From Luteolibacter rhizosphaerae (GTDB lineage Bacteria; Verrucomicrobiota; Verrucomicrobiia; Verrucomicrobiales; Akkermansiaceae), in NCBI RefSeq assembly GCF_025950095.1, contig NZ_JAPDDR010000003.1, forward strand, positions 434,001-498,000: a DNA stretch of 64,000 bases, in the 5' to 3' direction. Shown one piece after another: positions 1-64,000 of this stretch. Numbering within the stretch: the stretch's first letter is position 1; each line of letters starts with the position of its first letter. Under the pieces are notes generated by a model. The model ran no database searches. It worked only from the letters and a program-made list of their open reading frames with translations, and was not told the origin of the DNA. The position numbers and the translations under genes are program-made.

Positions 1-1363
1 GCACCGCCAGTCCCTCCTTCGCCAGCTCGCGGATGATCCGGTGGATCTCGCTCTTTGCGCCCACATCCACACCCTGCGTCGGCTCGTCCAGGATCAGCAA
101 CTTCGGCTTCGTCGCCAGCCAGCGGGAAACGCTCACCTTCTGCTGGTTCCCGCCGCTCAGGCTACCACCCGGAGCCTCCGGCCCATAGGCCTTGATTCCC
201 AGGTCCGCGATGAACTTCTTCGCCAGATCCGTCTCGGCCTTCCCGCGCAGCCAGCTCCCGCGGAACAGCACCGGATGCACCGCCATCGAAATATTGTGCG
301 CGATTGGCATCTCCAGAATCACCCCGTGACGCCGCCGGTCCTCCGGCACATACGCGATCCCTTGCGCAATCGCCTCCCGCGGCGAACCGATCCTCACCGG
401 CCTGCCCTCTAACAAAATCTCCCCGCCATCCGCCGGCGTGATCCCGAAGAGGATCCGCGCCAGCTCCGTGCGCCCGGCGCCCACCAGCCCCGCCATCCCC
501 ACGATCTCTCCCGCCCGCACCTCCAGCGACACATCCCGCACCCCGCTCTCCTTGCAGCAAAGCTCCTTCACCGACAGCACCGTCGCTCCCGGCTCGCCCT
601 CCGCAGGCGGATACAGCGTCGCCACCTCGCGACCGACCATCAGCTTGATCATCGCCGCCTCGTTCAAATCCTTCACCGCGTGCGTGCCCACGCTCTCGCC
701 ATCCCGCAGCACCGTCACCCGGTCCGCCAGCGCGAAGATCTCTTCCAGCCGGTGCGAAATATACACCACGCCCACACCGCTCGCCCGCAGGTCCCTCACC
801 ACGCCGAAGAGCAAGTGCTGCTCCTTCTGGGTCAGGGATGCCGTCGGCTCGTCCATGATCACGATCTTCGCACCCGATCCCAGCGCGCACGCGATCTCCA
901 CCAGTTGCTGCTCCGGCATCGAGAGCTCGCGCACCTCCTTGTCCGGCGGAATCTCCGCACCCACCCGCTTCAGCAGCTCCAGCGCCTTCCGCCGCTGCTC
1001 GCCCCTGCTCACGATTGAGAAGGCCTTCGGCTTCTTCAGCCGCAGCCCGATGTTCTCCGCCACGCTCAGATCCGGAAACAGCGCCGGCTGCTGATAGATA
1101 CACGCGATCCCCAGCGCCCGCGCATGGGCAGGCGTCAATGCGGACAGCGTCTCCTCGCCCACCTTCAGCACGCCCTCATCCGGCGCATGCGCCCCGGTGA
1201 TCACTTTGATCAGCGTCGATTTACCCGCGCCGTTCTCGCCCAGTAGGGCGTGTACCTCTCCCTCCAAAAGGTCGAACGAAACACCCTTCAGTGCGCGCAC
1301 GGCACCGAAGGACTTCCGGACATCGGAAAGTTGGAGCAGGGTTTTCAAGGCGCTTGGGTTCAC
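1..1363 (-). CDS. Sugar ABC transporter ATP-binding protein (RbsA/RhaT type), 3'-truncated by window edge
   Basis: Energises uptake of a monosaccharide at the inner membrane. It has two fused ABC domains: the first has Walker A GENGAGKST near residue 40 and Walker B VIMDEPTAS; the second has the degenerate P-loop GLVGAGRTE usual in the RbsA family, the signature LSGGNQQ and Walker B LILDEPTQGVDVG. About 454 of the usual ~500 codons are present and the gene runs off the left edge. I chose the GTG at 1363 because upstream in-frame codons reach a stop quickly and the ABC fold begins about 10 residues later. It lies 28 bp downstream of an L-rhamnose isomerase gene on the same strand, so rhamnose is the likely substrate; that substrate is inferred from context. 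Confidence 0.9.
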   Translation of the reverse strand, partial: MNPSALKTLLQLSDVRKSFGAVRALKGVSFDLLEGEVHALLGENGAGKSTLIKVITGAHAPDEGVLKVGEETLSALTPAHARALGIACIYQQPALFPDLSVAENIGLRLKKPKAFSIVSRGEQRRKALELLKRVGAEIPPDKEVRELSMPEQQLVEIACALGSGAKIVIMDEPTASLTQKEQHLLFGVVRDLRASGVGVVYISHRLEEIFALADRVTVLRDGESVGTHAVKDLNEAAMIKLMVGREVATLYPPAEGEPGATVLSVKELCCKESGVRDVSLEVRAGEIVGMAGLVGAGRTELARILFGITPADGGEILLEGRPVRIGSPREAIAQGIAYVPEDRRRHGVILEMPIAHNISMAVHPVLFRGSWLRGKAETDLAKKFIADLGIKAYGPEAPGGSLSGGNQQKVSVSRWLATKPKLLILDEPTQGVDVGAKSEIHRIIRELAKEGLAV

Positions 1364-1391
1364 GCGTTGGAGCTGCCGTCAGGCGTCGTGC

Positions 1392-2591
1392 TCACGCATA
1401 GCTATGCTCCGTTGCGATGCCAAGTTCCTGCCGTCGCTTCGAGCGTTCCGCCGCCGCCTTCTCCGCGTAACCGGAAGCCCGGTGCGCCGCCAGCGGATCC
1501 GCGTCGAGGCCCTTCGACTTCCGCCACTCCGCGATCGCTTCCGTCACATCCGTGTTGAAGGCCTTCTTCAGGCAGCTCTCCGCATCCACGATGTTGCCCT
1601 TCCGCTGCGCCTGCTGCAGCGCCGCGTGATCCACCAGTGCCGCCTTCGCGTACAGCTCCTGCGCCGTGCACACCGTCTGGATCATCGCCTCGATCTTCGG
1701 CTTCAGGTTGTGCGATTGGTCGATCATGTATTCGATCTCCGGATACTTCCCGCCGTGATCTGCCGCGTAGCTGTGGATCTCGTGGAAGATCCGGAAAATC
1801 TGATAGGGATCGATCGAGCCGAGGGTCAGGTCGTCGTCCGCATACTTGCGATCGTTGAAGTGGAAGCCGCCCAGCATTTCCTCGTCCAGCAGCCAAGCCA
1901 CGATCTGCTCGATGTTCTGCGAGAGATAGTGATGCCCCGTATCCACCAGCACCTTCGCCTGTGGCCCTGCCTTCTTCGCCGTCAGGAAGGACATCCCCCA
2001 GTCGGCCAAGTCTGTCTGATAAAAGGCCGGCTCGAAGGGCTTGTACTCCACCAGCAGGATCTGCTCCGGGGACAGCCGCGCATGCGCCTCCTTCAGTGCC
2101 GCCTCGAATCGCTGCTTCCGCGCCCGGATGCTGTCCTGCCCCGGATAGTTCGTGCCGTCCGCGAACCACAGCGAAACCGCCCGACTCTCCGTCGCCTTCC
2201 CGATCTCGATGCAGTCTAGGATATGCGCCAGCGCCTGATCCCGCGCCGTCTCGAAGGGGCTCCCCACGGACCCCAGCTTGTAGAGCTGGTCTTGGAAAAG
2301 GTTCGGATTGATCGAGCCGATCTTGATCCCCAGCTCCGCCGCCTTCGCCGCCACCACACTCGCCTCCGTCCCCGGCGCGAAGTCCCACAGCACGTGCGTC
2401 GCCACCGTCGGGCAGCAGGCCGTCAGCCGGTGCACATGCGCCGCATCCGCCAACTTGTCGTTCAGATCGATCGCCGCCGCCGGCTGATGGAACTTTCCGA
2501 AGCGGGTCCCCGTGTCCGCATAGCCCCACGACGGGGTCTCGATACGGAACGACTCGAGCGCCCGGAAAACGGTGTCTGAAACGGGAGACAT
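1392..2591 (-). CDS. rhaI: L-rhamnose isomerase (RhaI/Pseudomonas stutzeri-type TIM-barrel sugar isomerase)
   Basis: Interconverts L-rhamnose and L-rhamnulose in the cytoplasm, the first step of rhamnose breakdown. The 399-residue TIM barrel carries the metal-binding sites of the xylose-isomerase-like fold: a glutamate in LVEYKPFEP, an aspartate and histidines in VDTGHHYL, and GGFHFNDRKY. Length fits the non-RhaA isomerases (about 400-430). The N-terminus is compact and ATG is the only sensible start; no Shine-Dalgarno is visible. It is the upstream gene of an operon with the sugar ABC ATPase, so import and isomerisation are co-transcribed. Other ketose/aldose substrates are possible because this family is promiscuous. 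Confidence 0.87.
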   Translation of the reverse strand: MSPVSDTVFRALESFRIETPSWGYADTGTRFGKFHQPAAAIDLNDKLADAAHVHRLTACCPTVATHVLWDFAPGTEASVVAAKAAELGIKIGSINPNLFQDQLYKLGSVGSPFETARDQALAHILDCIEIGKATESRAVSLWFADGTNYPGQDSIRARKQRFEAALKEAHARLSPEQILLVEYKPFEPAFYQTDLADWGMSFLTAKKAGPQAKVLVDTGHHYLSQNIEQIVAWLLDEEMLGGFHFNDRKYADDDLTLGSIDPYQIFRIFHEIHSYAADHGGKYPEIEYMIDQSHNLKPKIEAMIQTVCTAQELYAKAALVDHAALQQAQRKGNIVDAESCLKKAFNTDVTEAIAEWRKSKGLDADPLAAHRASGYAEKAAAERSKRRQELGIATEHSYA

Positions 2592-2688
2592 GATGGGTTA
2601 GCACCGTGGGTTGAGCGGCGCGAAAGCAATGAAAGTATCGTTTCTTATGAATCCGCAAGACATTTCCATGTCCCCCTACCCGAACGGG

Positions 2689-3303
2689 CTATTCCGGCAA
2701 TCCATAGCCCAAGAATACCCCCTTGGATCCTGCTCTCGGAAGCTTGAAATCAAACACCCCGTAGCCCGCCCGCTTCGTATCGCGATAAGTCCGGCCCTCG
2801 CTCGCCCCCGCCATCACCGGCTTCCCGCTCGCTTTCTCATGTCCTAGGAAAATCTGCACGTGGGAGACCGGCACCTCGCGTCCATCCTTCGGCTCATAGG
2901 TACCGGACCAGAAGAGCAGGTCCCCCGGCTTCAGCTTCGCGAAGACCTCCGAGCTCAGCGTCGTCGTCCCCGCTGGCACCTCCGTCAGATCTCCCGCCTC
3001 CTTCACCCAGGTAAACTGCGCCGCTGAGCTCCGCGGCGGCTGGATTCCCGCCTCCTGCAGCACGAAATAAGCCGACCCCGAGCAATCCAGCCCTCCGCTC
3101 GCCGGATCCGCACTGCCGAAGACATACTTGATCCACGTATCCCGGGCCGCCAGCTCCAGCGCCTCGTCCACGATCTTCTTCCGCTGGCCTGTCAGCGAAT
3201 CGTATTCCTTCAGATCCTCTTTCGCGATCGCGCCGGGCCGCACCTCGCCTGTTTCCGCCCCCGTCAGCGGGAGCAGCAGCAGTAGAAAGACACGAGCAGT
3301 CAT
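2689..3303 (-). CDS. Secreted NlpC/P60 family cysteine hydrolase
   Basis: A probable cell-wall peptidase or amidase that acts on peptidoglycan stem peptides in the periplasm. A short hydrophobic signal segment (residues 2-14) is followed by the papain-like NlpC/P60 fold: catalytic Cys74 in GLDCSGSAYF and catalytic His148 in PVSHVQIFLG, with the usual KPGDLLFW strand between them. Length 204 fits a single-domain member without cell-wall-binding repeats. It is a stand-alone gene on the minus strand, separated from the next gene by a 291 bp spacer. Confidence 0.85.
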   Translation of the reverse strand: MTARVFLLLLLPLTGAETGEVRPGAIAKEDLKEYDSLTGQRKKIVDEALELAARDTWIKYVFGSADPASGGLDCSGSAYFVLQEAGIQPPRSSAAQFTWVKEAGDLTEVPAGTTTLSSEVFAKLKPGDLLFWSGTYEPKDGREVPVSHVQIFLGHEKASGKPVMAGASEGRTYRDTKRAGYGVFDFKLPRAGSKGVFLGYGLPE

Positions 3304-3495
3304 CCTTCACCCTAACACGATTCGCCACCTGCCGCCACTCTTCTTCCAAGAACGGCAACGCCGTTCCCTCCTACAGCCCAGGGTTGGCCGCAGGCCTACC
3401 TTGGGTATCGCCCGAAAACATCACCAACCCCGAAGAGGGTTGCCTCGGCGCCCCCTCCAAAGATTACCCCTGATCAACTCCCCCCCCCTCCAAAC

Positions 3496-3589
3496 CTCCG
3501 CGATCCCTCCGCGACCTCTGCGTCTCCGCGGTTCCTTCCACCCGTCCCGACTCCATCAAGATTCGTCCCATTCGCGTGATTCGTGGTGC
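3496..3589. repeat. Intergenic low-complexity element of the CGCGGAG/CACGAAT type
   Basis: Between the NlpC/P60 and S9 peptidase genes lie short near-repeats. Read on the minus strand they are GCGGAGACGCAGAGGTCGCGG followed upstream by CACGAATCACGCGAATGG. From memory, such periodic strings recur between genes in PVC-group and other environmental genomes. No promoter, terminator or gene is recognisable in the rest of 3304-3594. Confidence 0.35.
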
Positions 3590-3594
3590 CTTCC

Positions 3595-5763
<2,169 letters not shown>

Positions 5764-5786
5764 GAAGATCCTATCTCAAGGGAACG

Positions 5787-6299
5787 ATGAGATTGCCCGC
5801 TCCCCTTCAGGCTCTCCAGCGATTCCATGGACAACGGCTGAATCTCCAGCAGCCGGTCTCGAAATGGCCGAATCGGATCGCGCTCGTGCTGGGCACTGCG
5901 GCCCTCTTGGCGGCATGCACGCCTCCCGCGCCAGCCACTGGAGTCGCTCCAGTGGACTCCTCCGGCTGGTCCGGCAGTGAGGCCGCCGCCTATCGCTCCG
6001 GTCATTCGGATGGCAGCCGCGACAAACGCCAAGGCCGGCCCCATTCCCCGCGTCCCGGCGAGCGCGTCGAACTTGGTAAGCGTGAATACCTCCGCGGCTA
6101 CGAGGACGGCTATCGCCGCCCCAATGACAACCCGTGGAGCCAAGCCCGCGCTCGCGAGCTAGGCATGAAACAAGGCCAGCGCGATAAACTCGCCGACCTT
6201 TCCATGGATCCCGACCGCAGTCTCGCGAAGGAGGTTCCCCAAGCCGTCCGCGACCACTTCAGGAGCGGCTACCGCGAGGGCTGGCGGGCCGCTCAGTAA
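5787..6299 (+). CDS. Putative lipoprotein with repeated Y/F-x-x-G-Y-x-(D/E)-G motifs
   Basis: 170 residues with a lipobox-like LLAAC (Cys44) after a hydrophobic stretch, suggesting an envelope lipoprotein. The mature part is hydrophilic and carries degenerate repeats (YRSGHSDG, YLRGYEDGY, FRSGYREGW), separated by basic, proline-rich linkers. I do not recognise a characterised family. The 43 residues before the cysteine are long for a lipoprotein signal, and the assigned ATG is only 23 bp from the divergent peptidase gene, so the true start may be a later non-ATG codon (TTG 5793 or CTG 5838). The 3' end overlaps the convergent entericidin-like gene by 7 bp. Confidence 0.65.
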   Translation: MRLPAPLQALQRFHGQRLNLQQPVSKWPNRIALVLGTAALLAACTPPAPATGVAPVDSSGWSGSEAAAYRSGHSDGSRDKRQGRPHSPRPGERVELGKREYLRGYEDGYRRPNDNPWSQARARELGMKQGQRDKLADLSMDPDRSLAKEVPQAVRDHFRSGYREGWRAAQ

Positions 6300-6472
6300 G
6301 TCGGCAGGTTGTCCTGCTGCTGCTCTTGGCCACCATCCCAGGTACGCCCGTGAGCCTTGTTCTCCATCCCGATCCCGAGCTGGCGAAAATCGCGCCCGAT
6401 CCCGATGGCGGTGTTGCAGGAAGTCAGTGAAGAGACGGCGACGGCGGCCGCCAGCAGAAGCAGCTTCTTCAT
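6293..6472 (-). CDS. Entericidin A/B-like small lipoprotein
   Basis: 59-residue lipoprotein: a signal segment MKKLLLLAAAV, lipobox LTSC, then the short conserved core CNTAIGIGRDFRQLG-IGMEN that resembles the EcnA/EcnB family pattern CNT-x-G-x-G-x-D. These are small membrane lipoproteins, in enterobacteria linked to programmed lysis in stationary phase; that role is not implied here. I start at the ATG giving MKKLLL rather than the in-frame codon 12 residues upstream. Only one copy is present, so there is no toxin/antidote pair. It converges with and overlaps the preceding lipoprotein gene by 7 bp. Confidence 0.72.
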   Translation of the reverse strand: MKKLLLLAAAVAVSSLTSCNTAIGIGRDFRQLGIGMENKAHGRTWDGGQEQQQDNLPTY

Positions 6473-6512
6473 GGCGAAATTTTGTAATTCAGAATCAGAA
6501 CGATGCAAATGC

Positions 6513-7646
6513 TTAATTTTCCTTAAGTTCTTTTCGCAGATTCACGATTTCTTCTCGGATCTCGAAAATCGAATCGCGCAGCGCTTCCAAGGCCCGGCCG
6601 TGATCCGGGTCCTCCGCGACCGCCACCAGTTCGCCGCAGGCCGCCAGCGCATCGTTCTGCCAGCACAGGCAACGCTTCAGCATTGCCAGCACGTAGCCCG
6701 TCTCGCGCTCGTAGTCGCCGTTCAGGGCTCCCGCCAGCTTTCCGGCCACCTGCATCAGCGCGGTGTTCAGGGTGATCGCCGCCGCGTGCTCGCCTGCGGC
6801 CCGGGTCAGGTCGTAGCTGCGCAGCACCAGATCCTGTGCCTTCTCCTGCAGCGGGTGCTGCCGGAACTCCGCCTCCGGGTCCCAGCCCTCATCTTCGCTT
6901 TCCTCCGGCTGCCAGCCCGGTTCTGGTGGGGTGGGGGACTCTTTCTCCTGCGCCATCGATTCCAGCAGGCCGTCCCAACCCATCGCGAAGGCCTCTTTCC
7001 GCTCCGCATCCGGATCATCCAGATACTTCTCCAGCACCTCCTGATACGCATCCGCCAGCCGGTCGGATTCCTTCAGTCGCTCCTCCCACTGGAATTCGTC
7101 CTCTTCCTCCAGGCTCTCGGAGCTCCGGTCCGCCGGCTCGATCCGGCTTACCAGCTTGTTCATGAAGTCCCTCATCGCCTGCATGTTAGCCAGCTTCTGG
7201 GCTTCCTCCTCGTCCTCATCCATTTCCCATTGCCGCTCGGACAGCTCGAGTTCGAAGTCGCAGGTCTCGATCACCACCCGCCCGTTCGCCTCGCTGAACC
7301 ACTCCAGATAGAGCGTGTTCTTCCAGCAGAAGGGGATCTTCTGCCGCGCCGCATACATTGCCGCGAACTCCTCGTCGGATACGGTCGGTACCTTGTTCTT
7401 CCGGGAGGCCGTCATGTCGCCCACCACTCCTTGCTGGAGCGGGAAGAGATCCATGTTTGCCTGTGGCTTCGGCGTCGGGTTGCGGAACTTCAAACGCGTC
7501 CCCGCGAGGTCGCGCCAGCAGTCACCGGTCAGATCGAGTGCCACCGGTTGCTCGCGACCGAGGATCCACAGCAGCCCCGTGGTTTTGCCTAGGACCGTGT
7601 TGTCGATCTCGCCGCGCTCCAGCGCTTCGTCGATTCGCCATGCCAC
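6513..7646 (-). CDS. Conserved hypothetical acidic protein
   Basis: 377 residues, cytoplasmic (no signal or membrane segment). The N-terminus (WRIDEALERGEIDN, then GLLWILGREQPVALDLTGDCWRD) is a compact beta-rich region; the middle is very acidic with runs such as EMDEDEEE and EEEDEF; the C-terminal ~110 residues are helical with two cysteines (CLCWQNDALAACGEL) and end in a coiled-coil-like RDSIFEIREEIVNLRK. I do not recognise a characterised family. Codon use matches its neighbours, so the gene is real. It is divergent from rseP across a 116 bp spacer. Confidence 0.7.
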   Translation of the reverse strand: MAWRIDEALERGEIDNTVLGKTTGLLWILGREQPVALDLTGDCWRDLAGTRLKFRNPTPKPQANMDLFPLQQGVVGDMTASRKNKVPTVSDEEFAAMYAARQKIPFCWKNTLYLEWFSEANGRVVIETCDFELELSERQWEMDEDEEEAQKLANMQAMRDFMNKLVSRIEPADRSSESLEEEDEFQWEERLKESDRLADAYQEVLEKYLDDPDAERKEAFAMGWDGLLESMAQEKESPTPPEPGWQPEESEDEGWDPEAEFRQHPLQEKAQDLVLRSYDLTRAAGEHAAAITLNTALMQVAGKLAGALNGDYERETGYVLAMLKRCLCWQNDALAACGELVAVAEDPDHGRALEALRDSIFEIREEIVNLRKELKEN

Positions 7647-7714
7647 GCTCCCGATTATCGGAATTCCCGCCCCGCCCCGTCAACAGTTGTTGGAGTCGCG
7701 CAAGGTTTAACTTC

Positions 7715-7742
7715 TTGAAGCATTTACAGTCGCAGCTAGGAT
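7715..7742 (+). promoter_or_regulatory. Putative sigma70-like promoter of rseP
   Basis: TTGAAG at 7715-7720 and TAGGAT at 7737-7742 with a 16 bp spacer, ending 20 bp before the rseP ATG. Position and spacing fit a housekeeping promoter; assignment is by inspection only. Confidence 0.4.
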
Positions 7743-7762
7743 AGCGGCGCACGCCCTCTTTC

Positions 7763-9199
7763 ATGGAAGCTCTCGTCAAACTCTCGCAGACCGCGCTCCT
7801 GATCCTCGTGGTCATTGCGATCTTCAATCTCATCATCTTCGTCCACGAGTTGGGCCACTACTGGGCGGCCAAGTGGCGCGGCCTGAAGATCGACCGCTTC
7901 CAGATCTGGTTTGGTAAGCCGATCTGGAGCAAGACCATCAATGGCGTCCAATACGGCCTCGGCTGGATCCCCGCTGGCGGCTTCGTCGCTCTGCCCCAGA
8001 TGGCGCCCATGGAAGCCATCGAAGGCGGCAATCTCGAGCGCGCGCCGCTGCCGCCCATCAAGCCGCTCGACAAGATCATCGTTGCCTTCGCCGGCCCGCT
8101 CTTCTCCTTCCTGCTCGCCTTCGTAGCCGCCTGCACCGTCTGGGTGATCGGCAAGCCCGCGGAAGTCTGGACTACCCAGACCGTGGGTTGGGTTGAGCCC
8201 GGCAGTCCTGGCGACAAGGCCGGACTCAAGCGCGGCGACGTCATCGAGGCCGTCAATGGCGTGCCCGTGAATAGCTGGGATGGCACGCTGGACAGCATCC
8301 AGCTGAACATCATGACCAGCCGCGGCAGTCACATCGAGTTCAAGGTGGACCGCCCGGATGTCGGCAAGCTCACGCTGCACTCCGAGTTTGAGATTCCCAA
8401 GACCGAGTGGTACCAGCGCCGTGCACCGCGTCGCGTCGGCATCGAGCCCATCGCTACCGCCCCGGTGATCATCAGCGATGTCGTCGGCAAGAATGCCCCG
8501 GCGGAGAAGGCCGGACTCAAGAAGGACGACGTCATCCTCGCCATCAACGGGGAGGAAATCGTTTCCGATAACCAAGCTCTCTTCCTCATCCAGAAGAACG
8601 GCGGCAATCCGCTCGAACTCCGCTACAAGCGCGGGGAGGAAGTGGCCACTGCCACCGTCACGCCGCAGGTTCCCGTCAGCCCCGTTTCGGATCCGCCCCG
8701 TTTCCAGATCGGCATTGGCATCGGCCAGGACATCCGTGCCGACGTCCGCCAGGATATCGTCAAGCCCAGCCCGATCCAGCAGATGCAGGAAACCGTCCGG
8801 ATGATGGTCCTCACCATCGTCGCCGTGGTCTCGCCGGACTCCAGCATCGGCATCCAGCACCTCAGCGGTCCCATCGGCATCGGCAAGGTGCAGTACAATT
8901 TCCTCCTCATGGATCACCCGATCCTCCGCATCATCGCCTTCCTGGTGCTGATCAATATCAACCTCGCGATCCTGAACATGATGCCCTTCCCCGTCCTTGA
9001 TGGCGGGCACATCGTCCTCGCCATCATGGAGTGGATCGCCAAGCGCCCCGTCCGCGTCCGGCTGCTCGAGTACATCCAGCTCTGCTTCGTCTTCCTCCTC
9101 TTCGGCGTCATGATCTATGTCAGCTCGAAGGACCTCTTCGACGACTTCGGCCGCGGCGGTGGTGGGAAGAAAGCCACCGAGACCGTCTTCCCCGGCTAA
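7763..9199 (+). CDS. rseP: RIP metalloprotease RseP (site-2 protease)
   Basis: Intramembrane zinc protease that cuts anti-sigma factors and leftover signal peptides in the inner membrane. Visible features: zinc-binding HELGH at residues 28-32 in the first membrane helix, two consecutive PDZ domains (about residues 120-215 and 220-310, each with a GDV-I-A-NG carboxylate loop), and the second active-site motif NMMPFPVLDGGHI near residue 410 supplying the third ligand Asp. At 478 residues it is close to the family norm of ~450. In many bacteria rseP sits with dxr, cdsA and bamA; here it stands alone, followed by a repeat array. Confidence 0.95.
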   Translation: MEALVKLSQTALLILVVIAIFNLIIFVHELGHYWAAKWRGLKIDRFQIWFGKPIWSKTINGVQYGLGWIPAGGFVALPQMAPMEAIEGGNLERAPLPPIKPLDKIIVAFAGPLFSFLLAFVAACTVWVIGKPAEVWTTQTVGWVEPGSPGDKAGLKRGDVIEAVNGVPVNSWDGTLDSIQLNIMTSRGSHIEFKVDRPDVGKLTLHSEFEIPKTEWYQRRAPRRVGIEPIATAPVIISDVVGKNAPAEKAGLKKDDVILAINGEEIVSDNQALFLIQKNGGNPLELRYKRGEEVATATVTPQVPVSPVSDPPRFQIGIGIGQDIRADVRQDIVKPSPIQQMQETVRMMVLTIVAVVSPDSSIGIQHLSGPIGIGKVQYNFLLMDHPILRIIAFLVLININLAILNMMPFPVLDGGHIVLAIMEWIAKRPVRVRLLEYIQLCFVFLLFGVMIYVSSKDLFDDFGRGGGGKKATETVFPG

Positions 9200-9845
9200 T
9201 CCCCGGGAGCGCGGAGCCTCCGGCCCGCAGAAGCAACCCTCGTCGTTTGCCTCATCTCAAGCCTATCGGCTACGCGAACTTCGCGCAGCGAAGAAGTCCG
9301 ACTGACCCGTTTGATCGGACAACTTCAGTCCGCTTGGACAGTCAGGCGAAGCACCTCTCGCGCGCGCCACACCCTCATGTAGCGGAAGGACTCTCGTCCT
9401 TCCGGCAGCTCGCGCGCTCCTCTGCATCGCCGTCTCCTAAACTCTAGCGGCCTTCCCGGGAGCGCGGACTTCAGTCCGCTTGGACGGTCGGGCGAAGCAC
9501 CTCTCGCGCTCGCCACACCCTCATGTAGCGGAAAGACTCTCGTCCTTCCGGCGGCTCGCTGTCACCCCTCGCATCGCCGCTCTCTATTCTCTAGCGCCCC
9601 TCCCGGGAGCGCGGATCTTCAGTCCGCTTGGACGGTCGGGCGAAGCACCTCTGCGCTCACCCCGCCCTCCCTTAGCGGAACGACTTCGCCCCCTTCACCA
9701 GAAGCTCCAAGTCTCCCACGCGTCCCAACGGAACCCCAACGGAACCCCTTATCATAGCCACACCCGGCGCCGGGTCTCCTCACCACATCATCGCATCCCG
9801 TAAGGAATCCTCACGCAGTGAGCGTCCCCTCTAACACCCCCGGTC
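9200..9845. other. 646 bp gene-free region holding a REP-like tandem array
   Basis: No open frame here looks coding; frames that span the stretch are repeat-derived. 9322-9720 holds the tandem repeat listed separately; the flanks show no clear terminator for rseP nor a promoter. Confidence 0.6.
9322..9720. repeat. Tandem array of ~147 bp REP-like units (about 2.7 copies)
   Basis: Units begin at about 9322, 9468 and 9616 (periods 146 and 148 bp). Each contains two potential hairpins: GCGGAC-TTCA-GTCCGC (9464-9479 in unit 2) and CGGAAGGAC-TCTC-GTCCTTCCG (9383-9404 in unit 1; one stem mismatch in unit 2). Unit 3 is degenerate in its second half. The second hairpin recurs near-identically at 55792-55813, 46 kb away, so this is an interspersed family and not only a local duplication. 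No transposase gene is in the window. Confidence 0.75.
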
Positions 9846-10454
9846 TCAATACCCTTTCCAGAACATCAGCGCGCAGCCGATCACCGCCACTCCATAAGCA
9901 AGGCCGCTCGCGCTCAAAACCTGCCAGCGCTTCTGTGAGGCCGTCGCCCAAGTCACCGCGTCACGGAACAGGTAAGGCATCCCCACGAAGTAAAGCGATG
10001 CGATGATCATCGCGAAAGCATAGGTGGGCACCAACAACCGGCTCTGCGGATCTTTCAGGAACGCCGCGTCCAACAGGGGTGCCGCCGCCATCAAACCCAA
10101 CAAACCCAAGGCCCGCACCGCCAGAAACTCCTTCACCGCAATCCCCACCCCGATGATCGCCAGCGGCACCAAAATCCGCAGGTAGTTCTTCAGCGGGTTG
10201 AACTCGCCCAGATCCATCGCCAGCGCATGCAGGATGCCCTTGCCCGGCTTCGCCACCAGCAGCCAGAACCACAGCAGGCCGATCGCCAGCAGCACCTGAC
10301 CGATCTGCTTGTCGCGCGGGAAACGCTTCAGGAATTTCTGCACCGGCTCCGGCTTCGCTAGCATCACCGCATGCAGGGCCACCAGCCACACCCCTAGGAC
10401 CAAGCCCGTGCCGTAGAGCGGCAGGCGTTCGTAAAGGTGCATCGCGTTATCCAT
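9846..10454 (-). CDS. Conserved integral membrane protein of unknown function
   Basis: 202 residues with about six hydrophobic helices (for example LGVWLVALHAVML, VLLAIGLLWFWLLV, ILVPLAIIGVGIAV, YAFAMIIASLYFVGM, GVAVIGCALMFW). A short charged cytoplasmic loop KPEPVQKFLKRFPRDKQ follows the first helix. I recognise no catalytic motif. Topology and length resemble small uncharacterised PVC membrane proteins. It is a single gene facing the rseP repeat array. Confidence 0.72.
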   Translation of the reverse strand: MDNAMHLYERLPLYGTGLVLGVWLVALHAVMLAKPEPVQKFLKRFPRDKQIGQVLLAIGLLWFWLLVAKPGKGILHALAMDLGEFNPLKNYLRILVPLAIIGVGIAVKEFLAVRALGLLGLMAAAPLLDAAFLKDPQSRLLVPTYAFAMIIASLYFVGMPYLFRDAVTWATASQKRWQVLSASGLAYGVAVIGCALMFWKGY

Positions 10455-10553
10455 CTGCGCACGGGGAATTAGGGGAGCACGGGCCCCGGGACAAGGCGGA
10501 AGTCACCGGGCCCCTTTCCAATAAACCCGCCATTTTCAACCCCTCCCCGGGAT

Positions 10554-10589
10554 TTGAAGAAAGCCGCCCCCGGCGAACCGGAGACGGCT
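10554..10589 (-). terminator. Rho-independent terminator of the fasciclin gene
   Basis: On the minus strand, a 12 bp stem (AGCCGTCTCCGG with CCGGGGGCGGCT, two G-U pairs) capped by a TTCG tetraloop and followed by TTTCTTC, 25 bp past the stop codon at 10615. Confidence 0.8.
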
Positions 10590-10614
10590 GTTAGCGGGTC
10601 GGAGGAGAAAAGAA

Positions 10615-11199
10615 TCAATCTTCATCCAAGTTCGCGAAGCCATCGAGGGACTTCGGCACCATGACTTCGCCGATCGAGTGCATCACGCCGTTGCTGAGGA
10701 CCAGGTCGGCCTTGAACACCTTCTTGTCTTCCACCTCGATCTTGCCGCCGGCTTCCACGTCGATTTCCACCTTCTCCCCGTTGGAGGTGGTGACTTCACC
10801 GTCCTTCAAGTCCGAGGACGTGAATTGGCCGGGAATCACGTGGTAAAGCAGCAGCGAGCGCAGCTTCTCCTTGTTCTCCGGCAGCAGCAGCTTGTCGAGG
10901 GTGCCTTCCTTCAGCTTCATGAAGGCTTCGTCCGTCGGAGCGAAGATCGTGTAGGAGCCCTTCGTGCCGAGGGTGCTTTCAAGGTCCGCCGCTTTCAGCG
11001 CCTTCGAGAGGATCGAGAAGGTCACGCCGTCATTGATCGCGGCAGCGATGGTGCCGGGTTCCGCCACCTTGGCCACTGTCGTCTCCGTGGTGGTGGTCGT
11101 GGTCTTCTTCGTTTCTTCGGTCTTGGTTTCCTGAGCGGAAACGGAGCTAAGCGGCGCGATCGCTAGGATTAGCGCGAGTCGAGTAAGGTTGGTTTTCAT
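10615..11199 (-). CDS. Secreted fasciclin (FAS1) domain protein
   Basis: A single FAS1 domain, a fold used for adhesion or surface association, exported by a signal peptide (residues 1-22, ending SVSA-QE). A threonine/lysine-rich linker (about 23-45) leads to the domain, whose two conserved blocks are visible: H1 as TIFAPTDEAFMKL and H2-like LLYHVIPGQFT, ending NGVMHSIGEVMVP. The start is the ATG at 11199 giving MKTNLTRLAL; a longer in-frame extension lacks export logic. 194 residues is normal for a one-domain secreted fasciclin protein. Confidence 0.9.
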   Translation of the reverse strand: MKTNLTRLALILAIAPLSSVSAQETKTEETKKTTTTTTETTVAKVAEPGTIAAAINDGVTFSILSKALKAADLESTLGTKGSYTIFAPTDEAFMKLKEGTLDKLLLPENKEKLRSLLLYHVIPGQFTSSDLKDGEVTTSNGEKVEIDVEAGGKIEVEDKKVFKADLVLSNGVMHSIGEVMVPKSLDGFANLDED

Positions 11200-11445
11200 G
11201 GCTTTCTTCTGGTGATGGTTCATCCCCGCCCGGACCACAGGCAATCCTGCCCGCGGCCCCCGGCGGGGCTACTGGATCCCCAGACGCAAGCCGGGTGCCA
11301 CTAACCGCGACTGAGTTAAAAAATATTAACCATTAATGAGTTATGCTTTAGATTGGCTTTGGTCCCTACCATCCTCCCCTGCTTGAACCCTTGCAGAACC
11401 AAGCCCGGACCTTGCACCCTGCACCCTCTCACCCGTTTCCGAATC

Positions 11446-11730
11446 TCATGACTTTTCCTGACCTTTTCCCTCCCGCCCGCGTAGCGCCCAGCCCATCGCA
11501 TCCAGCACTCCCGCATACGGTCGATCCCTCCCCGCATAGCCTTGGAGCACATGGAACAGGAAGTAGTAGAAGCGGCAGAACCCCCATACCGCGATCGTCA
11601 GAAGCCCGAGTCGCGGCCAGCTGAAGTCCTCCACCATCAGCAAGCCCGCAGCGGCAAGACCCAGTATAAGGAATAGCCATCCCTTCAGCCGCAATGCCAC
11701 CGGACTCTTCAAGTCATCACCCAGCTTCAT
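11446..11730 (-). CDS. Small conserved membrane protein
   Basis: 94 residues with two hydrophobic helices (WLFLILGLAAAGLLM and LGLLTIAVWGFCRFYYFLF), followed by a polar tail GYAGRDRPYAGVLDAMGWALRGRE. No recognised family. GC-rich third positions match neighbouring genes. The stretch between it and the fasciclin gene (11200-11445) holds no gene; its AT-rich part (about 11310-11350) probably contains the fasciclin promoter. Confidence 0.7.
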   Translation of the reverse strand: MKLGDDLKSPVALRLKGWLFLILGLAAAGLLMVEDFSWPRLGLLTIAVWGFCRFYYFLFHVLQGYAGRDRPYAGVLDAMGWALRGREGKGQEKS

Positions 11731-11762
11731 CCCGCCATCCTGACTCCCTCCCGCCTACACAC

Positions 11763-11793
11763 AAGAAAAGCGGCCGGAGTCACCCCCGGCCGC
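11763..11793 (-). terminator. Rho-independent terminator after the Bax-inhibitor-1 gene
   Basis: Perfect 8 bp stem GCGGCCGG/CCGGCCGC with an 8 nt loop, followed on the minus strand by TTTTCTT; 30 bp beyond the stop at 11823. Confidence 0.8.
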
Positions 11794-11822
11794 CTTGAAA
11801 TCAGTTTTAGGTCTCAGCCCAT

Positions 11823-12536
11823 TCAGTCGCGCGACATGAACAGCTGGAGCACATACCAGAACAGTAGCGCCACGCTCGCGAAGAGCGACAGCGAGGCGGC
11901 CACGTGCTGGCCAGGCGCGTAGTGATACATGATCGCGCTGGTGTTGTAGAGGATCGACCCGGAGGCCAGCAGCACCATGGCCAGCGAGAACCAGATGCCC
12001 ATGCCGCTCATCAGGCCCGGCATGAAGACTCCCGCGAGGATCACACCGAGAGCGATCAGGAAACCGACCTTCAGGAAGCCACCCAGGAAGGTGAAGTCTT
12101 TCTTGGTGGTGAAAGCGATTGCCGTCAGGCCCAGCACCATGAAGCCCGTCACCACGCCCGCCTTACCGATGGCTGCGGGATCGTAGAGCGTCGCCATCAT
12201 GATCAGCGGCAGGAAGATCACCGCCTCCGCGAGGGTGTAGAGAACCAAGCCCGCATACTGTGTGCTCTTGGAGGCGCCGTTGTTCGCCCACTTGTTCGCG
12301 ATCCAGGAGACTCCCATGAACGCGCCCAGCACGATCAGCCACGAGAAGCGGCTGGCACCCAGCAACTGCAATGCGATCCGGCCGAAGCCCATCTGGATCA
12401 GCAGCGTCTCGATCAGCGCGAAGGCACCGATTGCCCCCGCGAGGTGAAGATAGGTCTTCCGCACGAAGTCGGTCCGGGTCTCCATCGGAGCCTCCGAGAC
12501 CGAGCCCACGGCGTAGGGATTGTAGGAAGAGTTCAT
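11823..12536 (-). CDS. Bax inhibitor-1/YccA family membrane protein
   Basis: 237 residues, seven predicted membrane helices after a ~25-residue cytoplasmic N-terminus (SYNPYAVGSVSEAP). The family pattern is clear: RTDFVRKTYLHLAGAI at the start of helix 1, TALYDPAAIGKAGVVTGFMVLGLTAIAFTTKKDFTFLG-like core, and a C-terminal region ending in FWYVLQLF. BI-1/YccA proteins are pH-sensitive calcium leak channels or modulators of membrane proteases such as FtsH. Single gene with its own terminator, downstream of lpxK on the same strand after 99 bp. Confidence 0.9.
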   Translation of the reverse strand: MNSSYNPYAVGSVSEAPMETRTDFVRKTYLHLAGAIGAFALIETLLIQMGFGRIALQLLGASRFSWLIVLGAFMGVSWIANKWANNGASKSTQYAGLVLYTLAEAVIFLPLIMMATLYDPAAIGKAGVVTGFMVLGLTAIAFTTKKDFTFLGGFLKVGFLIALGVILAGVFMPGLMSGMGIWFSLAMVLLASGSILYNTSAIMYHYAPGQHVAASLSLFASVALLFWYVLQLFMSRD

Positions 12537-12635
12537 AAATCGTCGGAGTTATGCTGTCGGAAGCCCACTGCTTCAAGGACTTTCGAGCGCTAGAGCCGGG
12601 CGATTACAAAACCTTCCCGCTTTTCCAACCGTTCC

Positions 12636-13847
12636 TCAGAGCGCGTAGGCATCCCGATATCGCAGCACCGGATCGCCCGGTGCGGATGGATGGCAGAGCC
12701 GCGTGATCAGATCCTCCCATGCCTCGTGGCCCTTCAGGATCTCCACCTCGATCCGCAGGAAGTAGATCGGCACCGTGATCTCCTTCGGGCGTGGGAAACG
12801 CACCGCATCCTTCTCCGTCGTCACCACCAGCTCCATGTCCCGCTCGATGCAGCGTTCCATGAACTTGTCGATCTCCTTGCGGGAGAAGCGGTGATGATCG
12901 GAGAAGCGCCGCCGGATCTCCACCCGCGCGCCGAGCTTTTCGATGCTGCGCTCGAAACCTTCCGGCACCGCGATCCCGCTGATCGCCGCCGTCCACTTGT
13001 CCTGCAGGAACTCCAGCGGCTTCCGCTCGCCCGTGAAAACCTCCTCCAGATAGCGCGGTCCGTGGGTACACTCGATGATCGGAGCCACGCGGTTGTGGCG
13101 ACGCAGCTTCTCGATCAGGGCGTCGTTCGGCGTGCCGTCACACTTGGTGATCAGGATGTAGCTCGCCCGGCACAGATTCCGCGGCGGCTCGCGCAGGGTT
13201 CCGCGCGGAAGCAGGGCGCCGGTGCCGAAGGGAGCACTGCGATCCACCAGCACGATGTCCATGCCATGCGAGAGATGCAGGTACTGCAGGCCGTCATCCA
13301 GCACCAAGGTGTCCGCGCCCAGTTGGCCGACGGCGAAGCGCCCGCCCTTGACCCGGTCCTTGTCCACCACCACCGCCACGCCATCCAGATTGCGGGCCAG
13401 CATGAAGGGCTCGTCCCCGGCAAATTTCGAATCCAGCAGCAGCGCCCGCCCGGTCGATACCAGCTTCGGCATCTTCTCTGCCGGGAATTTCGTTCCGTCG
13501 TTGCTCTTCCAATTCTGCGGCTCCTTCAGACGCCGGCTCTTGTAGCCGCGGCTCAGGATGGCCACGCGCCGACCGCGGTCGCGCAAGGTTTTGGCCAGCA
13601 GCTCCACCACCGGGGTCTTGCCCGTGCCGCCCACCGTCAGATTGCCGATGCTCACCACCAGCGTGCCCAGATGGTGCTGCTGGCGCCAGCGCTTGCGGTA
13701 GATCTTCAGCCGCGTCTGCACCACCACGCGGTAGACGCCGGACAAGGCGCTCATCGCCAGCCGCATCATGCTCGCCCGGAAGCCTTTCGCCCGGCCGAAA
13801 ATCACGTCGGAGCCCCAGCGCTCCAGTTCGGCCAGCGTTTCCTTCAT
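12636..13847 (-). CDS. lpxK: Tetraacyldisaccharide 4'-kinase LpxK
   Basis: Phosphorylates the 4' position of the lipid A disaccharide at the inner membrane face, the sixth step of lipid A biosynthesis. The P-loop is visible as [12 protein letters not shown] near residue 68, followed by RGYKSRR and the catalytic DDGLQ block ([22 protein letters not shown]). An N-terminal amphipathic/hydrophobic segment (about 20-50) serves membrane association. 403 residues is slightly longer than E. coli LpxK (328), mostly at the C-terminus. Divergent from rph across 101 bp. Confidence 0.94.
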
Positions 13848-13948
13848 CCGCGGCGGCAGGGGACACCGGAACCGCCCCGGAATCCAAGCCCGAAAAGGCA
13901 GTCGCCCCGGCTCTTGCCATCGGTCCGCCCCTTCCGTTCACTTTTCCC

Positions 13949-14734
13949 ATGTCTCTCGCTCGCCACGACGGCCGCCAGCCCGACCAGCTCCGCCCGATCT
14001 CCTTCATCCCGCACGTCGCCCCGTATGCCGCCGGTTCCGTACTCGTTTCCTTCGGCCAGACCCGGGTCATCTGCACCGCCACCATTGAGGAGGACGTACC
14101 CCGCTGGATGAAGATGCAGCGGGTGGAGGGCGGCTGGCTCACCGCCGAGTACAGCATGCTGCCCTACTCCACCTTGGAGCGAAAGCAGCGGGATATCACC
14201 CGTGGCAAGCTTGATGGCCGCTCATCCGAGATTCAGCGCCTCATCGGCCGGGCCCTCCGTGCCGTCACCGATCTGAGCAAGCTCGGCCAGCGCACCATCT
14301 GGATCGACTGCGACGTGCTCCAAGCGGACGGCGGCACCCGCACCGCCTCCATCACCGGCGGCTGCGTCGCTTTGGCCATCGCGCTGAACCGCCTGATGGC
14401 GCAGGGCAAGCTGAAGGCTTTCCCGCTCACCAAGCTCGTCTCCGCCATCTCCGCCGGGGTCGTGGAAGGAAACCCGGTCCTCGACCTCGATTACATCGAG
14501 GACAAGGGAGCCGCGGTCGATTTCAACGTGGTGATGACCGAGAGCGGGGATTTCGTGGAAGTCCAAGGGAGCGGCGAGGAGGCGGTTTTCTCGGGCGACG
14601 AGATGAGCGCCATGCTGGATCTGGCGAAAAAGGGTGCCGCCGAACTCACCGCCCTGCAGCGCCAAGCCATCTTGGATGCGGACCGGCCCTCCGGCGACTC
14701 GCTGGCGGCGCTTGCAGCCGCCTTTTCCCGCTGA
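13949..14734 (+). CDS. rph: Ribonuclease PH
   Basis: Phosphorolytic 3'-to-5' exoribonuclease that trims tRNA 3' ends. The 261-residue protein shows the family blocks RVICTATIEEDVPRWM, GWLTAEYSMLP, the phosphate-binding R-R-x-S-E-I-Q-R-L-I-G-R stretch, and the catalytic core DCDVLQADGGTRTASITGG. The C-terminal tail is about 20 residues longer than in E. coli. Starts at ATG 13949. Confidence 0.96.
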   Translation: MSLARHDGRQPDQLRPISFIPHVAPYAAGSVLVSFGQTRVICTATIEEDVPRWMKMQRVEGGWLTAEYSMLPYSTLERKQRDITRGKLDGRSSEIQRLIGRALRAVTDLSKLGQRTIWIDCDVLQADGGTRTASITGGCVALAIALNRLMAQGKLKAFPLTKLVSAISAGVVEGNPVLDLDYIEDKGAAVDFNVVMTESGDFVEVQGSGEEAVFSGDEMSAMLDLAKKGAAELTALQRQAILDADRPSGDSLAALAAAFSR

Positions 14735-14879
14735 GGATGGGCTTCTTTCTCCTTGCACCGCCCCCGGGCGGCCTTAGCTTCACGTGATCCTCTACCGTTT
14801 TCGGACGGTGGCGGATTCATATAAAACCGGGGCACTTAGCGGCCCCACTCATAGTAGACCAGTAAACCAAAACCAAAAC

Positions 14880-15599
14880 ATGAAAGCCAAATATCGCCAG
14901 CACGGCGGTTTCACCTTGGTGGAGCTGCTCGTGGTGATCGTGATCATCGCGGCCCTCGCGGGCCTCTCGGCTCCCGTGATCCTGAAGCAGCGCAAGGCTG
15001 CCGACCGCACGGAAGCGCTGAATAACATCCGCCAGATCGGGATGTCCCTGTTCGAATTCGACAGCGAATACGGCACCTTCCCGGACAACAACACGTCGGA
15101 AGACGTGAAGGAGAATACCGGAACGAGCCTGAACTTCGCCGGCACCTTCTCGAATGACTACTTCCGCCAGCTCATCGCTGTCGGTCTGAAGTCCGAGAAG
15201 CCTTTCTGGTGCAAAACCTCGTTCTCGCCCAAGAAGCCGGACGATGTCTATCAGACCCCGGCCAAGGCGCTGGAAGCCGGTGAAGTCGGCTTCAGCTACA
15301 TCATGGCTAGCCAGACCGAAGGCCAGAGCAGCTCCGGTGACCCGGGCCGCCCGGTCGTCGTCTCGCCGTCTTACAAGGCTCAGACCGACTGGACCTTCGA
15401 CCCCGAGCCCTACGGCGAAAAGGCGATCGTCCTGAAGCTGGATAACAGCGCTGCGGCCATGAACATCCGCGTGGACAACAAGTACATCGCGACCGGTGTG
15501 GCCGGCCGTTACCTCCAGACCGTGGGTGACAATACCCCCTGGGGTTCCGACGCCAACCCGATCCTCCGTGCCCCGCAGCCCCGCGGCGGTGGCAACTGA
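14880..15599 (+). CDS. Type II secretion/pilin-like protein with prepilin leader (array copy 1)
   Basis: 239 residues. An 8-10-residue basic leader ends in GG, followed by FTLVELLVVIVII, the class III prepilin signal with Glu at +5, so it is predicted to be cleaved and N-methylated by a prepilin peptidase. The mature part resembles GspG/pseudopilins (RTEALNNIRQIGMSLFEFDSEYGTFPD) with one conserved Cys in PFWCKTSFSPKKPDD and a C-terminal domain ending in a proline/glycine tail. ATG 14880 is chosen because it gives the correct leader length. Three downstream paralogs follow; it is the only copy with an intact prepilin motif. A TATAAA sits about 55 bp upstream. Confidence 0.85.
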   Translation: MKAKYRQHGGFTLVELLVVIVIIAALAGLSAPVILKQRKAADRTEALNNIRQIGMSLFEFDSEYGTFPDNNTSEDVKENTGTSLNFAGTFSNDYFRQLIAVGLKSEKPFWCKTSFSPKKPDDVYQTPAKALEAGEVGFSYIMASQTEGQSSSGDPGRPVVVSPSYKAQTDWTFDPEPYGEKAIVLKLDNSAAAMNIRVDNKYIATGVAGRYLQTVGDNTPWGSDANPILRAPQPRGGGN

Positions 15600-15626
15600 T
15601 CGGATCACGATCGATTAATTCACTCC

Positions 15627-15661
15627 AGCCGGGGAGCCCTCACGGGCTTCCCGGCTTTTTG
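15627..15661 (+). terminator. Rho-independent terminator after pseudopilin copy 1
   Basis: 13 bp stem (AGCCGGGGAGCCC with GGGCTTCCCGGCT, one G-U pair), TCAC loop, then TTTTT. It separates copy 1 from copies 2-4. Confidence 0.85.
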
Positions 15662-15727
15662 TTTCATGGGTGACGGGAGGATCTTGCCCTCCCGTCCGGG
15701 TGCTTCCACCTCTGCCTCCCCCGACTT

Positions 15728-16450
15728 ATGTCTGCTTCTCCCGCTTCCCGTCGCAGGAAGGGATTCCGCTTCGCGCATCTCATTCTCATGCTCGTGCTTT
15801 TGGCCGGGCTCATCGGAGCCGCCATGCCGTGGATCCGTCGCCAAGGTCCCGCCGCGCGGCAGGCCGAGGCCCTCAATAATCTCCGCCAGTTGGGCACCGC
15901 CTTGTTCGAGTTCGACAGAGAGTACGGCACCTTCCCGGACGACGATACGGCAGTAGATGTGAGGGAAAACACCGGAAGCCCCCTGATCTTCTCCGGCACC
16001 TATTCGAATGACTACTTCCGCCAGCTTATGGCCTGCGGCCTGACGAACGAAGAGGTGTACTGGTGCAAGACCTCCTTCTCCCCGAAACGACCGGACAGCC
16101 AGATCGATGCTCCCACACATTCCCGCTCCGAGGCTCGCGCCTTGGCAGCCGGCGAGGTCGGATTCAGTTACGTCAGAGGCTATTCTAGTTCAGGCATTCC
16201 GGGGTGGGTAGTGGTTGCGGCAGCGTCTGACAAAGCTAGGGCGGACTGGACCTTCGATCCGAATACCTTCGGAGGAAAGGCGCTTGTTCTGAAGCTCGAT
16301 GGTAGTGTTGCTGCATTGACAATTGATCCTGCGACCAAGTTCGTCTTAACCGGAGGGGCGGGCCGTTATATACAAACCATCGGCGCTCGGGTTCCATGGG
16401 GATACGACCCTGTCATGGTAGCCCCTCTGCCTGCGATCCCGCCAAGGTGA
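15728..16450 (+). CDS. Pseudopilin-derived membrane-anchored protein (array copy 2)
   Basis: 240 residues. After a basic N-terminus (RRRKGFRF) comes one hydrophobic helix (LILMLVLLAGLIGAAMPW), then the same body as copy 1: EALNNLRQLGTALFEFDREYGTFPD, SNDYFRQLMACGL, WCKTSFSPKRPD, GGAGRYIQT. The +5 glutamate of the prepilin signal is replaced (F-R-F-A-H), so cleavage by prepilin peptidase is doubtful and the helix may act as an uncleaved anchor. It ends TGATG, overlapping the start of copy 3 by one base, which implies translational coupling. It has an insertion (APTHSRSEARAL) relative to the others. Confidence 0.8.
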   Translation: MSASPASRRRKGFRFAHLILMLVLLAGLIGAAMPWIRRQGPAARQAEALNNLRQLGTALFEFDREYGTFPDDDTAVDVRENTGSPLIFSGTYSNDYFRQLMACGLTNEEVYWCKTSFSPKRPDSQIDAPTHSRSEARALAAGEVGFSYVRGYSSSGIPGWVVVAAASDKARADWTFDPNTFGGKALVLKLDGSVAALTIDPATKFVLTGGAGRYIQTIGARVPWGYDPVMVAPLPAIPPR

Positions 16451-17202
16451 TGAAAAACGAAGAGACATCGCCACCCCAAGCCGAGCCCGCCGAGCTCCCG
16501 CCCGTGCGGCGCGATTGGTCTCACTTTGGATGGCTTCTTGTCGTCATCCTCATTGTCATGGCTTTGGCAGGCCTGAGCAGTCCGGTGATCTTGAAGTCGA
16601 GAAAGGCTTCGGATCGCACCGAGGCACTGAACAACATCCGACAGATCGGCATGTCGCTGTTCGAATTCGATAGCGATTACGGATGCTTCCCCGATGACCA
16701 AACGGCGAACGAGGTCCGCAAGCGGACTCACACGGAGCTGAAGCTCACCGGCGAGTTCTCGAATGATTACTTCCGCCAGCTTCTCGCCGCGGGGCTGAAG
16801 TCCGAGAAGCCCTTCTGGTGCCTGACCTCCTTCTCGCCGAAGAAGCCCGACGACAAGTTTCAGCGAGCGGACAAGGCACTTGAACCGGGTGAGGTCGGCT
16901 TCAGCTACATCATGGCCGCTCCGACCAAGGGTCAAAGCAGCTCAGGTGATCCCGGCCGCCCCGTGATCGTTGCAGCGTCTTATCAAGCACGCGCCGACTG
17001 GACTTTCGACCCCGGAGCCTTCGGTGAAAAGGCAATCGTTCTGAAGCTTGATAACAGCGCTGCGGCCATCAACGTCCGGACGGACAATAAGTTCATCGCG
17101 ACCGGAGTTGCAGGTCGCTACCTCCAGACCACCGGCGAAAACACGCCGTGGGGTGCAGATGCCACGCCCTTCCTTCGCGCCCCGCAGCCCAAGAAACGCT
17201 AA
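16450..17202 (+). CDS. Pseudopilin-derived membrane-anchored protein (array copy 3)
   Basis: 250 residues, starting at ATG 16450 within the stop of copy 2. The N-terminal ~30 residues are polar and proline-rich (MKNEETSPPQAEPAELPP), followed by a helix (WLLVVILIVMALAGL) with no G-F-T-L-x-E prepilin motif. From RKASDRTEALNNIRQIGMSLFEFDS onward it is nearly identical in pattern to copy 1, including PFWCLTSFSPKKPDD and SSGDPGRPV. Predicted single-pass anchor with an exported C-terminal domain. Operon with copies 2 and 4. Confidence 0.8.
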   Translation: MKNEETSPPQAEPAELPPVRRDWSHFGWLLVVILIVMALAGLSSPVILKSRKASDRTEALNNIRQIGMSLFEFDSDYGCFPDDQTANEVRKRTHTELKLTGEFSNDYFRQLLAAGLKSEKPFWCLTSFSPKKPDDKFQRADKALEPGEVGFSYIMAAPTKGQSSSGDPGRPVIVAASYQARADWTFDPGAFGEKAIVLKLDNSAAAINVRTDNKFIATGVAGRYLQTTGENTPWGADATPFLRAPQPKKR

Positions 17203-17205
17203 TCC

Positions 17206-17925
17206 ATGGCTTCAAGCGAATCGAAACCACCCGCGAGCCGGAGCCAAGTTCGAGTCCTCTGGATTCTAGGAGCAATTGTCCTGATCGCTCTTGTGGTGGT
17301 GATGAGGCCGGTGATCATCAAGCAGAAGAAGGCGGTGGCCCACGTAAAGGCCCTGAGCGGCCTGCGCCAGATCGGGGCGTCGCTCTTCGAGTTCGATAGC
17401 GAATATGGCAGCTTTCCCGATGATGCCACCGCTTTGAAGCTCCCGGAAGAAGCCAAGGCTGGGTTCAAGCTGAGCGGGGATCACTCGAACGACTACTTCC
17501 GCCAGTTGATTGTCGTCGGCCTGAAATCGGAGAAGCCTTTCTGGTGCAAAACTTCATTCTCTCCCCGGAAACCGGACGATGACTTAAGCCCTCTGCAGGC
17601 GCTCCAAGCCGGTGAGGTGGGATACAGCTATATCATGGCCGCGCCGGGCTTGGGCCAGAAGAGTTCCGGTGATCCTGGTCGCCCTGTAGTGGTCGCCGCC
17701 AGCAAGCTTGGCGGTGCGCTATGGACCTTCGATTCCGACGTGTATGGAGGCAAAGCAGTGGTTCTCAAGCTCGATAATAGCGTTGCAGGGATGAACATCG
17801 ACGAAGAGAGCGGTTACATTCGGACCGGTGCAAGCGGTCGCTTTCTCCAGACGACGGGAGAGGATACCCCATGGGGTCCGAAGGCCACCCCTTACCTGTT
17901 GTTACCTCAGACGCAGGATCAGTAA
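17206..17925 (+). CDS. Pseudopilin-derived membrane-anchored protein (array copy 4)
   Basis: 239 residues, starting 3 bp after the stop of copy 3. A short polar N-terminus (ASSESKPPASRSQVR) leads to a membrane helix (VLWILGAIVLIALVVVM), again without a prepilin cleavage motif. The body keeps LRQIGASLFEFDSEYGSFPDD, SNDYFRQLIVVGLKSEKPFWCKTSFSPRKPDD and GRFLQTTGEDTPWG. Function is unknown; the conserved single Cys and invariant FSP-(K/R)-(K/R)-PD block suggest a shared fold and possibly a shared partner. Confidence 0.8.
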   Translation: MASSESKPPASRSQVRVLWILGAIVLIALVVVMRPVIIKQKKAVAHVKALSGLRQIGASLFEFDSEYGSFPDDATALKLPEEAKAGFKLSGDHSNDYFRQLIVVGLKSEKPFWCKTSFSPRKPDDDLSPLQALQAGEVGYSYIMAAPGLGQKSSGDPGRPVVVAASKLGGALWTFDSDVYGGKAVVLKLDNSVAGMNIDEESGYIRTGASGRFLQTTGEDTPWGPKATPYLLLPQTQDQ

Positions 17926-17968
17926 TTCCGCTTTGCCGCGTAACGGAGACATGACGGAAGATCGGCAA

Positions 17969-18727
17969 TCACTTCGCTACCCGCGGCTTGATCAGCACGT
18001 GCTTGTCGGTCTTCTGCACGTCGAAGATGCCGATGGCTTTTACCAAATCGCTGAGGCGGGCGTAGCCGTAGTTCCTTGAATCGAAGTCCGGCATGAGCTT
18101 GGTGAGGCTGGAGCCGACTCCGCCCAAGGAGGCCCATTCGTCCTCGTCGTCCGTGATGGCTTCGATCGCCTTGCGGATGGCATTGATCAGCTTCTGCTCC
18201 TTCTTCAGTTCGGCGCTGCTCAGTTTCTTGATCGTGGTACCCGTGCCTTCTCCTCCCGAGGCTTCCTGTGCGGCGGCTTCGATTACCTCGGTGTAGATGA
18301 ACTTGTCGCAGGCCGCTACGAAGGGGGCGGGGGTCTTCTTCTCACCGAAGCCGTAGACATTGAGACCCTGCTCGCGGATCCGTGCGGCTAGGCGGGTGAA
18401 GTCGCTATCGCTGGTCACGAGGCAGAAGCCTGAAAAGCGGTTGGTGTAGAGCAGATCCATCGCATCGATAATCATCGCGCTATCGGTTGCATTCTTGCCC
18501 GTGGTGTAACCGAACTGTTGGATCGGCTGGATCGAATGCTTCAACAATTGGTCCTTCCAGCTCTTCAGGTGATCCTTGGTCCAATCGCCGTAGATCCGCT
18601 TCACGCTGGCGGTGCCGTAGGTCGCGACCTCCGCCAGCACCGAAGGAATCACCGCGGCCCGGGCATTGTCGGCATCGATCAGGACAGCCAGCGGGCGGAG
18701 CGCGGCATTCGTTTGGGAATCACTCAT
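17969..18727 (-). CDS. NYN-domain protein with C-terminal OST-HTH/LOTUS domain
   Basis: Probable RNA-acting PIN-like nuclease or RNA-binding regulator. The N-terminal NYN domain (about 10-150) shows the acidic residues of the active site: LIDADNARA, TDSAMIIDAMDLL and LVTSDSDFTRLA. A linker rich in E/K leads to a C-terminal LOTUS-like domain (about 175-250; LINAIRKAIEAI, ASLGGVGSSLTKLMPDFDSRNYGYARLSDLVKAI). This NYN-LOTUS (LabA/DUF88-like) layout is widespread. It lies downstream of recA on the same strand but behind recA's terminator. Confidence 0.9.
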   Translation of the reverse strand: MSDSQTNAALRPLAVLIDADNARAAVIPSVLAEVATYGTASVKRIYGDWTKDHLKSWKDQLLKHSIQPIQQFGYTTGKNATDSAMIIDAMDLLYTNRFSGFCLVTSDSDFTRLAARIREQGLNVYGFGEKKTPAPFVAACDKFIYTEVIEAAAQEASGGEGTGTTIKKLSSAELKKEQKLINAIRKAIEAITDDEDEWASLGGVGSSLTKLMPDFDSRNYGYARLSDLVKAIGIFDVQKTDKHVLIKPRVAK

Positions 18728-18767
18728 CTCTTGTTCTTATCCTCTCATCCTTCATCGGGGCCTCAAC

Positions 18768-18794
18768 GAAAAAGCGGCGGTCCATGACCGCCGC
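18768..18794 (-). terminator. Rho-independent terminator of recA
   Basis: Perfect 9 bp stem GCGGCGGTC/GACCGCCGC with a 3 nt loop, followed on the minus strand by TTTTTCG; 45 bp beyond the recA stop. Confidence 0.85.
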
Positions 18795-18839
18795 CCCATC
18801 GAACGCGAACTCGATGTGAACCGTTCGCTGCTTGCGTGA

Positions 18840-19874
18840 TTACTTCTTCTTCGCCGAGTCGAGCTTCTCGCGCACCTTGTCGGAGATCTCGTTGTAGAGG
18901 GCCTCGTCCGCCTTGAGCGCGTCCTTTGCCGCATCGCGACCTTGGGCGAGCTGGGTGCCGTTGTAAGCGAACCACGAACCGCGCTTCTGGATCAGATCCA
19001 TCTCAAGTGCCAGGTCGAGCAAGGAGCCGACCGAGGAGATGCCCTCGTTATACATGATGTCGAACTCGCACTCGGTGAAAGGCGGCGCGACCTTGTTCTT
19101 CACCACCTTGATCTTGGTGCGGCTGCCCTGAGTGGAACCATCCGTCGCCTTGATCTGGCCGATGCGGCGGATATCGATGCGGACGGAGGCGAAGAATTTC
19201 AGCGCACGACCACCCGGGGTCGTTTCCGGATTACCGAACATCACGCCGATCTTCTCGCGGATCTGGTTGGTAAAGATACAGACGGTGCGGGCCTTGGAGA
19301 TGAAGCTGGTCAGCTTGCGCATCGCCGCGCTCATCAGGCGGGCTTGAGCACCCACGGTGGAGTCGCCGATTTCGCCGTCGAGTTCCTGCTTGGTGACCAG
19401 CGCGGCCACGGAGTCGAGCACGATGACGTCGATGGCATTCGAGCGGACAAGGGCCTCGCAGATCTGCAGAGCTTCTTCACCGGAGGAGGGCTGGGAGACC
19501 AGCAGGTCGTCCAGATTCACACCCAGCATCTTCGCATACTGCGGGTCGAGCGCGTGCTCCACGTCGATGAAGGCGGCCAGTCCGCCCTTCTTTTGGGCCT
19601 GGGCAATCGCCGTCAGGGTAAGAGTGGTCTTACCGGAAGATTCCGGACCGAAAACTTCAATGATGCGGCCGCGCGGGAAGCCTCCCACGCCGAGCGCGCG
19701 GTCGATCAAGAGGTTCCCGGTCGGGATCACATCCACGTCCACGCGGTGGCCATCGCCCATGCGCATGATGGCGGCCTCACCGAATTCCTTCTGGATGCTG
19801 GAAATCGCCAGATCGAGGTTGCGTTTGCGGGCGTCGGCGAGCTTGTCGGAGGAATCTTCGGATGTTTTAGCCAT
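18840..19874 (-). CDS. recA: Recombinase RecA
   Basis: Strand-exchange ATPase for homologous recombination and co-protease for LexA in the SOS response. 344 residues with Walker [11 protein letters not shown], the polymerisation/N-terminal helix, L1/L2 DNA-binding loops ([23 protein letters not shown]) and the short basic tail EKLDSAKKK. An SOS box lies 66 bp upstream of the ATG (listed separately). Followed by a strong terminator, so probably monocistronic. Confidence 0.98.
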
Positions 19875-19939
19875 AATTCAGTCTAGTTGGGATGCGCGGA
19901 CTCTGGCCCGGGCTGAACAGCTCCGTCAACGCAAAAAGA

Positions 19940-19953
19940 TGTTCACTCGAACA
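19940..19953 (-). promoter_or_regulatory. LexA binding site (SOS box) upstream of recA
   Basis: Perfect palindrome TGTTC-N4-GAACA (TGTTCGAGTGAACA on the recA strand). TGTTC-N4-GAACA is the LexA motif described for Verrucomicrobia, which supports both the regulation and the taxon. No lexA gene is in the window. Confidence 0.85.
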
Positions 19954-19985
19954 AAAATGAGCCTTTTCAAATTTAGGCCGTCGAC

Positions 19986-20021
19986 ACGAAAAAGGCCCTG
20001 CGGAGGTATTCCGCAGGGCCT
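19986..20021 (-). terminator. Rho-independent terminator of the thioredoxin-like gene
   Basis: Perfect 12 bp stem AGGCCCTGCGGA/TCCGCAGGGCCT, 5 nt loop, then TTTTTCG on the minus strand; directly after the stop at 20041. Confidence 0.9.
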
Positions 20022-20040
20022 GAGATCCTAGGATAACTCC

Positions 20041-21027
20041 TTACTTTTCAGTCTCTTCCTTTTCTTCTTCCTTGGGCGCCTTCTCAGCCCCGCCCGCAGC
20101 ACCGGCCTTGGCCTGTTCAAGCTGGGCTTTGAAGCCGTCCAACTGTCCCGCGATCTCGCTATCCGGAGCAGCGGCCTTGGCTTCTTCAAGGAACTTCAGG
20201 GAGTCGTCGAACTTACCCATGTTGGCCAGGATGCTGACCTTCATCAGCAGGGCCTTTTGCTTGTTTTCGCCGGAGAACTTGCCGCTTTCCAGAGCCTTGT
20301 CGACGTGGCCGAGAGCACCTTCCATGTCCTGCTTCGCACCGAATTCCTGCAGGCCTGCTTCGAACTCCGCCATCTGGGCCTTCTCCGAGAGCTTCTTGGC
20401 GTAGCCGGTCTCGTCCTTCGGGTCGGCTTCCTTGATCTGGGAAACCACGGTCGGGTAGAAATTCGTGACGGCCATGTCCGGCAGATCGCCCAGAGCGGAG
20501 ACAAGGGCCTTGGCCTTCTCCACGCCTTCGCTCTTCTCCGCTTTTTCCAGCGAGCCCTTCATGGTCTCGCCTTTCGTGCGCAGCTCGTCGAGGTGCTTCA
20601 CATACTCCTCCGGGCCGCCGGGCTGGAATCCAGTGTAAGCGTACGGCTTGCCGCCCGCATCCGTCAGAATGAGCGTCGGGAAGCCTTCCACCCCATACTG
20701 CTCAAGCAGCTTCTGGTTCCGCTCCCGGTCCGCATCGGACTGCTTCTTCACGTTTTCCTCCTGACGCGGGAAATCCAGCTCCACGAGCACGAACTTATCC
20801 TTGGTCAGGGTGCGGAATTCTTCTTTCGAGAGGACTTGGGCGGTCAGCGCTTTGCAGGGCGGGCACCAGTCGGAGCCGGTGAAGTCGATCAGAAGGTCCT
20901 TCTTTTCCTCGGCCGCCTGTTTCTTGGCGGTCTCGAAATCTTGCGTCCACCCTTCGCCGCCGGCGAAAGCGGAGTTCAGGCCGAGGGATGCGGCAAGTGC
21001 GGCCGCGAACAGGTGTCTGGTTTTCAT
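20041..21027 (-). CDS. Secreted thioredoxin-family protein with helical C-terminal domain
   Basis: Probable periplasmic thiol-disulfide protein. Signal peptide (residues 1-22, ending NSAFA-GG), a thioredoxin fold with the active site DWCPPCK (about residues 54-60) and cis-proline region GVEGFPTLILTDAGGKPYAYTGF, then ~170 residues of helices (about 155-310) that look like a tetratricopeptide-type solenoid, and a lysine/glutamate-rich tail. The longer in-frame start is rejected because it would bury the signal peptide; ATG 21027 is used. 328 residues. The tail composition (KEEEKEETEK) is low-complexity. Confidence 0.85.
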   Translation of the reverse strand: MKTRHLFAAALAASLGLNSAFAGGEGWTQDFETAKKQAAEEKKDLLIDFTGSDWCPPCKALTAQVLSKEEFRTLTKDKFVLVELDFPRQEENVKKQSDADRERNQKLLEQYGVEGFPTLILTDAGGKPYAYTGFQPGGPEEYVKHLDELRTKGETMKGSLEKAEKSEGVEKAKALVSALGDLPDMAVTNFYPTVVSQIKEADPKDETGYAKKLSEKAQMAEFEAGLQEFGAKQDMEGALGHVDKALESGKFSGENKQKALLMKVSILANMGKFDDSLKFLEEAKAAAPDSEIAGQLDGFKAQLEQAKAGAAGGAEKAPKEEEKEETEK

Positions 21028-21146
21028 ATTAATAACGGGTACTGGGCGCCCCAAGAGCGTCAAGGGACGACGCATCAGCGCCTCCGGCTAGGAGTTTTCT
21101 CCAAAATATTTTTCCGCTCAGGGAAATACGGATTCAGAACGGCAAA

Positions 21147-21177
21147 CGCCGCTCCGAGGTGGAGCGGCGCTTTTTTT
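21147..21177. terminator. Strong hairpin-T7 terminator, best in plus orientation
   Basis: 9 bp perfect stem CGCCGCTCC/GGAGCGGCG with 5 nt loop followed by C and seven T on the plus strand; on the minus strand it is followed only by TTTG. It may end the small minus-strand gene at 21202 (bidirectional use), but no plus-strand gene precedes it. Confidence 0.65.
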
Positions 21178-21201
21178 AGAAGTAGATCAAACCGGTGCGG
21201 A

Positions 21202-21351
21202 TCATGATCCCTGCGGTTCGTGCGGATGCTTCATCTCATGGAGATCGTGTATGCGTTGCTGCAAGCGCTGGTTCTCCTCGGCCTTGTGCTTCTTCTGCTG
21301 CTCTTGCTGAGCGTGGAGCTTCCGTAGTGCTTTTGGATTCTTGTCGCCCAT
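21202..21351 (-). CDS. Small basic/glutamine-rich protein (49 residues)
   Basis: Encodes MGDKNPKALRKLHAQQEQQ followed by KKHKAEENQRLQQRIHDLH and a histidine-containing tail. It is entirely hydrophilic and predicted helical/coiled coil. Short proteins beginning M-(G/S)-D-K-x-P-K are, from memory, widespread unannotated or hypothetical genes in PVC and other bacteria. An AT-rich upstream region with TATAAT (21438-21443) supports expression. Function unknown. Confidence 0.65.
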   Translation of the reverse strand: MGDKNPKALRKLHAQQEQQKKHKAEENQRLQQRIHDLHEMKHPHEPQGS

Positions 21352-21437
21352 AATTGTGTTTTGGGGTTCGGCAAGACTCTCGGCTTGGTTCGGAAGCGCG
21401 CAAGTCGGAGGACAGGTAAAATTGATCTAATCTTCTG

Positions 21438-21443
21438 ATTATA
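21438..21443 (-). promoter_or_regulatory. Putative -10 element (TATAAT) of the 49-residue gene
   Basis: Exact TATAAT on the minus strand inside the AT-rich spacer 21410-21480, about 87 bp before the start codon at 21351; the -35 is unclear. Confidence 0.4.
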
Positions 21444-21488
21444 ATAATCTTGTGTCGGATTAATTTCCCGATATTTTGTCATTTCCGG

Positions 21489-23912
21489 TCACCAGGCACG
21501 CTCGCCACGGGCATCGTAGGGCAGCCAGAGGAGCGCGATGGAATCCACCTTCACGTTCGTCTTGGTGGGTTTCACGCTTTCCGTTTCCAGTTGCAGTGAT
21601 GCGGGATCGTAGCTGCGGGTGAGTTCCTCGATCTCGGCCTGCAGTTCTTTCTCGATGATGGCGATGTCCTCTTGGACCGCCTCCACCTTGTCTTCGGCCG
21701 CCCCTACATCCTGGCGCTGCTTGTAGACGCTGGTGCCCTTCGTGATCAGCGAGCCGCCGCGGCCTTTCCGGCCGAGTAGACCGCCGAGTAGCCCGCCCAG
21801 GATCGAGGCTCCTGCCTGAACCATGGCGCCTTGAGACTCCGCCTTTTGGCGGGCCAGTCCGGCCTCCGCGGTTTGGAGGCGGCCTTGCAGGGTATCCAAT
21901 TTTTTGTTGGTCGCGGCGCGGACCTTCGCGAGCGCGGCATCGCGGGCTTCACGGGATTGCTGGGTCAGCCGGGTGCGGAACTCCGCTTCGGATTCACCGA
22001 GCTGCGAGTAAGCCTTGAGAGCGGCGCAGGAGAAAACATCCGCGCGCTCGTTGCGATACAGCCATTCGGCGAAGTCTTTTTCCACCTGCTTGTAGTTCGC
22101 GGCATTCATCGCGAAGCCGGGCAGGGGGGCGAAGCCCGCGCCAGCGGCCGGGTCGGAGCCGAGTTCCTCGGGCTTGAGGGGAGGCGGCAAGTCCTTGTCC
22201 CAATCGATTGCTTCAGGGAGAATGGCATTCACCTTTCGCACCTTGCGGCTGCCATCCACCCCGGTCTTCGCGGACGTGAAGTGGACGGTGCCCACGCGGA
22301 GCAGGTGAGGGCGATAAACCACCTCTGAAGCATCGCCTGCGGGAGGGGCAAACTTTTCGACGATGCCATTGCCCACGAGCGGACGAGCTGAGGGTGTCGC
22401 AGCGGGTTCGGCGGCCATTCCCGGCATCGCCATCGGATTGGCTCCGGCGGCTGCCTTGGTCTCCTCCTTGCCGCTGCCGAAGGCTGTGCGCTTCGGGTCC
22501 ATCAGCGCCTTGATGCTGCTGCGGGTGAGAGGCCCGGTCAGGTAGCTCATCACCCAGCGCACGTGGAAGAGCACCGGATGATCCTCGTGCACGTTGTTCA
22601 TCAGGAAGACCCGGTTTCCCAAGCCGGAGAGCAGCTTCTCCATCTCCCCGCGATCGAATTTCGCGTTCTGTGAGCCGGCGGCTCCTTCCAGCCCATCGAG
22701 CACGCGCAGCTTGTCGCGTTCCGTCTGGAGACGACCGAGGAACCAGGTGCCGATGTTCGAGAGCGCCTTGTAGTCCAGATCCACCGGGTTCTGCGTGGCG
22801 AGCAAGCAGCCGAGGCCGAAGGCGCGGGCCTGCTTCAGCAGCGTCATCATCGGGCGCTTGCTCGGCGGATTGGCGGAGGGCGGCAGGTAGCCGTAGATCT
22901 CGTCCATGTAGAGCAGGGCGCGCAGCGAGGTCGTGCCGCTCTGCGCCCGCATCCAGCCGAGCGTCTGGTTCAGCAGCAGGCTCACGAAGAACATGCGCTC
23001 CGCATCGCCGAGATGGGAGATCGAGAAGATCGAGATGCGCGGCTTGCCATCCGGCGCGTGCAGCATCTTCGCGATGTCCAGCGGCGGACCCTCAAGCCAA
23101 GTGGCGAAGCCGGGCGAGGCGAGGAGATTGTTGAACTTCAGCGCGAGCGCTTGCCGGTCTTTCGGCGGCAGGAAGCTTTCCAGATCGATCACGCCCACCT
23201 TGTCGAAGGCTGGCTTCTGGATGTGGCGGATCAGGGTCTCCAGCGTGATATCGCGCTCCGCCTGCCATTCCTTCTGGAAGATCGTGGAGAGCAGGATCGC
23301 TTGCGGACTTTGGATCGGATCGGCATCCACCCCTACCAGCGAGAGCAGGGAGGAGACGGTGCTTTCGATCCGCTCTCCCAGCAGCTCGGCATCGTCCATG
23401 ATCTCGAAGGGCGGTGCCTCCAGCGAGCTGAGGATGGACACCGGGATGCCCGCCCTCGAGCCGGGGGTGAAGATGTTGATGTCCACCTTCTCCTTGAGCT
23501 GGGCGATGCGCTCCGGTGCCTGACCCCAATCGGCGAGGCCCTTTTTCCAAGTCTCCGCGGTCTTCGCGGCGAACTCGTCGGGAGAGACATCCTTCTTCGC
23601 GGCATCGTCCTCGTTGATCCACGGGCGGAAGTCAGCTGCGGCGAGATTCGGGAAGGTGAGCAGAAGGTTCGAGATATCGCCCTTCGGATCGATCACGATC
23701 GCAGGGATGTTATCCATCGCCGCTTCCTCCAGCAGCGCGAGGCAGAGGCCGGTCTTGCCGGAGCCGGTCATGCCGAGGACCACACCGTGGGTTACGAGGT
23801 CCTTCGAGTCGTAGAGCACCAGCTCGCCCTCGGCGGACTTGGTATCCAGATCATACTCGCGGCCTAAGTAGAAGGCACCGAGCTTCTCGTAGTCTGAGAC
23901 GGACGGGGTCAT
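21489..23912 (-). CDS. HerA/DUF87-type P-loop ATPase with C-terminal coiled coil
   Basis: 807-residue AAA-like DNA translocase or helicase of the HerA-FtsK superfamily. Walker A GMTGSGKTG is at about residue 47, followed by VIDPKGDIS; Walker B is LLYMDEIYGYLPP near 345, and a sensor/arginine region KQARAFGLGCLLATQNP follows. The C-terminal half contains a proline/alanine linker, then a long coiled coil (about 660-770) interrupted by the glycine-rich ILGGLLGGLLGRKGRGG. Proteins with this layout are usually listed as ATP-binding or DUF853/DUF87 proteins without a defined role. No NurA-type nuclease gene adjoins it. Confidence 0.85.
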   Translation of the reverse strand: MTPSVSDYEKLGAFYLGREYDLDTKSAEGELVLYDSKDLVTHGVVLGMTGSGKTGLCLALLEEAAMDNIPAIVIDPKGDISNLLLTFPNLAAADFRPWINEDDAAKKDVSPDEFAAKTAETWKKGLADWGQAPERIAQLKEKVDINIFTPGSRAGIPVSILSSLEAPPFEIMDDAELLGERIESTVSSLLSLVGVDADPIQSPQAILLSTIFQKEWQAERDITLETLIRHIQKPAFDKVGVIDLESFLPPKDRQALALKFNNLLASPGFATWLEGPPLDIAKMLHAPDGKPRISIFSISHLGDAERMFFVSLLLNQTLGWMRAQSGTTSLRALLYMDEIYGYLPPSANPPSKRPMMTLLKQARAFGLGCLLATQNPVDLDYKALSNIGTWFLGRLQTERDKLRVLDGLEGAAGSQNAKFDRGEMEKLLSGLGNRVFLMNNVHEDHPVLFHVRWVMSYLTGPLTRSSIKALMDPKRTAFGSGKEETKAAAGANPMAMPGMAAEPAATPSARPLVGNGIVEKFAPPAGDASEVVYRPHLLRVGTVHFTSAKTGVDGSRKVRKVNAILPEAIDWDKDLPPPLKPEELGSDPAAGAGFAPLPGFAMNAANYKQVEKDFAEWLYRNERADVFSCAALKAYSQLGESEAEFRTRLTQQSREARDAALAKVRAATNKKLDTLQGRLQTAEAGLARQKAESQGAMVQAGASILGGLLGGLLGRKGRGGSLITKGTSVYKQRQDVGAAEDKVEAVQEDIAIIEKELQAEIEELTRSYDPASLQLETESVKPTKTNVKVDSIALLWLPYDARGERAW

Positions 23913-24003
23913 GACCCGATACTCTAACCAGCCCGATCCGTCTGGCGAGTGGGAAGCATGGCGGCCAACTCATCAGGGACGGAAAAGGGAAGTCCTCCCC
24001 TAT

Positions 24004-24022
24004 CCAAAGGGCCCCGAGGCCC
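24004..24022 (-). terminator. Weak hairpin downstream of the lipoprotein pair
   Basis: GGGCC-4 nt-GGCCC stem followed on the minus strand by TTTGG, just past the stop at 24029; short stem and poor T tract, so tentative. Confidence 0.35.
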
Positions 24023-24028
24023 CTCAAC

Positions 24029-24319
24029 TCATTGCGGAGAGGAGCCAGGCTCCACCGCGAACTCGATCGTGCGACGGGCCTTGGCCGGTTGGACGCCCGG
24101 TTCGGCACGGTAGCGGTTCACTTCGTGAATGGCTTCCTCCTGGAGCTGTTTCGGCGCATCGGTCTTGATCACCTTTGCGTTGCTCGACTTGCCGTCTGTG
24201 CCGATCGTGTACTCCACGTCGACGAAATAGGAGGTCTTGGTCGGGTCAATCGGTGGTTCGGCCGCGCAGCCGGCTAGAAGGAGGGCGAGCAGCAGAGCGG
24301 GACGGAAGGCGGGTTTCAT
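24029..24319 (-). CDS. Small lipoprotein with TonB C-terminal-like domain (copy B)
   Basis: 96 residues; signal and lipobox LLLAGC-AAE, then a beta-alpha-beta module (VDVEYTIGTDGKSSNAKVIKTDAPKQ-type pattern, EAIHEVNRYRAEPG) resembling the TonB C-terminal/energy-transducer fold with V-x-(I/V)-x-x-(D/E)-G and a following helix. It lacks the membrane anchor and proline stretch of real TonB. It is 32 bp downstream of a paralog on the same strand. ATG 24319 gives the lipoprotein signal; longer in-frame starts run through the upstream gene. Confidence 0.72.
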   Translation of the reverse strand: MKPAFRPALLLALLLAGCAAEPPIDPTKTSYFVDVEYTIGTDGKSSNAKVIKTDAPKQLQEEAIHEVNRYRAEPGVQPAKARRTIEFAVEPGSSPQ

Positions 24320-24351
24320 GAGTGGATGAGTGATCGAGACGCGCCGTGGCG

Positions 24352-24717
24352 TCAATCGGGTTTCACCTCGTAACCCTTGTAGTAGAAGGTTTGATAAAGG
24401 ATGCGAGACCTCTTCATGGGAGGAAGCTTGAAGGTTCTCACGGCGCGCACGCTGACCCATTGGAGTTTCAGCGGAGCATCGGAGCGGACCACTTCCGCGT
24501 GTTCCACCTTGCCTTCCTTCGTCGCGTACAGAGCCACGGTCACGGTGTAGACTTTCACTCCGTCCACGATTCTGCCGTTGAGGCCCTTCCCGTAGACCGG
24601 CTTTAGCGGCTTCGATCCCCAAGTGATCTGGGGTGATAACTCTGCTGCTTCCTCAGGTGCCCGGGTGGAGCAGCTTGCGAGCAGGGCGAGGAAGAGGAGA
24701 ATGAGTGTCCGGAACAT
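24352..24717 (-). CDS. Small lipoprotein with TonB C-terminal-like domain (copy A)
   Basis: 121 residues; signal MFRTLILLFLALLASC with lipobox, a short linker, then VTVALYATKEGKVEHAEVV and LQWVSVRAVRTFKLPPM, the strand-helix-strand pattern of TonB-C-like domains. It is paired with the shorter copy 32 bp downstream; the two share the T/R-S-D-A-P-x-x-L-Q core (VRSDAPLKLQ here, IKTDAPKQLQ there). No TonB-dependent receptor or ExbB/ExbD lies nearby, so a role in TonB transport is not implied. Confidence 0.72.
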   Translation of the reverse strand: MFRTLILLFLALLASCSTRAPEEAAELSPQITWGSKPLKPVYGKGLNGRIVDGVKVYTVTVALYATKEGKVEHAEVVRSDAPLKLQWVSVRAVRTFKLPPMKRSRILYQTFYYKGYEVKPD

Positions 24718-24908
24718 AAGCGGGGGGATTTCGAGATTCTTGTCGCTTCTCGGCGGGCCGCCCCCTATCGTGCCCTGTTGGTTCACGCCTTGGCAAGATC
24801 AAGGCCTGGAGTATTGCCAGGCGAGTCTGACAAATTCGGTGGTGATCTGAAACCCGACGAACGGGAACAGTTGCAGAGACACGCGCAAGGCGCGGACCAC
24901 CGGATGTT

Positions 24909-25217
24909 ATGAAAATGTATGTAGGCAATCTGTCGTTCAAGACGACCAAACAGGACATCGAAGCCCTGTTTTCCCAGCATGGCAAGGTGACCGATGTCCA
25001 CCTCCCGGTGGACCGCGATAGCGGCCAACCCCGCGGCTTCGCCTTTGTGACCATGGATTCGCCTGCCTCGATGCAGAGCGCGATCACCGCCCTTCACGGC
25101 AAGGAACTGGACGGCCGCAATCTCAAGGTGAACGAGGCCCAGGCCCGCGAAGAGCGCGGTGGTGGTGGCGGCGGCGGCTATGGCGGTGGCAAGCCCTCCG
25201 GCGGCCGGCGCTACTGA
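24909..25217 (+). CDS. Glycine-rich RRM RNA-binding protein
   Basis: 102 residues: one RNA recognition motif with RNP2 MYVGNLSF and RNP1 RGFAFVTM, followed by an arginine/glycine-rich tail ([11 protein letters not shown]). Such proteins bind single-stranded RNA and in cyanobacteria and other bacteria are often cold-responsive. It has a spacer of about 190 bp before the ATG and its own terminator. The leader contains the short inverted repeat GCCTTG/CAAGGC, which could be structured. Single gene. Confidence 0.9.
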
Positions 25218-25243
25218 GCGGCTCCCGAGCGATGATCTTCACG

Positions 25244-25272
25244 GCGGCACTCCTCGCGGGGTGCCGCTTTTT
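25244..25272 (+). terminator. Rho-independent terminator of the RRM gene
   Basis: 10 bp stem GCGGCACTCC/GGGGTGCCGC (one T-G) with TCGC loop, then TTTTT; 26 bp past the stop. Confidence 0.85.
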
Positions 25273-25338
25273 CGTTCCGCGCCGATGCCGGGCGGTGTCC
25301 TGCTTCGCCGGTGCTGCGGAGGTGTATCCTCCTCCAAA

Positions 25339-26802
25339 TCACCCAACAGGTTTGAGCGCGGCAATCAGCTCGGCAAGGTCGACTGTGGAAATGGCCGTGG
25401 AAGTGTCGCTCAAGCCGTAGGGGAGGATCAGCTTTCCCGCATGTGCCATGGCACCACAGGTATAAACAACGTTGGGGACGTAGCCGTTTCTCACGGGTTC
25501 GTCAGGCTCGATCAGCGGCATGACCAGGTGTCCTAGGACGATCGAGGGGTCTTCGAGCTGAAGGAGCATCGCGCCGATGCAATAACGTCGCATCGGCCCG
25601 ACCCCGTGGGTCAGGACCAGCCACCCGGCTTCCGTTTCGATTGGTGATCCGCAGTTTCCGATCTTGACGGCCTCCCATTCCTCCCGAGGCCGTCGCAGCA
25701 GGAGAGCGTCCTGCCAGAGGTGAATGTCATCGGAATACATCAGGAAGAGGTTTTCTTCATCATGACGCGAGATCATCGCATATTTCCCGTGGATCTTCCG
25801 GGGGAAGAGCGCCATGCCCTTGTTGCGGGCGGAAGGACCATTCAAGGTCGAAGCCCGGAAGTTCAGGAAGTCTTGGGTTTCCAGTAGCTGTGGCAGGATC
25901 GCCCTCCCGTTATATGCGGTGTAAGTGGCGTAGTAAGTCACCGATCCGTCGTCGTTCGTGAAGTGGACGAATCTCGCATCCTCCATGCCATTGCTCTCCG
26001 TGGGTGAGGAGGGGAATATGACGCGTTCCGAAAGCGCCACTGCCGGCGTGAAGTCGACCTCGTAATTCACCTCCGCCAGCCACCGCATGCATTCGACCGT
26101 GCGCCGCGCTGCCCGGGAGGCCTCGCGCGTGGCACCGCCAGCCGTGCGGATGGCCGAGTTCATTTCACTACGGGTGAAGCGGTCCCCCAGCGATTGCATT
26201 AGCTCGCGGGTCCACACGCTGTCGAAGTCCATTTCGTGAAGTTTGTGGAAGAAGGTGACGCGTCGGAAGGAAGGATCCGCTTTCAGATCCGGAGCGGTCA
26301 CGAATCGGGAAGGCTCCTCCATCACAATGGTATGGTCGCCACGGATGATACCGGTGCGAAAGGCTATGGACGAAATGTGGCCTTCTCCCGTGGCACGGAG
26401 GCTCATGATGAAGCGGAGCTCGCCTGTGCTCAGACCTCCTTGGTCGGGGTGGGGAACTATCGAAGGGTTGAAGAGAGCGGCGGACTCCAAAGCATATTCT
26501 CCGGAGAACAATGCACCGATGTAAAGTCGGCGCTCATCGGAGAGCGAGTCGTTGTGCGGTACGTGTCCCTTGATCTTGTCATAGTGCCGCAGCCAAACCT
26601 TCCCGAGCCCCTGATGTCTTGCATCGAAATGGACATGGAGTTGCTGGAGCCGGGTGGCGATCTCATCTTCGCTGAGCACCATTGCCCTCTCGATAATCCG
26701 GAGGATCGAACTGCGATCTCCCGGAATGAAGGCACGAACGAGAACGCGGGAGTTGTTCGGGCGGATGTGAATCCCCGTGGAGACGGGTGAGATCGGGGTC
26801 AT
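25339..26802 (-). CDS. GH130-family glycoside phosphorylase/hydrolase
   Basis: 487-residue five-bladed beta-propeller enzyme of family GH130, whose members phosphorolyse or hydrolyse beta-mannosides (1,4- or 1,2-linked). Visible family blocks: FNPSIVPHPDQ near residue 125 and the conserved GMEDARFV, with aromatic strands VTYYATYTAYN and RKIHGKYAMISRHD. Start at ATG 26802, which overlaps the stop of the upstream glycosyltransferase by 4 bp (ATGA); longer upstream frames read through that gene. The overlap implies translational coupling to the glycosyltransferase. Mannoside specificity is family knowledge; the exact linkage is unknown. Confidence 0.87.
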   Translation of the reverse strand: MTPISPVSTGIHIRPNNSRVLVRAFIPGDRSSILRIIERAMVLSEDEIATRLQQLHVHFDARHQGLGKVWLRHYDKIKGHVPHNDSLSDERRLYIGALFSGEYALESAALFNPSIVPHPDQGGLSTGELRFIMSLRATGEGHISSIAFRTGIIRGDHTIVMEEPSRFVTAPDLKADPSFRRVTFFHKLHEMDFDSVWTRELMQSLGDRFTRSEMNSAIRTAGGATREASRAARRTVECMRWLAEVNYEVDFTPAVALSERVIFPSSPTESNGMEDARFVHFTNDDGSVTYYATYTAYNGRAILPQLLETQDFLNFRASTLNGPSARNKGMALFPRKIHGKYAMISRHDEENLFLMYSDDIHLWQDALLLRRPREEWEAVKIGNCGSPIETEAGWLVLTHGVGPMRRYCIGAMLLQLEDPSIVLGHLVMPLIEPDEPVRNGYVPNVVYTCGAMAHAGKLILPYGLSDTSTAISTVDLAELIAALKPVG

Positions 26803-29054
26803 GAAAGGGCAGCGGAAATGCGGTGTTGTCGGCTCAGATCGATTCGCGACAGATGGAATGCGAGCGTCGATTCGGCTCCTTGGTTCTGATTGATATGATC
26901 TCTCAGGAGGGCGTCGCGGCATCCTCCGGAACTCTCGTCGTAAAGTGGTAGACCAAGATCGTTGCGGCCAAGGAACCATTCGAAGCAACGCAAGGCATGG
27001 CCGGACCAAGCTACGTCACCAGTGACTTCGTACGCAGCGGTGCAGGCGGAGATGATTGCGTGTGCTTCCACCGGCTGTTGGTCGAACCGGGCCTTTTCGC
27101 CTTCGCGTGGCCAGAAGCCATGGCAGCCTATCGGTGAAAATTGTCCGCCGTCCCCCGTTTGCTGTTCGATTAGCCAAGCCAGCGAGCTGAGGCCGATCTC
27201 CACCGCCGGGGCTTTTCCGGAAATGATGAGGGCATGGGGTAGCTTCGCATTGTCGTAGGTGGCGATACGTTCGAACCAACGCCAGCCGGGACCGGAATTG
27301 GCGTGGAAGAGATCAATTAGCCGGGCTACCAGAATATCTTGCATCCTGGCTACCTCCCGGTCCCCGGTGAAGGCTCGCAAGTACTCGTGGATGGCCACCA
27401 AGGTGAAAGCCCAAGCCCGCGGCGAGCTGAAGTGCTTTACCGCAGGCAGTCCTCGCTGGAAAAGGAGGGCGCAGAGATTGCGATAGCCTTCGTTTGCAGA
27501 GCGGCCCAGAGCGGTACCCGCTGCCCAGAGCGCCCGGGCGTGGCTATCTTCGGAGCCTTTGCTCTCCAGCCACTGCCGCTCGTGATTCATGAAGTTCCGA
27601 AAGCGGCGCGTGTTTGCATCAAAGGCATACCAAAGGAAGGCCAGATAGGTGCTCGCCAGCGCATCGATTCTCGTGTCCGCTCCGTGTTCTTCCTGATGGA
27701 GGATCGTGAAGATGAAGGCCCGCGCATTGTCATCGGTGCAGTAAGCCTCGTGATAGTTCGGTACGTTGTAGATCGCGTGCTGGAAAATTCCCGTGTGATC
27801 GGTCATCCGGAAGAGGTGGTCCAGTTTCGCAGGTGGGACGGCGTAGCGCTCCCGCGTGGACTCGCGTTCTTCCATCGCGGAGGAGGACATCGCGCTCAGA
27901 CCCGCACGTGCCAGATCGAAACTCTCCATGTAGCGCCGGGCCACGTGCGGCCAAGTCATCTTGCGGCCTTCCTTCCAGGCCTTTTTCCGCATCGCGGTCA
28001 TCCGGGTGGGATGCTTCAGGAGATCGTTCACCGCGGTGGCGATCGCTCCAGGGTCGGCGAAGGGGACAAGCACTCCCCGCTCCTCAGCAAGCAGTTCCAA
28101 GGCATGCCAGTAGGGCGTAGAGATGATCGCCTTTCCCGCGCCGAAGGTGTAGGCCAGCGTTCCAGACGTGATCTGTTCCTCGTTCCGGTAGGGAGTGATA
28201 TAGATGTCCGCCCCGCCAATGAACTCTTTGAGCTCTTCCATCGAAACGAAACAGTCATGGAAAACCACCTGGTCCTGCACTCCCAGTTGCCGCGCCAGCG
28301 CCTGGAGTCCTTCGCGGTACGCTTCTCCTTGGCTCGCGATCAGGTGAGGATGAGTGGCCCCTACCACCAAATAGACGACATCCGGGTTCTCAACCAGAAT
28401 GCCAGGCAGTGCCTCGATTGCGGATTCTATCCCCTTGTTCGGAGAGAGAAGGCCGAAGGTGAGCAGCACTGTTTTTCCCTCGGCATTGAAGATGTCCTTG
28501 TAGAAATTCGAGTCCACAAAGGGCATGTCGATCACGCCGTGGGGGATGAGGTCGATCTTGTCACGCTCGATCCCGTAAGTTTCCACGAGCAGACGTAGCC
28601 CCCGCTCCGCCATTACAATGAAGCGTCGCGAGAGTTGGTCGAGCCGTTCCATTACGTGGCGTTGCGCCGGATCCGGCTCTTTCAAGACGGTATGGAGCGT
28701 GGTCACCACGGGCTTCTTCAGCTGGTCCAGAAAGCCTAACAGGTGCGCTCCGGCCGGGCCGCCGTAGATACCGAACTCATGTTGGAGAGAGACAACCTCC
28801 ACATTGTTGATGTGAAGGAACTCGGCCGCTCGGGTGTAGGATTCGGGATCGTTCTGATCGATTACGAAGCGTACCCTGGTGGGATAGTCATAGCCCTCCG
28901 CCCGATCGTTCATTGCTCCTGCAAAGCAACTCGTTGCAGGAAATTCAGAAGCGATTGCCTCGCAGATATCGGCAGTAAACGTGGCGATGCCGCATCTCCG
29001 CGGCGGATAATTGCCGATAAAGGCGATATGACGGGTCGACAAAGCAACTTTCAT
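26799..29054 (-). CDS. GT4 glycosyltransferase fused to an alpha-helical C-terminal domain
   Basis: 751 residues. N-terminal GT-B glycosyltransferase (about 8-390): glycine-rich GNYPPRRCGIATF, the acceptor-domain block LQHEFGIYGGPAG, the donor-binding LLTFGLLSPNKGIE, and YITPYRNEEQITSGTLAY in place of the E-x7-E motif. The C-terminal ~330 residues (about 415-751) are helical with TDDNARAFIF, SEDSHARALWA and PVEAHAIISACTAA, reminiscent of an alpha/alpha toroid as found in glycosidase-like domains. Operon with the GH130 gene. Together they probably build and trim or recycle a mannose-containing glycan; that is inferred from context. Confidence 0.83.
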   Translation of the reverse strand: MKVALSTRHIAFIGNYPPRRCGIATFTADICEAIASEFPATSCFAGAMNDRAEGYDYPTRVRFVIDQNDPESYTRAAEFLHINNVEVVSLQHEFGIYGGPAGAHLLGFLDQLKKPVVTTLHTVLKEPDPAQRHVMERLDQLSRRFIVMAERGLRLLVETYGIERDKIDLIPHGVIDMPFVDSNFYKDIFNAEGKTVLLTFGLLSPNKGIESAIEALPGILVENPDVVYLVVGATHPHLIASQGEAYREGLQALARQLGVQDQVVFHDCFVSMEELKEFIGGADIYITPYRNEEQITSGTLAYTFGAGKAIISTPYWHALELLAEERGVLVPFADPGAIATAVNDLLKHPTRMTAMRKKAWKEGRKMTWPHVARRYMESFDLARAGLSAMSSSAMEERESTRERYAVPPAKLDHLFRMTDHTGIFQHAIYNVPNYHEAYCTDDNARAFIFTILHQEEHGADTRIDALASTYLAFLWYAFDANTRRFRNFMNHERQWLESKGSEDSHARALWAAGTALGRSANEGYRNLCALLFQRGLPAVKHFSSPRAWAFTLVAIHEYLRAFTGDREVARMQDILVARLIDLFHANSGPGWRWFERIATYDNAKLPHALIISGKAPAVEIGLSSLAWLIEQQTGDGGQFSPIGCHGFWPREGEKARFDQQPVEAHAIISACTAAYEVTGDVAWSGHALRCFEWFLGRNDLGLPLYDESSGGCRDALLRDHINQNQGAESTLAFHLSRIDLSRQHRISAALS

Positions 29055-29195
29055 GGCGGGCGAAATCGAAATGATCTCGCGCTCTCCATGGCGGCGGAAT
29101 CCGAGGATCCCGACAAAAGGCCCTTAGCCCCTTACGAAACGAATTACAGTAGCCGCGATGCGACCGGTAACAAGGAATATCGCGACACCTGATGC

Positions 29196-29465
29196 CTACT
29201 GCCTGCCGCTCAGGCAGAGCTTGATCCGGTCTTCGAGGAAATTGGTGACGGAGGACAGCGAGCGCTTTCCCGATTGCGGGGACTCGAAGATCGAGCCGTT
29301 CTCCGGCTCCGCACTGCCGTTTGGCCCCGGCTCGATGAACATCACGTAGCGCGGGAAGCGGCTTGGCAGCCACACGATCTCCGGGGATTTGATGAAGGTC
29401 TTCACCAGCTCCTCCACTTCGGGGCGCTTCGTTTCTGGGATGGAATCGTTCAGGGTGATTTTCAC
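29196..29465 (-). CDS. Small conserved hypothetical protein
   Basis: 89 residues from GTG 29465 (VKITLNDSIPETKRPEV); an ATG at 29513 would add 16 residues (MADPLAPPAGIS...). Codon use is strongly GC3-biased like its neighbours, which supports coding. Content: an N-terminal strand and helix (EVEELVKTFIKSP), then WLPSRFPRYVMFIEPG and a C-terminal helix NFLEDRIKLCLSG. No signal peptide. It lies between ogt and the glycosyltransferase on the same strand. Function unknown. Confidence 0.65.
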   Translation of the reverse strand: MKITLNDSIPETKRPEVEELVKTFIKSPEIVWLPSRFPRYVMFIEPGPNGSAEPENGSIFESPQSGKRSLSSVTNFLEDRIKLCLSGRQ

Positions 29466-29576
29466 GGGAGTGCAGTGGGAAATCCCGGCCGGGGGTGCCA
29501 AGGGGTCCGCCATACGACTTGGCGGAAAGGGTAGCGAGGTATTTCGCGGAAATTCACGCTGCCCGGCGCGAATCCC

Positions 29577-30080
29577 TTACCACTTCAAGGCCGGGAAATC
29601 GTCCTTCGCTTCCATCCGGAGCAGGAAAGCCTTTGCCTCCAGCCCGCCTGCGAAGCCGGTGAGCTTCCCGTTCGAGCCGATCACGCGGTGGCAGGGCGCG
29701 ACGATGGAGATCGGGTTCTTGCCATTCGCCGCGCCGACGGCCCGTACCGCGCCCGGACTGCCAACCTGCTTCGCGATCTCCGCATAGCTGCGGGTTTCGC
29801 CGAAGGGGATGGTGGTGAGTGCTGCCCAGACCTTTTTCTGGAAATCGGTGCCTTTGAATGCGAGGGGCAGGGTAAAGCGCTCCAGCTTGCCGGCGAAGTA
29901 GGCGTGCAACTGCTTCTCCGCTTCGACCAAGACGGGATGCTCGGGCTTCTCTGCCATCGGCCCCAAGCGCACCCGTTCAGGTGGATCGTTCTCCCAGAGG
30001 ATCGCGGCTAGGGCATCGTCCTCCGCTACCAACGTGAGTGTGCCCACGGGTGAGTCCATGGTTTTGTAGAAAGTGCTCAT
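29577..30080 (-). CDS. ogt: Methylated-DNA--protein-cysteine methyltransferase Ogt
   Basis: Suicide enzyme that moves alkyl groups from O6-alkylguanine in DNA to its own cysteine. 167 residues with the active-site motif PCHRV (Cys130) and the DNA-binding RAVGAANGKNP helix-turn-helix stretch (Arg finger). Length fits Ogt/AGT. Divergent from an ada-alkA fusion; the 118 bp between the two starts contains a large inverted repeat centred almost equidistantly, so co-regulation as an adaptive-response pair is likely. Confidence 0.95.
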   Translation of the reverse strand: MSTFYKTMDSPVGTLTLVAEDDALAAILWENDPPERVRLGPMAEKPEHPVLVEAEKQLHAYFAGKLERFTLPLAFKGTDFQKKVWAALTTIPFGETRSYAEIAKQVGSPGAVRAVGAANGKNPISIVAPCHRVIGSNGKLTGFAGGLEAKAFLLRMEAKDDFPALKW

Positions 30081-30109
30081 GGCCTCACTATGCCCATTTG
30101 AAGAGATGC

Positions 30110-30167
30110 TGCTGGCCGTTTTCGGACATCAGGGCAAATTTAATCGCGTGTCCGAAAACGGCCAGCA
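30110..30167. promoter_or_regulatory. Inverted repeat with 19 bp perfect arms in the ogt/ada-alkA divergent promoter
   Basis: Arms TGCTGGCCGTTTTCGGACA (30110-30128) and TGTCCGAAAACGGCCAGCA (30149-30167) are exact reverse complements, separated by 20 nt of AT-richer sequence. The ogt start is 29 bp from the left arm and the ada-alkA ATG 31 bp from the right arm. It is not the TGTTC-N4-GAACA SOS box. An operator for Ada or another dimeric regulator, or a mobile REP-type hairpin, are both possible. Confidence 0.7.
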
Positions 30168-30198
30168 CGGGTGCGGGCTTTGGGGTTATGCTACTCCG

Positions 30199-31662
30199 AT
30201 GATTGATCCCGCCGCTGCTTACAACGCGATGAGTTCGCGCGATCCCCGCTTCGATGGAGTCTTCTATGTCGGCGTCACTTCCACGGGGATCTATTGCCGG
30301 CCGATCTGCACGGTGAAGGCCCCGAAGCCGCAGAACTGCCGCTTCTTCGAGAGTGCGGAAGCGGCGGAGAAGGCAGCCTTCCGGCCTTGTCTGCGTTGTC
30401 GCCCGGAGCTGGCCCCGGGGAATGCACCGGTGGATAGCGCGCATCGCATCGCCCAGCTCATCGTGCACCGCATGAACGAGGGGCTTACCGATGAAGGCGC
30501 GAATTTGGAGGAGATCGCCGCGCAATTCGGGATCAGCTCGCGACAGCTTCGTCGCATCGTGCAAAAGGAGCTCGGGGTCTCGCCGATCGAGCTGATGCAG
30601 ACGCGCCGCCTCCTGCTGGCGAAGCAGCTCCTCACCGAGACCAAACTGCCGGCTACCGAGATCGCATTTGCCAGTGGCTTCTCCAGCTTGCGGCGTTTCA
30701 ATGATGCCTTCAGTGCCCGCTATCGCATGCCGCCCACGCGCTTGCGCAAGGAATCGGCGGAGGGTGAGACGGATTGGAAATTGTCGGATACTTCCACGCT
30801 GCAGCTTGGCTACCGGCCGCCCTATGACTGGGATGGAATTCTCGCGTTCTTGAAAGGCCGCGCGATCCGGGAAGTGGAGCATGTCGCGGAGGATCGCTAC
30901 GCGCGTACCATTCGCCTCGGGAAGCACAGCGGTTGGGTCCGCGTCACGCATCTGGCGGGGAAGCATGCGCTGGCGGTGGAGTTCACGAACTCGCTGTCGC
31001 CGGTGCTGCCCGCGTTGCTGGGGCGGCTGAGGAATCTCTTCGATCTGAGTGCCAGGCCGGATGTGATCGCGGCGCATCTGAGGAAAGATCCGCTTCTGAG
31101 GGAGGGCGTGAAACGAAATCCGGGACTGCGCGTCCCCGGTGCCTTCGATGGCTTCGAGATGGCGTTGCGGGCGATCCTCGGCCAGCAGATCACGGTGAAG
31201 GCGGCCACCACGCTTTCGTGCCGCTTCGCCGAAGCCTTCGGGGACGAAATCGAGACTCCGCTGCCGGAGCTGTCACGTCTTTCACCGCTGGCTTCACGGG
31301 TCGCTGTTGCCACCGTGGACGATGTGGCGAAGCTCGGGATCGTGAGCGCGCGCGCGAAGAGCATTATCGCGATGGCCCGTGCCTTCCACATGGACGGTTT
31401 GCAGCTCGAACCCGGCGCAAATCCGGAGGCTGCGGTGGAGCGGTTGGTGGCCCTGCCGGGCATCGGGCCGTGGACGGCTCACTACATTGCGATGCGCGCT
31501 TTGCGTTGGCCGGATGCTTTTCCGAAGGAAGACATCGCGGTGCGAAATGCGCTCGGCCGCGTGAGTGCGAAGGAGGCGGAGAGGCTGTCCCAGCGCTGGC
31601 GGCCATGGCGCAGCTACGCGGTGCTGCATCTGTGGCGGAGTTTATCGGCGCAAGCGGCCTGA
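30199..31662 (+). CDS. Ada-AlkA fusion: alkylation-response regulator and 3-methyladenine DNA glycosylase
   Basis: 487 residues in three parts. Residues 1-85 are the Ada metal-binding domain with Cys33, Cys37, Cys64 and Cys67 (IYCRPIC...FRPCLRC), where methylphosphotriester transfer activates the protein. Residues ~90-190 are an AraC-type helix-turn-helix region (EEIAAQFGISSRQLRR). Residues ~200-487 are an AlkA glycosylase with the helix-hairpin-helix LPGIGPWTAHYIAMR and catalytic Asp in PKEDIAV. ATG 30199 is preferred because it begins the Ada domain; upstream in-frame sequence would cross the inverted repeat. The O6-methyltransferase function is supplied by adjacent ogt. Confidence 0.92.
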   Translation: MIDPAAAYNAMSSRDPRFDGVFYVGVTSTGIYCRPICTVKAPKPQNCRFFESAEAAEKAAFRPCLRCRPELAPGNAPVDSAHRIAQLIVHRMNEGLTDEGANLEEIAAQFGISSRQLRRIVQKELGVSPIELMQTRRLLLAKQLLTETKLPATEIAFASGFSSLRRFNDAFSARYRMPPTRLRKESAEGETDWKLSDTSTLQLGYRPPYDWDGILAFLKGRAIREVEHVAEDRYARTIRLGKHSGWVRVTHLAGKHALAVEFTNSLSPVLPALLGRLRNLFDLSARPDVIAAHLRKDPLLREGVKRNPGLRVPGAFDGFEMALRAILGQQITVKAATTLSCRFAEAFGDEIETPLPELSRLSPLASRVAVATVDDVAKLGIVSARAKSIIAMARAFHMDGLQLEPGANPEAAVERLVALPGIGPWTAHYIAMRALRWPDAFPKEDIAVRNALGRVSAKEAERLSQRWRPWRSYAVLHLWRSLSAQAA

Positions 31663-32355
31663 TTGAATGCGGCCCTCTGCATTGGCCTGCCAGAACTCAA
31701 AGCCGGTGAGATCGAGACAGGTGAGTTCTCCTCCCTTGGTAATCCCGGTATCGATACAAATGGTATGCCCGAGGTCGGTTATTCTCCCGAACTCGTTGCG
31801 GGTGTGACCGCAGATCACGGTTCTCCCCGATTGATGGGGTAGAGCCATGGACAGGGTCATCCATTGCAGGCGTTCGGACTCTTCCTCGGCAGGAGACATG
31901 GAAGATCTGATTCCGCCATGAACGAAGATGAAGTCATCCGTCTCGTGCCAGTTCACGCAGGTGTTCTCTAAGAAGTACCAGTGGTGGAAGGGCACGACAC
32001 GGATGAGCTCCTCGCTACTGCCAGCACCGTAGCTCGCGAGGGAGTTCTGCCCCGCGAGGGTTTCCCAGACCAGGAACTTGGTGGGGTCGAGATGCGCATC
32101 AAGAAAGATCTGATCGTGATTGCCGCGAAGGAAGATGGTGCGCGGGCGCGATGCGAGAGAGCAGAGGATCTCGAGGGTGCCTTTTACGTCCGGGCCTTTG
32201 TCCACATAATCGCCGAGGAAGATCAGCCAGTCGCCATCGGAGAGCGGAATGCTAGCAAGCAAAGCCTCCAACGCACGGGTGTGGCCGTGGATGTCGCCGA
32301 TGGCGAAAACTTTAGAACCCACGCTGGATTCCAGATCTGACACGGGTTCAGCCAC
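31642..32355 (-). CDS. Metallophosphoesterase (PPP/calcineurin-like Ser/Thr protein phosphatase)
   Basis: Dinuclear-metal phosphatase in the cytoplasm. All PPP blocks are visible: GDIHGHTRALEALL, FLGDYVDKGPD, LRGNHDQ, FVHGGIRSS and the late His in VICGHTRNEFGR. 237 residues from GTG 32355, which overlaps the recG stop by 8 bp; a second GTG at 32343 is possible. The 3' end overlaps the convergent ada-alkA gene by 21 bp. It is the last gene of the pseudokinase-recG-phosphatase operon, so a phosphatase shares a transcript with a kinase-like protein. Confidence 0.88.
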   Translation of the reverse strand: MAEPVSDLESSVGSKVFAIGDIHGHTRALEALLASIPLSDGDWLIFLGDYVDKGPDVKGTLEILCSLASRPRTIFLRGNHDQIFLDAHLDPTKFLVWETLAGQNSLASYGAGSSEELIRVVPFHHWYFLENTCVNWHETDDFIFVHGGIRSSMSPAEEESERLQWMTLSMALPHQSGRTVICGHTRNEFGRITDLGHTICIDTGITKGGELTCLDLTGFEFWQANAEGRIQSGRLRR

Positions 32356-34393
32356 GTTGATCGACCGTGGAAGGTTTTTCGTGGATGAGCCCCCGAAGGG
32401 CGGCATGTGTATCGGATAGCATCGCATCTTCCCGGATCACCTGATCTGCCAGCGCGCGCGCTTCGCGGAGGAGTGCGGTATCCGCGAGGAAGTCCGCGAA
32501 CCTGATATCGCCCAAGCCGCTTTGCATGGTGCCCAGCACATCGCCGGGGCCGCGCAGGCGCAGGTCTTCCTCCGCGATCACGAAGCCATCCGAAGTCTTC
32601 TCCATCACTGCCAGCTTCTCCATGCCCTCGGCGCTTTTGCCGTCGGTGAGGAGGATGCAGTAGCTCTTGTGCTCGCCGCGCCCGATGCGGCCGCGGAGCT
32701 GGTGGAGCTGCGCGAGCCCGAAGCGCTCCGCATGATGGATGATCATGAGATTCGCATTCGGGACATCCACGCCGACCTCGATCACGGTGGTCGCGACCAA
32801 GGCCTGGGTTTCGTTGTCACGGAAGCGCCGCATCACATCCTCCTTCTGCTCGGGGTCGAGCTTGCCGTGGACCATACCCACCTTGAATGCCGGAAGCCGC
32901 TTCTGCCATTTCTCGAAAGCTTCGGTGGCGGACTCGGCCTTCAGGGTCTCGCTCTCCTCCACGAGCGGATAGACCAGATAAGCCTGCCTGCCGGCGTCGA
33001 GCTGGTCCTTCACGAACTTGGTGATCTCGGTCTGCTTCGCGGTGGTGCGCAGCGCGGTGACCATCTTGCCGCGTCCAGCCGGGCGTTCATCCAGGATCGA
33101 AACGTCGAGGTCGCCGTAGATGGTCATCGTTAGCGTCCGCGGGATCGGTGTGGCGGTCATGACCAGCACGTCGGGCGTGATCCCTTGGGCGATCAGTCGC
33201 GAGCGCTGGGTGACGCCGAACTTGTGCTGCTCGTCGATCACCACCAGTCCGAGGTCTTGGAAGGCGACCTTGTCGTAGAGCAGCGCATGCGTGCCGATCA
33301 AAACCTGTGGCGTGCCCTCGAGTGGGAGGTGGGTGCCCTCTTCCTTGGCGGCGGTCTTCAGCATCACCCGCACGCCCAGTGGCTCCAGCCATTTGCGGAA
33401 GGTCAGGAAATGCTGCTCGGCGAGGATCTGAGTGGGCGCCATCAGCGCGGCTTGGACACCGGAGTCGATGGCCAGCAGCATCGACGCCATGGCCACGAAG
33501 GTCTTGCCCGAGCCCACATCCCCTTGAAGCAAGCGGTTCATGGGGCGCGGCTCGCGCATGTCCGCCACGATCTCCTTGATCGAGCGCTTCTGAGCGCCGG
33601 TGAGGTCGAAGGGAAGGGTCTCGTAGAAGCGCTTGAGCAAGCTCGTCTTCGTGCCGAGAACGCGACCGGTGTGTTCGTGGTTGCGGGCGCGCCGCCAAAC
33701 CACATTGAGCTGCAGCGCGAAGAACTCCTCCAAGGCAAAACGCCGCCGCGCCGCCTCCGCCTGCTCGACCGCTTCCGGGAAATGCACTTCCCGATATGCC
33801 TCGTGACGCGGGTAGCTCGGATCGACATCGAAGGCGGGCGCAAGGGCCAGCGGGTCCATCGCTCCTAACAGCTCGTGGACGATCTCGCGCAATCTCCGCT
33901 GGGCGATGCCGGAAACATTCCGGTAGATCGGCACCATGCGCTCTAGGTGGATCGAGGGGCCGCCATCGAGCCGGATCACCTCGAACTCCGGGTGGTCGAT
34001 CACCAGCTTGCCGCCGGAGTCCTTCGGCTTGCCGTAGACGATCACCTCCTGCCCGGCGGCGACCATCTTGTGGATGAAGGGCATGTTGAACCAGCGGCAG
34101 GTCACCTTGCCGGAGCCGAAGACCCCGCCGGTGCCATCCATCACCACGGCCTCGTAGAATTTCCGCCGCGGGCCGAAGGCGCGCTTCATCGAATCCACCA
34201 CCGTGCCCCGCAGGCAGACCGCGGGTCCCCCGGCTTGGGCGGGAAAAGCATCGAAACGCCGCCGGTCCTCGTAGCGGCGCGGCAGCCAGTCGAGCAGATT
34301 GCCCGCGCGATGGAGGCCCGCGGTGGCGAGCGAGATGACTTCCTTCGGGACAAGGAAGCCGACAGACGCGAGCGGAGCGGACGGGACGATCAA
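32348..34393 (-). CDS. recG: ATP-dependent DNA helicase RecG
   Basis: Branch-migrating helicase that regresses stalled forks and processes Holliday junctions. 681 residues: N-terminal wedge/OB domain (to about 230), then helicase motifs I (LLQGDVGSGKTFVA), Ia, II (VVIDEQHKFGV), III (VLVMTATPIPRTL), V and VI (HQLRGRIGRG), and the C-terminal hook ADFLADTALLREAR. The start is TTG 34393, supported by GGAGG nine bases upstream, one of few clear Shine-Dalgarno sites here. Middle gene of a three-gene minus operon. Confidence 0.95.
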   Translation of the reverse strand: MIVPSAPLASVGFLVPKEVISLATAGLHRAGNLLDWLPRRYEDRRRFDAFPAQAGGPAVCLRGTVVDSMKRAFGPRRKFYEAVVMDGTGGVFGSGKVTCRWFNMPFIHKMVAAGQEVIVYGKPKDSGGKLVIDHPEFEVIRLDGGPSIHLERMVPIYRNVSGIAQRRLREIVHELLGAMDPLALAPAFDVDPSYPRHEAYREVHFPEAVEQAEAARRRFALEEFFALQLNVVWRRARNHEHTGRVLGTKTSLLKRFYETLPFDLTGAQKRSIKEIVADMREPRPMNRLLQGDVGSGKTFVAMASMLLAIDSGVQAALMAPTQILAEQHFLTFRKWLEPLGVRVMLKTAAKEEGTHLPLEGTPQVLIGTHALLYDKVAFQDLGLVVIDEQHKFGVTQRSRLIAQGITPDVLVMTATPIPRTLTMTIYGDLDVSILDERPAGRGKMVTALRTTAKQTEITKFVKDQLDAGRQAYLVYPLVEESETLKAESATEAFEKWQKRLPAFKVGMVHGKLDPEQKEDVMRRFRDNETQALVATTVIEVGVDVPNANLMIIHHAERFGLAQLHQLRGRIGRGEHKSYCILLTDGKSAEGMEKLAVMEKTSDGFVIAEEDLRLRGPGDVLGTMQSGLGDIRFADFLADTALLREARALADQVIREDAMLSDTHAALRGLIHEKPSTVDQRG

Positions 34394-34415
34394 AAGGGCA
34401 GCCTCCGGGGCGGGG

Positions 34416-35636
34416 TTACTTCACTTCGATCTGCTTGCGATCGCTCACATGGAGCACCTCGCCCAGTTCCGCCGGTTCCTTCCTGAAGGCACCGGAGACC
34501 ACCACGCGCTTCCCCTTCAGGGCCTCCAGTTCCTTCGTGTCGAAACCCGGGGTTTTCTGGTCGAGCGGGTGGGCGATCCAGCGTGGCTTGCCATCCACCT
34601 CCAACTCCATGCAGCGATATTTGCCTTGGTCCTTCACGGACTTGACCGTGCCGGCGAGCTGGGTCTTGGGATCATTCACCACGGCTACCGGCAGTGCGGT
34701 GGCCTCGCTACCGGCCTGCGTCTTGCGCGCACCGAAGTCGAGAGCGCTGGCGGCAGCCGGCTCCTTGGCCGCCGCGATCTCAGCTGCCCTTCCGCCGCGG
34801 AGCTTGAAGAAATAGAAAGCACCCGCCCCGGCCCCGGCGACCAGCAGGAAGGCGAGAAGCACCGGCACCAGCGAGCTGCTTTTCTTCACCGGCTGTGGGG
34901 CCTGTTTCTTCGCGGCCTTCATCGGGATGGTCGGCACCGAGCCGGAGGCAGCAGGCTGACCGACGATACTGAGCGGTTCGTGGAGCGCTTGGAGCGCTTC
35001 GTCCAGCGACCAGCGGTTGGGATTCGTGCGCACGGAGCCCACCCATACGCCGAGCCCTTCCCCGGCGGCGGCCGGTTGCTTGCCGCGCCAGTGAAGGGCT
35101 TTCTCGGCTAGCTCGGCCAGAGGGAGTAAGCCACCGCGTTTTTGCGGGCTGGCCAGCCATTTCATCGGGCAGATCCAGAAAGTTACCATCTCGCCCTCGA
35201 CCGGCAGCACGATGGATTCCGGGGTGGCTTCCACCCAGACGGCTTCCTCGCCGAAGGCCCCAGCGAGAGCTTGGGATGCCTCGATCGCGTGGGAAATCAG
35301 CGCCTTGGTCGAGCCAGGGCTAAGGGCCCGGGATCTCAGTAGTTCCGAAAGACGTTGACCTTCAACCCATTCGGTGACGAGGAAAGGCATGCCGTCCACG
35401 GGGTCGCAGCCGCCGTCGAGGATGGTGCGCAGGGTGGGGTGGCGCAGCTCCTTCACGCGGTCCAGAGCGGCCATGTAGGCGGCGCGCTCGGCCTCCTGCA
35501 GGCCGCCGCCATCGGGGCCGTAGGGGAAAAAGCGCCGGAGCACGACGGATCGCCCGGTATCCCGCTCCTCGGCATGGAAAACCACGCCGCTCGCGTCCTG
35601 CGCCAGGATGTCCAGAATCTCGTATCGTCCAGCCAC
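34416..35636 (-). CDS. Membrane-anchored pseudokinase with extracytoplasmic OB-like domain
   Basis: 406 residues. Residues 1-220 follow the protein kinase fold (RYEILDILAQDASGVVFHAEERDTGR; ELRHPTLRTILDGG; FLVTEWVEGQRLSELL), but catalytic residues are lost: the beta-3 lysine is arginine (VVLRRF), the catalytic loop reads VWVEATPESIVL without the H-x-D Asp and Asn, and there is no DFG. A transmembrane helix (about 258-280, SLVPVLLAFLLVAGAGAGAFYFF) leads to an alanine-rich linker and a C-terminal beta-rich region (about 320-406; GTVKSVKDQGKYRCMELE, KGKRVVVSGAFRKE) that looks OB-like. 22 bp upstream of recG. Probably a scaffold or ligand sensor, not an enzyme. Confidence 0.8.
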   Translation of the reverse strand: MAGRYEILDILAQDASGVVFHAEERDTGRSVVLRRFFPYGPDGGGLQEAERAAYMAALDRVKELRHPTLRTILDGGCDPVDGMPFLVTEWVEGQRLSELLRSRALSPGSTKALISHAIEASQALAGAFGEEAVWVEATPESIVLPVEGEMVTFWICPMKWLASPQKRGGLLPLAELAEKALHWRGKQPAAAGEGLGVWVGSVRTNPNRWSLDEALQALHEPLSIVGQPAASGSVPTIPMKAAKKQAPQPVKKSSSLVPVLLAFLLVAGAGAGAFYFFKLRGGRAAEIAAAKEPAAASALDFGARKTQAGSEATALPVAVVNDPKTQLAGTVKSVKDQGKYRCMELEVDGKPRWIAHPLDQKTPGFDTKELEALKGKRVVVSGAFRKEPAELGEVLHVSDRKQIEVK

Positions 35637-35763
35637 TCGCCCTGCACTACCAGAGTCCCGGCGGCTTCGCCAATACCTCCGTCACTTCCCGGACTTTCTT
35701 TTTCCGTGATTTCCGCGTATTTAGTGCTTTCCTCCGCCCGCCCGAGAGTCCGTCCCGTCTGCC

Positions 35764-37563
35764 ATGCCTACTTCCCTGACCCGCAATTTCTCGATCATCG
35801 CCCATATCGACCACGGGAAGACTACCCTTTCCGACCGCTTGATGGACGCTACCAATACGGTGGCCCAGCGCGATCAGCAGGCCCAGCTTCTCGATGCCAT
35901 GGACCTCGAGCGCGAGAAGGGCATCACCATCAAGAGCCACCCGGTGGCGATGGAGTACAAGGCGAAGGACGGGAAGACGTACAAGCTCAACTTGCTCGAT
36001 ACCCCGGGCCACGTCGATTTCTCCTATGAGGTCGCCCGCTCGCTGGCCGCCTGTGAGGGCGCGATCCTGATGATCGATGCCGCGCAAGGCGTGGAGGCCC
36101 AGACTGTGGCAAACCTGCACCTGGCGCTTGAGCAGAATCTCACGATTATCCCGGTCCTCAACAAGATCGACCTTCCCGCGGCGGACGTCGAAAAGTGCCG
36201 CAAGCAGTTGGAGGACATCCTCGCCATCCCGGGGGAAGATGCGATTCCCGCATCCGCCAAGCAGGGCATCGGGATCGAGGAAATCCTGGAAGCCGTCGTG
36301 CAGCGCGTGCCGGCCCCGGTGGAGAATCCGGACAAGCTCCTGCGCGCCTCCGTTTTCGATTCGATCTACGATACCTACCGTGGCGTGGTCTCCTACGTTC
36401 GGGTTTTCTCCGGCAGCGTGAAGAAGGGCCAGCGCGTGAAGCTGATGGCCACGAACAAGACTTACGAGGTCAAGGAAGTGGGCGTCTTCACGCCGAAGAT
36501 GACCGCCCGCGAAAAGCTGGTGGCCGGCGATGTGGGCTACGTCATCGCGAACATGAAGTCCGCGGACGAGGCCAAGATCGGTGACACCCTCACCGACAAC
36601 ACTCATCCCTGCCCCGAGCCGCTGCCCGGTTACAAGGAGATCCAGCCGATGGTCTTCTCCGGGATCTACCCGATCGACGCTTCCGACTACGAGTCGCTCA
36701 AAACCGCAATGGGCAAGCTGCAGATCAACGATGCGGCCTTCACCTACATGTCGGAAAGCTCCACCGCGTTGGGCTTCGGCTTCCGCTGCGGCTTCCTCGG
36801 CCTGCTCCACATGGAGATCATCCAGGAGCGCCTGCGCCGGGAGTTCAACATGGACGTGATCTCCACCTACCCGTCCGTGATCTATCAGGTCACGAAGACG
36901 AACGGGGAAGAGGTCATCGTGGACAATCCCTCGTTCTTCCCCGAGCAGCAGACCATCCAGGAGGTGCGCGAGCCGCTGGTGAAAGTCTTCGTCATGATCC
37001 CCGGCGACTACATCGGCGACATCATGTCGCTGGTGATGGAGAAGCGCGGCGAGGTCGAGCATACCGAGACGATCGATGACACCCGCGTGATGCTGACCTG
37101 TCTGCTGCCGCTGGCGGAGATCCTCGTCGATTTCAACGATCGCCTGAAGTCCTGCACGCGCGGCTACGGTTCGATGGACTACGAGCACGCCGGCTACCGT
37201 GCCGCGAACATGGTGAAGATGGAGATGATGATCGCCGGTGATCCCATTGAGGCTTTCGCCACCATCGTCCACCGCGAGAAGGCGGAAGGCTACGGCCGGG
37301 CGCTTGCCGCCCGTCTGAAGGACGTCATCCCGAACCAGCTCTTCGTGGTGGCCATCCAGGCCTGCATCGGCGGTAAGATCATCGCCCGCGAAAGCATCTC
37401 CGCCATGCGCAAGGACGTGACCGCCAAGTGCTACGGCGGTGACATCTCCCGCAAGCGCAAGCTGCTGGAGAAGCAGAAGGAAGGTAAGAAGAAGATGAAG
37501 GCGATCGGGAAGGTGAACATCCCGCAGGACGCCTTCATCAAGGTGCTGAAGAGCGGGGATTGA
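35764..37563 (+). CDS. lepA: Elongation factor 4 (LepA)
   Basis: Ribosome-associated GTPase that back-translocates or aids assembly under stress. 599 residues. G-domain motifs: AHIDHGKTT (G1), the DxxG in DTPGHVDF, and NKIDLP (G4). The LepA-specific C-terminal domain ends KRKLLEKQKEGKKKMKAIGKVNIPQDAFIKVLK. Length is exactly in the family range. Divergent from the pseudokinase-recG operon. Confidence 0.97.
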   Translation: MPTSLTRNFSIIAHIDHGKTTLSDRLMDATNTVAQRDQQAQLLDAMDLEREKGITIKSHPVAMEYKAKDGKTYKLNLLDTPGHVDFSYEVARSLAACEGAILMIDAAQGVEAQTVANLHLALEQNLTIIPVLNKIDLPAADVEKCRKQLEDILAIPGEDAIPASAKQGIGIEEILEAVVQRVPAPVENPDKLLRASVFDSIYDTYRGVVSYVRVFSGSVKKGQRVKLMATNKTYEVKEVGVFTPKMTAREKLVAGDVGYVIANMKSADEAKIGDTLTDNTHPCPEPLPGYKEIQPMVFSGIYPIDASDYESLKTAMGKLQINDAAFTYMSESSTALGFGFRCGFLGLLHMEIIQERLRREFNMDVISTYPSVIYQVTKTNGEEVIVDNPSFFPEQQTIQEVREPLVKVFVMIPGDYIGDIMSLVMEKRGEVEHTETIDDTRVMLTCLLPLAEILVDFNDRLKSCTRGYGSMDYEHAGYRAANMVKMEMMIAGDPIEAFATIVHREKAEGYGRALAARLKDVIPNQLFVVAIQACIGGKIIARESISAMRKDVTAKCYGGDISRKRKLLEKQKEGKKKMKAIGKVNIPQDAFIKVLKSGD

Positions 37564-37672
37564 TCCCGCCGCTCCCAGCCCGGACCGGTGCTTGGTGAAA
37601 TTTCGATGAAGCTCTCATCGGAGCGTTGAATTGACTTTATCGGCGCGGACCTGTGGCGAACACAGGGGCGAC

Positions 37673-38380
37673 ATGAGACACGTCCTCCCCCTCGCTGCTT
37701 GCCTGCTTCCGCTCGTCTTCAGCTCCTGTGCTACCAAGTGGACCGAAGCCCAGAAAGCCCAGGTCAGCTCTCTATCCGTGGCGCCGAGTGTTGCCCCCGA
37801 CGGCTACAAGCCGCCGATCGGCAACGAAGTTCATTCGGCCCCGATCATCACCGTCGGCGGTGGTAGCTTCGCGGCCGGTGCGGCGGCAGGAGCCGGTGCC
37901 CAGTTGATCGTGGAGATCGCCGCCTTGGCTCAGCAGAAGATGTTCGAGAGCAACTATGCCGATGCCATTTCCCGGGCACCCGGCACTGTTCCCGGCGATC
38001 TCTCGAGCCGTGTCCACAAGGAGGTGTCGAAGTCTCTGGGCGCTCATCCCTTCCTGAAGGGCAAGGTCAACAATGCCTCTCCGAACCGCTTCGTCGTCAC
38101 GGTGGAAACCTTCCGCTACACGCGTGCGGGCAAGGATGGGGACGTGTTGGTCACGCCCGCGATCAGCGGCAAGTTCGAGCTGCTTGGCGCGGATGGGAAG
38201 AAGCTCCTTTCCACTCCTTATGTGGCAGTCGGGAAGACGGCCAAATCCATGAATGCCTTTGTGGCGGACAAGGCTCTCGCCAGCCGGGCCTTCGACGAGG
38301 CCATCATGCGGATCGGCCTGAGGGCGCGTAATGCCGTCGAGGTGAAGTTGGGCGAAACCCCCACCAAGGAAGCGCCTTAA
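37673..38380 (+). CDS. Putative lipoprotein of unknown function
   Basis: 235 residues; signal with lipobox VFSSC near residue 20, then a mature domain with a glycine/alanine-rich hydrophobic segment (GGGSFAAGAAAGAGAQLIVEIAAL), which may be an amphipathic or membrane-inserting region, and a beta-rich C-terminal part (RFVVTVETFRYTRAGK, LVTPAISGKFELLGADGKKLL). Start at ATG 37673; the in-frame frame upstream lacks a signal. I do not recognise the family. A TTGACT lies 42 bp upstream of the start but no good -10 follows. Confidence 0.7.
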   Translation: MRHVLPLAACLLPLVFSSCATKWTEAQKAQVSSLSVAPSVAPDGYKPPIGNEVHSAPIITVGGGSFAAGAAAGAGAQLIVEIAALAQQKMFESNYADAISRAPGTVPGDLSSRVHKEVSKSLGAHPFLKGKVNNASPNRFVVTVETFRYTRAGKDGDVLVTPAISGKFELLGADGKKLLSTPYVAVGKTAKSMNAFVADKALASRAFDEAIMRIGLRARNAVEVKLGETPTKEAP

Positions 38381-38434
38381 CCGGATCATTCCCGGGCGAA
38401 TCGCCGGAGGAAGAGAAAGAAAACTGTTGATCAT

Positions 38435-38448
38435 ACCAACCGGTTGGT
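38435..38448. promoter_or_regulatory. Palindromic operator of the TetR regulator
   Basis: ACCAACCGGTTGGT, a perfect 14 bp palindrome 15 bp upstream of the GTG start of the TetR gene. The same core, extended to 18 bp, recurs before the methyltransferase gene. Confidence 0.8.
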
Positions 38449-38462
38449 CTAGTGGTCCGTCC

Positions 38463-39053
38463 GTGTCCATTCCCGAGTCCAAGGAACGCCTGATCGCAGC
38501 AGCCAAGGAGCTGGTGCTGACCTATGGCTACGCCGGGATGCGGGTGGATGCAGTCTGCGAAAAAGCGGGGCTGACCAAGGGCAGCTTCTACCACTTCTTC
38601 AAATCCAAGGAGGAAATCGGGATCGCGATCCTCGAGTGGTCGGCCCGGAAGGGCGGCGAGATTCTGAGCAATGGCCCCCATGCGACGATTAAAGATCCGG
38701 TGGAGCAGGCCTTCGCCTTCCTGAAGCATGTGGAGGACTCCTCCGAAGCGCTGTGGGCGAACGGCTGCATCCTCGCGAGCTTCTCAATGGAACTGGCGGA
38801 CACCAGCGACAAGCTGAACCAGGTCGTGGTCGGAATGTTCACCCAGGTGGTGGACTTCTTCGCTTCTTACTTCGTCCCGATCGCGGAGCGCTGGCCGGAA
38901 CTTCCCTCCGCCCAAGACCTCGCCAATGAGTACCTCTCGCTGCTGGAAGGCTCGATTATCTTCGCCAAGGTCTATCGCGATTCCGCCCGCATTTCTTCCG
39001 CGCTGAGGGCTTTCCGCATCAACCTTGAACGCCTGACGATGGTAGCAGTCTGA
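38463..39053 (+). CDS. TetR/AcrR family transcriptional regulator
   Basis: 196 residues. N-terminal helix-turn-helix: KERLIAAAKELVLTYGYAGMRVDAVCEKAGLTKGSFYHFFKSKEE pattern is visible over residues 6-50; the rest is the helical ligand/dimerisation domain. I chose GTG 38463 because the palindromic operator lies immediately upstream and the preceding in-frame codons (LIIPTGW) encode the operator itself. It probably represses its own gene and the downstream methyltransferase through the shared palindrome; the ligand is unknown. Confidence 0.93.
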   Translation: MSIPESKERLIAAAKELVLTYGYAGMRVDAVCEKAGLTKGSFYHFFKSKEEIGIAILEWSARKGGEILSNGPHATIKDPVEQAFAFLKHVEDSSEALWANGCILASFSMELADTSDKLNQVVVGMFTQVVDFFASYFVPIAERWPELPSAQDLANEYLSLLEGSIIFAKVYRDSARISSALRAFRINLERLTMVAV

Positions 39054-39073
39054 CTTTTTTCGGCCTCCGGACC

Positions 39074-39091
39074 ATACCAACCGGTTGGTAT
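39074..39091. promoter_or_regulatory. Palindromic TetR operator before the methyltransferase gene
   Basis: ATACCAACCGGTTGGTAT, perfect 18 bp palindrome, 51 bp upstream of the methyltransferase ATG; shares its 14 bp core with the site before the tetR gene. Confidence 0.85.
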
Positions 39092-39142
39092 TTCCATTCT
39101 CCTGGTTCATCCCACCCTCCCAAACTCGTCCAAAAGCGAACC

Positions 39143-40231
39143 ATGAACTCGACACTCGAAATCCAAGAACAACGCACCGAACTCCGCATGGACCTCCTTG
39201 AGGCCTTTGCGGGCAAGATGATGAATGAGCTGGGGGCGGCCGTGAGTGGCGCTCTCGTGATCCTCGGCGACCGCTTGGGGATCTATGAAGCACTCGCCAA
39301 GACCGGCCCGGTAAGCTCCATCGGCTTGGCGCAAGCTACCGGCCTCGACGAGCGCTACCTGCGCGAGTGGCTGGCGGCCCAAGCCGCCTCCGGCTACATC
39401 GAATGCAATCCCGGCGAGGGCTTCTTCTGGCTGAACCCCGAGCAGGCCGCCGTCTTCGCGATGCCGGACCATCCGGCGACCATGATCGGCGGTTTCTACA
39501 CCATGGCATCCGCCTACCACGACGAGCCGAAGGTGGAGGAAGCCTTCAAGACCGGGAAAGGGATCTCGTGGGCGGATCACCACAACTGTCTCTTCTGCGG
39601 GGTGGACCGCTTCTTCCGCGCCGGCTACGCGGCGAATCTGGTATCTTCGTGGATTCCCTCCCTTGATGGTGTGGAAGCCAAGCTCAAGGCCGGTGCCAAG
39701 GTGGCAGACGTGGGTTGCGGACACGGTTCCTCGACCGTGCTGATGGCGAAGGCCTTCCCGAATTCCTTCTTCACCGGCTTCGACATCCACGAGGAATCGA
39801 TCAAGGCGGCCCGCGGCCATGCCGAGGATGCAGGCGTGAGCAACGTCCGCTTCGAAGTGGCCACCGCGAAGGACTTCCCGGGCCACGACTACGATCTGGT
39901 GACGGTCTTCGATGCCTTGCACGACATGGGTGATCCGGTCGGCGCGTCCATCCACATCCGCCAGGCGCTGCATAAGAACGGCACATGGATGATCGTCGAG
40001 CCCATGGCCGGTGATAGCTTGGCGGAGAATCTCAATCCGCTGGGACGTCTCTACTACAGCGTCTCGACCATGGTCTGCACGCCCGGCTCGAAAAGCCAGG
40101 AAGTGGGACTCGCCCTCGGTGCCCAAGCCGGGGAGAAGCGCTTGCGTGCGGTCATCCAAGAAGGTGGCTTCACCCGCTTCCGCCGCTCCACCCAGACCAT
40201 GGTGAACATGGTGCTGGAGGCTCATCCTTGA
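39143..40231 (+). CDS. SAM-dependent class I methyltransferase with N-terminal winged helix
   Basis: 362 residues. The N-terminal ~100 residues form an O-methyltransferase-like winged-helix dimerisation domain (LAQATGLDERYLREWLAAQAASGYIE). The Rossmann domain has motif I VADVGCGHGSSTVLMA, motif II TGFDIHEESIKAA and post-motif DLVTVFDALHDMGDP. The HNCLFCGVDRFF stretch has a distinctive Cys pair. Substrate unknown; similar proteins are broad small-molecule methyltransferases. TetR-type operator 51 bp upstream, so expression is likely induced by the TetR ligand. Confidence 0.9.
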   Translation: MNSTLEIQEQRTELRMDLLEAFAGKMMNELGAAVSGALVILGDRLGIYEALAKTGPVSSIGLAQATGLDERYLREWLAAQAASGYIECNPGEGFFWLNPEQAAVFAMPDHPATMIGGFYTMASAYHDEPKVEEAFKTGKGISWADHHNCLFCGVDRFFRAGYAANLVSSWIPSLDGVEAKLKAGAKVADVGCGHGSSTVLMAKAFPNSFFTGFDIHEESIKAARGHAEDAGVSNVRFEVATAKDFPGHDYDLVTVFDALHDMGDPVGASIHIRQALHKNGTWMIVEPMAGDSLAENLNPLGRLYYSVSTMVCTPGSKSQEVGLALGAQAGEKRLRAVIQEGGFTRFRRSTQTMVNMVLEAHP

Positions 40232-40332
40232 TTCGTAATGGAGTCCCGCCGAGATACCGGCGGCGCTCCATGCTCCCTCATGTCCGAGTCAATCCGGCGT
40301 TTCGCATTCGACCTGACTCGCGGATTCGCTAG

Positions 40333-41478
40333 ATGCTCTTTCCGGTGAGCCGCTTGATCCGGAATCGATATCTTTCGCTGCTGTGGGTGCTGCTTTCCAT
40401 GGTGGCGGTGCAGAGGCTGCCTGCCCATGTCGTGAGCCAGTTGTATGGCGAGCTTCAAGAGTCGGATGGCTCATGGAAGCTGGAAATCCTCTTTGATGCC
40501 GGGTTTGCCGATCCGAAGTTGCGCGACGATCTGGAGGCGCCGCAGCCGACCCGCGAGTGGCTGGTGGGATTGCCTTCCGGGCAGCAGCAGCAACTGTGTC
40601 GCGAGGCCGAGATCTATCTTCGCGAATCCCTGAGCTTCCGCACCTCAGGTCAGCCGCTGGATTGGAAGGTCTCCTACCCGGACTTCCATGTTACGCCGCC
40701 GAGCTTTCCTTCCTTGCTCAACGATGGCGCTTACTTCCGCATCCTGATCGAACCGGTCGCTCCGGCATCCGGGGAGGTCACGGTGGCGATGGCGGGCGGG
40801 AAACATCCCGATCTGGTGGTGAAGCTCCCGGGCGGAGCGGATGGTGGCAACTACCTGACCGTGGCCCCCGGCGCGGAAACCCGACTGGTAAGCAGCACTC
40901 CCGCGGATCCTGTGGAGAGCAGGACGCCGATCTCCGTGGCCTTCACCCAAGGCGTGCTCCATGTGGTGCCGGAAGGGCTGGATCACATCCTCTTCGTGCT
41001 CGGCATCTTCCTACTCCAGCGGCGTTGGAAGCCGCTGCTCCAGCAGTCCCTCGCTTTCACCGCGGCCCACACGCTGACGCTGGGCCTCGCTGCCGCCGGC
41101 TTCGTGAAAGTGCCGGGCTCGATCGTCGAGCCGATCATCGCGCTGAGCATCACCGCGCTTGCGGTGGAGAATCTCTTCGTCACCGAGGCGAAGCCGTGGC
41201 GTCTCGCGCTCGTCTTCGTGTTCGGCCTCGTGCACGGCCTTGGCTTCGCCGGCGTGCTTTCCGCCTGGATTCGCCCCGGGGAAGGATTCCTGCCCACCCT
41301 GATCTCGGCGAATGTCGGCGTCGAGGTCGGTCAGGTCATCGTGCTGGCCGCGGCATGGATCCTCACCATGGGATGGAGCCGCAGCCGGGCATGGCCGCAC
41401 TTCCGGCGCTGGAGCTGCGTGGCGCTCGCCTGTGCCGGCCTGTTCTGGTTCGTCGAACGCGTGAGCTGGCTCGCTTAG
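40333..41478 (+). CDS. HupE/UreJ family membrane protein
   Basis: 381 residues. A signal/anchor segment, a soluble beta-rich N-terminal region (about 40-205), then HupE/UreJ_2 helices starting at the conserved GLDHILFVLGIFLL block and AFTAAHTLTLGLA, FGLVHGLGFAG, ANVGVEVGQ. HupE/UreJ proteins are nickel or other metal permeases, though this long form is uncharacterised. No urease or hydrogenase gene is nearby. The stop overlaps the convergent metallopeptidase gene by 4 bp. Confidence 0.9.
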   Translation: MLFPVSRLIRNRYLSLLWVLLSMVAVQRLPAHVVSQLYGELQESDGSWKLEILFDAGFADPKLRDDLEAPQPTREWLVGLPSGQQQQLCREAEIYLRESLSFRTSGQPLDWKVSYPDFHVTPPSFPSLLNDGAYFRILIEPVAPASGEVTVAMAGGKHPDLVVKLPGGADGGNYLTVAPGAETRLVSSTPADPVESRTPISVAFTQGVLHVVPEGLDHILFVLGIFLLQRRWKPLLQQSLAFTAAHTLTLGLAAAGFVKVPGSIVEPIIALSITALAVENLFVTEAKPWRLALVFVFGLVHGLGFAGVLSAWIRPGEGFLPTLISANVGVEVGQVIVLAAAWILTMGWSRSRAWPHFRRWSCVALACAGLFWFVERVSWLA

Positions 41479-42734
41479 TCCTCTTCCTCCTCGTCGTCGA
41501 CGTAGTCTTCATCCTCATCGGGAAGACCCGGGGAGGCAGCACCGAATTCAATGTCCACGCGCTTCTTCTTCCAGGCCTTGGAGATTGCCTCTTCCATCTC
41601 CTCGTAGCTCCGGCCGTCGAGAAGCACCTTCAGCGCCGCGTCGCCGCTCTTGCCATCGCGGAGCGACTTCAGGAACTCCTTCATGCGGGCCGCGTCACCT
41701 TCTCCGTCGAGGTGGAGGAAGTAGGTGGTGAGGATTAGCCCGAAGCCGTAGTTGAAATTCGCGCGCTGGCCAGTGAATTGGCCATAGCTCATCTTGAAGA
41801 AGCTCTCGAGCGATGGCGCCTTGATCTTCTCGCCGAGCGCACGCCCGTGGGTGTCGTCCTTCCCGTAGCCGGTGGCGTAGGCCACGATGTCGTCGAAGTT
41901 CGACTTCACCTTGAAAATGCCCGCCCGGTAGGGAGTAGCCGTGGTGTATTCGGCGATCCCTTCGCTGAACCAACCCATGGCACCCTTCTCGAAATACGCG
42001 GAGGGAGAGAGTTGGTGGGTCAGCTCATGCACCAAGGTGCCATTGGCCTTGTCGCGATCAAGGATGTAGCCGCTGCCCATCGGGCGAACGCCCAAGCTCG
42101 TGAGCGGGACCATCACCACGCCGCGGCCTGGCATGAAGACTCCGGCGCTGGTAGGCGGCCCGCCTGCCTTCACGTAGCTCTCCTTGGTCTCGAAGAGCAG
42201 GATTTGATACTTGCCGTCCGTCTTCTTGCCGCCTGAAACCCCGAGGGGCAGCGCCCGGCAGTAGAGGTAGGTGGATTCGAACATGACGGCGAAGCCCTTC
42301 ACCACCGACTGGGCCAAGCGCACGTCGCAAACGAAGCGGTAGTTCGCGCTTTCGTAGATGAAGCGCTTCGCCTCCTTGTCCTCCGTCATCGTTTCGATCT
42401 TCGGATCCTCGGTGAACTGGATCTTGTCCGGCCACGGCGCGTCGAAGTTTTCGCTATCGTCATCCTTGGAGGCGGACTTCGGAGTTTCCTTTTGCGCGGG
42501 CTTGTCGCCGGTGGTCTTGAGGTAGTCCAGATCCGCCGCGGAGAGACGAGCGAGCGGCAGGGTGACGACCTTCTGGTTGCTGTCCAATTTCAGCGTGACC
42601 TCCGTCGAGGTGGCGGACACCAGTTCGGCTTCGAGGGTACGGCCTTGCGTGTCGGTCCATGTCCGCGCCCAGGCGGGTGCGGATAGCAGACATAGGGCGG
42701 CAAGCAGGGGCAGCTTGTGAATCTTGGGGTTCAC
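41475..42734 (-). CDS. Secreted SHD1-domain gluzincin-type metallopeptidase
   Basis: 419 residues from a GTG start. A signal peptide (1-24, APAWA-RT) is followed by an SHD1 domain (25-73: TWTDTQGRTLEAELVS, LPLARLSAADLDYLK), common in secreted planctomycete and verrucomicrobial proteins. A lysine/aspartate-rich linker leads to a peptidase domain with zinc motif HELTH (236-240) and a downstream glutamate ligand in FSEGIAEYTT, a gluzincin-like arrangement. The C-terminus is extremely acidic (DEDEDYVDDEEEED). Substrate unknown; annotated relatives are often DUF1570. Confidence 0.82.
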   Translation of the reverse strand: MNPKIHKLPLLAALCLLSAPAWARTWTDTQGRTLEAELVSATSTEVTLKLDSNQKVVTLPLARLSAADLDYLKTTGDKPAQKETPKSASKDDDSENFDAPWPDKIQFTEDPKIETMTEDKEAKRFIYESANYRFVCDVRLAQSVVKGFAVMFESTYLYCRALPLGVSGGKKTDGKYQILLFETKESYVKAGGPPTSAGVFMPGRGVVMVPLTSLGVRPMGSGYILDRDKANGTLVHELTHQLSPSAYFEKGAMGWFSEGIAEYTTATPYRAGIFKVKSNFDDIVAYATGYGKDDTHGRALGEKIKAPSLESFFKMSYGQFTGQRANFNYGFGLILTTYFLHLDGEGDAARMKEFLKSLRDGKSGDAALKVLLDGRSYEEMEEAISKAWKKKRVDIEFGAASPGLPDEDEDYVDDEEEED

Positions 42735-43014
42735 GAGTTGATAAGAGAGGAGTGAAGCGGGGGCCCGCTAAAGGCGGAGCGGGAGGCGGAACTTTTCTAA
42801 AAAACGCAGGGAATCAATCGAATTACGACAAATGAACGGTGAAAAAACCGTGAAGTCGGGGCGGAACATAGGCCGTGAAAATGCGGAATGGTGATGTCAT
42901 GCCCCTATCATCCCCCGTATCATAAGGTCGCGGATAGGAGGGGCCCCCGGTCCGGCCGACGAGGGAAATGAGGCTTGAAGCCGGACCGCCTCCGGTGGAT
43001 GGAGGGGCAGCAGC
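42735..43014. other. 280 bp spacer between divergent SHD1-peptidase and rlmN
   Basis: Contains no gene-like frame in its own right. It holds AT-rich stretches near 42790-42850 (possible promoter for the peptidase), TATCAT at 42918-42923 (possible -10 for rlmN), and an inverted repeat GGTCCGGC/GCCGGACC (42949-42956, 42980-42987) that could fold in the rlmN leader. Confidence 0.4.
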
Positions 43015-44097
43015 ATGAGCCGACCGCCCCGCTCCCTTCACGATCTCGGACTCCACGAGATCGCCGGGGAGCTGTCTTCTGCCGGAATCAATCCGCACCA
43101 TGCCAAGGCGCTTTGGCGCGCTTTCCAGCGGGAGAACTCCCTGGATCTGGCAAGCCGCGACTTCTCTCCACCCCTGAAGCGCTGGGTGGAAGACCACGTG
43201 GGCGAGGGGAAGGACTTCTTCCTCGATGCGCCCGAAGTCGTGAGCGAGACCCACAGCAGCGACGGCCTGACGCGGAAATTTCTCCTCAAGCAGCGCGACG
43301 GCCAGACCACGGAAACCGTGCTGATGGGCTACGATGGGCGACACACCGCCTGCGTCAGCACCCAGGCCGGCTGCGCGATGGGCTGTGTCTTCTGCGCCAC
43401 CGGGCAGATGGGTTTCGTCCGCCACCTGCGGCCCGGCGAGATCGTGGCGCAGGTGCTTCACGCGCGGCGCGTGCTGGAGGCCATGATGCCCGGCAGACGC
43501 CTGCGGAATCTCGTGCTGATGGGCATGGGCGAGCCGTTGCATAATTTCGACTCGGTGATCCGGGCGCTGGATATCATCTCGAATGTCCGCGGCATCGGCA
43601 TCGGGCCCTCGCGGATTTCGATCAGCACGGTGGGTGTCGTTCCCGGCATCCTGCGCCTCGCGAAGGAAGGGCATCCCTACCGGCTGGCGGTGAGCTTGCA
43701 CGGTTCGACCGAGGAGGAACGCTCCGCCCTCGTGCCCGCCAGTAAGAAGTGGTCGCTGGCCGAGTTGATCGCCGCCTGTCGCGAGTACGGAGCCATCACC
43801 GGCAAGCGCATCTTCTTCGAGTGGACCTTGATCGCGGGGAAGAACGACTCGCCGGAGACCGCGCAGCGCCTCGCTGCGCTGCTGCACGGCATCGATGCGC
43901 ATGTGAACCTGATCCCCTTGAACCCCACCCACGGCTTCAAGGGCATCGCGGCGGCGGAGTCGTCCGGCTTCGAGTTCCAGCGTATCCTGCTGGATGCAGG
44001 CTTCCCCTGCACCTTCCGACAGCGCCGCGGCATCGATGTGGCGGCGGGCTGCGGACAGCTGAAGGCGGAGAAGGTGAGAGCCGCATCCCGGAGCTAG
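43015..44097 (+). CDS. rlmN: 23S rRNA (adenine2503-C2)-methyltransferase RlmN
   Basis: Radical SAM enzyme that methylates C2 of A2503 in 23S rRNA and A37 of some tRNAs. 360 residues. The CX3CX2C cluster is Cys120-Cys124-Cys127 in GCAMGCVFCATG; GMGEP and the second catalytic cysteine in PCTFRQRRGIDVAAGCGQL are visible. It precedes the DUF455 fusion gene by 6 bp, so the two are probably co-transcribed. Confidence 0.96.
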   Translation: MSRPPRSLHDLGLHEIAGELSSAGINPHHAKALWRAFQRENSLDLASRDFSPPLKRWVEDHVGEGKDFFLDAPEVVSETHSSDGLTRKFLLKQRDGQTTETVLMGYDGRHTACVSTQAGCAMGCVFCATGQMGFVRHLRPGEIVAQVLHARRVLEAMMPGRRLRNLVLMGMGEPLHNFDSVIRALDIISNVRGIGIGPSRISISTVGVVPGILRLAKEGHPYRLAVSLHGSTEEERSALVPASKKWSLAELIAACREYGAITGKRIFFEWTLIAGKNDSPETAQRLAALLHGIDAHVNLIPLNPTHGFKGIAAAESSGFEFQRILLDAGFPCTFRQRRGIDVAAGCGQLKAEKVRAASRS

Positions 44098-44103
44098 AAC
44101 ACC

Positions 44104-46044
44104 ATGGAGATCCGTGAAGCAGCGGAGCGCGTTCTCTTCGCGGAGACCTTGGAGGAAAAGCTCGCCTTGGCTCCGGCAACTGCCAGCGATTCCCTTCCGG
44201 GACTGGCCATCGCGATGCCGGAAAAGCCGGGACGCCCCCGGGAGCTGCGGATCGATGCGAGAGGAGTGCGGGTGGAGTTCCCCGGCATCCATCGGCTCGA
44301 CGATGATCGCGAGCGCGGGGTGATGCTGCACTTCCTGGCGAATCACGAGTTGCTCGCCGCCGAGCTGATGGCGCTGGTCTTGCTGAAGTTCCCGGATGCG
44401 CCGAAGGAATATCGCGCCGGCGTGTATGCCGCGATGCGCGAGGAGCAGATGCACACGCTGATGTATGTGCGCCGCATGCGGGAGTGTGGCATCCACTTCG
44501 GCGAGCTGCCGGTGAACGATTACTTCTGGCGCACGATAGCCCCGATGGAGACGCCGGTGGATTTCGTCACGCGGCTGAACCTGACCTTCGAGCAAGCGAA
44601 TCTCGATTTCTCGAAGCACTACGCCGCGCTGTTCCGGCAAGCGGGCGACACCTCGACCGCCGCGGTGCTTGAGAAGATCTATCAGGATGAGATCGGCCAC
44701 GTGGGCCATGGCCTGAAGTGGTTCCGGCGCTGGAAGGACCAGGGCTCCAGTGATTGGGATGCTTATCGCGGAGCTCTGCACTTCCCGCTGACACCGTCGC
44801 GGGCAAAAGGAGTCGCTCCCTTCAACGCGGAAGGCCGCCGCCTCGCGGGCCTTGATGAGGACTTCATCCGCCACCTTGAAGTGAGCGAGCAATCCCGCGG
44901 CCGCACGCCCGTGGTCCATTGGTTCAATCCCGCTGCGGAGTCGCATGCCATGTCGCCGCGCTATCAGGCGGACAAAGGCGTGGCAGCTTTGGAAACGGAT
45001 CTCGAAATGCTCATCGCGGCGTGGTGCCGGAAGGACGATGTCGCGCTCATGCGTCAATCGCCATCGCGAGATCATCTCGCGGAACTCAAGCGGGCAGGCT
45101 TCGACCTGCCGGAGATCGCGAGCTTGGATGAACTCCGTGGCAGGAAGCTCGGGGGATTGCGTCCTTGGGCGTGGTCGCCGGACGCCAGTCTCCGCCTCAA
45201 GCCTTTGGCGGAAGACGTCTCCGCCGGGGTTCCGTGGCAGTGGCGCGAGCTGCCCCGCGAGTGGTTCTCGAAGAGCATCGGCATCCGCCTGGAGGAGCTA
45301 CTAGGACTATCGGAGCACGGACTGATCTGTTGCTCGGTGGAGCAGGCGCTTGCGGCGGTCGAATCCTTGCTCCCCGATGCACAAGGTCTGGCGAAGGCTG
45401 CCTACTCCTATGCCGGTCGAGGTCACAAGCGCATCAATGGCGAGAGCCCTCCGGAAGCGACACGCAACTGGCTCGCAAACGTGATCGCCGATCACGGCTG
45501 CGTGATCATCGAGCCTTGGCTGGAACGTGTCACCGACTTCTCTGCGCTCTACGAAATGGATTCCGCCGGCCGGGTCGAATTGATCGGTCTGACCTTGATG
45601 GAGAACGACGCGGCCGGACGTTTCCTCGGCACCCGGGTTTCGCCGAAGTGGGCGAGCATGCTCGATCCGGAGGTGGCGACCTTCCTTCACCGCGAAGCTC
45701 AAGTGATGGCATGGTATCAGGAGAAGATCCCTGCTGCGCTGGCCACCTTGCTACCGGGATACATCGGCCCGCTCGGTGTCGATGCGATGGTTTATCGCCG
45801 CGCCGACGGCAGCCTTGCTCTCAAGCAAGTCGTGGAGCTGAACGTCCGCATGACGATGGGACGCGTGGCACTCGAACTCCTGCAGAAATCCGCCCCGAAC
45901 CGTCAGGGTCGATTCCGGACTCTCCGCAAAGGCAAGGCGGAGGCCGCGGATCTCGCATTCGGTGGCTCGCTGCAGGGCGGCAGGATCGCGCTCAACGATC
46001 CCGCTGCCGCGCGCGAGTTCATCGCCGTGTGGGAGGTGATCTGA
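44104..46044 (+). CDS. DUF455 ferritin-like domain fused to an ATP-grasp-like domain
   Basis: 646 residues. Residues ~1-260 are a DUF455 ferritin-like four-helix domain with candidate metal ligands Glu87, Glu114/His117 (MREEQMH), Glu163 and Glu196/His199 (DEIGHVGHG). Residues ~290-646 look like a degenerate ATP-grasp: GLAKAAYSYAGRGHKRI in place of the glycine-rich K-x-x-x-S-S-G-R-G loop, CVIIEPWLERVTDFSALYE, and MTMGRVALEL. ATP-grasp enzymes ligate carboxylates to amines; ferritin-like DUF455 proteins are poorly characterised oxidase/hydroxylase-like folds. Fused here, they suggest a two-step modification; the substrate is unknown. Confidence 0.8.
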   Translation: MEIREAAERVLFAETLEEKLALAPATASDSLPGLAIAMPEKPGRPRELRIDARGVRVEFPGIHRLDDDRERGVMLHFLANHELLAAELMALVLLKFPDAPKEYRAGVYAAMREEQMHTLMYVRRMRECGIHFGELPVNDYFWRTIAPMETPVDFVTRLNLTFEQANLDFSKHYAALFRQAGDTSTAAVLEKIYQDEIGHVGHGLKWFRRWKDQGSSDWDAYRGALHFPLTPSRAKGVAPFNAEGRRLAGLDEDFIRHLEVSEQSRGRTPVVHWFNPAAESHAMSPRYQADKGVAALETDLEMLIAAWCRKDDVALMRQSPSRDHLAELKRAGFDLPEIASLDELRGRKLGGLRPWAWSPDASLRLKPLAEDVSAGVPWQWRELPREWFSKSIGIRLEELLGLSEHGLICCSVEQALAAVESLLPDAQGLAKAAYSYAGRGHKRINGESPPEATRNWLANVIADHGCVIIEPWLERVTDFSALYEMDSAGRVELIGLTLMENDAAGRFLGTRVSPKWASMLDPEVATFLHREAQVMAWYQEKIPAALATLLPGYIGPLGVDAMVYRRADGSLALKQVVELNVRMTMGRVALELLQKSAPNRQGRFRTLRKGKAEAADLAFGGSLQGGRIALNDPAAAREFIAVWEVI

Positions 46045-46045
46045 G

Positions 46046-46750
46046 CTACTTCCCGGAGGCCAGGCGGATCTCCTCTTCGGTCACGATCCGCCATTCCCCC
46101 TCAGCCAGATCATCCGGCAGTGCCAGATTGCCGATGGAGATCCGCTTCAGGGCCACCACGTGATTGCCCGCAGCGGCAAACATGCGGCGCACTTGATGAT
46201 AGCGCCCCTCCTCCAGGGTGATCGTCGCTTCCTTCTCGCCTAGCACCTCCATGGTCGCGGGTAAAAGCGGCTTGTCCTCGCCACGCAGGACCAACTCACC
46301 GCTGGCGAACAGATCCTTCTCATGTCCTTCGATCGGGCGGTCGAGGGTCACACGATAGGTCTTCGGCACGTGGTGTTTCGGGCTGATCAGGCGATGCAGG
46401 AGCTGGCCATTGTCCGTCATGAGCAGCATGCCGGTGGTGTCCTTGTCGAGACGGCCCACGGGGCTGAGGACCGGATTGCGCAGGGCGAATCTGTTAGGCA
46501 GCAGGTCGTAGATCGTATCGCCCGGGTCGTCGGTGCTGCAGGTGTAGCCGTCCGGCTTGTGGAAGAGGATCGTTAGCGGCGCGGGAGCGTCGAGAGGCTC
46601 GCCCTTGAAACGGATCTCCGCGTGGGGCGGGAAGTCGCGTTCGCCCAGCACCTTGCCGACCGTATCGGTCACATGCCCTTTCCTCAGATCCCGCTCGACC
46701 TGGCTGCGCGAGCCGTAGCCGAGATTTGCCAGCAACTTCACCAATTTCAT
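46046..46750 (-). CDS. Pseudouridine synthase RsuA/RluB family
   Basis: Isomerises a uridine in rRNA to pseudouridine. 234 residues: N-terminal S4-like RNA-binding domain (KLLANLGYGSRSQVERDL), catalytic motif GRLDKDTTGMLLMTDNG with the active-site Asp, and the C-terminal KRISIGNLALPDDLAEGEWR. The 234-residue length and RsuA-like sequence favour 16S U516, though RluB/E-type 23S targets are possible. Its start overlaps the stop of the upstream rsmC-like gene by 4 bp (ATGA). Confidence 0.9.
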   Translation of the reverse strand: MKLVKLLANLGYGSRSQVERDLRKGHVTDTVGKVLGERDFPPHAEIRFKGEPLDAPAPLTILFHKPDGYTCSTDDPGDTIYDLLPNRFALRNPVLSPVGRLDKDTTGMLLMTDNGQLLHRLISPKHHVPKTYRVTLDRPIEGHEKDLFASGELVLRGEDKPLLPATMEVLGEKEATITLEEGRYHQVRRMFAAAGNHVVALKRISIGNLALPDDLAEGEWRIVTEEEIRLASGK

Positions 46751-47757
46751 CGCAACATTCTCCTTTCCGCAAAGATCACCTTGTAAACCGAGTCCTCCGC
46801 CACCTTGCGCCAGACGAGTCCCAAGCGCTCCAGCTCCGGCTCGTAGGGGAGCTGGCGATTTGCCACGAGGAAGAGGCGGCCGCCGGTGCGCAGCGCATCT
46901 GCCGCGCTGCGCAGGAAGGCACGACCGAGGCTGACATCCGTATTCTGGCCGCTATGGAAGGGCGGGTTCATCACGATGTTCTCGTACTTGCCGGGCAAGC
47001 CGGCCGCGACATCGTGCCAGTGAAACTCCAGCGGCACGCTTTCGCCCGCGAGGTTCGAGCGCGCGCAGTCGAGCGCCCGTGAGTCCGCTTCGTAGAGGTG
47101 TAGCGCCTTGATGTTGGGATTCTTCTCAATCACCGCCTTCGAGAGGTAGCCCCAGCCCGCGCCGAGATCGGCCACGCTACCGCGGAGGTTCTTCGGGAGC
47201 TGCTCCGCCAGCAGAGCCGATCCCGGATCAATTCCGTCCGCGCTGAAGATCCCCGCCTGAGTCTGGAAGCCGGTAACCTCGTCATGCCGCAGGGCACTGA
47301 AGCCGCGCCAGGCCTCCAGCGTGTCTGCATCCCATCCGGCATCCTTCACGGCCCGGAAGCAGCGGCACTTGTTCTTCTGGATCGATCCGATGTTTCCCGC
47401 CGCTTCCGCGAGCTCCTTCTCGAAGCGCGCGGCACCTGCCGTATTGGCCATCGCGACCACCAGCGAGCCGCCGGGAGACAGGAGATCGTAAGCGGAGGAA
47501 AAGGAGGCGAGCGTTTCTTCCCGTGACTTCCCCGGGAGCAGGAGCACCAGGGGCCAGAGGCCTTCCGGCTCCGCGCAAAGGCTCAGTCCTTCCTTTTTCC
47601 ACGCCTCTGCCATCGGTTTCCACGGCTGCCAGCCGGTGATGTCGGGCCAGGTCTTCAAGGCCGGGTGCGCTTCGGCTCCAAGGAACAGCGCCTTGGACGG
47701 GATCGCGAATTCCCCGCGTTCAAAAGGCAGCAGCAGGGTTTCGAGGGCGGGGCTCAC
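46747..47757 (-). CDS. RsmC-like class I SAM-dependent rRNA methyltransferase
   Basis: 336 residues from GTG 47757 (VSPALETLLLPFERGEF); ATG 47826 would add 23 residues. Two RsmC-type Rossmann domains: the first is degenerate, the second has motif I VADLGAGWGYLSKA and the catalytic NPPFHSG typical of guanine-N2 methyltransferases. Likely modifies 16S rRNA G1207 or a related guanine. It overlaps rsuA by 4 bp, forming a two-gene rRNA-modification operon. The start choice leaves 128 bp to the divergent gene. Confidence 0.88.
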   Translation of the reverse strand: MSPALETLLLPFERGEFAIPSKALFLGAEAHPALKTWPDITGWQPWKPMAEAWKKEGLSLCAEPEGLWPLVLLLPGKSREETLASFSSAYDLLSPGGSLVVAMANTAGAARFEKELAEAAGNIGSIQKNKCRCFRAVKDAGWDADTLEAWRGFSALRHDEVTGFQTQAGIFSADGIDPGSALLAEQLPKNLRGSVADLGAGWGYLSKAVIEKNPNIKALHLYEADSRALDCARSNLAGESVPLEFHWHDVAAGLPGKYENIVMNPPFHSGQNTDVSLGRAFLRSAADALRTGGRLFLVANRQLPYEPELERLGLVWRKVAEDSVYKVIFAERRMLR

Positions 47758-47885
47758 GCGGCGGAGGATGACCGTAGCCTCCCGTGAATGCGAAGCTCGA
47801 AAACCGATTCCAAAGCTTCCGCGCATTTCCAGAGGACGAAGCGGCGAAATCCTGCCCATGCTCCGCGCCGTATACCGGTAAACCC

Positions 47886-49130
47886 ATGAAACCCGTCCAC
47901 CTTGTCCCTCCGGTGCTCGCCATCGCGATCGCCGCCCTCTGGCTGGGATCGCAGCAGCGGTCGATCTCCGCGCTGGAGGAGAAGTCCGGCCACCTGCGGA
48001 AGCGAATCGAGACGGCGCGCCATGAGGCCGCCGGGGATGGCAGCCACATCGGTCGCAAGGACGCAGGAGCGAAGACCGGCAAGGGCATCGACTGGAAGCA
48101 GATCGCCCAGAAGCACAATTCGATGCAGAGCGGCAACGACGTGCAGGGGATGCGTGCCATGATGGAAATGCAGCGCGCGCTGCTGGCCATGACCACGGAC
48201 GAGCTTCTGGGCCAGTTGGACGAGATCGAGGCGCTCGATATCCCGAAGGAGCTGAAAGCAAATTTGCAGGGCCTGATTCTCGGCGTGCTGGCCCAGAAAG
48301 ACCCGCGTTTGGCGGTGGAACGCTTCGCCGATCAGATTGGCAAGGTGCAGGGCAGCATGTCCTGGCAGCTCGGCTCGGCCTTTCAGCAATGGGCGCTCAA
48401 GGATCCCGCGTCGGCGGTGGCGTGGATGGACCGCCGCATCGCGGAAGGGAAATTCGCCAGCACCTCGCTCGATGGGAAGAACGACGAACGTACCCAGTTC
48501 GAGCGGGGCTTGATCGGAGCCCTGCTCTCGACCGACCCGGAGGCCGCGGGCAAACGGATCGCGGCGCTGCCCCCGGAGCAAGGGGCGGATATCCTGCGCT
48601 ACGGGATGATCTTCGGCACGAAGCCGGGAAGCGAGAAGGCACTGGCTAATCTGATCCGCCAGCAGATGCCGGAAGACCAGCGGAACAAGGTGCTGGCGGA
48701 GGCGGTCGGCCAGCTCGTCCATCAGGGAGGCTTCGAGCGGGTGGACAAGTTCTTCGGTGAGATCGCGCCGTCCCAGGAGGAGCGGGACGCCGTGGTGGCC
48801 GATGCCTTCCAGAACAAGATCCGCAATATCCGCGACAAGGCGAAGCTGGCCGCGACCTTGGAAGAGAGTCGTGCTTGGGCGCTGAAGCATTCCCCCGAAC
48901 AAGCGGACCGCATCACCGGTCAGGCCTTGGGCAGCATGCATGAGTTCGAAGCCGCCTCGGAACTCGCCCTGAAGTATCACGAGCAAGCAGGTAACGACGA
49001 GGTGCTGGTCGCTTTTCTCAGCGGGGAGATCACCCGCTTTCACACCGAAGCGGCGACCGCCATGCTCGACAAGATCTCCGATGAACAGAAGCGCGAGGAG
49101 CTGCGCAAGAAGCTCGCCGAGAAACGCTGA
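47886..49130 (+). CDS. Membrane-anchored helical-repeat protein (pair member 1)
   Basis: 414 residues. A signal-anchor (PVHLVPPVLAIAIAALWLG) and short coiled coil (EEKSGHLRKRIETARHEA) precede ~300 residues of helices in repeats marked by DP-x-x-A-x-x-W (KDPASAVAWMDRRIAEG; STDPEAAGKRIAAL). This D-P-x-A-A-x-x-W helical repeat is recurrent in verrucomicrobial proteins of unknown function. A longer in-frame frame upstream is antisense to the methyltransferase gene and rejected. A paralog follows 14 bp downstream. Confidence 0.75.
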   Translation: MKPVHLVPPVLAIAIAALWLGSQQRSISALEEKSGHLRKRIETARHEAAGDGSHIGRKDAGAKTGKGIDWKQIAQKHNSMQSGNDVQGMRAMMEMQRALLAMTTDELLGQLDEIEALDIPKELKANLQGLILGVLAQKDPRLAVERFADQIGKVQGSMSWQLGSAFQQWALKDPASAVAWMDRRIAEGKFASTSLDGKNDERTQFERGLIGALLSTDPEAAGKRIAALPPEQGADILRYGMIFGTKPGSEKALANLIRQQMPEDQRNKVLAEAVGQLVHQGGFERVDKFFGEIAPSQEERDAVVADAFQNKIRNIRDKAKLAATLEESRAWALKHSPEQADRITGQALGSMHEFEAASELALKYHEQAGNDEVLVAFLSGEITRFHTEAATAMLDKISDEQKREELRKKLAEKR

Positions 49131-49144
49131 ACCGACGCTACGCC

Positions 49145-50461
49145 ATGAAAGCCTCTCTAGCACTCGCCGCTTTGATTCTCCTCGCCGCGTCCTTCTTCGG
49201 CTGGCGCGGACACACCCGGCTCGCGGAAGTTCACGCGGAACACGAACGCCTGGTCGAGGAAGGCCGGGCGCTCGGTATCGATGGGGATGCGGCAAGCGGC
49301 AGCGGCGATGCCCAAACGAAATCCCGCCGTGCCGAAGCCGTGGACAAGCCGGCCAAGGTGAAGGCCTTCGCCGCCGAGTTGGTGGCCTTCGCGAAGGAGA
49401 TGGAAGCAGCCCAGAAGTCGGGCCAGCAGCCGGGCGAGGAGATGCAGAAGAAGATCTTCGCGATCATCGACAAGATGCTCGAGCTCGATGCGTCGGAGCT
49501 CAAGCTCCTGGTCGCGGAGCTCCGCGCGACCAGCGACCTCAGCGAGGATATGCGGAACGGCATTCTCAGCTTCGCCGTGATGATGCTGGCGAATGATCAT
49601 CCCGCGGCGGCACTTGCCCTGTTTGCGGAGTCCGGCGATCTAATGAAAGATCAGGGCACCTCGCAGCACGTTCTCAGTTCGGCGCTGGCTCGCCTGGCTC
49701 AGGATGATCCGATGGCCGCACTCGACTGGATTCGCAAGAACGCGAAGGAACATCCCGAACTCGCGGGCGAGCAGGCCAAGCGCGGTGTCCTGGCCGGAGC
49801 AGCGCGTCAGGATCCGAAGCTCGCCTTCTCCTTGATCGCGGAGCTCGGCTTCGAGTCGTCCCACATGGCCGTGCGGAGCATCGTCGATACCGCCGTGTCC
49901 GCGGAGGAGCGGAAGGCCATGCTGGCCGCCATGCGGGAACACGTGAAGACCCTGAACGGCGATGCCGCCAAACAGGTGAGGGAGCAGGCCTTGAATGCCT
50001 TGGGTCAGAACATCTCGCAGGCCGGGTACGATTCCGCCATGACCTGGCTGGCCTCCTCGGATCTCAGCGCGCAGGAGATGGAGGAGTTCGCACAAGGCGT
50101 GCAGCCATGGCAGACCAAGGCCGAGACGGGGAAATGGATCACCTGGATGGCGGACAAGTTTCCCAAGGAGGAGATTGGCCCGCGAATGAGCATGTTCATG
50201 CGCCAATGGGCGAACGACGACTACAAGGCGGCGGGCGAGTGGCTGAACGACTTCAAGGAAGGTCCAACGAAGGAAGTCGCCGTGAAGTCGTATGCCGACG
50301 CCGTGCTCCCCTACGATCCTGCGACTGCCGCCGAGTGGTCGCTCACGATGCCGGCGGGTAAGGAAAAGACCGATCTGATGGCACAGATCTATCGCCAGTG
50401 GAGATCGAAGGATGAGGCCGCGGCGGAGAAATTCGCGGAGGAGAACGGGATCCAAAGATAA
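49145..50461 (+). CDS. Membrane-anchored helical-repeat protein (pair member 2)
   Basis: 438 residues. Signal-anchor (SLALAALILLAASFFGW), coiled-coil (LAEVHAEHERLVEEGRALG), charged linker, then helical repeats with the same signature: DDPMAALDWIRKNAKEHP, RQDPKLAFSLIAELG, NDDYKAAGEWLNDF and PATAAEWSLTMP. Paralogous to the preceding gene and likely co-transcribed. Envelope location inferred from the anchor; function unknown. Confidence 0.75.
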   Translation: MKASLALAALILLAASFFGWRGHTRLAEVHAEHERLVEEGRALGIDGDAASGSGDAQTKSRRAEAVDKPAKVKAFAAELVAFAKEMEAAQKSGQQPGEEMQKKIFAIIDKMLELDASELKLLVAELRATSDLSEDMRNGILSFAVMMLANDHPAAALALFAESGDLMKDQGTSQHVLSSALARLAQDDPMAALDWIRKNAKEHPELAGEQAKRGVLAGAARQDPKLAFSLIAELGFESSHMAVRSIVDTAVSAEERKAMLAAMREHVKTLNGDAAKQVREQALNALGQNISQAGYDSAMTWLASSDLSAQEMEEFAQGVQPWQTKAETGKWITWMADKFPKEEIGPRMSMFMRQWANDDYKAAGEWLNDFKEGPTKEVAVKSYADAVLPYDPATAAEWSLTMPAGKEKTDLMAQIYRQWRSKDEAAAEKFAEENGIQR

Positions 50462-50505
50462 GTCCGGCCTACGCTTGCGCCTGTGAGTCCGGAGCACCCT
50501 CTTTC

Positions 50506-51876
50506 TTACATCACGCTGCCGTACAGCGTGAAGCCGGTGCTTTCCTCCACGCGGATATCGAGAAGCTGACCGGTCAGCTTGTGCGGATCACCGTCGAAGA
50601 TAAGGATCTTGTTCGTGCCGGTGCGGCCGGTCAGGCGCTGCTTGTTGTTCTTGCTCGGACCCTCGCAGAGGACCTGCTGGACCGTGCCGACGAGCGCCTG
50701 GTGCTTGGCCTTGGCGATCTCGTTGACGACATCAAGCAGGCGCTGGTTGCGCTCCTCCTTCACGCGCTCCGGGAGCTGGCCGTCCATCTCGGCGGCGGGC
50801 GTGTCCTTGCGCTTCGAGTAGCGGAAGACGAAAGCATTGTCGAATTGCAGGCGCTGCACGGTATCCACCGTCGCCTGGAAGTCTTCTTCCTCCTCACCCG
50901 GGAAGCCGACGATGATGTCCGTGGTAATGGCGATGCCCGGCCGGGCGGCCTTCATCTTCTCGCAGATCTCCACGAACTTCTCGTTCTTGTACGGGCGGCG
51001 CATCAGCTTCAGGATGCGGTCCGAGCCGCTCTGCATCGGGAAGTGAATGTGCGGGCAGAGCTTCGGCAGGTAGGTGAAGGCGGCGACGAGGTCATCGCGG
51101 TAGCCGATCGGGTGCGGCGAGGTGAAGCGGATGCGCTCGATGCCCTCCACCGCGTGCACCTGTTCCAAGAGCTGCACGAAGGGTGACTTGCCATCCACCT
51201 TCTCAAACTCGGTCCGCCCGTAGAGATTCACGATCTGGCCCAGCAGCGTGATCTCCTTCACGCCGTGGTCGCGCAGGCGCTTCACTTCCTCCACGATCTC
51301 CGCGATCGGTCGACCGCGTTCCTTCCCGCGCGTGTCCGGCACGATGCAGAAGGAGCAGCGCATGTTGCAGCCCTGCATGATCGAGACGAAGGCGGACGCG
51401 TTGAGGTCCTTCGGGATGTGATCGCGGATCGTGTTCTGCGATCCTGCTTCCTCTTCCACATCGCACACACTCTCGCCGGTCAGGGAGAGCTGCAGCTCGT
51501 CCATCCGGCGCTCCAGGCGGCGCTGCAGGATGGTGTCCACGTACTCGAAAACCTTGTGATACTTCTGCGTGCCCACCACCACGTCCAAGTGCGGGATGCG
51601 CTCGAAGAGTTCCGGGCCGCGGCTCTGCGCCATGCAACCCATGAAGCCGAAGACCACGTGCGGCTTGTTCCGCCGGTAGCTACCCATGCTGCCCATCTTG
51701 CCGAGCGCCTTCTGCTCCGCTTGGTCGCGCACCGAGCACGTGTTGACCAAGATGGCATCGGCGTCCGTCTCGTCGCCGGTGACCGTGTAGCCGCCTTCCG
51801 TGAACATCTGCGCGACCTGTTCGGAGTCGCGCTCGTTCATCTGGCAACCGTAGGTGCGTATGAAAACCTTTGGCAT
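50506..51876 (-). CDS. miaB: tRNA-2-methylthio-N6-dimethylallyladenosine synthase MiaB
   Basis: Radical SAM methylthiotransferase that adds ms2 to i6A37 of tRNAs. 456 residues: N-terminal UPF0004 domain with cluster Cys11 in TYGCQMN, radical SAM motif in QGCNMRCSFCIVP, and C-terminal TRAM domain (GTVQQVLCEGPSK...LTGRTGTNKILIF). Starts at ATG 51876. Downstream of purN on the same strand. Confidence 0.96.
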   Translation of the reverse strand: MPKVFIRTYGCQMNERDSEQVAQMFTEGGYTVTGDETDADAILVNTCSVRDQAEQKALGKMGSMGSYRRNKPHVVFGFMGCMAQSRGPELFERIPHLDVVVGTQKYHKVFEYVDTILQRRLERRMDELQLSLTGESVCDVEEEAGSQNTIRDHIPKDLNASAFVSIMQGCNMRCSFCIVPDTRGKERGRPIAEIVEEVKRLRDHGVKEITLLGQIVNLYGRTEFEKVDGKSPFVQLLEQVHAVEGIERIRFTSPHPIGYRDDLVAAFTYLPKLCPHIHFPMQSGSDRILKLMRRPYKNEKFVEICEKMKAARPGIAITTDIIVGFPGEEEEDFQATVDTVQRLQFDNAFVFRYSKRKDTPAAEMDGQLPERVKEERNQRLLDVVNEIAKAKHQALVGTVQQVLCEGPSKNNKQRLTGRTGTNKILIFDGDPHKLTGQLLDIRVEESTGFTLYGSVM

Positions 51877-51946
51877 GGTGGGCTGGGGCCGCGGACGCTA
51901 GCGGCCCGGGCGGGCCGGATCAAGCCGGGAGAAACGGGGTTAGAGG

Positions 51947-52064
51947 GCGGAATGTCGAATGACGAATTTCCGAATGCAGAATGAAGTGTGCCGAAGCGGA
52001 CGTTGCCGCCTCAAGCTCACAAGCCATTCGTCATTCGGGAATTCCACATTCGTCATTTGTCCGC
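51947..52064. repeat. 118 bp imperfect palindrome between miaB and purN
   Basis: The left end (51947-51984) and right end (52025-52064) are imperfect reverse complements built from GAATGACGAATG-like units, flanking a small internal GCGG/CCGC hairpin. The right end includes the last two codons and stop of purN. Resembles a MITE or REP-type hairpin; no open frame inside. Confidence 0.65.
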
Positions 52065-52634
52065 TAGGCGGGCCGCCACCATCCGGATGGCCTCCGGGTA
52101 GGTCCGGTGCTCGGCCTCCAGGATCCGCGCGTGCAGGGATTCCGGGGTGTCTCCGGGCAGCACCGGCACGGAATTCTGCAAGATCACCGGGCCGGTATCC
52201 ATGCCGCCGTCCACATAGTGCACCGTGCAGCCGGTCTCCGGCACCCCGGCGTCGAGCGCCTGTTTCCATGCCTGCAGGCCCGGGAAGGCGGGGAGCAGGG
52301 CCGGGTGAATATTGATGATGCGGTCCGGGAAGGCCTTCAGCAGCGGAGTGCGGACCAGGCGCATGAAGCCGGCCAGACAGACCAGTTCCACCCCGGCGGC
52401 CTTCAGCGCGGCGGCGGTTTCGGCCTGCGCTTCCTCCGGGAACTTCGACTTGAAACCCCGGCAGTCGATCACCGCGGTCGGGATGCCCGCCTTCTTCGCA
52501 CGCTCCAGAATGTAGGCCTCCGGATTCTCCGACATCACCAGTGCGATTTCCGCCGGGATCGAGCCATCCGCCACCCCGTCGAGGATCGCCTGCATGTTCG
52601 AACCGGAACCGGAGCCAAGAATGCCGAGACGCAT
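52053..52634 (-). CDS. purN: Phosphoribosylglycinamide formyltransferase PurN
   Basis: Transfers a formyl group from 10-formyl-THF to GAR in purine biosynthesis. 193 residues: phosphate loop GSGSGSNMQAIL, catalytic Asn and His in INIHPALLPAFPG, and Asp in DGGMDTGPVI. Start ATG 52634 gives the canonical MRLGILGSGSGSN; upstream in-frame codons belong to spacer. The final codons lie inside a 118 bp palindrome. Confidence 0.94.
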   Translation of the reverse strand: MRLGILGSGSGSNMQAILDGVADGSIPAEIALVMSENPEAYILERAKKAGIPTAVIDCRGFKSKFPEEAQAETAAALKAAGVELVCLAGFMRLVRTPLLKAFPDRIINIHPALLPAFPGLQAWKQALDAGVPETGCTVHYVDGGMDTGPVILQNSVPVLPGDTPESLHARILEAEHRTYPEAIRMVAARLADK

Positions 52635-52680
52635 GCGCGGAGGAGAAAGTCCCGCGTGAGAACTTCCAAGTGCCAATCTG

Positions 52681-53790
52681 CTATTCGGCGAGCTTCTTCC
52701 TGATATCCTCAACCCGGTCCGCGTGCTGGTAGAACGGGGGGTAGATAGTCTCAAAAAGGAGCAGCCATCCGGCCGTCAGATCGCCAGGCGGCAGATCATT
52801 CACGGCTTCCTCGAGGATTTGATCGAAGCTCTCCCAAGTCTCCCGGGTCGCGGGCTTCAGAAGCACCGAGTCCAATCCTTTGCAGAAGGTGTATTTGGAG
52901 TATGCCGTGCGGCGTGCGGGCGGCTGCATGAATCCCTCGCCGAAACGTTCCCCCGGCGCCCGCTGTTCCAGCAATTTGCCCATTTGTTCCAAAATCATTC
53001 CGCGCTCGAGCCTCACGATCGTCCCGATATCTTCCCCGGCCGGAGGATTCAGCAGGGAGCTTCGCAAACGAAGCCGTGACGCGGAGGAGAAGCTTCCTCG
53101 AGCGAGGCCGATCTCGATAAGCGACACCGCCGCAGCCTTGACCCGCTTCCCCACCAGCACGGAAAGTAGGAAGTGCTGACTTTGGAGATGATCGCCGATT
53201 TGCAGCAAAGTCTCGATGGAATCCATCGCGGTCGCTTCTTCGTTCAGCGCCAAGGCGGCTTCGGCTCTGAGGGAAATTATCCCGGTCATGTCTATCAGCC
53301 AATCCAGAACCTCGGAAAGCCGATCACGATCACGATCCAATGCAAGCGGAAGCCGGCAAGCGGGACGCCCGGCGGCTTCACGGATCGCCGCGAGGTCAGC
53401 CGCGAGGGTAGCACCGCGCTCCATTACCATCGCGGCTTTCTCGGGTTTGTCCTCGAACCATGATCTCCCGTTGTCGGGCTCTTCATGGCCATCCAGCGCG
53501 TCGTAGGCCCAATATTTCCAGTCCCATACTACTTTCGCTTCTGGAGACTTCTCTGAAGCGATCATAGCCTTGATCCACGGATGGGCGGCGAAGTTCTCGC
53601 GATCCGCCACGACCGGTGGGAGCCACGCCTCGATCCCCAGATCTTCGCCGCGGGATCGGCACTCCTGCTGATAGTTCTCCCATCGCTCGACATCGCGCCG
53701 GATCGCCTGCAAGCGCACGAGCAGCCCGGCCACCACCACTAGGAACAAGACAGTCCCAGCAATCCACCATCCATGCTTCCGAAGCGCCAT
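52681..53790 (-). CDS. Membrane-anchored hypothetical protein
   Basis: 369 residues. N-terminal anchor (WWIAGTVLFLVVVAGLLV), short helical stalk (RDVERWENYQQECRSRG), then a mostly helical soluble region without recognisable enzyme motifs (LPLALDRDRDRLSEVLDWLIDM; ETLLQIGDHLQSQHFLLSVLVG). Reminiscent of uncharacterised verrucomicrobial proteins with the same anchor layout. ATG 53790 chosen since it yields a normal N-terminus; an in-frame start 14 codons upstream is possible. 46 bp before purN. Confidence 0.65.
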   Translation of the reverse strand: MALRKHGWWIAGTVLFLVVVAGLLVRLQAIRRDVERWENYQQECRSRGEDLGIEAWLPPVVADRENFAAHPWIKAMIASEKSPEAKVVWDWKYWAYDALDGHEEPDNGRSWFEDKPEKAAMVMERGATLAADLAAIREAAGRPACRLPLALDRDRDRLSEVLDWLIDMTGIISLRAEAALALNEEATAMDSIETLLQIGDHLQSQHFLLSVLVGKRVKAAAVSLIEIGLARGSFSSASRLRLRSSLLNPPAGEDIGTIVRLERGMILEQMGKLLEQRAPGERFGEGFMQPPARRTAYSKYTFCKGLDSVLLKPATRETWESFDQILEEAVNDLPPGDLTAGWLLLFETIYPPFYQHADRVEDIRKKLAE

Positions 53791-53839
53791 GCGCGGAAAT
53801 TGGCGGACGCTGCCGAAGAAGCCAATGGCCAATGATCGC

Positions 53840-53875
53840 TTGACCGGTCAGCGTATGTGGTAATTATTACCACAT
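53840..53875 (+). promoter_or_regulatory. Promoter/operator of the VapBC-type module
   Basis: TTGACC at 53840-53845, AT-rich -10 region about 53861-53868, and a palindrome with 9 bp arms ATGTGGTAA (53855-53863) and TTACCACAT (53867-53875) separated by 3 nt. The right arm includes the first two bases of the antitoxin ATG, so the mRNA would be leaderless or nearly so and repressor binding would cover the start. Confidence 0.75.
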
Positions 53876-54155
53876 GAGTTACCGCATGGTCAGGACCAGC
53901 ATGTCGCTGGATACGGCTACGCTCGAGACGATGGATGCTTTGGCCAAGCGATGGTCGGTATCCAAGGCCGAGATCATGCGCCGCGCCGTGCGGACCTTGA
54001 AGGCTGAGGCGGATCGCGAAACCCGCAAGCTAACGCCGCTTCAGGCCCTAGACTGGCTGCAGGGTGGGGGCGGCCTTTCGGTGAAGGAAGGAGAGGCCTT
54101 CAAGAAAGCCATTCGTGCGGAGCGCGAATCAAAAAAGTACTGGTGGGAGGCATGA
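53874..54155 (+). CDS. Ribbon-helix-helix antitoxin (VapB-like)
   Basis: 93 residues. The N-terminal RHH motif MVRTSMSLDTATLETMDAL, KRWSVSKAEIMRRAVRT is clear; the C-terminal half, rich in E/K, probably binds the toxin. It overlaps the toxin gene by ATGA, the usual coupling in TA modules. The palindrome over its start fits autorepression by the RHH dimer or the toxin-antitoxin complex. Confidence 0.87.
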   Translation: MSYRMVRTSMSLDTATLETMDALAKRWSVSKAEIMRRAVRTLKAEADRETRKLTPLQALDWLQGGGGLSVKEGEAFKKAIRAERESKKYWWEA

Positions 54156-54538
54156 TCCATCTGGATACCAACCTGCTCGTGGAGCTGGTTAGCGTGGGTT
54201 CGCCGGGTGCGGTGATCGTGCGCGGGTGGATTGCAGGTGGAGAAGATGTGGGCACCTCGGCGATTGCTTGGTCGGAGTTCTGCAACGGCCCTTTGTCCTC
54301 CGGGCAGAAAGATGCGGCCTTCGCGGTGCTGGATGGTAACATTCAGGACTTCACTTGGCGCGAGGGCGAGCAGGCAGCCCGGCTTTTCAATCTCGCTGGG
54401 CGCCGGAAGGGATCCCACTCGGACTGCATGATCGCTGCCTCTGCCCTGACCACCGGCAGCCGTCTGGCCACGAGGAACACTGCCGATTTCGCCCGCTTCG
54501 TTTCTCACGGGCTCGTGCTCGAATCACTCGGCGTATGA
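54152..54538 (+). CDS. PIN-domain toxin (VapC-like ribonuclease)
   Basis: 128-residue PIN nuclease predicted to cut RNA. Acidic active-site residues visible: Asp4 in HLDTNLL, Glu in AWSEFCNG, Asp in SHSDCMIAASA and Asp in NTADFARF. Start at ATG 54152, overlapping the antitoxin stop, which gives MIHLDTNLL; three further in-frame residues upstream are unlikely to be used. Confidence 0.88.
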   Translation: MIHLDTNLLVELVSVGSPGAVIVRGWIAGGEDVGTSAIAWSEFCNGPLSSGQKDAAFAVLDGNIQDFTWREGEQAARLFNLAGRRKGSHSDCMIAASALTTGSRLATRNTADFARFVSHGLVLESLGV

Positions 54539-54640
54539 TCTGCCGATCGATCCACGCGCGGCGGATGTAAGGAACGGTCCAAAAAGCGAGCCGCCCGCTT
54601 TTCGGATTTGGCCTTTTGCGCAGCTCGGCTAATCAGGCGC

Positions 54641-55741
54641 ATGCACGACCCGCGAATCGATCAGCTCGCCCGCCAACTCGTCCGCTACTCCACCTCCCTG
54701 CAGAAGGGTGAGAAGATCCTGCTGGATCTCTACGACGTGCCGGAATCGATCGGTCTGGCCCTGATTCGCGAGGCCCGCGCGAAGGGTGCCTACCCGCTGC
54801 TGCGCCTGCACAATTCCCGCCTGAACCGCGAGATGCAGAAGGGCGCGGAGGACGAGCAGTACAAGATCATCGCCAAGCACCTGCTGGCGGAGATGAAGGA
54901 CATGGACGCCTACATCGCCATCCGCGGTAGCCACAATATCGCGGAAAGCAGCGACGTGCCCGCCGCGAACATGAAGCTCGTCATGAAGCACATGCGCGGC
55001 GTGATTGACCACCGCGTGAAGAAGACCAAGTGGTGCGTGCTGCGCTGGCCCACCCCATCCATGGCCCAGCAGGCCGGGATGAGCACCGAGGCCTTCGAGG
55101 ACTTCTACTTCGATGTCTGCCTGGTGGATTACAAGAGCCTGGTGCCTGCCGCCACCGCGCTGAAGAAGCTGATGGACCAGACCGACGAGGTCCACATCAC
55201 CGGCCCCGGCACCGACCTCAAATTCTCGATCAAGGACATCCCCGCCATCGTCTGCGCCGGCACCCACAACATCCCGGACGGCGAGGTCTTCACCGCGCCG
55301 GTGAAGGACTCGGTCAACGGCGTGATCTCCTACAACGCACCGACGATCTACCAGGGCATCCCCTTCGACTCGATCAAGCTCACCTTCGAGAAGGGCAAGG
55401 TCGTGAAGGCCGAGTCCCCCGGCAAGACCAAGGAGATCAACAAGATCCTCGATAGCGATGCCGGTGCCCGCTACATCGGCGAGTTCGCTCTCGGCTACAA
55501 TGCCGCGATCAAGCATCCGATGCGCGACATCCTCTTCGACGAGAAGATCGGCGGCTCCTTCCACTTCACCCCCGGCCAAGCCTACGAGGAAGCCGACAAC
55601 GGCAACCGCTCGCAGGTCCACTGGGACATGGTCTGCATCCAGCGCAAGGACTACGGCGGCGGCGAGATCAAGTTCGACGGCAAGGTCATCCGCAAGGACG
55701 GCGTCTTCCTGCCGAAGAACCTCGCCAAGCTGAACGGATAA
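54641..55741 (+). CDS. M29 family aminopeptidase
   Basis: Metal-dependent aminopeptidase of the AmpS/aminopeptidase T family. 366 residues with the family's metal ligands: Glu in [10 protein letters not shown], Glu in IGEFALGYN, His in FHFTPGQAY and the His/Asp pair in [11 protein letters not shown] 54641 is chosen ([10 protein letters not shown]); codons upstream are in the spacer. Single gene followed by REP-like hairpins. Confidence 0.93.
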
Positions 55742-55781
55742 CAAGGAGCGGGTGCGTCCCGCGCCCCATGCCTTTCTTCTC

Positions 55782-55850
55782 CGCGGTGTAGCGGAAGGAC
55801 TCTCGTCCTTCCGGCTGTGGCCATGTCCGGAACGAAAGCCCGTTCCGGAT
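55782..55850. repeat. REP-like double hairpin
   Basis: CGGAAGGAC-TCTC-GTCCTTCCG (55792-55813), matching the hairpin in the 9.3-9.7 kb array including the preceding TGTAG, followed by a second hairpin TCCGGAACG-6 nt-CGTTCCGGA (55826-55849) not seen there. Downstream of the M29 gene; could also work as a weak terminator though no T tract follows. Confidence 0.75.
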
Positions 55851-55874
55851 GACTTCGGCCCGCACCCTCATCGC

Positions 55875-55902
55875 TTGCATCACGCAGGCATCCGCCTCAA
55901 CT
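55875..55902 (+). promoter_or_regulatory. Putative promoter of array gene A
   Basis: CGC-TTGCAT and TCAACT separated by 16 bp (55875-55880, 55897-55902), 10 nt before the ATG. The same layout precedes array genes B and C. Confidence 0.45.
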
Positions 55903-55912
55903 TCGGACCATC

Positions 55913-57334
55913 ATGGCTCGGATCATCTGGCTTACTTGGCTCGCGTTCGTGCTGTGTGCGCAGGCCGATGTGACCGTGGTTTGGAAGGGTCCCGTGGAGT
56001 CCCTCTCACCCGCATTTCCTGAGGGCAAGAATCTCCCGAAACTCGAAACGGAGCCTGTGCGATCACCACTATTCAAGCCGGGTGATTCCTTACGGGATAT
56101 GTCGGCATGGGTTTCAAAGCGAAGCGGTTTGATCGCTCTCTCGCAAGAGGGAGCTGCCGCGGCACAGAAACCCGCAAACGATCCGCCTCGGTGGCCGGGG
56201 GATTGGGTGGTCTGGAAAGAGAGTTCCGGCATGATTGCGGCGAGTGGGTCATACAATGACATCTTCCTCGTCGAGGAGGCCTTGGGCTTCAGCAAGATGC
56301 CCACCGTGATCCGGACCCGGCTTGAACTCGTGTCCGCCGACAAGACGAAAAACCGGAGCGCCGTTCTTACGGGCAGATCGGGAGAAGAGGCCACCTTGAA
56401 GGTGGAGGGGCTTGAAGCGAATGTGACGGGTGAGGATTGGAGTTTTTCTTTAGGTGCGGTCGATCTTCTCCTGACCGTCCAGTGGGCCGATGCGGGTTCG
56501 AGCAAACCATGGGGAGTTTCTACGGCTCTTACCTTGGAAGAGGGCAAGCGCACCTTGGTGGCGGGGCAGGGCACCGGTCAGGATCGCTGGCAGCTTTTTG
56601 CCACGGCCTCGATTGAAATGACCAATGGCTTGCCGCTTCGGGAGGCGCGTTGGACTGAGAAGGAGGGGCGTCTGGAGCCTTGGCCTCGCGTCGCTGCGAA
56701 TGACAATCAGATCCGGAAACCCATCGGGAGTGATCTTTCCATCACCATGTATCGCTTTGCGAATCCGTGGAGCCGTCTCCGCAACAGCCCTGAGCCCTTT
56801 GCGCCGCTTCCTCAGGTAGTCGTACCGGATGCTCTTTCGAACTGGATGCGTGGTCCCGTCGCCGATGTGGGCGCCATCCTTTTCGAGGGCTTGGCGAATC
56901 CCGCTTGGTTTGCTGGTTTCGACTCCCGTAGCGGTCGGATCTTGGTGCTTGCGGATGCAGAGGCTCAAGATCGGTGCGAGTCGCGATTGAACACTGGCGT
57001 CGTGGACCCAATCGTGGGTGAGAATCTTTGGGTCGGATCCAATCCAAGCTCTGGGGCGTGGTTGCTCGCTTGCCGGGCGCGTGAGGAGGCCCGGATCTAC
57101 GCCCCGGAGGTCGAAGCGGTGCCCGCATTTGAAGTCTCCATCTCCGAGTTGGGAGACCATTCATACGATCTCCAGTTCGCTGCCGCGCGCATTCCACTGG
57201 AAGGTGCCGCTGCTAGGATCTCCGGCGAAGGACTTTTCAAGCTCGTTGCCCCCGACTTCGTGACACGCAAGGACTTCATGGCCGAGCAAGGCGACGGGAT
57301 GATCACCATCTTTCTCCGGCGATCTCCTCCTTGA
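55913..57334 (+). CDS. Secreted paralog A of a four-gene tandem family, function unknown
   Basis: 473 residues with a signal peptide (about 1-19, ARIIWLTWLAFVLCAQA-D). Body pattern shared with B-D: P-x-x-S-x-(F)-x-x-G-D-x-L, then W-V-V-W near residue 100, followed by a short strand and D-(I/L)-x-x-(V/L)-(E/Q) helix, RTRLELVS, GRSGEEA, and a second half with FDSRSGRILVLADAEAQDRCE and a closing beta region. The two V-V-W/A-L-A-D strand-helix segments resemble the N-domains of secretin-like proteins. No catalytic motif found. Confidence 0.75.
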   Translation: MARIIWLTWLAFVLCAQADVTVVWKGPVESLSPAFPEGKNLPKLETEPVRSPLFKPGDSLRDMSAWVSKRSGLIALSQEGAAAAQKPANDPPRWPGDWVVWKESSGMIAASGSYNDIFLVEEALGFSKMPTVIRTRLELVSADKTKNRSAVLTGRSGEEATLKVEGLEANVTGEDWSFSLGAVDLLLTVQWADAGSSKPWGVSTALTLEEGKRTLVAGQGTGQDRWQLFATASIEMTNGLPLREARWTEKEGRLEPWPRVAANDNQIRKPIGSDLSITMYRFANPWSRLRNSPEPFAPLPQVVVPDALSNWMRGPVADVGAILFEGLANPAWFAGFDSRSGRILVLADAEAQDRCESRLNTGVVDPIVGENLWVGSNPSSGAWLLACRAREEARIYAPEVEAVPAFEVSISELGDHSYDLQFAAARIPLEGAAARISGEGLFKLVAPDFVTRKDFMAEQGDGMITIFLRRSPP

Positions 57335-57348
57335 AGCGCCCTCATCGC

Positions 57349-57376
57349 TTGCATCGCTCAGGTATCCGACTCAACT
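57349..57376 (+). promoter_or_regulatory. Putative promoter of array gene B
   Basis: TTGCAT and TCAACT with 16 bp spacer (57349-57354, 57371-57376), 7 nt before the ATG; nearly identical to the block before gene A. Confidence 0.45.
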
Positions 57377-57383
57377 TCGGACC

Positions 57384-58790
57384 ATGGCCCGGATCATCTG
57401 TCTCGCTTGCCTTGCGCTCGTGCTGTGTGCGCAGGCCGTTACCGTGGGGTGGAAGGTCCCTTTTCATAGTTCCCTCCCGGAGAGGTTCGCTGGCTTAGGG
57501 GCTACCAGGATGGAAAATGCTCCGGCAAAGTCTGTGTTCTTTGCAGAGGGGGATGAACTCTGGGAGATCTCAAAGACGATTCAGTGGAGCAGCGAGGCGG
57601 ATCCATTCGAGGAAGAGACATCGGAGACTTCTAAGGCCAAGCCATGGGGCGGCGATTGGGTGGTCTGGAATGCACGTTCCCGGACGGTGATCGGCAGTGG
57701 ATCATGGGACGATATCCGGCGTTTGGAACAGAGCCTGAGCATCAACTCCATTCCCACGCTCCAGAGGACGAGGTTTGAGTTCGTGGCCACCGCTGGCGAA
57801 GCCGCCGAGGCATCGAGACGGAGCGAATTGGTTCTAACGAGTCGGGACTCGGAGGAAGCCAGCGCAGAGGTCGAGGGCGTGAGGGCTAAGACCACATCGC
57901 AAAGCGACATGCGTCATGCCCTAAGTCATAGCGCCATCTTGTTCTTTTGGCCGGGAAAGGAGAAGGGAGTCCGATGGGAAGTTAGTTCAAGGTCCACCGT
58001 TGCAGACGGCGTCCGCACGCGAATTGCGAAGGGTCGGGATCATGACGAGAACTGGGAGCTCTACGCGACCATCTCCACCGAGACGGCGGATGGAACACCT
58101 CTCCACGGAGAACGCTGGATCGAAGCTCCATCGGGGCCGGTTCTCTGGGCTCATTATCCCATTGCCGGGTCCTATCGGGAAAGCTTCGAAGGCGATCTGA
58201 TCCTGAAGGTATACCCGGTGCGGGATGACTTCATGAACAAGTTGGGTGGGGGGCTTCCGGGGCAGGCAGTATTTGTCGAGGGATCCTCAGCTGTGAACGG
58301 GGCTCGCCGGTGGTATCTCGACGTCCGCCCGCTGCTTGAGCAGAACGGGGTTAAGCTCGTTCATCCTGAGGCATGGATCGGCTTTGATCCCTCCACCTCA
58401 AGCGTGGTCGCACTTGCCGACCGCGAAAACCAGGATCTGCTGGAAGGCATTCTCGACATGGGAAGATCACCGGTCCGCGCAGTTTGGCTAGAGACGAATC
58501 CCGAGTCCGGCGGATGGGGAATTCTGAGCCGTTCGGGAGAGAAGGCTTCGATTTCCAGATCCAATCAGGGCGAGACCGTTTTGGCATGCGATATCGAGCC
58601 TACCATCGGCGGCAATGAGCAGGTCATCGACCTGCGGTATCAATTCGATGTGATGAACGGGCAGAAGCAGGTCGGGCGCATGCAATCCGCGACCACGCTC
58701 TTCCCCGACCGACCCCAAGTCGTCGGTAAGGTCTTCTCCTCGGACGGCAAGGAGATCGAGGTCGTCATGACCGCGAGCATCTCGCCTTGA
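57384..58790 (+). CDS. Secreted paralog B of the tandem family
   Basis: 468 residues; signal peptide ARIICLACLALVLCAQA. Shares with its neighbours: S-V-F-F-A-E-G-D-E-L-W-E-I-S, GDWVVWNARSRTVIGSGSWDD, RTRFEFVATAGE, WELYATISTETADGTPL, WIGFDPSTSSVVALADRENQDLLEGIL, GGWGILSRSGEKASI and a C-terminal strand-rich end EVVMTASISP. It has its own predicted promoter 49 bp after gene A. Function unknown. Confidence 0.75.
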   Translation: MARIICLACLALVLCAQAVTVGWKVPFHSSLPERFAGLGATRMENAPAKSVFFAEGDELWEISKTIQWSSEADPFEEETSETSKAKPWGGDWVVWNARSRTVIGSGSWDDIRRLEQSLSINSIPTLQRTRFEFVATAGEAAEASRRSELVLTSRDSEEASAEVEGVRAKTTSQSDMRHALSHSAILFFWPGKEKGVRWEVSSRSTVADGVRTRIAKGRDHDENWELYATISTETADGTPLHGERWIEAPSGPVLWAHYPIAGSYRESFEGDLILKVYPVRDDFMNKLGGGLPGQAVFVEGSSAVNGARRWYLDVRPLLEQNGVKLVHPEAWIGFDPSTSSVVALADRENQDLLEGILDMGRSPVRAVWLETNPESGGWGILSRSGEKASISRSNQGETVLACDIEPTIGGNEQVIDLRYQFDVMNGQKQVGRMQSATTLFPDRPQVVGKVFSSDGKEIEVVMTASISP

Positions 58791-58807
58791 AGTCGCGGCT
58801 TCGCCGC

Positions 58808-58836
58808 TTGCATGGAGCGGGCATCTAGCCTCAACT
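58808..58836 (+). promoter_or_regulatory. Putative promoter of array gene C
   Basis: TTGCAT and TCAACT with 17 bp spacer (58808-58813, 58831-58836), 10 nt before the ATG. Confidence 0.45.
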
Positions 58837-58846
58837 TCGGACCATC

Positions 58847-60253
58847 ATGGCCCGGATCATCTGTCTTGCTTGGCTTGCGCTCGCCCTTTGGGCGCAGGCT
58901 TCCGTGACGGCGGGATGGAAGGTGCCAAGTTCGCAAGTGGTCTACTCCTTGGGGGATGATCCCAATGTGCCAAAGCTGGAGAATCCTCCGGGCGAATCCG
59001 CCTTCTTCCAATCCGGCGACGAGCTTTGGGATCTCTCGCAGATCGTGTCTCACCGGATCTTCATGGAAGGCGGTGAGCTGGGTGTGATTCCCGATTGGCC
59101 AGGCGAATGGGTGGTGTGGAATGCCCGTTCGGGAATGGTGGTGGCACGGGGTTCGGAGAGCGATCTGTTACTCGTCCAAGGAGCTCTGGAGCTTCCCCAA
59201 TTAGAGTATGAGCTCCGCGCGAAGCTGGAGTTGGTCGCTGGGGGGGAGAAGATCGCGCGCTCGATCTCGCAGATCATCCAGAGCGGAATCGAGGCCTCGG
59301 CAAAGTCGGGAGATCTTGAGCTGAAGTTGTTGCCGACTTCATCGTCAAGCAGTAGCTGGATCGATCTCACCATCGATACGAAGTGGACTGAAAACGGTGT
59401 TTCATGGGAGTACACCTCAACTCTCCTTATCCCCGATGGCAGGAGAGTGCGGATTGCCTCTCACGCCTCCAATGGCGAACAATGGGAGCTATTCCTTACC
59501 ATCACGCAAGAACTCCCCGACGGAACAAAGCGATCAGAGACTCGTTGTAGAGAGGCCTCCGGAGGCTTGGAGAATTGGCCTTTGCCAGCCGGATGGAAGG
59601 AATCGGCAAGGGAGCCTTTCCATCATGGCCTGCAACTCGGCGTGCTGCAAATCGACGACTGGGAGGTTCCTGCGGATTTGATTGAGAAATCGTTACAGGG
59701 CACGAATCCGGATGGCATCGCCAAGATTGCGGCACCGGCCGAGCTGGCGAGATGGATCAAGGGGGATTGCCATGACCTAACTCCGTTCTTCCGGGAGCAG
59801 GGGGTGCCGCTGGACCGGACCGGAACCAAAGTGATCTTCGATCCCGGGTGGCAGCGCGTTATCGTGTTGGGGAGTGAGGAGGACCTCGAATTGGTCGAGT
59901 TTCTATTCGGAATCGACCGGAACATCTCCCAAGATGACACGGGAAGAGACTGTCTCTGGATCGAGCTCTCCCAGTCGGAGAAGATTTGGGGTCTGGCCTG
60001 CCGATCCGGCTCGACCGCGAAGCTATCCGGGAAAGGCGGGACGGAGGGAAACTCTCTTGAGCTTGAGCCCATCCTCGGGGGCAGCGGCAGGATCGCCGGG
60101 TTGGCCTATTGCTTGGGCTTGTCCAGCGGGTCCAGCGAGCTGCTTTCCAAAACGATCCTGATCCTCGATGTCCCTCAGAACCTCGGCGGCTTCATGTTGC
60201 CGGGCCAAGCGGAGGAGGAGATTGAGGTAACGCTGAAGACGCTCTTTCCCTGA
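58847..60253 (+). CDS. Secreted paralog C of the tandem family
   Basis: 468 residues; signal peptide ARIICLAWLALALWAQA. Conserved blocks: SAFFQSGDELWDLS, GEWVVWNARSGMVVARGSESDLLLVQGAL, RAKLELVAGGEKIARS, WELFLTITQELPDGT, VIFDPGWQRVIVLGSEEDLELVEFL, WGLACRSGSTAKLSG, ending EEIEVTLKTLFP. Gene D starts 16 bp later, so C and D are probably co-transcribed. Function unknown. Confidence 0.75.
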   Translation: MARIICLAWLALALWAQASVTAGWKVPSSQVVYSLGDDPNVPKLENPPGESAFFQSGDELWDLSQIVSHRIFMEGGELGVIPDWPGEWVVWNARSGMVVARGSESDLLLVQGALELPQLEYELRAKLELVAGGEKIARSISQIIQSGIEASAKSGDLELKLLPTSSSSSSWIDLTIDTKWTENGVSWEYTSTLLIPDGRRVRIASHASNGEQWELFLTITQELPDGTKRSETRCREASGGLENWPLPAGWKESAREPFHHGLQLGVLQIDDWEVPADLIEKSLQGTNPDGIAKIAAPAELARWIKGDCHDLTPFFREQGVPLDRTGTKVIFDPGWQRVIVLGSEEDLELVEFLFGIDRNISQDDTGRDCLWIELSQSEKIWGLACRSGSTAKLSGKGGTEGNSLELEPILGGSGRIAGLAYCLGLSSGSSELLSKTILILDVPQNLGGFMLPGQAEEEIEVTLKTLFP

Positions 60254-60269
60254 TGCTGGCCACAGTCCC

Positions 60270-61715
60270 ATGAAAATCTTCATCATGTTCTTGCTGCTCC
60301 TGTTAACCTCCGGGGTAACGCGGGCCGCCGTGACTGTTGCTTGGAAAGTCCCCGTCGAATCGCAGGCCGCTGATTTCCGCTCGGACGAAAGGTATCGGAA
60401 GTTGGACCAGCCTCCTGCGGCGTCCGCCTTCTTCCAAGCGGGTGACGAGCTATGGGATGTCTCGAAGGCGATCTCGTGGCCGCGAGGCTTCAGGCCGACG
60501 AAGAGGGAGAAGAAAGAGGAGGAGGGAAATGATCCCTTTGCCGCGAGGCGCTCGGGGGATTGGGATTGGAATGGGGAGCCCGATGGGAAATGGGATGGCG
60601 AGTGGGTGGTGTGGAATGCCCGCTCGCGGATGTTCATCGCCCGCGGATCGTGGGAGGATGTTCGGCAGATCGAGGCGGGGCTGAAGTTCAACGGGCGCCT
60701 TGAGATATTTCGCACCAAGCTGGAGCTAGTGGAGGCTGGCCAGCCTTCCCGCTCGATCTCATTGGTGTCGCGATCCGGTGAGAAATCGATCATGGAGGTC
60801 GGTGGCTTCAAGCTGGAGCTGGAAGCTGACGGGAGAGAGCAGATCCCCGAAAATTACGCCAAGCTCGTGGTCAAGTGGCCCTCGGGTAAGAAAGGCGAGA
60901 CTTGGGAGCTAGCCACCGCATTGACCCTGAAGGATGCCAAGCCACTCCGCGTGGCGGGCCACGGAAGCGGCGCGGAGGAATGGGAGCTCTTTGCTTCCAC
61001 CGAACGGGAGTGGCTCGATGGCACGCCCGTCTCCCCAGGACGGTGGATTGAGGAGAAAGGAGCGGTCACCCTTTGGTCCGTGCCACAGTATCATCAAGAC
61101 GAGGCGCGCGACCTCGGGGAGGGTTATAAGATGGCGCTCTTCTACATTGGTAAGGACACGCCCTTGAAGATGGTCGGACACGGGTCACAGACCCCTTCCA
61201 CGGCAGTCGAAGTCCCTGAGAAAGCTGCCGGACTTCTCCGCGGCAGCGTCATGGATTTGCGCCCCCATCTGGCACTAAATGGAATCCGGCTGGATGAGGC
61301 ACGGGAGTTTGCAGGCTTCGATCCCGTGAGCGGGCATCTGCTCGTCATCGCCCGTGACCGCTGGGTGCAGGACATCGAAGGGCTCCTCTCCGGCGGAGGC
61401 GATCCGGGTGTGTCCCACTGGGTGAAGACCGGCCCCGAAGCCGGAGCTTGGCGGCTCAGCTCGCGATCCGGTGAGAAGGCAACGCTTGCCCGGAAGAAGA
61501 ACGGCGAAGTCGAGTCGCTCTTCGAGACCGAGCTTAGCTCGGGCGGGAACGGGAAGATCTTCGACCTCAGCTACCGGCTCCAGCCCGGGCCCGGGCAATT
61601 GTTGCAGTCGAAGGGGACCTTCCTGATAGACACGCCACGGGAAGCGGGAAGCTTCACCGCCGCCGAAGGGCAAGAGGTGAAGGTGATCCTCACCGCCGGG
61701 AGCGAGCCGCGGTGA
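60270..61715 (+). CDS. Secreted paralog D of the tandem family
   Basis: 481 residues; a different, longer signal peptide (MKIFIMFLLLLLTSGVTRAA). Retains SAFFQAGDELWDVSKAISW, GEWVVWNARSRMFIARGSWEDVRQIE, RTKLELVEAGQPSRS, WELFASTEREWLDGTPV, FAGFDPVSGHLLVIARDRWVQDIEGLL, WRLSSRSGEKATLARK and EVKVILTAGSEP. Contains an acidic/basic insert (KREKKEEEG) around residue 75. Lacks the near-identical promoter/leader block of A-C, consistent with being transcribed with C. Function unknown. Confidence 0.75.
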   Translation: MKIFIMFLLLLLTSGVTRAAVTVAWKVPVESQAADFRSDERYRKLDQPPAASAFFQAGDELWDVSKAISWPRGFRPTKREKKEEEGNDPFAARRSGDWDWNGEPDGKWDGEWVVWNARSRMFIARGSWEDVRQIEAGLKFNGRLEIFRTKLELVEAGQPSRSISLVSRSGEKSIMEVGGFKLELEADGREQIPENYAKLVVKWPSGKKGETWELATALTLKDAKPLRVAGHGSGAEEWELFASTEREWLDGTPVSPGRWIEEKGAVTLWSVPQYHQDEARDLGEGYKMALFYIGKDTPLKMVGHGSQTPSTAVEVPEKAAGLLRGSVMDLRPHLALNGIRLDEAREFAGFDPVSGHLLVIARDRWVQDIEGLLSGGGDPGVSHWVKTGPEAGAWRLSSRSGEKATLARKKNGEVESLFETELSSGGNGKIFDLSYRLQPGPGQLLQSKGTFLIDTPREAGSFTAAEGQEVKVILTAGSEPR

Positions 61716-61963
61716 GCATGGGGCTAGCTGTCCCGGCCATTCTGTATCGGCCGGGAATCGGCAATCGGGAATTTCCGATTAAGTGTCGGCAAGCATCTTC
61801 GCCCTCCCTTTTCTCCCCCGATTTTGCTAGCCTGTCCTAACAACCTGCAAACGCCCTCCCGCAACTTTCTCCGCAACACAGACATTTCATGACCTTTCCG
61901 ATCCCGAAAACCGTTAGGCATCGCCGCTTGCACGGGCTGGATATTCAAGCCATCTAAGACGCC
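61716..61963. other. 248 bp spacer upstream of the GHL10 gene
   Basis: No gene. Contains an inverted repeat AATCGG-6 nt-CCGATT (about 61764-61781) and, near the 3' end, CGCCGCTTGCAC (61922-61933), which shares CGCCGCTTGCA with the block before array gene C. Confidence 0.4.
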
Positions 61964-63400
61964 ATGCTCGCCCGGATCGCCGCTTTCGCCTGCCTGCTAT
62001 CCTCCCTCTGCGCAGCCCAAACCTACCGCCCCTCGGGCGAGAAGCCGCCCATGCCTGCCCGCGAATTCCGCGCCGCGTGGGCCGCCGTCGTTCACAACAT
62101 CGACTGGCCCAGTAAGAAAGGCCTCTCCTCCGCCAGCCAGCAGGCGGAGATGCGCGCCATCCTCGACCGCATGGCCTCGCTGAACATGAACGCCCTGATC
62201 CTGCAGGTGCGCCCGCATAGCGATGCCGTCTACCAGTCGTCCAAGGAGCCGTGGAGCCCCTACCTCACCGGCACCATGGGCAAGTCCCCGGGCTACGACC
62301 CGCTGGAGTATGCCATCCGCCAAGCCCACGCCCGCGGCATCGAGGTCCACGCCTGGTTCAATCCTTTCCGCGCGCTCTCGAATGCGAGCCAGCAGTGCTG
62401 CCCCAGCCACGTATCGCAAGCCTCCCCGCATATTACCAAGCGCTACGGCAACCTCGTCTGGTGCGATCCAGCCGCCACCGAGACCCGTGCCCGCGCCTTC
62501 GGGGTCATCCTCGATGTAGTCCAGCGCTACGACATCGATGGCGTGCACTTGGACGACTACTTCTACCCCTACCCGGAAGGCGGCCGCAGCTTCCCGGACG
62601 GCCGCAGCCCGGCGGTCCGCCGCAAGATCGTGGATGACTTCGTGCAGAAGCTTTACTCGGACGTGAAGCGGACCAAACCGTGGGTCCGCGTCGGCATCTC
62701 GCCCTTCGGCATCTGGCGTCCCGGCGTGCCGCAGGGGATCGAGGCCGGGATCGACGCCTACGAGCAGATCGGCTGCGATGCCCGCAAGTGGCTGGCCAGC
62801 GGCTGGGTGGACTACCTCGCCCCGCAGCTCTACTGGCGGGATCAGCCGCGCAAGCAGAGCTTCTCCGCCCTGCTCTCCTGGTGGCGCCAGCAGGGCAACC
62901 GCCCGGTCTGGCCCGGCATCGCCACCACCCGCATCGGCAGCTCGGAGGACCCCGGTCGCCCGGCCTCGGAGATCACCAGGCAGGTGGGCCTCTCCCGCAG
63001 CATCGGTAAGAACTGGGCCGGCCACATCCACTGGAGCGTGAAGGGCCTCACCCAGAACCGTGGCGGCATCTCGAACATGCTGGCCAAGGACGCTTATTCA
63101 CAAGCCGCCCTCGTCCCGCCGATGCCATGGCTCAGCAACAAGGCCCCCGGCATGCCGCGCGCCAGTGCCGCGGGGAATGGCTCCGCCGTGCGGGTGGACC
63201 TGCAGAGCGGCGACCGCGCCACCTCGCGCTACGCCGTGCAGACCCGCTTCGGCAATCAATGGCGCATGGCCAAGGTCGTTTCCGCCGGTTCCAAGTCGAT
63301 CGATCTGCCGGCCCTCGGCGGACGCCTCCCGGATGCTGTCGCGGTGAGTGCCGTGGACCGTTTCGGCAACCTCAGCGCGCCGGTAGTTCTGTCACGCTGA
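61964..63400 (+). CDS. Secreted GHL10 (DUF187/YngK-like) glycosyl hydrolase
   Basis: Family 10-like glycosyl hydrolase with a TIM barrel, probably acting on an envelope or environmental polysaccharide. 478 residues: signal peptide (about 1-18, SSLCAAQ), then the GHL10 blocks EFRAAWAAVVHNIDWP, NALILQVRPHSDAVY, RGIEVHAWFNPFRAL, DIDGVHLDDYFYPYP, VGISPFGIWRPG and YLAPQLYW, and a C-terminal beta-sandwich (about 400-478, VRVDLQSGD...VSAVDRFGNLSAP). The start of its signal peptide (MLARIAAFAC) resembles those of the adjacent secreted paralogs. Substrate unknown. Confidence 0.9.
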   Translation: MLARIAAFACLLSSLCAAQTYRPSGEKPPMPAREFRAAWAAVVHNIDWPSKKGLSSASQQAEMRAILDRMASLNMNALILQVRPHSDAVYQSSKEPWSPYLTGTMGKSPGYDPLEYAIRQAHARGIEVHAWFNPFRALSNASQQCCPSHVSQASPHITKRYGNLVWCDPAATETRARAFGVILDVVQRYDIDGVHLDDYFYPYPEGGRSFPDGRSPAVRRKIVDDFVQKLYSDVKRTKPWVRVGISPFGIWRPGVPQGIEAGIDAYEQIGCDARKWLASGWVDYLAPQLYWRDQPRKQSFSALLSWWRQQGNRPVWPGIATTRIGSSEDPGRPASEITRQVGLSRSIGKNWAGHIHWSVKGLTQNRGGISNMLAKDAYSQAALVPPMPWLSNKAPGMPRASAAGNGSAVRVDLQSGDRATSRYAVQTRFGNQWRMAKVVSAGSKSIDLPALGGRLPDAVAVSAVDRFGNLSAPVVLSR

Positions 63401-63474
63401 GCGCTTTCCGCTTGCATCCCGGCGGCGGTCCTGATGGAACGCAGCGCGAGGGAGCCCCCACTCCGGACAAGACA

Positions 63475-63502
63475 TTGAATCTACTTTACTTTTGCGTAGT
63501 AT
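63475..63502 (+). promoter_or_regulatory. Putative promoter of the 72-residue membrane protein gene
   Basis: TTGAAT (63475-63480) and TAGTAT (63497-63502) with a 16 bp spacer, 65 bp before the ATG at 63568. Confidence 0.45.
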
Positions 63503-63567
63503 CGGCGGCATAAACCGGCCGTCCCGCTACACCCTTCAGGCACTCCGTGCCGCTCCCTTGCCTCCTG

Positions 63568-63786
63568 ATGAAAGTCCGATTGTTTGTCATGGGTTCCGCC
63601 GCGCTCCTCGCGGTCTGGCTTACCGCCACGTTTTTGCAGGACGTCCCCGTCGATAGCTACACCCAGTTCGGCCGCGGTTCCGTGCCGCTCTCTGCCAAGG
63701 TGAAGCCCGTGGCGAAGAAGCAGTCCACCGCTCTGGCCGCGGATCAGACGGGCGAGGAAGCCGCCCCGGTCGTGACCGTGGATTGA
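63568..63786 (+). CDS. Small single-pass membrane/secreted protein
   Basis: 72 residues beginning MKVRLFVMGSAALLAVWLTATFL, an N-terminal anchor or signal sequence, followed by a polar tail (DSYTQFGRGSVPLSAKVKPVAKKQ) ending in acidic and valine residues. An in-frame ATG seven codons upstream is less likely. No recognised family; the gene has its own plausible promoter. Confidence 0.6.
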   Translation: MKVRLFVMGSAALLAVWLTATFLQDVPVDSYTQFGRGSVPLSAKVKPVAKKQSTALAADQTGEEAAPVVTVD

Positions 63787-63846
63787 GCCGCAGGCTCTCC
63801 CGATTGAGTCTGGCATTTTCCCGTGGCTTTTGCCACGGTGACCGGC

Positions 63847-64000
63847 ATGGGTGAAGAACCGCTCGTGTGCGATAACAAGCCGATGGGCTTGGAAGTCGAG
63901 GCAGGCGTCCACTGGTGGTGCGCCTGCGGCCGGTCCAGCCATCCGCCCTTCTGCGATGGCTGCCACAAGGGCACCGGCATCCAGCCGGTGAAGTTCGAGA
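63847..64000 (+). CDS. CDGSH-type iron-sulfur protein, 3'-truncated by window edge
   Basis: The visible 51 residues contain a [2Fe-2S] CDGSH-like motif: WWCACGRSSHPPFCDGCHKGTG, spacing C-x-C then C-D-G-x-H as in the family, but with Cys in place of the usual Ser (CDGCH). Such small proteins carry a labile [2Fe-2S] cluster ligated by three Cys and one His. The rest of the gene, and whether a second motif follows, lies beyond the window. Confidence 0.85.
   Translation, partial: MGEEPLVCDNKPMGLEVEAGVHWWCACGRSSHPPFCDGCHKGTGIQPVKFE

Follow-up and report, generated by a model that had tools for sequence, protein, structure and literature searches.

Four consecutive genes in the window, the 64,000-nucleotide stretch of the Luteolibacter rhizosphaerae genome analysed here, encode proteins that are each a tandem duplicate of an N3-type domain and a secretin beta-domain core, and we hold this kinship and architecture to be firm. 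Secretins are large gated outer-membrane pores that form 12- to 16-meric channels. The internal duplication, the kinship, the predicted fold, the shortened intervals between shared strands and the purifying selection among homologues were all computed. The explanation that we favour, with moderate confidence, is that the four proteins are an exported and duplicated minimal secretin unit, derived from an Amuc_1098/PilQ-type lineage and devoid of gate and lip, which would act as a soluble scaffold in the cell envelope, most likely with a partner in the cell wall.

Four tandem genes with signal-peptide-like N-termini

All four genes lie on the forward strand: P1 (55913..57334, 473 amino acids), P2 (57384..58790, 468), P3 (58847..60253, 468) and P4 (60270..61715, 481), separated by 49, 56 and 16 nt and followed by 248 nt up to the next gene. 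The initial annotation had described four consecutive genes of these lengths with a common order of sequence blocks, and the open reading frames and the alignment of the four proteins bear this out. Its starting point, 55875, needs a small correction, as the first ATG is 38 nt further downstream, and two of its block motifs hold for P2-P4 (FFxxGDELW and G(D/E)WVVWNARS) but not for P1, which has LFKPGDSLRD and GDWVVWKESS.

Identity to P1 is 31, 29 and 31% for P2, P3 and P4, with 58 columns invariant in the alignment of the four. Searched against its own genome, P4 recovered P1, P2 and P3 (E 2.5e-48, 9.1e-69 and 1.1e-46), and the next two matches (E 0.13 and 1.8) both contained internal stops. 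The N-termini of all four proteins are signal-peptide-like, with AxA at the end, and the model of P4 has a helix at residues 2-17. Homologues occur in other genomes, and in four homologue pairs, none of them including a gene of the window, dN was 0.32-0.44 against a partly saturated dS of 1.35-2.5, well above it; we therefore regard P1-P4 as real genes under purifying selection. Scans for promoters (1 found, 1.4 expected) and terminators (9 found, 6.8 expected) gave numbers near chance.

Internal duplication and kinship with secretins

None of the Pfam and NCBIfam models reached its cut-off on P1-P4. The Amuc_1098 family model (Amuc_1098_fam, NF042912, NCBIfam) gave 14 bits (E 0.0092) on residues 269-360 of P2, in the N-domain only and under its cut-off of 750 bits, and had no match on P1, P3 or P4; Secretin_N (Pfam) gave a weak match, below cut-off, on residues 317-351 of P3 (E 0.044). 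The Secretin model PF00263 matched neither P1-P4 nor 22 family members at E 1, and a profile search of PDB sequences returned just three TRIM71 matches (E 0.66 to 0.87).

Comparison of profiles by hhalign was based on a family alignment of 39 stop-to-stop frames, trimmed at the column of P4 residue 20, some of which are incomplete (a 401-residue frame is cut by the end of its locus and L088 is apparently frameshifted), and on 29 secretin frames picked from those already matched by the family profile, L092, L094, L098 and L109 being among those omitted. The first family profile had already reached a secretin (L021, E 9.8e-4), and with three secretins the family aligned (96.2%, E 2.1e-9) in the domain that follows a weak N0 (STN) hit and precedes the barrel. 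The N-terminal and C-terminal halves of the family matched each other (98.8%, E 1.3e-16) with a score of 110.1, the maximum of 60 column shuffles being 15.8, and the C-half matched the N-domain of the 29 secretins (97.7%, E 1.4e-12; 96.4 against at most 21.0). The C-half also matched the LEIEPT hairpin of the secretins (71%, E 3.6e-5), and its beta core alone aligned with them (E 4.7e-5; 32.5 against a shuffle maximum of 17.1), colinearly over the RSGEK, LEIEPT and TTLxxG strands. The match of the N-half to the secretins was weak (8%, E 0.0042), yet it exceeded all 60 shuffles (30.6 against a maximum of 20.0), and its beta core alone scored 26.2 against a maximum of 16.2; reversed alignments scored 16.6-19.6. 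Because the N-half profile match is weak, we base its secretin identity on its homology to the C-half and on structure. Since the two halves are homologous and the secretin matches beat the shuffles, each protein can be described as two consecutive units of N3 and beta core, the second unit starting at 56711 in P1, 58170 in P2, 59603 in P3 and 61101 in P4.

A template-free AlphaFold2 model of P4 built from nine sequences (pLDDT 77.2, pTM 0.67) retrieved secretin entries in the first ten rows of a structural comparison (Z 7.8 to 10.7; next row, Z 6.2). The core of its N-half (residues 143-251, 60696..61022 on the forward strand) superposed on pIV (7OFH) at Z 10.7 with an rmsd of 2.0 A over 104 residues (143-248). 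Foldseek returned nothing at E 0.001 for P4 modelled at full length; the best match was a di-domain ARO/CYC protein (E 0.014), and secretin entries appeared at ranks 14, 22 and 23. For this reason the C-half of P2 (58170-58787) was folded separately, again template-free (AlphaFold, pLDDT 82.2, pTM 0.53), and this fragment gave 23 Foldseek matches at E 0.001, with a best E of 1.3e-5 and secretin entries throughout the first 30 rows. In the structural comparison its 26 best rows were secretin entries (Z 8.5-12.3) and the next a KH domain (Z 4.8), which bears on the initial annotation's proposal to compare the proteins with secretin N0/N1 and KH-like folds.

The secretin beta-domain fold was found in the predicted models by comparison with pIV, RcpA and PulD: the core of the P2 C-half (fragment residues 103-206, 58476..58787, forward strand) superposed on RcpA at Z 11.1 with 2.7 A over 99 residues, and the fragment on PulD with 2.9 A over 101 residues. 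The N3-type domain that precedes it (about fragment residues 7-98, 58188..58463, forward strand) was recognised by the C-half profile, the NCBIfam match and structural rows that span model residues 7-206. These rows cover pIV 109-403 and XcpQ 242-571, ranges which we take to open with N3. Single-domain rows had an rmsd of 2.7-2.9 A against about 9-11 A where a row took in both N3 and core; relative to secretins, the two domains are therefore either differently oriented or flexible and not fixed. The initial annotation had suspected kinship with secretin N-domains, and this can now be narrowed to the N3 type, the last domain before the barrel, from a secretin lineage present in the same genome; its suggestion that the proteins are without a secretin barrel finds no support, as profile and structure place a beta-domain core in both halves, with the presumed gate and lip stretches gone.

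Of the four secretins that the genome encodes above cut-off, L037 served as reference. It belongs to the Amuc_1098 family of type IV pilus secretins (NCBIfam, 1191.8 bits at a cut-off of 750), being the one of the 29 that was compared with this model, and its gene adjoins a PilM gene. P1-P4 have in common with it the order of an N-domain, a strand, a hairpin and two further strands; in L037 the N-domain has a VPPDFL...DPF lead-in and an LxVxNTxxNLDLIE pattern, the first strand reads RSGEKA, the hairpin LEIEPTIGGxDxxIDLR and the last two strands TTALTIxDG and VTA. They differ from it in being about half as long, with the unit doubled, in having neither the TPR hits nor the weak STN (N0) hit that L037 has, and in lacking the presumed Gate 1 stretch and the lip motif. 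In A. muciniphila, PilQ/Amuc_1098 is described as an abundant outer-membrane protein (PMC4960237).

Shortened intervals and absence of the lip motif

All four intervals between the strands shared with secretins are shorter in both halves of the family, and the ranges never overlap with those of the secretins (29 secretins, 39 rows). Spacings were counted by alignment column (a spacing regular expression matched just 10 of the 29 secretins), and the medians in secretins, C-half and N-half were 141, 15 and 22 residues for the first interval, 66, 19 and 14 for the second, from the RSG strand to the LEIEP strand, 67, 33 and 33 for the third and 53, 24 and 24 for the fourth. The second interval spans 59-74 residues in the secretins (n=29), 2-30 in the C-half and 14-25 in the N-half (39 rows); interval minima of 0-9 in family rows reflect the incompleteness of some of them. 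The lip motif G[DE]xPxxGxxF is present in 27 of 29 secretins and in none of the 39 family rows, and the picture is similar for IREF.YP, a motif considered with the presumed Gate 1 interval (25 of 29 against 0 of 39).

In pIV each subunit contributes four outer and four inner strands, and Gate 1 sits between two hinge glycines of the inner barrel, according to PMC8563730, for which reason we take the RSG-LEIEP interval as Gate 1. The amphipathic helix lip of secretins is thought to be key to membrane insertion (PMC7545093). We infer that Gate 1 and the outer-membrane lip have been removed from both cores. With shortened intervals and no lip motif, the proteins are probably soluble and would not form pores, and we consider it likely that the family has lost pore function. 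Two known secretins provide a comparison. pIV shares with P1-P4 the N3 and double-walled beta domain as minimal unit, but it carries two gates and assembles into a pore of 15 subunits (PMC8563730), whereas in the family the gate and lip stretches are absent and the unit is doubled. The truncated mitochondrial GspD is likewise a secretin cut down, to part of the C-domain, yet it is reported to retain an amphipathic helical loop and to make pores (PMC8134430); the family is without this loop and has N3.

Distribution, neighbourhood and possible role

Full-length members were found in 12 of 18 congeneric genomes (alignment of 22 rows), one further genome had a partial member where a contig ends, and the remaining five had no family member, only secretin-type partial matches. 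Copy numbers in the 12 genomes are 4, 3, 3, 2 and 2, with a single gene in each of the other seven, which answers in the negative the question, raised by the initial annotation, whether the genes always occur in tandem. At the family level (260 genomes, best 6 candidates each), long matches were also obtained in genera g8, where one genome (G024) has six members in a row, g10 and g13; one genome of g11 (G219) had a match covering model positions 221-467, and matches in g3 were weak, the best listed having E 5.3e-8 in the N-domain only. Across the order (141 genomes) and the phylum (240), which are overlapping sets, no near full-length match at E 1e-6 was among those listed outside the family; the other listed matches fell mostly in the N-domain region and nearly all in long secretin-sized frames, with a few in shorter frames (e.g. 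577 codons in G037). Near full-length members were thus seen only in one family, that of Luteolibacter and Haloferula relatives, often as single genes, and their presence is a lower bound because the best 6 or 11 candidates were scored per genome. The initial annotation had also raised restriction to Verrucomicrobiota. In a scan of named genomes from all phyla, which needs close relatives, a first alignment confirmed none of 67 stretches, and with a broader one 33 stretches led to four loci (Haloferula sp. BvORR071, Luteolibacter marinus, a Verrucomicrobiia MAG and an Akkermansiaceae MAG), all of them Verrucomicrobiota; within the phylum, the long matches listed all fell in that single family.

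P1-P4 are not monophyletic in the family tree. P1 and P3 group with two copies of a Haloferula genome (G015; 0.92), to one of which P3 is nearest (0.87), P2 with copies of G006, G008, G010 and G011 (0.85) and P4 with two copies of G009 (0.76). The 5' leader of P1, that is 45 nt upstream and 18 signal-peptide codons (55868..55966, forward strand), has close counterparts in P2 and P3 (57339-57437 and 58802-58900): identity among the three is 76-90% over the 45 nt and 81-87% over the 54 nt of the signal peptide, against 45-48% for the mature DNA. P4 does not have this leader in common with P1-P3. As old paralogs carry young leaders, gene conversion of the 5' end among P1-P3 would account for the pattern.

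Directly downstream of P4 lies a GHL10 (PF02638) glycosyl-hydrolase-like gene (61964..63400, forward strand; Pfam E 1e-52). Each of the 28 genomes examined, all selected for having a family match, has one copy of GHL10 at E 1e-10. Its position is directly downstream and on the same strand in 11 of them (G000, G002, G009, G010, G011, G012, G013, G015, G017, G171 and G172), separated by one gene in two (G133, where a DUF2339 protein intervenes, and G179) and elsewhere in 15. Among the 24 contexts read, 12 contained GHL10 and six an M29 peptidase. Aconitase neighbours were noted at the G006 locus and likewise, by similarity, at G008 and one G011 locus. Shared descent partly explains the adjacency of GHL10. 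E. coli has a PF02638 match in a genome search, and the member concerned is presumably DigH/YddW; DigH is kin of the GHL10 neighbour and not of P1-P4. According to PMC12288456, DigH degrades denuded peptidoglycan glycans, and this activity together with the downstream position of GHL10 suggests a cell-wall role for the family. We treat the link as a tentative lead, as synteny does not prove joint function.

Our preferred explanation thus starts from a minimal secretin unit, an N3-type plus a beta domain of the Amuc_1098/PilQ-type lineage, which is duplicated in tandem and exported. Compared with that lineage it lacks the TPR region, N0, most of the segment after N3, the presumed Gate 1, the lip together with the amphipathic segment, and some of the beta hairpins. 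Lacking gate and lip, it would not make a gated membrane pore and may act in the periplasm as a soluble scaffold or binder, through the N3 and beta-edge surfaces that pair secretin subunits; the assembly or binding role put forward by the initial annotation is plausible on this view. The cell wall, by way of the GHL10 glycosidase encoded directly downstream, would be the most likely field for a partner, with PilQ as the main alternative.

Under the latter alternative, the proteins would contact this type IV pilus secretin by way of N3 or the beta edge and serve it in the periplasm as a collar, a cap or an assembly factor. It draws on the fact that the closest relatives found are Amuc_1098-lineage secretins, one of them encoded beside pilM. 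Two-for-one collars exist, as the title of PDB entry 6ve2 names a tetradecameric PilQ with a TsaP heptamer; a two-core protein could fit such a symmetry. However, the PilQ gene of this genome is on contig C2 and the family cluster on C3, no pilus gene was seen among the identified neighbours (the annotated minority in 24 contexts), and full-length members are found in 12 of 18 congeneric genomes, with a partial one in another, although the L037 secretin was matched in 29 of 29 relatives; we therefore consider a PilQ accessory unlikely. A further reading is that the two cores would remain adjacent protomers and that a ring devoid of gates is completed by seven to eight copies, be they of one protein or of the four paralogs mixed. 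The predicted core retains beta strands of the secretin wall, and several structural rows of porin-like proteins and OspA span both halves of P4 (143-481, Z about 4-6), hinting at adjacent or continuous sheets. Such Z values are commonplace, none of the 39 rows has the lip motif associated with membrane insertion, and 7 of 12 congeneric genomes have a single gene, so a paralog mix is not needed for a ring; a retained ring or barrel strikes us as quite improbable.

The divergence of the paralogs at about 70% of residues, set against a leader common to three of them, and a copy number of 0 to 6 would suit secretin-derived ligand binders at the surface or in the periplasm, unrelated to pili or wall and shaped by diversifying duplication. 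Against this stand a dN well below dS in the tested pairs and the link to GHL10, and we give this idea little credence. That the likeness to secretins arose by convergence of a generic strand-helix, KH-like module might be argued from the weak matches to curated models and from the KH domain heading the non-secretin rows of the P2 C-half, but we find it hardly credible and reject it, because N3 and core both match secretins, in the right order and at the E values given above, and nothing but secretin entries occupies the top 26 structural rows. To return to the soluble envelope scaffold that we prefer, there is a small chance that one chain mimics two neighbouring secretin subunits and that seven to eight copies, or a paralog mix, form a gateless periplasmic ring around PilQ or a cell-wall hydrolase.

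Searches of the open-access literature, also those for truncated or tandem secretins, listed no title or abstract on proteins of this kind; what they gave for Luteolibacter was mainly ecology, and for TsaP unrelated work. Our findings suggest, from sequence and predicted models, that a pore-forming protein has been re-used as a soluble protein of the cell envelope, and that the secretin beta domain, beyond the N-domains, can persist when gate and lip are gone, as two copies in a single chain. The family may offer a small, probably soluble system for studying how secretin protomers pair. For Luteolibacter and Haloferula relatives, an unannotated exported family gains a structural identity and a testable gene neighbour with a putative cell-wall role.

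Secretin-like sequences outside the family

A 2301-aa open reading frame on the minus strand (L144 5169-12071) contains a stretch (G000:C4, about 138409-139119) with 71% identity to residues 260-497 of L037, the PilQ-type type IV pilus secretin encoded in the same genome. This open frame gave no Pfam match at an E-value of 0.001, and in other genomes open frames of about 2,290-2,480 codons again contain an L037-like stretch. Separate from the family formed by P1-P4 and their homologues, the genome also carries a putative reduced secretin, a short lipoprotein-like open reading frame of about 215 aa on the minus strand (L040 893-1549, equivalent to L146 about 6393-7037), which matched the Secretin profile PF00263 with an E-value of 0.037, below the cut-off, and looks like a lone secretin beta-domain fragment.

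Similar leaders and tandem copies

The leaders of P1, P2 and P3, comprising an upstream stretch and the signal-peptide codons (window positions 55868-55966, 57339-57437 and 58802-58900, respectively), share 76-90% DNA identity. Identity is 45-48% across the mature regions, and the three genes do not form one clade in the family tree; together, these sequence patterns make gene conversion of the 5' end likely. Genome G024 (genus g8) carries six family members in succession on the minus strand (L132 5951-15119), abutting or nearly abutting end to start.

Relocation or copying of a family gene

At three loci (L123 in G006, L124 in G008 and L125, one of the G011 loci), the family gene is adjoined by two aconitase genes, identified in L123 and assigned by similarity in L124 and L125, instead of the GHL10 glycosidase gene. 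The family gene has therefore been moved or copied at these loci.
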